DNA of 43,503 nt from positions 2,501 to 46,003 of the forward strand of contig NZ_KB890604.1 in the NCBI RefSeq assembly GCF_000373145.1, written 5' to 3'. The position numbers were made by a program, and so were the translations under genes. This DNA is from Thermus oshimai DSM 12092 (GTDB taxonomy: Bacteria; Deinococcota; Deinococci; Deinococcales; Thermaceae). Below, piece by piece: positions 1 through 43,503 of this stretch; within the stretch, counting starts at the first letter, position 1, and each line of letters begins with the position of its first letter. The notes under the pieces were generated by a model. The model had not been told where the DNA came from. It saw only the letters and a list, made by a program, of their open reading frames with translations, and searched no databases.

Positions 1-15095: not shown

Positions 15096-15916
15096 GTGGC
15101 CACCGCCTCTTCTAGGCGGAAGCCCAGCCTTTCGTAAAGCTCCCGGGCCTCCTTCTCGTGGTCGTGGGCCCGAACCCTTAAAAGCCTCGCCCCCTTCTTC
15201 CGGGCCAGCTTGGCGGCCTCCGAGAGGAGGGCCCGCCCGATCCCCTGCCCCCGGGCCCGGGGCACCACCCCGATGTAGGCCACGCTGGCCTCGTCCCCCT
15301 CCACCTCCACCTCCGCCATCCCCACCGGGGTTTCCCCCTGGTAGGCCACCAGGAGGTGGACGCCCGGGTCCTGGAAGTGCTCCCGGAGCTCCTCGTCCGT
15401 CCAGCGGAGCCTTAGGGCCCAGCCCTCCTCGCTTTCCCGGTAGAGCTCCCGGTAGACTCCAGGCCCAGGGAAGCCCTTCCGGATGGCCACCCCCTTGGGG
15501 GGCGGGTAGTCCAGGCCCTCCGGGGCCTTCACGTAGAAGTAGGTGAGGTGGAGGAGAGAAAACCCCGCCTCCTCCAAAGCCTTCCTCAAGGGGTGGTTTT
15601 CCGCTTGGGGAAAGGCGTAAAGCCGTTCGGCCCGAAGGGCCTTGGCCCGCTCCTCCGCCGCCTGGAGGAGGGGGAGGAGGTCTTCCGCCCGGTAGGCCAG
15701 GGGGCCTTCCAGGGCCGCCCCGTCCCAGAAGGGGTAGAGGCCCACGTACCCCTCCACCTTTTCCCGGTGGAGGACCAGGCCGTCTTCCAGCTCCTCCGCC
15801 AGGCCCTCGAGGTCCCGGGCCTCCGGGGCCAGCACCCTGGGGCCCCCCTCCCCGTCCAGGTGGCGGAGGAGGTCCAAGAGGCCCGGGAGGTCCTGCCGGG
15901 TGACGGGCCGGATCAT
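15065..15916 (-). CDS. GNAT-family N-acetyltransferase, likely two GNAT domains
   Basis: A 283-residue protein. The C-terminal half is a clear GNAT fold: VAYIGVVPRARGQGIGRALLSEA is the acetyl-CoA site, followed by LLRVRAHDHEKEARELYERLGF. The N-terminal half (RPVTRQDLPGLLDLLRHL and later RLYAFPQAENHPLRKALEEAGF) looks like a second, degenerate GNAT repeat, as in MshD-type tandem proteins. The substrate is unknown. The ATG at 15916 follows the phosphatase-like gene by 9 bases on the same strand. Its tail overlaps the deacetylase gene. Confidence 0.85.
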   Translation of the reverse strand: MIRPVTRQDLPGLLDLLRHLDGEGGPRVLAPEARDLEGLAEELEDGLVLHREKVEGYVGLYPFWDGAALEGPLAYRAEDLLPLLQAAEERAKALRAERLYAFPQAENHPLRKALEEAGFSLLHLTYFYVKAPEGLDYPPPKGVAIRKGFPGPGVYRELYRESEEGWALRLRWTDEELREHFQDPGVHLLVAYQGETPVGMAEVEVEGDEASVAYIGVVPRARGQGIGRALLSEAAKLARKKGARLLRVRAHDHEKEARELYERLGFRLEEAVATYAKELRASR

Positions 15917-15925
15917 GCCCCCAGT

Positions 15926-16570
15926 TTACTCCTTCGGGAGGGGCCCGAGGTTCAGGGCCTTCACCACCCCCTCTTCCCCGTAGAAGTCCACCACCGTAAG
16001 CCGGGCGTAGTCCTGCTCCACCCGCAAGCCCTCCTCCGGGGGAAGGGGCAGGGCCAGGCTTAGGGCGGCGCGGTTTAGGGTGCAGTTCCCGATGAGGAGA
16101 ACGGCCTGCCCCCGGTGCCTCTCCAAGAGGCCCTTCACCGCCTTTTTCCCCCGCTCCCAAGCCGCAAGGAGGCTTTCGCCCCCAGGGGGCGCGAAGCCCG
16201 CCTCGTCCCGAAGCCAGCTTTGCACCTCCTCGGGAAAGCGGGCCTCCACCTCGGCGAAGCTCAGGCCCTCCCAGGCCCCCCAGGCCCGTTCCCGAAGCCC
16301 GGGGAGGAGGGTGTGGGGAAGGCCCAGGGCCTGGGAGAGGAGCGCCGCCGCCTCCTTTTCGGCAAGGCTGTCCGCCGCGTAGAGGTGGGCCAGGGGGTAG
16401 GGGGCGAGGAGGGGAAGGAGGGCGAGGAGGGCCCTCCGCCCCTCCTCCGCCAGGGGCAGGCCGGGGTGGCTGTAGAGGAGGTGGTGGGGGTTTTCCACCG
16501 GCCCCGCACGGGTGAGGAGGAGGGTGGTCTTGGGGTGGGGGCCTTGCAGGAAGTGGGCGAGGAGGCCCAT
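15926..16570 (-). CDS. Histidine-phosphatase-fold protein lacking catalytic residues
   Basis: A 214-residue protein with the phosphoglycerate mutase-like histidine phosphatase layout. Retained pieces are LRERAWGAWEG, FAPPGGESL and the spacing of strands. The catalytic residues are changed: the RHG motif is R21-A22-G23, the second histidine in the usual V-S-H-G-G block is Asn163 (IGNCTLNRA), and the usual S-D-x-x-R-A-x-x-T-A block reads AADSLAEKEA, so its arginine is lost. The frame is intact with native codon use, so it looks like a maintained pseudoenzyme rather than a pseudogene. The ATG follows TATTTT by 6 bases (leaderless). Confidence 0.8.
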   Translation of the reverse strand: MGLLAHFLQGPHPKTTLLLTRAGPVENPHHLLYSHPGLPLAEEGRRALLALLPLLAPYPLAHLYAADSLAEKEAAALLSQALGLPHTLLPGLRERAWGAWEGLSFAEVEARFPEEVQSWLRDEAGFAPPGGESLLAAWERGKKAVKGLLERHRGQAVLLIGNCTLNRAALSLALPLPPEEGLRVEQDYARLTVVDFYGEEGVVKALNLGPLPKE

Positions 16571-16575
16571 GCCCC

Positions 16576-16582
16576 TAAAATA
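16576..16582. promoter_or_regulatory. Overlapping divergent -10 elements
   Basis: TAAAAT (16576-16581, plus) lies 6 bases before the GTG of the lipid kinase gene. On the other strand TATTTT (16582-16577) lies 6 bases before the ATG of the phosphatase-like gene. The two hexamers share five base pairs, so one melted region could serve both directions. No good -35 is seen for either. Confidence 0.6.
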
Positions 16583-16587
16583 CAGGG

Positions 16588-17499
16588 GTGGAAAGGTGGG
16601 TCATCGTCAACCCGGCGGCGGGCCGGGGGAAGGTGGGGCGGCTTTCCGGGGCCATCCTGAAGGCCGCCCGGGACAAGGGCGCCAAGGCCTTCCTCACCGA
16701 AGGGCCGGGCCACGCGGCGGAGCTTGCGGGGAAGGCCCCCCCTGGGGCCCGGGTGGTGGCCGTGGGGGGGGACGGGACGGTGCACGAGGTCCTAAAGGGC
16801 CTTGCGGGCACGGACAAGACCCTGGGGGTGGTGCCCATCGGAAGCGGGAACGATTTCGCCCGCATGCTGGGCCTAAAGGGCCTCCCCTGGCCCCTGGCCC
16901 TGGAGCACGCCCTCTTCGCCCCGGAGGAGGCGGTGGACCTGGGCGTGGTGAACGGGGAGCCCTTTGGGGCCTCCCTGGGCCTGGGGTTTGACGCCCTGGT
17001 GGCCAAGAAGGCCCTTTCTGCCCCCCCCTTCCTCCGGGGCATGCCCCGCTACCTCTACGCCCTCTTCGCCGTCCTGAAGGACCTCCGCCTGCCCGAGGGG
17101 CGGGTTTTTCTGGACGGAGAGGAGGTCTACAGGGGGCCTCTCCTTCTCCTCGCCGCCATGAACGGCCCCGCCTACGGGGGCGGCATCCCCATCGCCCCCA
17201 TGGCCGATCCCCGGGACGGGCGGCTTGCCGTGGTGCTGGCGGGGCGGTTTTCCCGGCTGGGGGTGGTCCTCATCCTGCCGCGGCTCCTCCTTGGCCGGCA
17301 CCTGGGGCATAAGGAGGTGCGCGCCTTCTCGGGGCGGGTTTTGGAGGCCCACTTTGCCGCCCCCGTCCCCGCCCATGCGGACGGGGAGCTTCTCCCCGAG
17401 GCCGAGCGTTACCGCGCCGAGATCCACCCCCTGGCCCTAAAGGTGGTGGGCCGCCGGGCCCTGGAGAAGGGGCCCAAGCTCAGCCCCCTCGGGGCTTAG
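16588..17499 (+). CDS. Diacylglycerol/lipid kinase (DagK/YegS family)
   Basis: A 303-residue lipid kinase that phosphorylates diacylglycerol or a related lipid alcohol using ATP. The catalytic domain shows VNPAAGRGK, VVAVGGDGTVHE (nucleotide and metal site) and PIGSGNDFAR. The C-terminal beta-sandwich follows, with PAYGGGIPIAPMADPRDG. The start is GTG 16588, 6 bases after TAAAAT. Along with plsX this is a second phospholipid enzyme in the window. The last 4 bases overlap the convergent TPR-like gene. Confidence 0.92.
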   Translation: MERWVIVNPAAGRGKVGRLSGAILKAARDKGAKAFLTEGPGHAAELAGKAPPGARVVAVGGDGTVHEVLKGLAGTDKTLGVVPIGSGNDFARMLGLKGLPWPLALEHALFAPEEAVDLGVVNGEPFGASLGLGFDALVAKKALSAPPFLRGMPRYLYALFAVLKDLRLPEGRVFLDGEEVYRGPLLLLAAMNGPAYGGGIPIAPMADPRDGRLAVVLAGRFSRLGVVLILPRLLLGRHLGHKEVRAFSGRVLEAHFAAPVPAHADGELLPEAERYRAEIHPLALKVVGRRALEKGPKLSPLGA

Positions 17500-18452
17500 A
17501 GGCGGAAGGGGGTCCTGAGCCCCGCCAGGGCGATGGCCCGGGCCTCCTCCGGGGCGAAGGAGAGGGCCAGGACCCCCCGGTAGGCCCTGAGGGCCCGCTC
17601 CCGTTGCCCCGAAAGGTCCAGGAGTTGCCCGAAGCGGGCCAGGACGTAGCCCGGAAGGTAGCCCGGGTGCTGGAAGTCCATGCGGAAGACCTCTTCCATA
17701 AGGGCCAAGGCGTCCTCCCACTGCCCCGCGGCCAGGTAGATCTGGGCCGAGAGGAAAAGGGCCTCCGGGGTGCCCACCTCCAGGAGGCCCTGGAGGAGGG
17801 CCGCCCAGTCGTCCTCCTCCTTAAGCTGCCAGGCCCGGTCCAAAAGGGCCCGCACCCGCTCTTTCTCCGTGGGGGTGTGGGGGGGGAAGGTGGCCCCGGG
17901 GAGGGCTTTCAGAAGGAAGGGGTAGTCCAGGAAGTCCGCCACCACCGCCCCTTCCTTCCCCTTTAAGGCCTCCGCCACCCGGGCCATCCGGCGGGCGCGG
18001 AAGCCCGTGGCCGGGCCTTCGCCGAAGGCCTCGGCGAAGCCCCGGTATACCCCTTGGACTTCCTCCCAAAAGGCCCGGTCCGCCAGGACCTCGGGGGTGA
18101 GGGGCCGCCGGAGGAGGGCGAGCAGGGCCTCATCAAAGGCCCCCATGCGCTCCAGGTGGCGCGCCCCCAAGGGGTGCTGGGCCAGGGCCTGGCGGAAGGC
18201 CTCCGCCTCCCCCTTGAGGTGGGCCTCCCCGTCCAGGGCCACCACGGGGATCCCCCGCTCCTCCGCCCAGGGGAGGAGGTGGAAGAGGAGGGGGTCCTCC
18301 TCCCGCCAGGCCCCCCCCTCGAGGCCCTCGGGGCTGTGGGAGGCCAGGTAGAGGGCGGAAGGGGCCTGGGCCTCGAGGATGGCCAGGACCGTGGCCGCGT
18401 TGTAGCGTGGGTGCAGGATGTGGAAGGGCCCGAGGGAAGGCAGGAGCACCAT
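17496..18452 (-). CDS. TPR-like protein of unknown function
   Basis: A 318-residue protein. The N-terminal part (LGPFHILHPRYNAATVLAILE, then ALYLASHSPEGLEGG) looks like an alpha/beta domain; I do not recognise it. The C-terminal 120 residues form helix pairs resembling tetratricopeptide repeats (ALFLSAQIYLAAGQWEDALALMEE, then LARFGQLLDLSGQRERALRAY). The ATG at 18452 follows a TAAGAT -10 by 7 bases; an ATG at 18461 overlapping that -10 is the alternative. It is divergent from the MFS transporter gene. Confidence 0.7.
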   Translation of the reverse strand: MVLLPSLGPFHILHPRYNAATVLAILEAQAPSALYLASHSPEGLEGGAWREEDPLLFHLLPWAEERGIPVVALDGEAHLKGEAEAFRQALAQHPLGARHLERMGAFDEALLALLRRPLTPEVLADRAFWEEVQGVYRGFAEAFGEGPATGFRARRMARVAEALKGKEGAVVADFLDYPFLLKALPGATFPPHTPTEKERVRALLDRAWQLKEEDDWAALLQGLLEVGTPEALFLSAQIYLAAGQWEDALALMEEVFRMDFQHPGYLPGYVLARFGQLLDLSGQRERALRAYRGVLALSFAPEEARAIALAGLRTPFRL

Positions 18453-19641
18453 CCTCACCATCTTAGACCTCCGCGAGCGGAACTACCGCCTGGCGGTGGT
18501 GAACGGCTGGCTGGTCTGGCTGGGGGACACCTTTTTGAACCCCAACATCGTCCTTGCCGGGTTTGCCGCCAAGCTGGGGGCCCCCGCGAGCCTCATCGGC
18601 CTCCTCCCCGCCCTCCTCCAGGCGGGGGGGATGGTGCCCCAGGCCTTCTTGGCCCCCTGGGTGGCGCGGCTTCCCCGGAAGATCGTCCTCTACCGCAAGG
18701 TGGCGGCCCTGAGGCTCCTTGGGGTCCTCCTCATGGCCCTTTCCGCCTTTCTCCTTGGCCCCTGGCCCCACCTCCTCTTCCTGGGGTTTCTCCTGGGCCT
18801 CCTCCTCAACGCCCTCTTCACCGGGGTTTCCAGCCTGCCCTTCTGGGAGGTGGTGGCCAAGACCGTGCCCATGTCCAGGCGGGCCGCCCTCTTCAGCGCC
18901 CGCAACCTGGTGGGGGGGCTACTGGCCTTTTTGGCGGGGTTTTTGGTGCGGGCCATCCTGGCCCTGCCCCTTCCCTTTCCCCTGCCTTACGCCCTCCTTT
19001 TCGCCCTGGGGGCTTTGGCCTTCGGGGCGGGGTGGTACCTCTTCGGGCTCACGGAGGAGCCCAGGGAAGAGGCCCCGCCCCAAAAGGTGGACCTCCTGGC
19101 CCCCTGGCGGGACCCGGCCTTCCGCCGCTACCTGAGGGTGCGCCTTCTTTTGGGCCTTGGGGGCATGGCGGAGCCCTTTTACGCGGTCTTTGCGGTGCGG
19201 AGGCTGGGCCAGGGGGCGGAGCTTGGCCTTTACCTTTCCCTCTACGCCCTCTCCTTCACCCTCTCCAACCTCCTCTGGGCCCGGATGGCGGAGCGGGGGT
19301 CTAAAGGGGTGCTCCAGGCAGGGGCCTTCCTGGCTGTGGCCACGCCCCTTCTGCCCTTCCTCCTGCCCCCCTCCCTCTTCGGGGTGGTCTTCCTCCTCCA
19401 AGGGGCCTACCTGGCCGCCCTTGGCCTCGCCACCACCACCTACCTCCTGAACCTGGCCCCCAAGGGGGAGCGGAGCGCCTACATCGGCCTGGCCAACACC
19501 CTGGCCGGGCTTTTCGCCTTTTCCAGCGTGCTGGGCGGGGCCTTGGTGGACCTCTTGGGCTTTCCTGCGCTTTTCCTGGCGGCCTTTGCCTTTTACGCCT
19601 TGGCCCTTTGGGTGGGGCGGAGACTTCCTCAGGAAGGCTAG
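18418..19641 (+). CDS. Major facilitator superfamily transporter
   Basis: A 407-residue membrane protein with 11-12 hydrophobic helices and the MFS loop-2/3-like LPRKIVLYRKVAALR. The substrate is unknown. The start is unclear: ATG 18418 is the only ATG/GTG/TTG upstream of the conserved-looking RERNYRLAVVNG, but it lies 35 bases inside the divergent gene. The next GTGs (18496, 18499) would remove that segment. The first 15 codons up to residue ILD may therefore not be translated. A GC-rich hairpin follows the stop. Confidence 0.85.
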   Translation: MWKGPREGRSTILTILDLRERNYRLAVVNGWLVWLGDTFLNPNIVLAGFAAKLGAPASLIGLLPALLQAGGMVPQAFLAPWVARLPRKIVLYRKVAALRLLGVLLMALSAFLLGPWPHLLFLGFLLGLLLNALFTGVSSLPFWEVVAKTVPMSRRAALFSARNLVGGLLAFLAGFLVRAILALPLPFPLPYALLFALGALAFGAGWYLFGLTEEPREEAPPQKVDLLAPWRDPAFRRYLRVRLLLGLGGMAEPFYAVFAVRRLGQGAELGLYLSLYALSFTLSNLLWARMAERGSKGVLQAGAFLAVATPLLPFLLPPSLFGVVFLLQGAYLAALGLATTTYLLNLAPKGERSAYIGLANTLAGLFAFSSVLGGALVDLLGFPALFLAAFAFYALALWVGRRLPQEG

Positions 19642-19688
19642 GCGCCTTTGCGGTGCAAAATCTCCAGGGCTCTAGGAAAGCCTGGGGC

Positions 19689-19716
19689 CCCCGCCGAAGC
19701 CTTTGCTTCGGCGGGG
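19689..19716. terminator. Strong hairpin between MFS and toxin genes
   Basis: CCCCGCCGAAGC (19689-19700) pairs perfectly with 19705-19716 around a CTTT loop, a 12-pair stem. It sits 47 bases after the MFS stop and 3 bases after the toxin stop on the other strand, so it can end both convergent transcripts. Neither side has a clear T-run. Confidence 0.65.
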
Positions 19717-19719
19717 TAC

Positions 19720-20103
19720 TTACCAGATCCGCTCCACCCCGTAGCGGTCCAGGATGGCGTCCTTGCTCACCAAGGCCAGCCCTTCCTCCCGGGCCTGGGC
19801 CACCAGGAGGCGGTCAAAGGGGTCCTTGTGGTGCCAGGGCAGGGCGCGCACCGCCGCCGCATGGACCAGGCTGACGGGGAGGGGCAAAAAGGCTTCGCTC
19901 CGAAAGACTTCCGCCAGGAAGGCCTCGAGGTCCTCGGGAAGGTCCAAACGGCCTAGGCTCGCCTTGATGGCCATCTCCCACACGCTGGCCGCGCTGACGT
20001 AGACCTCTTCCCCTTCCTCCACCGCCCGGCGGGCCTTAGGGGAGAGGCGGGGGTCGCCGGTGAGGAAGTAGAGGAAGGCGTGGGTGTCCAGGAGGAGCTT
20101 CAC
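19720..20103 (-). CDS. vapC: PIN-domain toxin (VapC-like)
   Basis: A 127-residue PIN-domain ribonuclease, the usual VapC size, which cuts tRNA or rRNA when free of antitoxin. Acidic residues expected for metal binding are visible: DTHAFLYFLTGD (Asp near position 6), ASVWEMAIK (Glu), DPFDRLLVAQA and SKDAILDRY. The GTG start overlaps the antitoxin stop (GTGA), the standard antitoxin-first order. It is probably an active type II toxin-antitoxin pair; nothing nearby suggests a plasmid or phage. Confidence 0.9.
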   Translation of the reverse strand: MKLLLDTHAFLYFLTGDPRLSPKARRAVEEGEEVYVSAASVWEMAIKASLGRLDLPEDLEAFLAEVFRSEAFLPLPVSLVHAAAVRALPWHHKDPFDRLLVAQAREEGLALVSKDAILDRYGVERIW

Positions 20104-20333
20104 AGGCCGAAGGCCTCCGCCATCTCTTCGGGCAGGGGGGCGTCAAAGTCTTCCCCGATGCGGATCTGGCCTTTGTACCGCCCGAAAAGGCGCTTCCGCC
20201 CCTCCTTCGGGTAGGGGACCAGGAGGGCCACCGGCTCCCGCCCCCTCATGAGGACCACCTCCTCCCCCAGGGCCACCTTGCGTAGGAGACGGGAGAGCTC
20301 GGTTTTGGCCCGGTGAACGGTGACCTTCTTCAC
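20100..20333 (-). CDS. Antitoxin (Phd/YefM-like)
   Basis: A 77-residue antitoxin. The N-terminal half VHRAKTELSRLLRKVALGEEVVLMRGREPVALLVPY matches the Phd/YefM DNA-binding fold, and the C-terminal half (LPEEMAEAFGL) is the toxin-binding tail expected to be disordered until bound. The ATG at 20333 follows a GGGGGGG purine run. It lies first in the pair, 68 bases from the thrS start, with an inverted repeat and direct repeats in between that could be its operator. Confidence 0.88.
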   Translation of the reverse strand: MKKVTVHRAKTELSRLLRKVALGEEVVLMRGREPVALLVPYPKEGRKRLFGRYKGQIRIGEDFDAPLPEEMAEAFGL

Positions 20334-20346
20334 CCCCCCATCTTCT

Positions 20347-20372
20347 GGCTAAGGGCTTGGCTAAGTCAAGCC
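20347..20372. promoter_or_regulatory. Candidate toxin-antitoxin operator
   Basis: GGCTTG (20354-20359) and CAAGCC (20367-20372) form an inverted repeat with a 7-base centre, and GGCTAAG occurs twice in direct orientation (20347-20353, 20359-20365). On the minus strand TTGACT (20370-20365) could be a -35 for the antitoxin gene. The site is 17 bases before the thrS -10, at the place of the thrS -35. Confidence 0.5.
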
Positions 20373-20388
20373 TCTCCGGGGGAAGGGA

Positions 20389-20394
20389 TATAGT
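20389..20394 (+). promoter_or_regulatory. -10 element of thrS
   Basis: TATAGT, close to consensus TATAAT, is followed by GAAGGGC and the thrS ATG 7 bases on, so the mRNA may be leaderless or nearly so. GAAGGG could also act as a weak Shine-Dalgarno. No good -35 is visible; the expected position (20366-20371) lies in the toxin-antitoxin operator candidate. Confidence 0.6.
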
Positions 20395-20401
20395 GAAGGG
20401 C

Positions 20402-22381
20402 ATGACGGTCTACCTACCCGATGGGCGGGCCCTCGAGGTCCCCGAGGGGGCCACCGCCAAGGATGTGGCCGAGCGCATCGGGCCGGGCCTGGCCCGGGCG
20501 GCGGTGGGGGCCATCGTGGACGGGGAGCTTTACGACCTCTTCAAGCCCCTCCCCGAGGGGGCCACGGTGCGCATCCTCACGGAGAAGGACCCCGAGTACC
20601 AGCACCTCTTCCGCCACACCCTGGCCCACGTCCTGGCCCAGGCGGTGAAGGAGTTCTTCCGGGAAAAGGGCTACGATCCCGACCAGGTCCGCCTGGGGGT
20701 GGGGCCGGTGATCGAGAAGGGCTTTTACTACGATATAGAGGCCCCCGAGCCCATCTCCGACGAGGACCTCCCGGCCATTGAGGAGAAGATGCGGGAGATC
20801 CTGAGGCGGGACCTCCCCTTGCGTCGCTTCGTCCTCCCCCGGGAGGCGGCCCTCGCCCGCTACCAGGGCAAGGACCCCTACAAGACCGAGCTCATCCTGG
20901 ACCTGCCCGAAGGGGAGGAGATCAGCTTCTACCAGCAGGGGGACGAGGCCTTCGGCTTCACCGACCTCTGCCGGGGGCCCCACGTCCCCTCCACCGGCCG
21001 CATCCCCCCCCACTTTCGGCTCACCCACGTGGCCGGGGCCTACTGGCGGGGGGACGAACGGCGGCCCATGCTCCAGCGGGTCTACGGGGTGGCCTTCCGC
21101 ACCGCGGAGGAGCTTAAGGAGTACCTCTGGCAGCTGGAGGAGGCCAAGAAGCGGGACCACAGGAGGCTCGGGCGGGAGCTGGAGCTTTTCCTCATAGACC
21201 CCATGGTGGGGAAGGGGCTCGTGCTTTGGCTTCCCAAGGGGAACGTCATCCGGGAAGAGCTCATGGCCTTCATGCGGGAGGAGCAGATCCGCCGGGGCTA
21301 CCAGCTGGTCACCACCCCCCACATCGGTTCCCTGGAGCTCTACAAGACCTCGGGCCACTACCCCTACTACGCGGAAAGCCAGTTCCCCCCCATCAGCTTC
21401 AAGGAGCGGGGCGAGGAGGAGGAGTACCTCCTAAAGCCCATGAACTGCCCCCACCACATCCGCATCTACGCCTATAGGCGGCGCTCCTACCGGGAGCTTC
21501 CCTTGAGGCTTGCGGAGTTCGGCACCGTCTACCGCTACGAGAAGGCGGGGGAGCTTTTGGGCCTCACCCGGGTCCGGGGCTTCACCCAAGACGACGCCCA
21601 CATCTTCTGCACCCCCGAGCAGGTGAAGGAGGAGTTTTTGGGGGTTTTGGACCTGGTCTTAAAGGTCCTCTCCACCCTGGGCCTTAAGGACTACCGGGCC
21701 CGCATCGGGGTGCGGGACCCGAAGAGCGATAAGTACGTGGGGGACGAGGCCAAATGGTCCCTGGCGGAGCGGCAGATTGAGGAGGCCGCCCTGGAGGCGG
21801 GCCTCCACTACACCGTGGAGGAGGGGGACGCGGCCTTCTACGGCCCCAAGCTGGACTTCGTGGTGAAGGACGCCCTGGGGCGGGAGTGGCAGCTTGGGAC
21901 CATCCAGGTGGACTACAACCTCCCCGAGCGCTTCGGCCTCACCTACGTGGGCCGGGACGGGGCCGAGCACCGCCCCGTGATGATCCACCGGGCCCCTTTT
22001 GGCTCCCTGGAGCGCTTCATCGGCATCCTCATCGAGCACTTCGCCGGGGACTTCCCCCTTTGGCTTGCCCCGGTGCAGGCGGTGGTGGTCCCCGTTTCCG
22101 AGAAGCAGGAGGACTACGCCAAGGAGGTGGTGGAGCGGCTCAAGGCCGCGGGCCTCCGCGCGGAGGCCGACCTGAGGCCCGAAAGGATGCAGGCCCGGAT
22201 CCGGGACGCGGAGGTGGCCAAGGTGCCCTACGTGCTGGTGGTGGGGGAGCGGGAGAAGGCCGAGGGGGGGGTGAGCGTGCGCCGCCGCCACCGGGGGAAC
22301 CTGGGGAGCATGCCCCTTTCCGCCTTCCTGGAGGGGGCCCTTAAGGAGTACCGGGAGAAGCTTCTGGAGTCGGCGTTCTAA
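20402..22381 (+). CDS. thrS: Threonyl-tRNA synthetase
   Basis: Class II aminoacyl-tRNA synthetase of 659 residues. It has an N-terminal TGS domain (TVYLPDGRALEVPEGATAKDVAE), a second editing domain (RHTLAHVLAQAVKEFF) and the catalytic core. Zinc ligands are Cys in MNCPHHIRIY and His in DDAHIF and HRAPFGSLERF. An anticodon domain follows (APVQAVVVPVSEKQEDYA). The ATG at 20402 gives the family N-terminus; a TTG 45 bases upstream would run through the promoter. No T-box was seen. The next gene starts 1 base after the stop. Confidence 0.97.
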   Translation: MTVYLPDGRALEVPEGATAKDVAERIGPGLARAAVGAIVDGELYDLFKPLPEGATVRILTEKDPEYQHLFRHTLAHVLAQAVKEFFREKGYDPDQVRLGVGPVIEKGFYYDIEAPEPISDEDLPAIEEKMREILRRDLPLRRFVLPREAALARYQGKDPYKTELILDLPEGEEISFYQQGDEAFGFTDLCRGPHVPSTGRIPPHFRLTHVAGAYWRGDERRPMLQRVYGVAFRTAEELKEYLWQLEEAKKRDHRRLGRELELFLIDPMVGKGLVLWLPKGNVIREELMAFMREEQIRRGYQLVTTPHIGSLELYKTSGHYPYYAESQFPPISFKERGEEEEYLLKPMNCPHHIRIYAYRRRSYRELPLRLAEFGTVYRYEKAGELLGLTRVRGFTQDDAHIFCTPEQVKEEFLGVLDLVLKVLSTLGLKDYRARIGVRDPKSDKYVGDEAKWSLAERQIEEAALEAGLHYTVEEGDAAFYGPKLDFVVKDALGREWQLGTIQVDYNLPERFGLTYVGRDGAEHRPVMIHRAPFGSLERFIGILIEHFAGDFPLWLAPVQAVVVPVSEKQEDYAKEVVERLKAAGLRAEADLRPERMQARIRDAEVAKVPYVLVVGEREKAEGGVSVRRRHRGNLGSMPLSAFLEGALKEYREKLLESAF

Positions 22382-22382
22382 G

Positions 22383-23174
22383 ATGCGTGCCCGCTCCACC
22401 ATCTTCACCCTGTTCCTGGAGTACGTGTACCCCGAGCGCCAGGCCCCGGTGCGGGCCCTGGTGCGCATGATGGCCGCCCTGGGCTTTTCCGAGGCGGCGG
22501 TGCGGGCGGCCCTTTCCCGGAGCGCCAAGCGGGGCTGGGTGAAGCCCGTGCGTGCGGGCCGGAGCGCGGCCTACGCCCTTTCCGACCGGGTCTACTGGCA
22601 GGTGGAGCAGGTGCGGAAGAGGCTTTACGGGGCCCCGGCCCCCTGGGACGGGCGCTTTCTCCTGGTCCTCCCCGAAGGCCCCAGGGTGCGGGCGGAAAGG
22701 GAGCGCTTCCGGCGGGAGATGGCCCTTTTGGGCTTTGGCCTCCTCCAGAGCGGGGTCTACCTGGGGGCGGGGGTGGAGGAGGGGGCGGCCTCCGAGCTCC
22801 TGGGCTTCTACCGGGTGAAAGGGCTCCTCTTCCGGGCGGAGCCCCTAAGCCCCAAGGAAGAGGTGTTGAAGGCCTTTCCCCTGGAGGAGGCGGCCCGGTT
22901 TTACCGCGCCCTGGTCTTCCCGGTGGCCCCGGAGGACCCCGAACGGGCCTTCGCCCTCCTCACGCGCCTGGTCCACGAGATGCGCAAGGCCCTCTTCCTG
23001 GACCCCGGCCTCCCCGAGGCCCTTCTCCCCGAGGGCTTCCCGGGCCTCGAGGCCCGGCGGGCCTTCCTGGAGGTTCGGGCGGCGCTTTACCGGGCAGCCC
23101 TCCCCTTCCTTAAGGAGGTGGGGCTTTCCCCCTCAGGCGCTCTCATGGAGGCCCCGGTAGGCTTTAGGGGATGA
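22383..23174 (+). CDS. PaaX-family transcriptional regulator
   Basis: A 263-residue protein with the PaaX layout. The N-terminal winged helix reads RSTIFTLFLEYVYPERQAPVRALVRMMAALGFSEAAVRAALSRSAKRGWV (landmarks ALGFSE and SRSAKRGW). PAPWDGRFLLVLPEG and ALLFG-like LGFGLLQSGVYLG belong to the central domain. PaaX proteins repress phenylacetate catabolism in response to phenylacetyl-CoA, but here the neighbours are a solute-binding protein and thrS, so the regulated pathway is not evident. The ATG is 1 base after thrS; the stop overlaps the next gene (ATGA). Confidence 0.86.
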   Translation: MRARSTIFTLFLEYVYPERQAPVRALVRMMAALGFSEAAVRAALSRSAKRGWVKPVRAGRSAAYALSDRVYWQVEQVRKRLYGAPAPWDGRFLLVLPEGPRVRAERERFRREMALLGFGLLQSGVYLGAGVEEGAASELLGFYRVKGLLFRAEPLSPKEEVLKAFPLEEAARFYRALVFPVAPEDPERAFALLTRLVHEMRKALFLDPGLPEALLPEGFPGLEARRAFLEVRAALYRAALPFLKEVGLSPSGALMEAPVGFRG

Positions 23175-24355
23175 GGGCGTTTTTCCTCCTTCCCTTTTTG
23201 CTCCTGGGGTGGGCCCAGACCGCCATCCCCTTCTGGCACACCGCGGGCCCCCCGGGGGACAAGGTCCTCCTCAAGGCCATAGACCGCTTCCACGCCGCCC
23301 AGAAGGCCTACCGCCTCGAGGCCCGCTACCTCGGGGACTACCGGGAGGCGGGGGTGAAGCTCCTCTCCGCCCTCCGCTCGGGGGGGGCCCCGGCCATGTT
23401 CCAGGCGGAGCTCTCCTTCCTCCCCCGCCTGGCCCAGGAGGGGGCGGCCCTTCCCCTGGACCCCTACCTCCAGGACCTGCCCCAGGACCTCTACCCCGAG
23501 TTCCTGCGGGCAGGCCAGGTGAAGGGGAAGACCTTTGGCCTTCCCTTGGGCCTTTCCGTCCCCGTGCTCTACTACAACAAGGACGCCTTCCGCGCCCGGG
23601 GGCTTAGGGCCCCCACCAGTTGGGCCGAGGTGGAGGAGGCCGCGGCCCGCCTCACCAGCCGCACCGCCAAGGGCCTGGTGGTCTCCACGGACATCTGGAG
23701 CTTCAACGCCATCGTCATGAGCCTGGGGGGGAGCCTGGTGAGGGATGGCCGCCCTGCCTTCACCTCCAAGGAGGTGGTGGAGGCCTTGGAGATGCTCCAC
23801 CGCATGGTGAAAAAAGGCCACGCCCAGGCCCGCAACCTGGCGGAGGCCCAGTTCGCGGTGGCGGACTTCCTGCGCACCAAGGCCTTCATGGGCCTAGGCC
23901 CCAGCACCGCCTTGCCCGTGGTCCTGAGCCAGACCTCCCTGCCCTTCGCCGTGGGCCTGGCCCCGGTGCCCCGCCTTCCCTCGGGGGCGGTGCCCCTTTC
24001 CGGGGCGGTCTTGGTGGTCCTCAAGGGGGCCTCCCCGGAGCAGGCCAAGGGGGCGGTGGCCTTCTGGCGGAGCTTCCTGGAGCCCGAGCTCCAGGCGGAG
24101 TGGGCGGAGACCACCTGGTACCTCCCCTTGCGCCGCTCGGCCGAAAGGGCCTTGGGGGAGTTCTTGAAGGACCCCGAGCGGAAAGCGGTCTTCGCCCAGG
24201 CGGAGTGGGGCCGGCCCTGGAGCCAGGACCCGGAGATGGTCCTCTGGTACGGCTTTCTGGAGGAGGCCCTGGAGCGGAGCCTCAAGGGGGGCCTGGATCC
24301 CAAAAGGGCCCTGGAGGAGGCCCAGAGGAAGGCCCTGGCGGCGGAGGGGCGCTGA
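23171..24355 (+). CDS. Extracellular solute-binding protein (family 1)
   Basis: A 394-residue ABC-type substrate-binding protein. The signal peptide MRAFFLLPFLLLGWAQ is followed by TAIPFWHTAGPPGDKVL, as in sugar and glycerol-3-phosphate binders of the UgpB type. Also visible are QAELSFLPRLAQEGAALPLDPYLQ and GKTFGLPLGLSVPVLYYNKDAFRARGL, typical of family 1. No permease or ATPase is next to it, so it must use components coded elsewhere. The start overlaps the PaaX-like regulator stop by 4 bases. A ligand cannot be assigned. Confidence 0.87.
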   Translation: MRAFFLLPFLLLGWAQTAIPFWHTAGPPGDKVLLKAIDRFHAAQKAYRLEARYLGDYREAGVKLLSALRSGGAPAMFQAELSFLPRLAQEGAALPLDPYLQDLPQDLYPEFLRAGQVKGKTFGLPLGLSVPVLYYNKDAFRARGLRAPTSWAEVEEAAARLTSRTAKGLVVSTDIWSFNAIVMSLGGSLVRDGRPAFTSKEVVEALEMLHRMVKKGHAQARNLAEAQFAVADFLRTKAFMGLGPSTALPVVLSQTSLPFAVGLAPVPRLPSGAVPLSGAVLVVLKGASPEQAKGAVAFWRSFLEPELQAEWAETTWYLPLRRSAERALGEFLKDPERKAVFAQAEWGRPWSQDPEMVLWYGFLEEALERSLKGGLDPKRALEEAQRKALAAEGR

Positions 24356-24415
24356 GATCCCTGGGCCGGGGGAGTGTAGGGGGGGCTACGGGCCTTAAGG
24401 GGTAAACTCCGTACC

Positions 24416-25051
24416 ATGAAGCGGTACCTTATGCCCCTTCTCCTCGTCCTCGCCGCCTGCGCCCCCCGGGTGGGGGAGGCGGGGCCCACCCTCGAGGGCC
24501 CCGTGGGGTTCTACCCCGCCCTCACCGGCCTGGAGTGGGTCTACCTGCCTGAAGGGGAAAGCCTCTCCGCCCCGCCCTACCGCCTAAGGGTGGAGGGCCC
24601 CGGGGTGCTGGGGGGGGAGGAGGCCCTGCGCTTCCGGAGCTTTGGCCGGGGGGAGGATCGGGTCTACTTCCGGCAGGTGAAGGAGGGGGTGAGGCTTTTG
24701 GGATTCCAGGAGCCCTCCGCCCGGGTCACCTTCACCCCGCCCCTCCTGGAGTACCCCCCCGAAGGGCTCCTCCAGGTGGGGTACCGCTGGGGGGGAAGGA
24801 CGGAGGTAAAGGTGGAGCTCCTCGCCCCTTCCGGAAGGGAGCCTTTGGCCAGCGGGGCGCTTTCCTACACCATGGAGGTCCTGGAGAGCCGGGAGGTGCG
24901 GGTGCCCGCGGGGACCTTCCGGGTCTTTCGCATCCGCCAAAGCTTCAAGGATGAGCGGGGCGAGGCCCTCTACGAGGTCTGGTTCGCCCCCGGGGTGGGC
25001 GAGGTGCGGACCCGGGAGGGGCGGGTTCTTCTGGAGCGCAACTTCCGCTAG
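24416..25051 (+). CDS. Lipoprotein of unknown function
   Basis: A 211-residue protein with a lipoprotein signal: [15 protein letters not shown], where the lipobox L-A-A-C puts the lipidated residue at Cys15. The mature part looks beta-rich ([45 protein letters not shown]). I do not recognise the family. The ATG is 7 bases after TAAACT (24403-24408), a probable leaderless -10, and 60 bases after the solute-binding protein stop. Its 3' end is 8 bases before dxs, so it may head the dxs transcript. Confidence 0.75.
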
Positions 25052-25059
25052 AGGTGAGC

Positions 25060-26907
25060 ATGATCCTGGACAAGGTGAACTCCCCTGAGGACCTGAAGGC
25101 CTTAAGCCTGGAGGAGCTTCTCGTCCTCGCCGAGGAGATCCGGAGCGAGATCATCCGGGTTACGGCGCAAAACGGCGGCCACCTGGCGAGCTCCCTGGGG
25201 GCGGTGGAGCTCATCCTGGCCCTCCACCGGGTCTTCCACTCCCCCAAGGACAAGATCCTCTTTGACGTGGGCCACCAGGCCTACGCCCACAAGCTGGTCA
25301 CGGGCCGCAAGGACCGCTTCCACACCATCCGGCTGGAGGGGGGGCTTTCCGGCTTCACCAAGGTTTCCGAGTCCCCCCACGACGCCATCACCGTGGGCCA
25401 CGCCTCCACCTCCTTGGCCAACGCCTTGGGCATGGCCCTCGCCCGGGACCTCCTGGGGGAGGACCACCACGTGGTGGCGGTCATCGGGGACGGGGCGCTT
25501 ACGGGGGGGATGGCCCTGGCGGCCCTGAACAAGATCGGGGAGCTGGGGAAGAGGATGCTCATCATCCTGAACGACAACGAGATGAGCATCTCCGAGAACG
25601 TGGGGGCCCTCAACCGCTACTTCAAGGAGCTCCAGATCAGGAAGTGGGTCCAGGACATGGAGAAGCTGGGGAAAAACGTCCTGGAGCACATCTCCCCCCG
25701 GCTCTTCGGCCTGGTGGACCGGGCCAAGGAGGCGGCCAAGCTCCTCCTCCACCAGGAAAACCCCTTCTACGCCTGGGGCATCCGCTACGTGGGCCCGGTG
25801 AACGGGCACGACCTCAAGGGGCTCATCCACATCCTGGAGCACCTCAAGGAGCTGGAAGGTCCCACCCTCCTCCACGTGGTCACCCAGAAGGGGAAGGGCT
25901 ACAAGGTGGCCGAGGCCGACCCCATCTACTGGCACGGGCCCCCCGGCTTTGACCCCAAGAAGCCGGAGAAGGTCTCCAAGGGCTACTCCTGGAGCCAGGC
26001 CTTCGGGGACGCGGTGACGGAGCTCGCCCGCCTCGAGCCCCGGCTTTTCGTCATCACCCCCGCCATGCGGGAGGGCTCGGGGCTGGTGCGCTACTCCACG
26101 GAGCACCCCGAGCGCTACCTGGACGTGGGGATCTGCGAGGACGTGGCGGTGACCACCGCCGCGGGGCTGGCCCTTAAGGGGATGAGGCCCATCGTGGCCA
26201 TCTACTCCACCTTCCTCCAAAGGGCCTACGACCAGGTGATCCACGACGTGGCCATTGAGAACCTGCCCGTGGTCTTCGCCATAGACCGCGCGGGGCTCGT
26301 GGGGGCGGACGGGGCCACCCACCACGGGGTCTTTGACATCGCCTTCCTGCGCACGGTGCCCAACCTGCAGATCGCCGCCCCCAAGGACGCCTTGGAGCTC
26401 AGGGCCATGCTGAAGAAGGCCCTGGAGGTGGGGGGGCCGGTGGCCATCCGCTACCCCCGGGACAACGTGGAGCGGGCCCCCGAGGGGGTCTGGCCGGAGA
26501 TCCCCTGGGGGAAGTGGGAGGTTTTGAAGGAGGGGCGGGAGGTCTACCTCTTGGCCTTCGGGAAGACGCTGAGGTACGCCCTCGAGGCCGCCGGGGAGGA
26601 CCCCCGGGTGGGCGTGGTCAACGCCCGCTTCCTGAAGCCTTTGGACCGGGAGATGCTGGCCTGGCTTGCGGGCTACAAGCTCATCACCGTGGAGGACCAC
26701 CAGGGGATGGGGGGCTTTGGGAGCGCGGTCTTGGAGGCCCTAAACGAGATGGGCCTGAAGCCGGAGGTGCGCGTCCTCGCCCTCCCCGACCGCTTCTTTG
26801 AGCACGGGGCCATCCCCTCCCTCCACCGCCAGGCGGGGATCGACGCCGAGGGGATCCGGAGGGCCCTTAGGGAGATGGGCGTGGCCCCCGTCCATGAGCG
26901 GGCCTGA
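25060..26907 (+). CDS. dxs: 1-deoxy-D-xylulose-5-phosphate synthase
   Basis: Thiamine diphosphate enzyme that joins pyruvate and glyceraldehyde 3-phosphate, the first step of the MEP isoprenoid pathway. The 615-residue protein has [15 protein letters not shown] (catalytic His region), [15 protein letters not shown] (ThDP-binding GDG with NDNEMSIS) and [19 protein letters not shown] in the pyrimidine domain. The ATG at 25060 has GAGGTGAG before it; GTG 25054 is an alternative two codons up. It overlaps the next gene by 14 bases. Confidence 0.97.
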
Positions 26908-27508
26908 GCGCCTCCCCTTCGCCGCCAACCTCTACCGCGTCCCCGCGGAAGGGGGCTACTTCCTGGTGGACGCGGGGCTTCCCTGGGAGCGCCGGCGGCT
27001 CCTCGCCCTCCTCCAAAAGCCCCCTCTCCTCCTCTTCCTCACCCACCACCACCTGGACCACGCCGGGGGGGCTAGGGCCCTTTGGGAGAGGTTCCGCCTC
27101 CCCGTCCTGGCCCACCCCCGGGAGTGGCCCTACCTCACGGGGAAAAAACCCCGCCCGCCCCTCCCCATCCCCCTCCTTGGGGGCTTCCTCGCCAACCTGG
27201 GCCCGCCCCTGCCCGGGGAGGCCCTGAGGCCCGTGGAGGAGGGGGTGGAGGTCTTGGGCTGGCGGGTGGTGGAGCTGCCCGGCCACACCCTGGGCCAGGT
27301 GGGGCTTTTTAGGGAAGGGGTGCTCCTGGCGGGGGACGCCCTGAGGGGCCGGGGGCTTCCTCCCCGCCTCATCAACGAGGACCACGCCCTGGCCCGGAAG
27401 ACGGTGCGCAGGATCCTGGACCTGGGGGCGGAATGGGTCTACCCCGGCCACGGGGGGCCCCTCAAGCGGGAAGAGGTGGAGGCCCTCGCCCGTAAACTGG
27501 GGGTATGA
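26894..27508 (+). CDS. Metallo-beta-lactamase-fold hydrolase
   Basis: A 204-residue MBL-fold protein. The metal motif [11 protein letters not shown] (HxHxDH) is intact, with further ligands in [20 protein letters not shown] and YPGHGG. It resembles small glyoxalase II-like hydrolases, but no substrate can be assigned. The start at 26894, inside the last codons of dxs, gives [15 protein letters not shown], a plausible family N-terminus. The stop overlaps the exported protein gene by 4 bases (ATGA), so dxs, this gene and the next form one run. Confidence 0.88.
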
Positions 27509-28485
27509 GAAAAGTCCTGGCCCTCCTTCTCCTGGGCCTTGCCGCCCTGGCCCAGGAGGTGACCGTGTATCCGGGCTTCGCCGAGGTCAAGGAGCCCCTT
27601 ACCCTTCCCCCTTCCGCCTGGGTCTACCTGGGGGGGGAACGGCTGGAGAAGACGGTGCCCGGCTCCCTGCGCCTCCTTGGGGTGGAGGAGATGGAGCGGC
27701 TGTACCGCCCGGGGGCCGTCTTCTTCCGCTACCGGGGGGAGGGGGAGGCCACCCTCCGCTACCTCTACCTGGGGCTTCGGGGGGAGGTCTTCTACACCCT
27801 GGAGGAGGGCCTTCTCACCGCCTGGGCCCGGCTTACGCTGGAGGGGGAGCCCCTGGAGGCCCGGCGGCTCACCCTCCTGGCGGGGGAGGCCCCCCTCCTG
27901 GAAAAGGCCATGGCCTATCGGGCCCTGGCGGAAGGCCCTGGGGAAAGCCCCTTCGGCCTCTTCCGCTACCAGCTTCCCCCAAGGCGGATCTTGACGGGCA
28001 CCACCGAGTTCCCCTTCCTCCAGGCGGACCTCAAGCCCACCCGCCTCCTCCGCTACCAGGGGCCCTTCGGGACCGCCAGGGTCCTCCCCTTGGAGCGGGG
28101 CTACCGCTTTAGGGCCCCCTTCCCCCTGGCCCCGGGGCGCCTCGAGGCCGTGGAGGAAGGCCTCTTCCTGGGCCAGGCCCTCCTCCCCGCCACCCCGGAA
28201 GGGGAGGTGGCCGAGGTCTTCCTGGGCCGGGACCTAGGGGCGCGCCTCCTCCGCCAGGTGGAGGAGGTGGCCCAGGGGGAAAAGGAGCGCTCCTACCGGG
28301 TGGAAACCCTCCTGGAAAACCCCTACCCTTACCCCGTGACCCTCCTCCTCTTTGAGGTCTTCCCCCAGCCCTTCCGCCTGGACTTCCCCGGGGCCACCCT
28401 CCTCCCCGAGGGCTACCGCCTGGAGGTCACCGTGGGCCCCAAGGAGGCCCGGCGCCTGGTCTACCGCCTCACCCTGGCCCGCTAA
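27505..28485 (+). CDS. Exported protein of unknown function
   Basis: A 326-residue protein with a signal peptide ([21 protein letters not shown], cleavage after Ala16 likely). The mature part is beta-rich. The C-terminal block YRVETLLENPYPYPVTLLLFEV recalls the DUF4139 proteins that carry extracellular beta domains, but I am not certain of that match. No cysteine pair or catalytic motif is seen. It follows the MBL gene with a 4-base overlap. A 7-pair hairpin (28505-28522) lies after the stop. Confidence 0.7.
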   Translation: MRKVLALLLLGLAALAQEVTVYPGFAEVKEPLTLPPSAWVYLGGERLEKTVPGSLRLLGVEEMERLYRPGAVFFRYRGEGEATLRYLYLGLRGEVFYTLEEGLLTAWARLTLEGEPLEARRLTLLAGEAPLLEKAMAYRALAEGPGESPFGLFRYQLPPRRILTGTTEFPFLQADLKPTRLLRYQGPFGTARVLPLERGYRFRAPFPLAPGRLEAVEEGLFLGQALLPATPEGEVAEVFLGRDLGARLLRQVEEVAQGEKERSYRVETLLENPYPYPVTLLLFEVFPQPFRLDFPGATLLPEGYRLEVTVGPKEARRLVYRLTLAR

Positions 28486-28545
28486 AGCGGGGGACCTGGG
28501 GCCAGAGGGACACCCGTCCCTCCCCCCTAGGGGCATCCTGGGGGC

Positions 28546-29625
28546 ATGAAGCCCGACCTCCACCGCTTCCCCCTCCTGGTGGCCTGGGAGATGACCCGGG
28601 CCTGCCTCCTGGCCTGCCGCCACTGCCGGGCCTCCGCCGAGCCCCATCCCCTGCCCGGGGAGCTCTCCACGGAGGAGGGCCTGGCCCTTTTAAGGGAGCT
28701 CGCCACCTACACCCCCAAGCCCATCCTCCTCCCCACCGGGGGGGACCCCCTGGCCCGGCCGGACCTCTTCCTCCTCCTGGAGGAGGCCCAGCGGCTGGGG
28801 CTTAAGGTGGGCATCACCCCCGCGGTGACCCCGAGGCTCACCCGGGAGGTGGTGGCCCGCTTCAAGGAGCTGGGGGTGCACCAGATGGCCATCTCCCTGG
28901 ACGGGGCGGGCCCCGAAACCCACGACGGCTTCCGGGGCGTGCCCGGGACCTTCGCCCTGGCCCTCGAGGCCCTGGACTGGGCCCGGGAGGTGGGGCTCAT
29001 GACCCAGGTGAACACCACGGTTTCCCGCCTCACCGTGGGGGAGCTTCCGGGGATCGCCGAGATCCTCAAGGCCAAAGGGGTGGCCACCTGGGAGGTCTTC
29101 TTCCTGGTCCCCGTGGGCCGGGGGGCCCTTCTGCAAAGCCTCTCCCCCGAGGAGTACGAGGAGGTCATGCACCTCCTCTACGAGCTCTCCCGCCGCTACC
29201 CCTTTAAGGTGCGCACCACGGAAGGCCCCATGTTCCGCCGGGTGGTCCTCCAGAGGCGGGCCAAGGAGGGGGAAGAGGACGGGGCCTTGGTGGGGGCGGG
29301 CCGGGGGGTGCACCTCTCCGACGGCCTGGGCTTCGTCTTCGTCTCCTCCACGGGGGAGGTCTACCCCTCGGGCTTCCTGCCCCTTTCCGCAGGGAACGTC
29401 CGGGAGAGGCCCCTTCTGGAGATCTACCGCCAAAGCCCCCTCTTCCTGGCCCTCCGCGACAAGACCCGCCTGAAGGGGAAGTGCGGCTTTTGCGAGTACA
29501 AGGAGATCTGCGGGGGAAGCCGGGCCCGGGCCTTCGCCGAGACCGGGGACTACCTGGCCGCCGACCCCCGGTGCGCCTACACCCCCAGGACAAATGCCCC
29601 TGGCCCCGCCCCGCTACACGGGTAA
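28546..29625 (+). CDS. Radical SAM/SPASM protein (TIGR04053-like)
   Basis: A 359-residue radical SAM enzyme. The [4Fe-4S] motif is C20-LLA-C24-RH-C27, preceded by the family phrase PLLVAWEMTRAC. A SPASM domain ends the protein, with CGFCEYKEICGGSRARAFA and RCAY as cluster ligands. I associate this start and end pattern with the TIGR04053 group of AhbD/NirJ-like proteins, whose reaction is not settled; heme-side-chain or peptide modification is speculative. CATCCT lies 6 bases before the ATG, a weak leaderless -10. Confidence 0.85.
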   Translation: MKPDLHRFPLLVAWEMTRACLLACRHCRASAEPHPLPGELSTEEGLALLRELATYTPKPILLPTGGDPLARPDLFLLLEEAQRLGLKVGITPAVTPRLTREVVARFKELGVHQMAISLDGAGPETHDGFRGVPGTFALALEALDWAREVGLMTQVNTTVSRLTVGELPGIAEILKAKGVATWEVFFLVPVGRGALLQSLSPEEYEEVMHLLYELSRRYPFKVRTTEGPMFRRVVLQRRAKEGEEDGALVGAGRGVHLSDGLGFVFVSSTGEVYPSGFLPLSAGNVRERPLLEIYRQSPLFLALRDKTRLKGKCGFCEYKEICGGSRARAFAETGDYLAADPRCAYTPRTNAPGPAPLHG

Positions 29626-29634
29626 GATGAAAGC

Positions 29635-30060
29635 ATGAGGACGTTCCTCCTGCTCTTGGCCTTCCTGGGCCTGGCCCTGGCCCAAAGCGAGGGGGCCAAG
29701 GTCTACTCCGCCAACTGCCAAAGCTGCCACCAGGTGAACGGGCAGGGCCTGCCCGGGGCCTTCCCGCCCCTTACCCACCTGGACAAGGTGGTCCAGGCCC
29801 AGGGGGGGCGGGCGTACCTCATCCGGGTGGTGCTCTACGGCCTCCAGGGCCCCCTCACCGTGGAGGGCAAGACCTTCAACGGGGTCATGCCCCCCTTCCG
29901 CCAGCTCAAGGACCCGGAGGTGGCGGCGGTCTTGAACCACATCCTCACCGCCTTCGCCAAGTCCAAGGCCAAGCCCTTCACCCCGGAGGAGGTGAAGGCC
30001 CAGCGGGCCAAGGCCTACGCCCCGCAGGAGGTGCTCAAGTCCCGTCCCCCGGTCAAGTAG
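29635..30060 (+). CDS. c-type cytochrome, c-552-like
   Basis: A 141-residue secreted monoheme cytochrome. The signal peptide MRTFLLLLAFLGLALA is followed by QSEGAKVYSANC; heme is bound by C28-Q-S-C31-H32 and Met85 in NGVMPPF is the likely sixth ligand. NGQGLPGAFPPL, VVLYGLQGPLTVEG and QLKDPEVAAVLNHI closely parallel T. thermophilus cytochrome c-552, so it should carry electrons to a terminal oxidase. The start is 6 bases after TAAGAT (29623-29628), so the mRNA is probably leaderless. A 10-pair hairpin follows the gene. Confidence 0.92.
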   Translation: MRTFLLLLAFLGLALAQSEGAKVYSANCQSCHQVNGQGLPGAFPPLTHLDKVVQAQGGRAYLIRVVLYGLQGPLTVEGKTFNGVMPPFRQLKDPEVAAVLNHILTAFAKSKAKPFTPEEVKAQRAKAYAPQEVLKSRPPVK

Positions 30061-30080
30061 ACCGGTGTACTCCCTCCCTA

Positions 30081-30110
30081 CCGGGGCCCCTTAGGGGCCC
30101 CGGGCCCTTT
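30081..30110 (+). terminator. Hairpin after cytochrome gene
   Basis: CCGGGGCCCC (30081-30090) pairs with 30094-30103 around TTA, followed by GCCCTTT. It is a likely terminator for the cytochrome transcript, although the T-run is only three bases. The trp promoter -35 candidate TTTACC overlaps its tail. Confidence 0.6.
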
Positions 30111-30137
30111 ACCTGGGAGGGGGGGTTGGGGTAAGGT
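30108..30137 (+). promoter_or_regulatory. Promoter of trp operon
   Basis: TTTACC (30108-30113), an 18-base spacer and TAAGGT (30132-30137) are followed by 6 bases and the ATG of the Trp leader peptide. The predicted transcript starts at or very near that ATG. The -35 match is only moderate. Confidence 0.55.
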
Positions 30138-30143
30138 AAGCCC

Positions 30144-30179
30144 ATGGCTCCCGTCTTCGCCTGGTGGTGGCCCGGCTAG
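30144..30179 (+). CDS. trpL: trp leader peptide (Trp-Trp-Trp)
   Basis: An 11-codon frame, MAPVFAWWWPG then TAG. Codons 7-9 are three consecutive TGG. Trp is rare in these proteins, so such a run directly before trpE marks a classical attenuation leader. The stop codon (30177-30179) is 2 bases before the first of three CCCCGGGG segments that build the alternative hairpins. The frame is probably translated from a leaderless 5' end, because no Shine-Dalgarno precedes it and a -10 does. Confidence 0.85.
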   Translation: MAPVFAWWWPG

Positions 30180-30180
30180 G

Positions 30181-30232
30181 CCCCGGGGCGGAGGCGGGCG
30201 TTCCCCCGGGGTGCACCCCGGGGGGCTTTTTT
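30181..30232 (+). promoter_or_regulatory. trp transcription attenuator
   Basis: Three copies of the self-complementary CCCCGGGG occur at 30181-30188, 30204-30211 and 30216-30223. Copies 2 and 3 form the terminator stem (30203-30211 with 30216-30224, loop TGCA), followed by GCTTTTTT. Copies 1 and 2 can pair instead as an antiterminator, and CCCGG at 30171-30175 can hold copy 1. A ribosome stalled on the Trp codons frees copy 1, while one at the stop codon covers it, which gives read-through only when tryptophan is scarce. Confidence 0.8.
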
Positions 30233-30242
30233 AGGGGGTGGC

Positions 30243-31628
30243 ATGGCGATCAAACCCTTTCGCAGGACCTTTCTGGCGGACCTGGAGACCCCCGTCACCG
30301 CCTACCTGAAGCTTGCGGAGAAGGCCCCGGTGAGCTTCCTCCTGGAGTCTGTGGAAAGGGGGCGGCAAAGCCGCTTCTCCATCGTGGGGGTGGGGGCCAG
30401 GCGCACCTTCCGGCTTAAGGACGGGGTCTTCACCGTAAACGGGAAGCCCCTGCCCGCGGAAGACCCCTTGCGGGCCCTCTACCAGGCGGTGCACGCCCCC
30501 CTGGAGCGCCCCCCTGACCTTCCCCCCTTCTTTGGCGGGGTGGTGGGGTACGCGGCCTACGACCTCATCCGCTACTACGAGCGCCTGCCCGCCCTCAAGC
30601 CCGACGACCTGGGCCTGCCCGACCTCCTCTTCGTGGAGCCCGAGGTGGTGGCGGTGTTTGATCACCTAAAAAGCCTCCTCCACCTCATCGCCCCCGGGGA
30701 GGACGGGGAGGAGGCGGAAGAGCGGCTCGCCTGGGCCGAGGCCCGGCTCAAGGGGCCCCTCCCTGGGGTTCCGGGGATGCGGCCTGGGGGGCGGGCGGAG
30801 TTTAGGGCGGACCTCACCCGGGAGGCCTACCTCGAGGCCGTGGAAAAGGCCCTCCGCTACATCTACGCCGGGGACATCTTCCAGGTGGTCCTCTCCCTGA
30901 GGCTTTCCTCCCCCCTCACCGTCCACCCCTTCGCCCTCTACCGCGCCCTTAGGAGCGTGAACCCGAGCCCCTACATGGGCTATTTGGACCTGGGGGAGGT
31001 GGTCCTGGTCTCCGCCAGCCCCGAAAGCCTCCTCCGCTCCGACGGCCGCCGGGTGGTCACCCGGCCCATCGCGGGGACGAGGCCCAGGGGGAAGGACGAG
31101 GAGGAGGACCAAAGGCTTGCGGAGGAGCTCCTACGGGACGAAAAGGAGCGGGCGGAGCACCTGATGCTCCTGGACCTTTCCCGAAACGACATCGGCCGGG
31201 TGGCCGCCTTCGGCACGGTGCGGGTCCTGGAGCCCCTGCACGTGGAGTACTACTCCCACGTGATGCACCTGGTGTCCACGGTGGAGGGGGTGTTGGCCGA
31301 GGGGAAGACCCCCCTGGACGCCCTTTCCAGCGTCCTCCCCATGGGCACCGTCTCCGGGGCCCCCAAGATCCGGGCCATGGAGATCATCGAGGAGCTGGAG
31401 CCCCACCGCCGGGGGCCCTACGGGGGAAGCTTCGGCTATCTGGCCTACGACGGGGTCATGGACATGGCCTTGACCTTGCGCACCTTCGTGATCGCCAAGG
31501 GGTGGATGCACGTGCAGGCCGGGGCGGGCATCGTGGCGGACTCCGTGCCCGAGAGGGAGTACCAGGAGTGCCTGAACAAGGCGCGGGCCCTCCTGAGAGC
31601 GGTGGAGCTTGCGGAGGAGGGGCTATGA
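30243..31628 (+). CDS. trpE: Anthranilate synthase component I
   Basis: Makes anthranilate from chorismate, with TrpG supplying ammonia. The 461-residue protein has the tryptophan feedback site FLLESVERG (LLES, residues 33-36). The chorismate-binding core includes [41 protein letters not shown] and [21 protein letters not shown]. The ATG has AGGGGGTG just before it and lies 11 bases after the attenuator T-run. It is the first structural gene of trpE-trpG-trpD; its stop overlaps trpG (ATGA). Confidence 0.97.
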
Positions 31629-32206
31629 GGGTCTTGGTGGTGGACAACTACGACAGCTTCACCTACAACCTGGTCCAGTACCTGGGGGAGCTTGGGGCGG
31701 AGCCCATCGTGTGGCGGAACGACCGCTTTGAGCTGGAGGCGGTGGAGGCCTTGAACCCGGACCGGATCCTCATCAGCCCCGGGCCCTGCACCCCCCTCGA
31801 GGCCGGGCTTTCCGTCCCCCTCATAAAGCGCTACGCCCCCCGATACCCCATCCTGGGGGTCTGCCTGGGCCACCAGGCCATCGGGGCGGCCTTCGGGGCG
31901 GAGGTGGTGCCCGCGCCCATCGTCATGCACGGCAAGGTGAGCCCCATCCACCACGACGGCACCGGGGTCTTCCGGGGTCTGGAAAGCCCCTTCCCCGCCA
32001 CCCGCTACCACTCCCTGGTGGTGCGAAACCTCCCCGAGGAGCTTTTGGTGAACGCCTGGGTGGAGGAGGCCGGGGGCAGGACGGTGATGGGCCTCCGCCA
32101 CCGCGCCTACCCGGTGCACGGGGTGCAGTTCCACCCGGAAAGCTACCTCACGGAGGCGGGTAAACTCATCCTCAAGAACTTCCTGGAGGACCCATGGAGG
32201 CCATAA
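31625..32206 (+). CDS. trpG: Anthranilate synthase component II (glutamine amidotransferase)
   Basis: Class I glutamine amidotransferase of 193 residues that feeds ammonia to TrpE. Catalytic Cys80 is in [10 protein letters not shown], with His170 and Glu172 in [18 protein letters not shown] is the oxyanion-site loop. The start ATG overlaps the trpE stop by 4 bases, and the 3' end overlaps trpD by 13 bases. It could also serve p-aminobenzoate synthesis, as in bacteria with one shared amidotransferase; no pabB is present here. Confidence 0.96.
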
Positions 32207-33183
32207 GGAAAGCGCTTTTGGGGGAGGTGCTCACGGAGGAGGAGGCCTACGGGCTCATGGGGGCCCTCATGCGGGGGGAGGTCTCCCCGGTGCGGGCCGC
32301 GGGGGTGCTCACCGCCTTGGCCCTAAGGGGGGAGCGCCCCCACGAGATCGCGGCCATGGCCCGGGCCATGCGCGAGGCGGCAAGGCCCCTTAGGGTGGAA
32401 AGGAGGCCCCTTCTGGACATCGTGGGCACGGGGGGGGACCATAAGGGCCTGGTCAACCTCTCCACCCTGGGGGCCCTGGTGGCCGCGGCGGGGGGGGTGG
32501 CGGTGGCCAAGCACGGGAACCGGGCGGCGAGCTCCCAGGCGGGCTCCGCGGACCTCCTGGAGGCCCTGGGGGTGGACCTCGAGGCCCCCCCGGAGCGGGT
32601 GGGGGAGGCCATCGAGGCCCTGGGCTTCGGCTTCCTCTTCGCCCGGGCCTTCCACCCCGCCATGCGCCACGTGGCCCCGGTGCGCTCCGAACTCGGCATC
32701 CGCACGGTCTTCAACCTCCTGGGCCCCCTCACCAACCCCGCGGGGGCGGACCGGTACGTGCTCGGGGTCTATAGCCCCCATTGGCTTTTCCCCATGGCCG
32801 AGGCCCTGGAACGGCTTGGGGCGAAAGGGCTTGTGGTCCACGGGGAGGGGGCGGACGAGCTCGTTTTGGGAGAGAACCGGGTGGTGGAGGTGGGGGGAAG
32901 GACCTACGCCCTCACCCCCGAGGGGGTGGGCCTCAGGCGGGCCCCCCTGGAGGCCCTGAAGGGGGGCGGCCCCGGGGCGAACGCCGAGCTGGCCCGCCGG
33001 ATCCTGAAAGGGGAAGAGAGGGGCCCCTTGCGGGACGCGGTGGCCCTGGCCGCGGGGGCGGGGTTCTACGCCGCGGGGCGGGTGGGAGGCCTGGAGGAGG
33101 GGGTTAGGCTCGCCCTCGAGGTCCTGGCCTCGGGGGAGGCCTACCTCCTCCTGGAAGGCTACGTGCGCTTCCTGAAGGGCTAA
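32194..33183 (+). CDS. trpD: Anthranilate phosphoribosyltransferase
   Basis: Joins anthranilate and PRPP to make phosphoribosylanthranilate. The 329-residue protein contains [17 protein letters not shown] (PRPP site GTGGD), [25 protein letters not shown] and [17 protein letters not shown]. The ATG at 32194 lies inside the last codons of trpG, so translation is coupled. The operon stops here; trpC, trpF, trpB and trpA are not in the window. Confidence 0.96.
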
Positions 33184-33194
33184 AGGGCGCTTGT

Positions 33195-33596
33195 TTATAG
33201 GGGGTGCCCCTCCACCTCCCCGATCCGCCGCCGCACCGCCTCAGGGAGAGGGGCGGGCCGCCCCTCGTCCAGCCAGACCAGGACGGAAAGCCCCCGGGCG
33301 GCGGGCTCGCCGTTCGCTAGGATGAGGTGCTCCATCTTGAGGCTGGAGCGCCCGATCCCCACCACCTTGGCCCCCACCCGCACCTCGTCCTCCAGGTAGA
33401 TGGGCTTGAGGTAGTCCACCTCCATGCGGGCCACCACGAAGTGGCCCTCCTGGAGCCAGTCGGGGGAGATCCGCTGGAAGTAGCGGATGCGGGCGAGCTC
33501 CATGTAGGAGAGGTGGACGGCGTTGTTCACATGGCCCAAAGGGTCCAGGTCGCGGAAGCGCACGTCCACGTGGACCACCACCGGAAAACCTTCCAT
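33195..33596 (-). CDS. Acyl-CoA thioesterase, YbgC/4HBT hotdog family
   Basis: A 133-residue hotdog protein. The signature VRFRDLDPLGHVNNAVHLSYME contains the catalytic aspartate position and the His of GHVNN; RSSLKMEHLI is the later strand. The substrate is unknown; YbgC-like enzymes act on short- to medium-chain acyl-CoAs. The ATG lies 8 bases after TATAGT (33610-33605), giving a leaderless or nearly leaderless mRNA. It is divergent from pepF, with a small palindrome between, and convergent with trpD. Confidence 0.88.
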   Translation of the reverse strand: MEGFPVVVHVDVRFRDLDPLGHVNNAVHLSYMELARIRYFQRISPDWLQEGHFVVARMEVDYLKPIYLEDEVRVGAKVVGIGRSSLKMEHLILANGEPAARGLSVLVWLDEGRPAPLPEAVRRRIGEVEGHPL

Positions 33597-33624
33597 GGGC
33601 CAAAACTATACCACCCCCACGCCC

Positions 33625-33640
33625 CTGACCGCCGGGTCAG
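33625..33640. promoter_or_regulatory. Inverted repeat between thioesterase and pepF
   Basis: CTGACC (33625-33630) and GGTCAG (33635-33640) flank GCCG, a perfect 6-base inverted repeat. It ends immediately before the pepF -10 TATACT (33641-33646) and occupies the spacer and -35 region of pepF. It looks like an operator for a dimeric regulator, but no second copy was noticed in the window. Confidence 0.5.
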
Positions 33641-33652
33641 TATACTGGGGCC

Positions 33653-35335
33653 ATGGAAACCACCTGGGACCTTACCCCGCTCTTCCCCGGCCTGGAAAGC
33701 CCCGAGTTCCAGCGGGCCTGGGAGGGCCTGAGGGGCCGGATTGGGGCCCTTAGGGACCTCCTGGAGAAGGAGGCCCCCCTTCCTGAGGTCTTGGCCGCCC
33801 TGGACGGCCTCCACGAGGAGGCCCTTCCCCTCCAGGCCTACCTCTACGCCCGCTTCACCGCGGACACCGCGGACGAGGCCGCCGCGGCCAAGCTCTCCGA
33901 GTTCCAGATCCTCTTCCTGGAGCTGAAGCGCCTCGCGCCCCGCCTCACCCGCCGCCTGGCCCTGGAGGACCCCGAGGAGGCCGGCCCCTACCGCATCCTG
34001 GTGGAGGAGGCCCGCCTCCAGGCCCTCCACCTCATGCCGGAGGGGGAGGAGACTCTGGCCGCGGAGCTTGCCCTATCGGGCCGGGAGGCCTGGGCCAAGC
34101 TCCACGAGAGCCTCACCAGCCAGATCACCGCCCTCCTGGACGGGGAGGAGCTTCCCATCACCAAGGTGCGCAACCTCTACTTCCGCCCCGAGGAGGAGGT
34201 GCGCAAGAAGGCCTACGAGGCGGAGCTTAAGGCCTGGGCAGCGCACGAGGTCCCCCTGGCCTTTGCCATGAACGGGGTGAAGGGGGAGGCCTCGGTGCTG
34301 AACCGCCGCCGGGCCTTCCGGGACGACCTCGAGCCCACCCTCCTTGCAAACCGCATCACGAGGCGGGCCCTTTCCGCCATGCTGGAGGCGGTAAGGGAAG
34401 GCCTCCCCCTCTTCCGCCGCTACTTCGCCCTGAAGGCCAAGGGGCTTGGGAAGGAAAGGCTGGACTGGTGGGACCTCTTCGCCCCCCTGGGGGAGGGGCG
34501 GCGCTGGACGCTGGAGGAGGCCCGAAGCTTCCTCAAGGAGAAGCTTGCCCGTTTCCCGAACGCCGCCCGCGTGGCGGAGCTCGCTTTTGCGGAGCGCTGG
34601 ATGGACCTCCTCCCCCGAAGGGGGAAGGTGGGCGGGGCCTACTGCATGCCGAGGGGCGGGGGGAAAAGCCTCATCCTGGCCAACTACGAGGAGAGCTTTG
34701 AGTCCCTCTCCACCTTGGCCCACGAGCTCGGCCACGCCTACCACAACTTTGCCCTCGCCCGGGTGCCCGCCAGCCTAAGGGAGGTCCCCATGACCCTGGC
34801 GGAGACCGCCAGCATCATGAACGAGACCCTGGTGGTGGAGGCCGCCCTCAAGGAGGTGGACCCCGGGGAGGGGCGTCTCATCCTGGACGCCTACCTCCAG
34901 GGGGCGGCCCAGGTGGTGGTGGACATCTACAGCCGCTTCCTCTTTGAGTCTTGGGTCTTTGAGAGGCGGCGGGCCCGGGAGCTATCCCCAAGGGAGCTTA
35001 AGGAGCTCATGCTCAAGGCCCAGAAGGAGGCCTACGGGGAGGCCCTGGCCACCTTCCACCCCTACATGTGGGCGGTGAAGGGGCACTACTACGGTTCGGA
35101 CTTCTACAACTACCCCTACACCTTCGGCCTCCTCTTCGGCCTGGCGGTCTACGGCGAGGCCCAGGCGGACCCGGCCTTCGCCGAGCGCTACGAGGAGCTC
35201 CTGGCCCTTTCGGGGATGCACCCCGCCAAAGAACTCGCCGCCCGCTTCGGCTTTGACCTGGAAAGCCCCGCCTTCTGGCGGAAGGCCCTGGGGGTCCTGG
35301 AGGCGAAGGTGGAGGCCCTGGCCCGGATGGTCTGA
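33653..35335 (+). CDS. pepF: Oligoendopeptidase F (M3 family)
   Basis: A zinc metallopeptidase of 560 residues that cuts short peptides in the cytosol. The catalytic motif is HELGH at residues 357-361 (AHELGHAYH), with the third ligand in MTLAETASIMNE; PYTFGLLFGLAVY near the C-terminus is a family block. The ATG lies 6 bases after TATACT (33641-33646), which predicts a leaderless mRNA. It is the first gene of a plus-strand pair with arsC. Confidence 0.95.
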   Translation: METTWDLTPLFPGLESPEFQRAWEGLRGRIGALRDLLEKEAPLPEVLAALDGLHEEALPLQAYLYARFTADTADEAAAAKLSEFQILFLELKRLAPRLTRRLALEDPEEAGPYRILVEEARLQALHLMPEGEETLAAELALSGREAWAKLHESLTSQITALLDGEELPITKVRNLYFRPEEEVRKKAYEAELKAWAAHEVPLAFAMNGVKGEASVLNRRRAFRDDLEPTLLANRITRRALSAMLEAVREGLPLFRRYFALKAKGLGKERLDWWDLFAPLGEGRRWTLEEARSFLKEKLARFPNAARVAELAFAERWMDLLPRRGKVGGAYCMPRGGGKSLILANYEESFESLSTLAHELGHAYHNFALARVPASLREVPMTLAETASIMNETLVVEAALKEVDPGEGRLILDAYLQGAAQVVVDIYSRFLFESWVFERRRARELSPRELKELMLKAQKEAYGEALATFHPYMWAVKGHYYGSDFYNYPYTFGLLFGLAVYGEAQADPAFAERYEELLALSGMHPAKELAARFGFDLESPAFWRKALGVLEAKVEALARMV

Positions 35336-35372
35336 CCCTCCCCTGACGGTGGGGCTTTAGGCTTAAAGGGGG

Positions 35373-35825
35373 ATGCGCCTCCTCGTCCTCTGCACCCACA
35401 ACTCCGCCCGCAGCCAGATGGCCGAGGCCTGGCTCCGGCACCACGCCCGCCTCCTCGGGGTGGACCTCGAGGTCCACTCCGCGGGCACGGAGAAGACCTT
35501 CGTCAAGGAGGAGGCCAAGCGGGCCATGGCCGAGGTGGGGCTCGACCTTTCGGGCCACACCTCCAAGACCCTCCTGGAGGTGCCCGACCCCTGGAACTTC
35601 GGCCTGGTCCTCACGGTGTGCGACGGGGCGAGGGAGGCCTGCCCCGTCTATCCGGAGAAGACCCTGAAGCGCCACGTCTCCTTCCCCGACCCCTCGGGGA
35701 AGCCCCTAGAGGAGTGGCGCCGGGTGCGGGACGCCCTGGGGCGCATGAGCCTTTTCCTGGTGCAAAGCCTCAAGGAGGGGCGGGTGCCCGCCGACGAGGA
35801 GCTAGAGCGGGCGGCCTGGGGCTAA
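35373..35825 (+). CDS. arsC: Arsenate reductase (LMW-phosphatase type, thioredoxin-linked)
   Basis: A 150-residue ArsC of the low-molecular-weight tyrosine phosphatase fold. The P-loop is C7-T-H-N-S-A-R13 and the redox cysteines are Cys83 and Cys90 (VCDGAREACPVYP), as in pI258-type enzymes that relay to thioredoxin. A T. thermophilus enzyme of this type has been characterised. SFPDPSG carries the aspartate. The ATG follows AAAGGGG. No arsR, arsB or arsA is adjacent. Its tail overlaps ubiE/menG by 4 bases. Confidence 0.92.
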   Translation: MRLLVLCTHNSARSQMAEAWLRHHARLLGVDLEVHSAGTEKTFVKEEAKRAMAEVGLDLSGHTSKTLLEVPDPWNFGLVLTVCDGAREACPVYPEKTLKRHVSFPDPSGKPLEEWRRVRDALGRMSLFLVQSLKEGRVPADEELERAAWG

Positions 35826-36520
35826 GCCTTGTCCCCCACGTGAATGGCCGCCACCCCGAAGGTGAGGAGCTCGTAGCGCACCCCAAACCCCACCCCCTCC
35901 ATGAGGGCCTTCAGGGCCTCAGGGGGCGGGAAGGCCTCCACGCTCTCCGGCAGGTAGCGGTAGGCGCCGAAGTTCCCCGAGACCACCCCCCCGATGAAGG
36001 GGAGGAGCTTGCCGAAGTAAAGGCGGTAGACCAGGCCGAAGGCCCCCTTGGGGGGCGGGGGGAACTCCAGGAGGACGAGCCTTCCCCCGGGGGTCAGGAC
36101 CCGGTGGATCTCCGAGAGGGCCTTTTCGTAGTCCGCGAAGTTGCGGAAGCCAAAGGCGAGGGTGACCGCGTCAAAGGAGGCCTCGGGGAAGGGGAGGGCC
36201 AGGGCGTCGGCCTCGAGGAACTCCACCTTGAGCCCCTGGGCCTCCGCCTTCTTCCGGGCCAGGGCCAGCATGGGCGGGGCGAAGTCCGCCCCCACCACCT
36301 GGGCCTCCGGGGCCCGGGCTTTCAGGAGGAGGGCCAGGTCCCCCGTGCCCGTGGCCAGGTCCAGGATGCGCCGGGGCTGGCGCTCCAGGGCCAGGGCCAC
36401 CGCCCGCTTCCGCCAGGAGAGGTCCACCCCCAAGGAGAGGAGCCGGTTTAGGAGGTCGTAGCGGGGCGCGATCTCGGAGAACATCCGCCGCACCCTCTGG
36501 GCCTTGTCCTCGGACGCCAC
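35822..36520 (-). CDS. ubiE: Demethylmenaquinone methyltransferase
   Basis: A 232-residue class I SAM methyltransferase. The signature KAQRVRRMFSEIAPRYDLLNRLLSLGVD and LDLATGTGDLAL (SAM motif I), then TLAFGFRNFADYEKALSEIHRVLTPGG, match UbiE/MenG. In Thermus, which uses menaquinone, the reaction is methylation of demethylmenaquinone. The start is GTG 36520, 6 bases after TAGACT (36532-36527), a leaderless -10. It is divergent from the ABC permease genes. Confidence 0.93.
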   Translation of the reverse strand: MASEDKAQRVRRMFSEIAPRYDLLNRLLSLGVDLSWRKRAVALALERQPRRILDLATGTGDLALLLKARAPEAQVVGADFAPPMLALARKKAEAQGLKVEFLEADALALPFPEASFDAVTLAFGFRNFADYEKALSEIHRVLTPGGRLVLLEFPPPPKGAFGLVYRLYFGKLLPFIGGVVSGNFGAYRYLPESVEAFPPPEALKALMEGVGFGVRYELLTFGVAAIHVGDKA

Positions 36521-36561
36521 CCCTAAAGTCTACCCCGGGGGCATGGGGTAGAATCGTGGGC

Positions 36562-38391
36562 GTGTTGACCGATCGCCGCGTGGGGGCGCTGGTCCTTTTG
36601 GGGGGGCTCCTTACCCTTCTCCTCTGGTACCTGGCTCCTTGGGCCGTGCCCCACCGACTCTTTGGCGGGGAGGGGGTGCTCCTGAACCCCTTTGGGCACC
36701 ACCTCCCCCTAGGTAGCCTCCCCCAGGGCTACCGGGACACCTGGCTCCTCCCCTACTTTTACCTGGCCCTGGCCTGGCTCCTCCTCACCCTGGTCCTGGG
36801 CTTCCGGGCGGGGCCCAAGGGGCTTTACCTCTTGGGGGGGATGGGGCTTGGGCTCTTCCTCCTTTTGGCCTTCCTCTTCTACGGAAGCGTGGGCCAGGCC
36901 AACGCCCCCGCCCTGGCCCAGGGGGAACCCCCCCCTTTAAGGCGCTTTAGCCTCGGCCTCGCCGCCTACGCCACCTTGGCCTTTAGCCTCTACCTCCTCC
37001 TCCTGGGGCGGCTTCGGGCCCCCGGGGGGCTGGCCTTCCTGGTGCGGCGCCGGGGGGCGGTGGTGCCCCTCTTCTCCCTGCTCCTTGCGGTGCTTCTCGG
37101 GGGGCTCATCGTGGCCCTCATCAAGGAGAGCCCTGGGGAGGCGAAGGGCCTCAGGGAGGCCCTCATGGTCAAGCTGGACCTCATCGCCTACACCTACCAG
37201 CTCCTCTTCAGCCCCCTGGTGAGCCTTCCGGGCTTCCTGCAAAGCCTCCTCTTGGCCACCCCCCTTATCTTCACCGGCCTGGCCGTGGCCCTGGGGTTTA
37301 GGGGCGGGCTTTTCAACATCGGGGCCCCGGGGCAGCTCATCCTGGGGGCCATCGCCGCCATGCTGGTGGGGGTCTACCTCCCCGGACCCCGGTGGCTGGT
37401 CCTGCCCCTGGCCATCCTGGCCGCCGCTTTGGCCGGGGGGCTTTGGGGGGCCCTGCCCGGCTGGCTCAAGGCCCGCTTCGGGGCCCACGAGGTCATCAAC
37501 ACCATCATGCTGAACTACGTGGCCGCAAGCCTCCTCCTCTTCCTCATCTCCACCAACGAGTACCGCTTCTTCGGCCAGCCCGTCTACCTGCCCTTCAAGT
37601 ACCCGGGGTACGAGGCCAGGAGCTACGAGATCCGCCCCGAGGCCCGCATCCCCCTCTGGACGGACCTTCTGGCCCCCGGGGGGGAGCTTTCCTTCGCCCT
37701 GCCCCTGGCCTTCCTCCTCGGCCTTGGGGGGTACTTCCTGGTGCGGAAAGGCCTCGGCTACCGCGTCCTTGCGGGGCTTTTGGGGATGGTCCTGGGCTAC
37801 CTCCTGGGGGGGCTTCTTCCAGGCCCCCAGGTGGCCCTGGGGGGGGAGCTCACCTCGGTGCGGCTCAACGGGAGCTTCCTCCTGGCCCTTCTCGCCCTCC
37901 TCTTCTTCCACTTCTACGTCTTCCGGAGCGTGGGGGGGTATGAGCTTCGGGCGTTAGGCCTTGCCCCCAAGGCGGCGGAGTACGCCGGGGTTTCCTCCGG
38001 GCGCAAGATGGTGGCCATCCTCTTCCTCTCTGGGGCCCTGGCGGGCCTGGCCGCCACCCACTATGTCCTGGGCGGGGGGATTGACGAGTACCGCCTCAAG
38101 CAGTCCCTCCCCTACAGCGTGGGGTTTGACGGCATCGCCGTGGCCCTCATGGGCCAGAACACCCCTCTGGGGGTGGGGCTTTCCGCCTGGCTCTTCGGCG
38201 TCCTCCTCACCGGGGGGCTTCAGGTGAACCTCCAGCTCGGCATCAGCCGGGAGCTGGTGGCCGTGCTCCAGGCCCTCATCGTCCTCTTCATCGCCGCTGG
38301 GGGGTTCCTCCCCCGCTACTTCACCGATCCCTTAAGGGCGGCGGAGGTGGAGCTTAGGGCCCAGGAGGCGGGGAAGGGGGGGGCGCGATGA
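36562..38391 (+). CDS. ABC transporter permease, nucleoside type, with N-terminal extension
   Basis: A 609-residue inner-membrane permease of the BPD_transp_2 (Bmp/Nup nucleoside) type. The recognisable core (LATPLIFTGLAVALGFRGGLFNIGAPGQLILGA, later RALGLAPKAAEYAGVSSGRKM and GFDGIAVALMGQNTPLG) begins near residue 230. Before it are about 200 residues with several extra helices. A further hydrophobic block (about residues 370-440) lies where short homologues have a loop. Start GTG 36562 is 7 bases after TAGAAT; GTG 36556 is an alternative. It overlaps the second permease. Confidence 0.88.
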   Translation: MLTDRRVGALVLLGGLLTLLLWYLAPWAVPHRLFGGEGVLLNPFGHHLPLGSLPQGYRDTWLLPYFYLALAWLLLTLVLGFRAGPKGLYLLGGMGLGLFLLLAFLFYGSVGQANAPALAQGEPPPLRRFSLGLAAYATLAFSLYLLLLGRLRAPGGLAFLVRRRGAVVPLFSLLLAVLLGGLIVALIKESPGEAKGLREALMVKLDLIAYTYQLLFSPLVSLPGFLQSLLLATPLIFTGLAVALGFRGGLFNIGAPGQLILGAIAAMLVGVYLPGPRWLVLPLAILAAALAGGLWGALPGWLKARFGAHEVINTIMLNYVAASLLLFLISTNEYRFFGQPVYLPFKYPGYEARSYEIRPEARIPLWTDLLAPGGELSFALPLAFLLGLGGYFLVRKGLGYRVLAGLLGMVLGYLLGGLLPGPQVALGGELTSVRLNGSFLLALLALLFFHFYVFRSVGGYELRALGLAPKAAEYAGVSSGRKMVAILFLSGALAGLAATHYVLGGGIDEYRLKQSLPYSVGFDGIAVALMGQNTPLGVGLSAWLFGVLLTGGLQVNLQLGISRELVAVLQALIVLFIAAGGFLPRYFTDPLRAAEVELRAQEAGKGGAR

Positions 38392-39305
38392 GCCTGGACG
38401 CGGCCTTCTTCCTGGCCCTCCTCCTCTCCACCCTGCGCCAGACCACCCCCCTCCTCCTCACCGCCTTGGGGGGGATGTTCTCCGAGCGGAGCGGGGTGGT
38501 GAACATCGCCCTGGAGGGCATCATCCTCTTCGGGGCCCTTTCCGCGGCGGTCTTCGTGGAGCGGATGGAGGCTTCCCTAGGCCCCGCCCCCTGGCTCCCC
38601 TGGGCGGGGGTGCTGGTGGCCATGGGGGTGGGGGGGCTGGTGGCCTGGGTGCACGCGGTGGTCTCCATCCGCTACCGGGCGGACCAGATCGTGAGCGGCA
38701 CGGCCATCAACCTCCTGGCCCTGGGGGCTCCTAGCCTGGTCCTCACCTACTTTTACGGCAACGCCACCAACTCCAAGGAGGTGCAAAGCCGCCTGCCCCT
38801 CCTGGGCCCCGAGGGGTTCGCCCTTTCCCCTTTGGTCTACCTGGCCTTCCTCCTGGTGCCCCTGGCCTGGTGGGTCCTCTTCAAGACCCCTTGGGGCCTG
38901 CGCCTTAGGGCGGTGGGGGAGTACCCGGAGGCCGCGGACACCTTGGGGGTCAACGTTTACCGCATGCGCTACCTGGGCGTGGTCCTCTCGGGGGTCTTGG
39001 CGGGGCTTGCGGGGGCTTACCTCTCCATCGGCTTCCTCAACCAGTTCGTGCGGGGCATGTCCGCGGGGATGGGCTTCATCGCCCTGGCGGCCATGATCTT
39101 CGGCAAGTGGCACCCGGTGGGCATCCTCTTCTCCACCCTCCTTTTCGGCTTCGCCAGCGCCCTGGCCATCCAGCTCCAGGGGACGGACATCCTCCCCGCG
39201 GTCTTGGTCCAGGCCTTCCCCTACGTGGTCACCATCCTGGTCCTGGCGGGGTTCATGGGCCGGAGCCGCCCCCCTGGGGCGGTGGGGAAACCCTACGAGA
39301 AGTGA
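38388..39305 (+). CDS. ABC transporter permease, nucleoside type
   Basis: A 305-residue membrane partner of the preceding permease, of the same family. It contains RQTTPLLLTALGGMFSERSGVVNIALEG, then RYRADQIVSGTAINLLALG and TLGVNVYRMRYLGVVLSGVLAGLAGAYLSIG as landmarks. About nine hydrophobic helices are present. Its ATG overlaps the first permease stop (ATGA). A binding lipoprotein and ATPase are expected for a complete BmpA-type transporter and are not in the window. The tail overlaps the minus-strand small gene by 13 bases. Confidence 0.9.
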   Translation: MSLDAAFFLALLLSTLRQTTPLLLTALGGMFSERSGVVNIALEGIILFGALSAAVFVERMEASLGPAPWLPWAGVLVAMGVGGLVAWVHAVVSIRYRADQIVSGTAINLLALGAPSLVLTYFYGNATNSKEVQSRLPLLGPEGFALSPLVYLAFLLVPLAWWVLFKTPWGLRLRAVGEYPEAADTLGVNVYRMRYLGVVLSGVLAGLAGAYLSIGFLNQFVRGMSAGMGFIALAAMIFGKWHPVGILFSTLLFGFASALAIQLQGTDILPAVLVQAFPYVVTILVLAGFMGRSRPPGAVGKPYEK

Positions 39306-39550
39306 GCCTGAAGGCGGCCCAAGCGGTAGCGAAGCTGGAGGGCGCTCCCGTCCCGAAAGCGGAGCTCCACCCCGCCCTTCAGGAGGGCGAAGCCCGCAAG
39401 GGCCTCCTCTCCCTCCCCTTGGGCGAAGCGGGCGAAGCCGTCCGCCCTAAGGTACAAAAAGCCCTCCTCCAGGAAGACCTGGGCCTCCGTGCCCTGGCGG
39501 TTCAGGGCCAGGCGGCGGACCCTCTTTCCGAAGGCCTCCGCCTGGGTCAT
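39293..39550 (-). CDS. Small protein of unknown function
   Basis: An 85-residue protein starting at ATG 39550. Its composition is mixed, with a beta-like middle (AQVFLEEGFLYLRADGFARFA) and GSALQLRYRLGRL near the end. No motif is recognised. It lies 34 bases downstream of ricT on the same strand and has the same codon bias, so it may be the last gene of the run phosphoesterase - holB - ricT. I cannot exclude that it is spurious, but convergent overlap by 13 bases is normal here. Confidence 0.55.
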   Translation of the reverse strand: MTQAEAFGKRVRRLALNRQGTEAQVFLEEGFLYLRADGFARFAQGEGEEALAGFALLKGGVELRFRDGSALQLRYRLGRLQAHFS

Positions 39551-39584
39551 GGCCGGAAGGCCCCCTCCGCCGGACGGTAAGACC

Positions 39585-40352
39585 TCACCGGAGTTCCTCC
39601 TTGGGGACCTCCAGCACCTTCCCCTCCTCCAGAAGGAGCTCCACCGTGCCCTTTAAGGGGTTCACCTTCTGCACCTTGCCGCAGATCCCTTCCCGGGTGC
39701 AGGCCCGGGCGTTCCGCTTGGGAAGCTCCTTCAGGAGCTCCTGGTACACGGGGTGCTCGTAGGCCAAGCAGCAGAGGAGGCGGCCGCAGGGGCCGGAGAT
39801 CTTCTCCGGGGAGAGGGGCAGCTGCTGGTCCCGGGCCATGCGGATGGACACCGGGGCGAAGCCCTGGAGCCAGGTGGAGCAGCAGGACTCCATCCCGCAG
39901 GCCCCCAGGGTGCCCAGGTAGGCGGCCTCCTCCCGGGGGCCTTCCGCCTGGAACTCCACCCGAAGGCCGAAGGTGCGGGCGAGCTCCGCCCCCAAGGGCC
40001 TCAGGTTCACCCGCTCGCTGGCGGCGTAGTGGACCAGGAGGTGGCGGCCGTCCAGGGTGAGGTCGCACCCCAGGACCTTGGCCTTCACCCCTTCCTCCTT
40101 GAGCCGGGCCCGGAGGTAAAAGAGGATCTCCTCCCCCCTGGCCCTAAGCCGCGCCGCCCGGTCCAGGTCCTCCTTGCTGGCCAGGCGCACCACCTCCCCC
40201 GCCTCGGGGGCCTTCCTTGGGGGGGTGCGCACCTTGCCCACCTCGAGGCCCCGGGGGGTGCGCACCACCACGAAGCTGTCCAACGGGGGCGGCTCCCCCT
40301 GGAAGCGGAAGTAGCGGAGGGTGGGGGTGCGGAAGCGAACGCCTACGGTCAT
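39585..40352 (-). CDS. ricT: PSP1-domain protein RicT (YaaT)
   Basis: A 255-residue RicT/YaaT protein with a PSP1 domain. A dense cysteine cluster is visible: LGACGMESCCSTWL and SGPCGRLLCCLAYEHPVY, then KRNARACTREGICGKV, consistent with the [4Fe-4S] binding reported for YaaT. In Bacillus it works with RicA and RicF on RNase Y-dependent RNA processing; those partners are not in the window. Its start overlaps the holB stop by 4 bases, the same holB-yaaT neighbourhood seen in Firmicutes. Confidence 0.92.
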   Translation of the reverse strand: MTVGVRFRTPTLRYFRFQGEPPPLDSFVVVRTPRGLEVGKVRTPPRKAPEAGEVVRLASKEDLDRAARLRARGEEILFYLRARLKEEGVKAKVLGCDLTLDGRHLLVHYAASERVNLRPLGAELARTFGLRVEFQAEGPREEAAYLGTLGACGMESCCSTWLQGFAPVSIRMARDQQLPLSPEKISGPCGRLLCCLAYEHPVYQELLKELPKRNARACTREGICGKVQKVNPLKGTVELLLEEGKVLEVPKEELR

Positions 40353-41155
40353 ACCCCTAAGTCTAAGGCGAGGCGGGCCAGGACCAGGTCCGGGCTCACG
40401 TAGCGCTCCAGGGCCTCCTGGGCCCGGAAGAGGGCGGAAAGGTGGGCGGGGTCCTTAAGGAGGGTGTGCAGGGCCTGGAAGCCTTCCGCCTCCTCCAGGA
40501 GCTCCTTGAGGAGGCGGAGCCGTTCCAGGGGCCCCGCCTGGAGGAGGGCCCTGGCCGTTTCCATCCGCGCCCGGAAGGCCTCGAGGTCGGCAAGGGCCCC
40601 AAGAAGCCTCCCCGGGGCCCCCTTGGCGTAGGCCAGAAGCTCCGGGTCCTCCGTGAGGGCCCTAAGCTTCTCCTCGGGCACAGGGGAAAAGGCCACCTCC
40701 ACCGCCCGGCTGGCCAGGGTGGGGAGGAGGGTGTCCCGGCTGGGGGCGATGAGGATCAGGCGGGCGTAGGCCGGGGGCTCCTCCAGGAGCTTCAAAAGGG
40801 CGTTGGCCGCGGGAGGGGTGAGGAGGTGGGCGCCGTCCAGGATGGCCACCTTGGCCCGGGCCCGGGGGTGGGTGGAAAGCCAGGCGAAGAGGGGTTCCAC
40901 CTCTTCCAAGGAGAGCTCGGCCTTTCCCCTCAGGGCCTTTCCCTTGGGGGCGATCTCCAGGAGGTCGGGGTGCTCCGAAAGGGGTGGGGGCGGGAAGCCC
41001 AGGTTCAGGCCCAGGGCGTACCACCGGGCCACGGTGCGCCGCCCCACCCCTTCGGGGCCGGTGAAGAGGAGGGTGGAGGCCTCGATCCTGGGGAGAAGGG
41101 CCAGGATGGCCTCGTGGCCGATTATTGTCCCACCTTGAGCCGCTCCAGAAGCCAT
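40349..41155 (-). CDS. holB: DNA polymerase III delta-prime subunit
   Basis: Clamp-loader subunit of 268 residues, the length I know for the Thermus protein. IIGHEAILALLPRIEASTLLFTGPEGVGRRTVARWYALGLN is the AAA+ N-terminus (landmark GPEGVGRRT). The P-loop lysine is Arg, so it is a non-hydrolysing subunit, as known for delta-prime. AILDGAHLLTPPAANALLKLLEEPP and TLLPTLASRA are the sensor blocks. No zinc-cysteine module is seen. The ATG at 41155 lies 34 bases inside the phosphoesterase gene. Confidence 0.94.
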   Translation of the reverse strand: MASGAAQGGTIIGHEAILALLPRIEASTLLFTGPEGVGRRTVARWYALGLNLGFPPPPLSEHPDLLEIAPKGKALRGKAELSLEEVEPLFAWLSTHPRARAKVAILDGAHLLTPPAANALLKLLEEPPAYARLILIAPSRDTLLPTLASRAVEVAFSPVPEEKLRALTEDPELLAYAKGAPGRLLGALADLEAFRARMETARALLQAGPLERLRLLKELLEEAEGFQALHTLLKDPAHLSALFRAQEALERYVSPDLVLARLALDLGV

Positions 41156-41844
41156 AGGGGAAACCCCTCCTCCAAAAGCCGGGCCTCCACCCGGTTCAGA
41201 GGGTAGTCCACCCGGAAAAACTCCAACTTACGCCCTTCCCAAAGGAGAAAGGCCGCCCCCGGCACCCCGTCCCGGGGCTGACCCACGGAGCCCGGGTTCA
41301 CCAGGGCCCGCACCTTGGGGGAAAGGAGGAGCTCGCCCCCTTGGGGAAAGGCCTGGTGGCGCACCCAAAGCCTCGGCCCCTCCAGGGCCAAAAAGGCCCC
41401 CGCCAGGTGGGTGTGGCCGTGAAGGACCAGCTCCTTCTCCGTGCAGGCGAAGGCCTCCCGGGCGGGGGCCAGGTCGTCCAGGTAGGTGAAGGGGTCGCAG
41501 GGGCTCCCGTGCACCAGAAGGGCCCCCTCCACCTCCTTCTGCCAGGGCCAGCTGGCCAGGTAGTCCAGGTGGCGGCGGGAAAGCCTTTTCCGCTGCCAGG
41601 CCAGGATCTCCAGCACCGGCCCCTCCACGGGCAGCTGCTCCAGAGCCAAAAGCCAGGCGTCGTGGTTGCCCAAGACGCCTTCCGCCCCCACCTCCAGGAG
41701 GAAGTCCAGCACCCGGTCCCCGTCCGGGTAGTAGCCCACCGCGTCCCCCAGGAAGAGGACCCGGTCAAAGGGAGGGGCGGCCTGGAGCACCGCCTCTAGG
41801 GCGGGCCAGTTCCCGTGGATGTCGGCGAGGACCAGGTAGCGCAC
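41122..41844 (-). CDS. Metallophosphoesterase (YfcE/diadenosine tetraphosphatase-like)
   Basis: A 240-residue calcineurin-like phosphoesterase. All metal motifs are present: VLADIHGNWPAL, FLGDAVGYYPD, VLGNHDAW, LLVHGSPCDP and LHGHTHLAG, and NPGSVGQPRDG is typical of the small YfcE group. The substrate is unknown. The start is GTG 41844, 7 bases after TATCCT (41857-41852), a leaderless -10 that overlaps the promoter of the divergent gene. It is translated first in the run to holB and ricT. Confidence 0.9.
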   Translation of the reverse strand: MRYLVLADIHGNWPALEAVLQAAPPFDRVLFLGDAVGYYPDGDRVLDFLLEVGAEGVLGNHDAWLLALEQLPVEGPVLEILAWQRKRLSRRHLDYLASWPWQKEVEGALLVHGSPCDPFTYLDDLAPAREAFACTEKELVLHGHTHLAGAFLALEGPRLWVRHQAFPQGGELLLSPKVRALVNPGSVGQPRDGVPGAAFLLWEGRKLEFFRVDYPLNRVEARLLEEGFPLWLLERLKVGQ

Positions 41845-41867
41845 CGGGCTTAGGATACCATGAGGCC

Positions 41868-42491
41868 ATGACCGAGGCCCTTCTGGAGCGGCTTTACGTG
41901 GACCTCGAGGCCCTCTCGGAGCACGTGCGGGCCGGGTTGGACCCCTTCGGCACCCTCTTCGCCTACCTGGAGGGTGGCCTTGGCGGGGGGACGGTCCTCC
42001 TCCACGCCCCCTACCAGGAGGCCCTCCCCGTGCTCCAGGCCCTAAATGGCCTCGCCTTCCGGGGCCGGATCCTCCTGGCCCTGGACCCCTCCCCCCTTTC
42101 CCCCACCCTGGAGGGCCGCCCCCTCTCGGGCCCCACGGGGGCCCCCCTGGCCCACCTCCTGGTCCAGTTCCGCCCCCAGCGCCTCCTTTTGGCCTTTCCC
42201 GGGGAGGGGCTGGGCCTTTCCTTTCCCGGGGGCAAGGAGACGGAGGAGGGGTGGCGGCCCTTGGAGGCGGAAGGGGAGCCCCTTCTCCTCCGGGTGGAGG
42301 CCCCCACGGGCCTCGTATACCAGGAACGGCGGCTCTACCCCCCGTGGCGTACGGAGAAGCCCCCCGTGGACCTGCCGGAGGGGCCCGGCCCCTACTGGGG
42401 GGCGGTGGGGTGGGCCCTGGGGGTTCCCACCTACGGGGTGGGGCTGGTAAACTTGAGGGCGAACCTGGAGGCCCTCATGCGCCTCTGGTGA
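41868..42491 (+). CDS. Protein of unknown function
   Basis: A 207-residue protein with no motif that I recognise. It has a Gly/Leu-rich central part (GGLGGGTVLLHAPYQEALPVLQAL, HLLVQFRPQRLLLAFPGEG) and no signal peptide or clear membrane helix. The ATG lies 6 bases after TACCAT (41856-41861), a possible leaderless -10. Codon use matches the neighbours. The next gene follows 12 bases later with a Shine-Dalgarno GGGAGGGAG, so the two are probably co-transcribed. Confidence 0.7.
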   Translation: MTEALLERLYVDLEALSEHVRAGLDPFGTLFAYLEGGLGGGTVLLHAPYQEALPVLQALNGLAFRGRILLALDPSPLSPTLEGRPLSGPTGAPLAHLLVQFRPQRLLLAFPGEGLGLSFPGGKETEEGWRPLEAEGEPLLLRVEAPTGLVYQERRLYPPWRTEKPPVDLPEGPGPYWGAVGWALGVPTYGVGLVNLRANLEALMRLW

Positions 42492-42503
42492 AGGGAGGGA
42501 GAG

Positions 42504-42704
42504 ATGGCGTACATCGCGTTTTTTGCCCTGGGCGCGGCCTTGGTGACCTTGCTTTTTTACCTCATCCTGAACCCCCGGGTCCTCACCACGGAAGGGGAGA
42601 CCTTTGACCTGCGCTTTATCTTTTTCATGCTCCTCCTTATCGTTCTCTCCGCGGCCACCGTGGCCCTGATGCTTTGGCTGGGCAAGGCGTACCACCTGCT
42701 CTAG
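42504..42704 (+). CDS. Small two-helix membrane protein
   Basis: A 66-residue protein with two membrane helices (residues about 3-22 and 38-60), AYIAFFALGAALVTLLFYLI and FIFFMLLLIVLSAATVALML, joined by the polar loop TTEGETFDLR. It follows the 207-residue protein by 12 bases with a good ribosome site. The family is not recognised. It is convergent with the PspA-like gene (12-base gap), and a membrane function might relate to that neighbour, by position only. Confidence 0.65.
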   Translation: MAYIAFFALGAALVTLLFYLILNPRVLTTEGETFDLRFIFFMLLLIVLSAATVALMLWLGKAYHLL

Positions 42705-42716
42705 CCTGGGCCCGCT

Positions 42717-43376
42717 TTACTGCCCGAGCTCCTCTTTCAGCCGCTTAAGCTCCTCCTCCACCGCCTTGTCCGCGGACAAGGCGGAGAGTTCTTTTTCCAG
42801 ATCGGCCCCGTCCAGTTCCTTTAGGGCCTCGTGCCGGTCCTCCATGGCCAGGATGCGGGCCTCCATCTCCTCAAAGGCCTCCAGGGCCGGGTGGCCTTCC
42901 AGGCGGGACTCCATGCGCCGCACGGCCTCGGCCGCCTCCACGCCCCGCTTGCGGGCGATGAGGAGCTTCTTGCGGGCCTCCGCCTCCTCAATCTTGGCCT
43001 CGAGGGCCTTGAGCTGGGTCACGAGGCGCTCCACCAAGGCCCGTTGCTCCTCCTCCTGGACCCGGAACCCCTCGGCCAGGTCCAAAGCCCGCTTCTTCCG
43101 CTTCAGGGCCTCCCGGGCGAGGTCCTCCCGGCCCGCCCTCAGGGCCTCCTTGGCCTTCTCCTCCCAGAGCCCGGCCTCCTTCAGGTGGCTTTCCCGCTCC
43201 CTTTGAAGCCTTTTCTCCTCGGCCATGGCCTCCGCCACGCTCTGGCGGGCCTCCTTGAGGGCCTCCTTCATCTCCCTAAGGGCCTCCTCAATGATCTTCT
43301 CCGGATCCTCCGCCCGCCGGAGAAGGTCGTGCAGGTTGGCCCGGATGAGCCGCCCGATCCGGTCTAGTAGGGTCAT
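42717..43376 (-). CDS. pspA: PspA/IM30-family protein
   Basis: A 219-residue, almost entirely helical coiled-coil protein. LLDRIGRLIRANLHDLLRRAEDPEKIIEEALREMKEAL is the classic PspA/Vipp1 N-terminus (landmarks RANL and EDPEKI), followed by long heptad-rich helices. These proteins form membrane-associated ESCRT-III-like assemblies that protect the membrane. No pspF, pspB or pspC is nearby. The ATG at 43376 gives the family start and lies 6 bases after CATACT, so the mRNA may be leaderless. Confidence 0.92.
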   Translation of the reverse strand: MTLLDRIGRLIRANLHDLLRRAEDPEKIIEEALREMKEALKEARQSVAEAMAEEKRLQRERESHLKEAGLWEEKAKEALRAGREDLAREALKRKKRALDLAEGFRVQEEEQRALVERLVTQLKALEAKIEEAEARKKLLIARKRGVEAAEAVRRMESRLEGHPALEAFEEMEARILAMEDRHEALKELDGADLEKELSALSADKAVEEELKRLKEELGQ

Positions 43377-43399
43377 GCCCCCAGTATGCCACACCCCTC

Positions 43400-43428
43400 T
43401 TGACAGTTTGTTTTGTGGGTGGTAGGTT
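43400..43428 (+). promoter_or_regulatory. Promoter pointing out of the window
   Basis: A perfect -35 TTGACA (43400-43405), a 17-base spacer and TAGGTT (43423-43428) face the window end. The following 70 bases contain no start codon in a convincing frame and no gene I recognise, so the product begins beyond the window. A stable RNA is possible because the promoter is close to consensus. Confidence 0.6.
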
Positions 43429-43503
43429 TTTATTTGCGCTGCCCGGAGGGGTGGCGGGGGATCTTGAAAGCTGGGGTGGAGATAGGTAAGCGAGGGGCTA
43501 CTG

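Follow-up and report, generated by a model that had tools for sequence, protein, structure and literature searches.

The window, by which we mean the whole 43,503-nucleotide stretch of Thermus oshimai DSM 12092 DNA that was analysed, comes from a genome assembly that totals 2.26 Mb over 24 contigs, and our interest here lies in positions 30108-30242, where a promoter-like stretch, an ATG, an 11-codon frame, three CCCCGGGG blocks and a T-run follow one another, with trpE-trpG-trpD directly 3' (Table 1). These are the cognate biosynthetic genes, and they stand immediately behind the putative attenuator, as is expected for trp attenuators. The original prediction had described a frame with three adjacent TGG codons beginning 6 bases past TAAGGT, and every sequence feature that it named was found again where it had been placed, the six bases that separate TAAGGT from the ATG at 30144 being AAGCCC. 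The DNA that separates the trp promoter from the upstream cytochrome c-like gene also contains a perfect palindrome, CCGGGGCCCC-TTA-GGGGCCCCGG (30081-30103), which has no T-run and is perhaps the terminator of that gene.

Table 1. The trp leader region of the window and the genes behind it
Feature	Position	Strand	Remarks
-35-like hexamer TTTACC	30108-30113	+	18-nt spacer to the -10; relatives have CTAGAC/CTGGAC at the equivalent position
-10 hexamer TAAGGT	30132-30137	+	TANNNT type
Leader ORF trpL, MAPVFAWWWPG-stop	30144-30179	+	ATG at or adjoining the inferred transcript 5' end; open in all relatives; without Shine-Dalgarno (SD) site
Trp control codons TGG TGG TGG	30162-30170	+	2 or 3 in nearly all relatives
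Protector helix strand 1, CCCGTCTTCGCC	30150-30161	+	Within the leader ORF; folding at 37 and 70 °C; compensatory changes
Protector helix strand 2, GGCGGAGGCGGG	30187-30198	+	Overlaps the end of block 1; folding, compensatory changes
Block 1, CCCCGGGG	30181-30188	+	Antiterminator 5' strand; 1 nt past the stop codon
Block 2, CCCCGGGG	30204-30211	+	Common to antiterminator and terminator
Block 3, CCCCGGGG	30216-30223	+	Sequence reading
Terminator hairpin CCCCCGGGG-TGCA-CCCCGGGGG	30203-30224	+	-22.3 kcal/mol at 37 °C, -12.6 at 70 °C
Terminator tail GCTTTTTT	30225-30232	+	T-run directly after the hairpin
trpE SD, AGGGGGT	30233-30239	+	Anti-SD pairing -9.9 kcal/mol
trpE, anthranilate synthase component I	30243-31628	+	TIGR00564 above cut-off, E 3.7e-159
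trpG, anthranilate synthase component II	31625-32206	+	TIGR00566 above cut-off; ATG overlaps the trpE stop; start inferred
trpD, anthranilate phosphoribosyltransferase	32194-33183	+	TIGR01245 above cut-off

Conservation of the leader and of its promoter

Regions upstream of trpE were gathered across the phylum, with 27 Thermus genomes among the sources, and gave 25 distinct Thermus leaders and 68 distinct leaders overall; the labels 'Trueperaceae-like' and 'Meiothermus group' were assigned by relatedness and by named sequence matches, and the genus Deinococcus itself was not recognised among the genomes taken in. Leaving aside the Trueperaceae-like family (f5), all 66 Deinococcota genomes that we examined have a leader with Trp codons before trpE, and at least two of these codons are adjacent in 64 of the 66. 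The remaining two are naturally occurring variants that have only one Trp codon (MNLTSLRPWPG-stop in L021 and ...GKGWPS-stop in L178), and they should be useful for asking how many control codons are needed. Within Thermus the peptide nearly always ends in W-W-P-G-stop, codons 2-7 vary and the frame stays open; in the alignment, the single indel inside the Thermus leader ORF (L015) measures 3 nt, whereas indels 3' of the ORF are not necessarily multiples of three. Among 59 trpE loci from other phyla, those returned by the same kind of sequence search, there was no credible Trp leader and there were only a few chance Trp-containing frames.

The promoter is similarly constrained. TANNNT ends exactly 6 nt before the ATG in 25 of the 25 distinct Thermus leaders, mostly as TATCCT or TATTCT and as a rule preceded by CTAGAC or CTGGAC at a distance of 18 nt, and this spacing backs the earlier suggestion that the ATG is probably the first transcribed codon. 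Over all 68 distinct leaders, TANNNT stands 33 times at a gap of 6 and 12 times at a gap of 7, with 9 occurrences in total at gaps 10-29; families f4 and f5 have gaps of 4-10 nt, and many Meiothermus-group genomes have 8-9 nt together with CAGACT, so that their 5' UTR may measure 2-3 nt instead of zero. Leaderless genes are predicted to make up about 40% of genes in Deinococcus-Thermus and are marked by a TANNNT some 12 bp ahead of the start (PMC3160421), and the -10 motifs that mark such genes in this phylum are also covered in PMC12340547. A leaderless start of the predicted trpL transcript is, on this spacing, probable. The window's own promoter, TTTACC/TAAGGT, is unlike that of nearly all other Thermus examined, and its upstream neighbour also differs; a sigma-70 promoter scan placed this trp promoter below threshold and so did not detect it.

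General searches returned rather little. An Rfam scan of the window and 17 sources, relatives included, gave no relevant match, and the Trp_leader family (RF00513) matched neither the window at the gathering threshold nor, up to E=10, L003 and relatives. Our covariance model of the element (R1) made several weak secondary matches elsewhere in the same genome, and of the six that we read in context only the one before leuC (L231, see below) looked meaningful. No Trp-rich leader was found upstream of trpB or trpS. In several Thermus genomes (L193-L201) a TACCCT, a 6-nt gap and an ATG open a short frame, MR(V/A)RTPFA(Y/F)K..., about 170 nt upstream of trpB, which is not Trp-rich and was not found in the window's genome.

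Helices of the leader RNA

Folding of the full leader at 37 °C and at 70 °C gives a protector helix together with the terminator. The helices that the original prediction had named for its attenuator are supported, but it had overlooked the protector, in which CCCGTCTTCGCC pairs with GGCGGAGGCGGG over 12 bp, G-U wobbles included. At equilibrium the terminator is more stable than the antiterminator, and this holds also when block 1 is left unpaired. When both strands of 29900-30400 were scanned for terminators, the hairpin at 30202-30225 with its T-run was the sole candidate, where 0.3 would be expected.

Comparison between species points in the same direction. Compensatory changes affect 7 of the 14 pairs of the protector helix, and in protector and terminator together (alignment A1) 24 cells are changed on both sides against 12.8 in shuffles, none of 500 shuffles reaching as high, while every slid register of the alignment scores below the true one. 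As the control does not remove relatedness, we take these two-sided changes to be supportive rather than conclusive. Within Thermus 5 of the 8 antiterminator pairs are invariant and covariation is of no help there, and for that reason we turned to a matching test across families, in which the antiterminator strand fits the terminator arm of its own taxon so well that only 4 of 362,880 taxon permutations are equally good. Examples of such block pairs are CCCCAGGG/CCCCTGGG in L121, ACCTGGG/CCCAGGT in L176 and CTCTGGG/CCCAGAG in L179, and the relatives in other families have the same architecture with less G+C-rich blocks. In most taxa no more than 0-2 nt separate the stop codon from the beginning of the antiterminator strand, which is where a ribosome completing the peptide would mask it. 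Folding and cross-family matching thus support the claim of a mutually exclusive antiterminator and terminator built from the three CCCCGGGG blocks and GCTTTTTT.

Proposed mechanism and competing explanations

We think it highly probable that this element is a ribosome-mediated transcription attenuator of trpEGD, the leader peptide of which is translated from a leaderless (5'-AUG) transcript. The sequence has the features of the class, namely a short ORF whose adjacent Trp codons lie close to the stop, a terminator before the first gene, an exclusive antiterminator and a protector helix. RNA polymerase would start at or beside the A of the leader ATG, and the 5'-terminal AUG would load a ribosome. 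As judged by toeprint distances, a ribosome usually extends some 15 nt beyond the first base of the codon in its P site. Were charged tRNA-Trp scarce, the ribosome would stall while codon 7, 8 or 9 occupies its A site, its leading edge at about 30174-30180, leaving block 1 free to pair with block 2, so that the polymerase reads on. Were Trp plentiful, the ribosome would reach the stop codon and cover the RNA to about 30189, so that block 1 is masked, blocks 2 and 3 pair and transcription terminates. This geometry supports the original prediction, which had considered the distances suited to ribosome stalling: block 1 would be free during a stall at codons 7-9 and masked by a ribosome at the stop.

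In an untranslated leader, the terminator would form too, as the protector helix would keep the last bases of block 1 paired, which means that expression would need a ribosome loaded on the leaderless end. Given that equilibrium favours the terminator, antitermination would have to rest on kinetics, with an antiterminator that forms first and persists while block 3 is made. On this reading, nature offers here a small system whose termination control depends on how quickly a nascent leaderless RNA can take up a ribosome, in a genus whose polymerase and ribosome serve as structural workhorses. Its phylum-level conservation and compensatory changes make it, in our view, well suited to studies of how transcription and translation are coupled on leaderless RNA.

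A classical attenuator with a short 5' UTR would be built in much the same way, except that transcription would begin some bases upstream and the leader would be initiated on a weak SD, the AAGGT within TAAGGT. In the window alone TAAGGT pairs with the anti-SD at -6.3 kcal/mol, and this and the 8-9 nt gap of many Meiothermus-group genomes could be read in its favour. The ambiguity of TAAGGT between a -10 and a weak SD is nevertheless resolved by the relatives, because TATCCT or TATTCT at the equivalent position is not SD-like and in most pairs at -2.4 kcal/mol; that value is also the Thermus median at the leader ATG, as against -9.9 kcal/mol at trpE, with the leader weaker in 25 of 25, which leaves the window as the weakest case of a leader ORF without an SD site. 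The invariant 6-nt spacing in Thermus also speaks against an SD-led start, and overall we find it improbable.

We give slightly less credence again to the idea that the hairpins serve to control how the trpE mRNA is translated or how stable it is, and not transcription termination. T-runs are interrupted in several Thermus relatives (TTTCCC, TTCGC), so that the automatic terminator finder missed several of these hairpins and the alignment was used in its place; moreover, the trpE SD lies immediately 3' of the hairpin, and the Trueperaceae-like genomes have no terminator that we could find. Against this, the window has GCTTTTTT behind a stem of 9-10 bp, T-runs recur in families f2, f3 and f4 and in Meiothermus, and the SD is outside the hairpin. 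It is true as well that CCCCGGGG palindromes arise easily in G+C-rich genomes, and the weak model matches elsewhere in the genome might encourage one to see here an ordinary constitutive terminator beside a chance Trp-rich frame. That notion is scarcely credible, however, given that leader, frame, Trp codons and architecture are kept throughout the 66 genomes, compensatory changes included, and that trpE of other phyla has no credible leader. Attenuation from a leaderless message remains the reading that we prefer.

Known attenuators and sibling leaders

The trp element is no new kind of regulator, and belongs to a known kind, the classical trp attenuator. The E. coli trp attenuator has a leader ORF with adjacent Trp codons and the same protector, antiterminator and terminator logic; the difference is that the E. 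coli leader (RF00513) has a 5' UTR and an SD, whereas the Thermus leader lacks an SD and has no Rfam match. Closer to home, Sato et al. are said to have noted in 1988 an attenuator-like structure before trpE (trpEG) of T. thermophilus HB8, merely as such, and this structure is presumably the ortholog of the T. oshimai element. To our knowledge, neither a leaderless start nor phylum-wide conservation formed part of that account. Among the papers that our search returned, none describes the Thermus trp attenuator, and PMC12340547, which deals with -10 motifs, is silent on attenuation and leader peptides.

The leaderless version is not unprecedented either, and the view of the original prediction that it is unusual has to be given up in light of the share of leaderless genes in the phylum (PMC3160421) and of leaderless trp leaders in other bacteria. 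In Streptomyces lividans, trpL1 lies directly before trpE, encodes MFAHSTRNWWWTAHPAAH with three adjacent Trp, is reported to be leaderless and has a rho-independent terminator (PMC8079986); this resembles the element proposed for Thermus, but the phylum is another, and the peptide is longer and does not end in WWPG-stop. The trpL transcript of Sinorhizobium meliloti also begins with the ATG of the leader ORF, and attenuation regulates trpE(G) (PMC7298713), although there trpE(G) is fused and the 14-aa peTrpL peptide and the rnTrpL sRNA have functions in trans. Actinobacterial trp attenuators have UGG codons in twos or threes, G+C-rich terminators that end in poly-U and conserved complementary triples (PMC1262725), and are like Thermus in Trp codons and terminator type, with a core triple of gGCC-rGCy-GGCC as against the CCCCGGGG triple. 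What our analysis adds is the phylum-wide conservation, the fixed spacing in Thermus, the sibling leaders of ilvB and leuC, and a Trueperaceae-like variant in which no terminator was found.

Of these siblings, the ilvB leader (L211; same genome, G000:C19, minus strand) reads TTGACA, 17 nt, TATCCT, 10 nt, ATG, and encodes MRSGLALSLALVLIVGPAGGRA followed by a stop codon, its ATG lying 134 nt upstream of the ilvB match. A CCCCCCGG...CCGGGGGG hairpin and a short T-run follow, the arrangement is kept in 11 of 11 Thermus genomes, and this near-leaderless leader is likely to be an attenuator. The second (L231 near 1488-1600; G000:C19:48405-48501), seen in the window's own genome only, has TACCCT, 8 nt and an ATG, then MRRAVILVLDRAGPV with its stop codon and a hairpin, CCCCCGGG...CCCGGGGGTTTT, and is likely to be a leader before a leuC-like gene, a gene identified from its N-terminus only.

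The Trueperaceae-like family (L158-L174) has a different trp leader, likewise putatively leaderless. This leader has TATACT, about 6 nt and an ATG, encodes M...SWTG(V/A)LGRWR and lies some 100-200 nt upstream of trpE, with no terminator found between the two; third codon positions vary while CGA-TGG-CG is constant, and CGATGGCG is invariant. Tentatively, and with rather more doubt than belief, we would propose that amino-acid attenuation in Deinococcota (for trp in every family that we saw, and in Thermus for ilvB and leuC too) as a rule works from leaderless or near-leaderless messages, with the decision hinging on initiation at a 5'-terminal AUG, and that the Trueperaceae-like trp version would have lost its terminator while keeping SWTG-V/A-LGRWR and CGATGGCG, possibly for another read-out. 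Several genomes of this family that are without the WTG part retain CGATGGCG.
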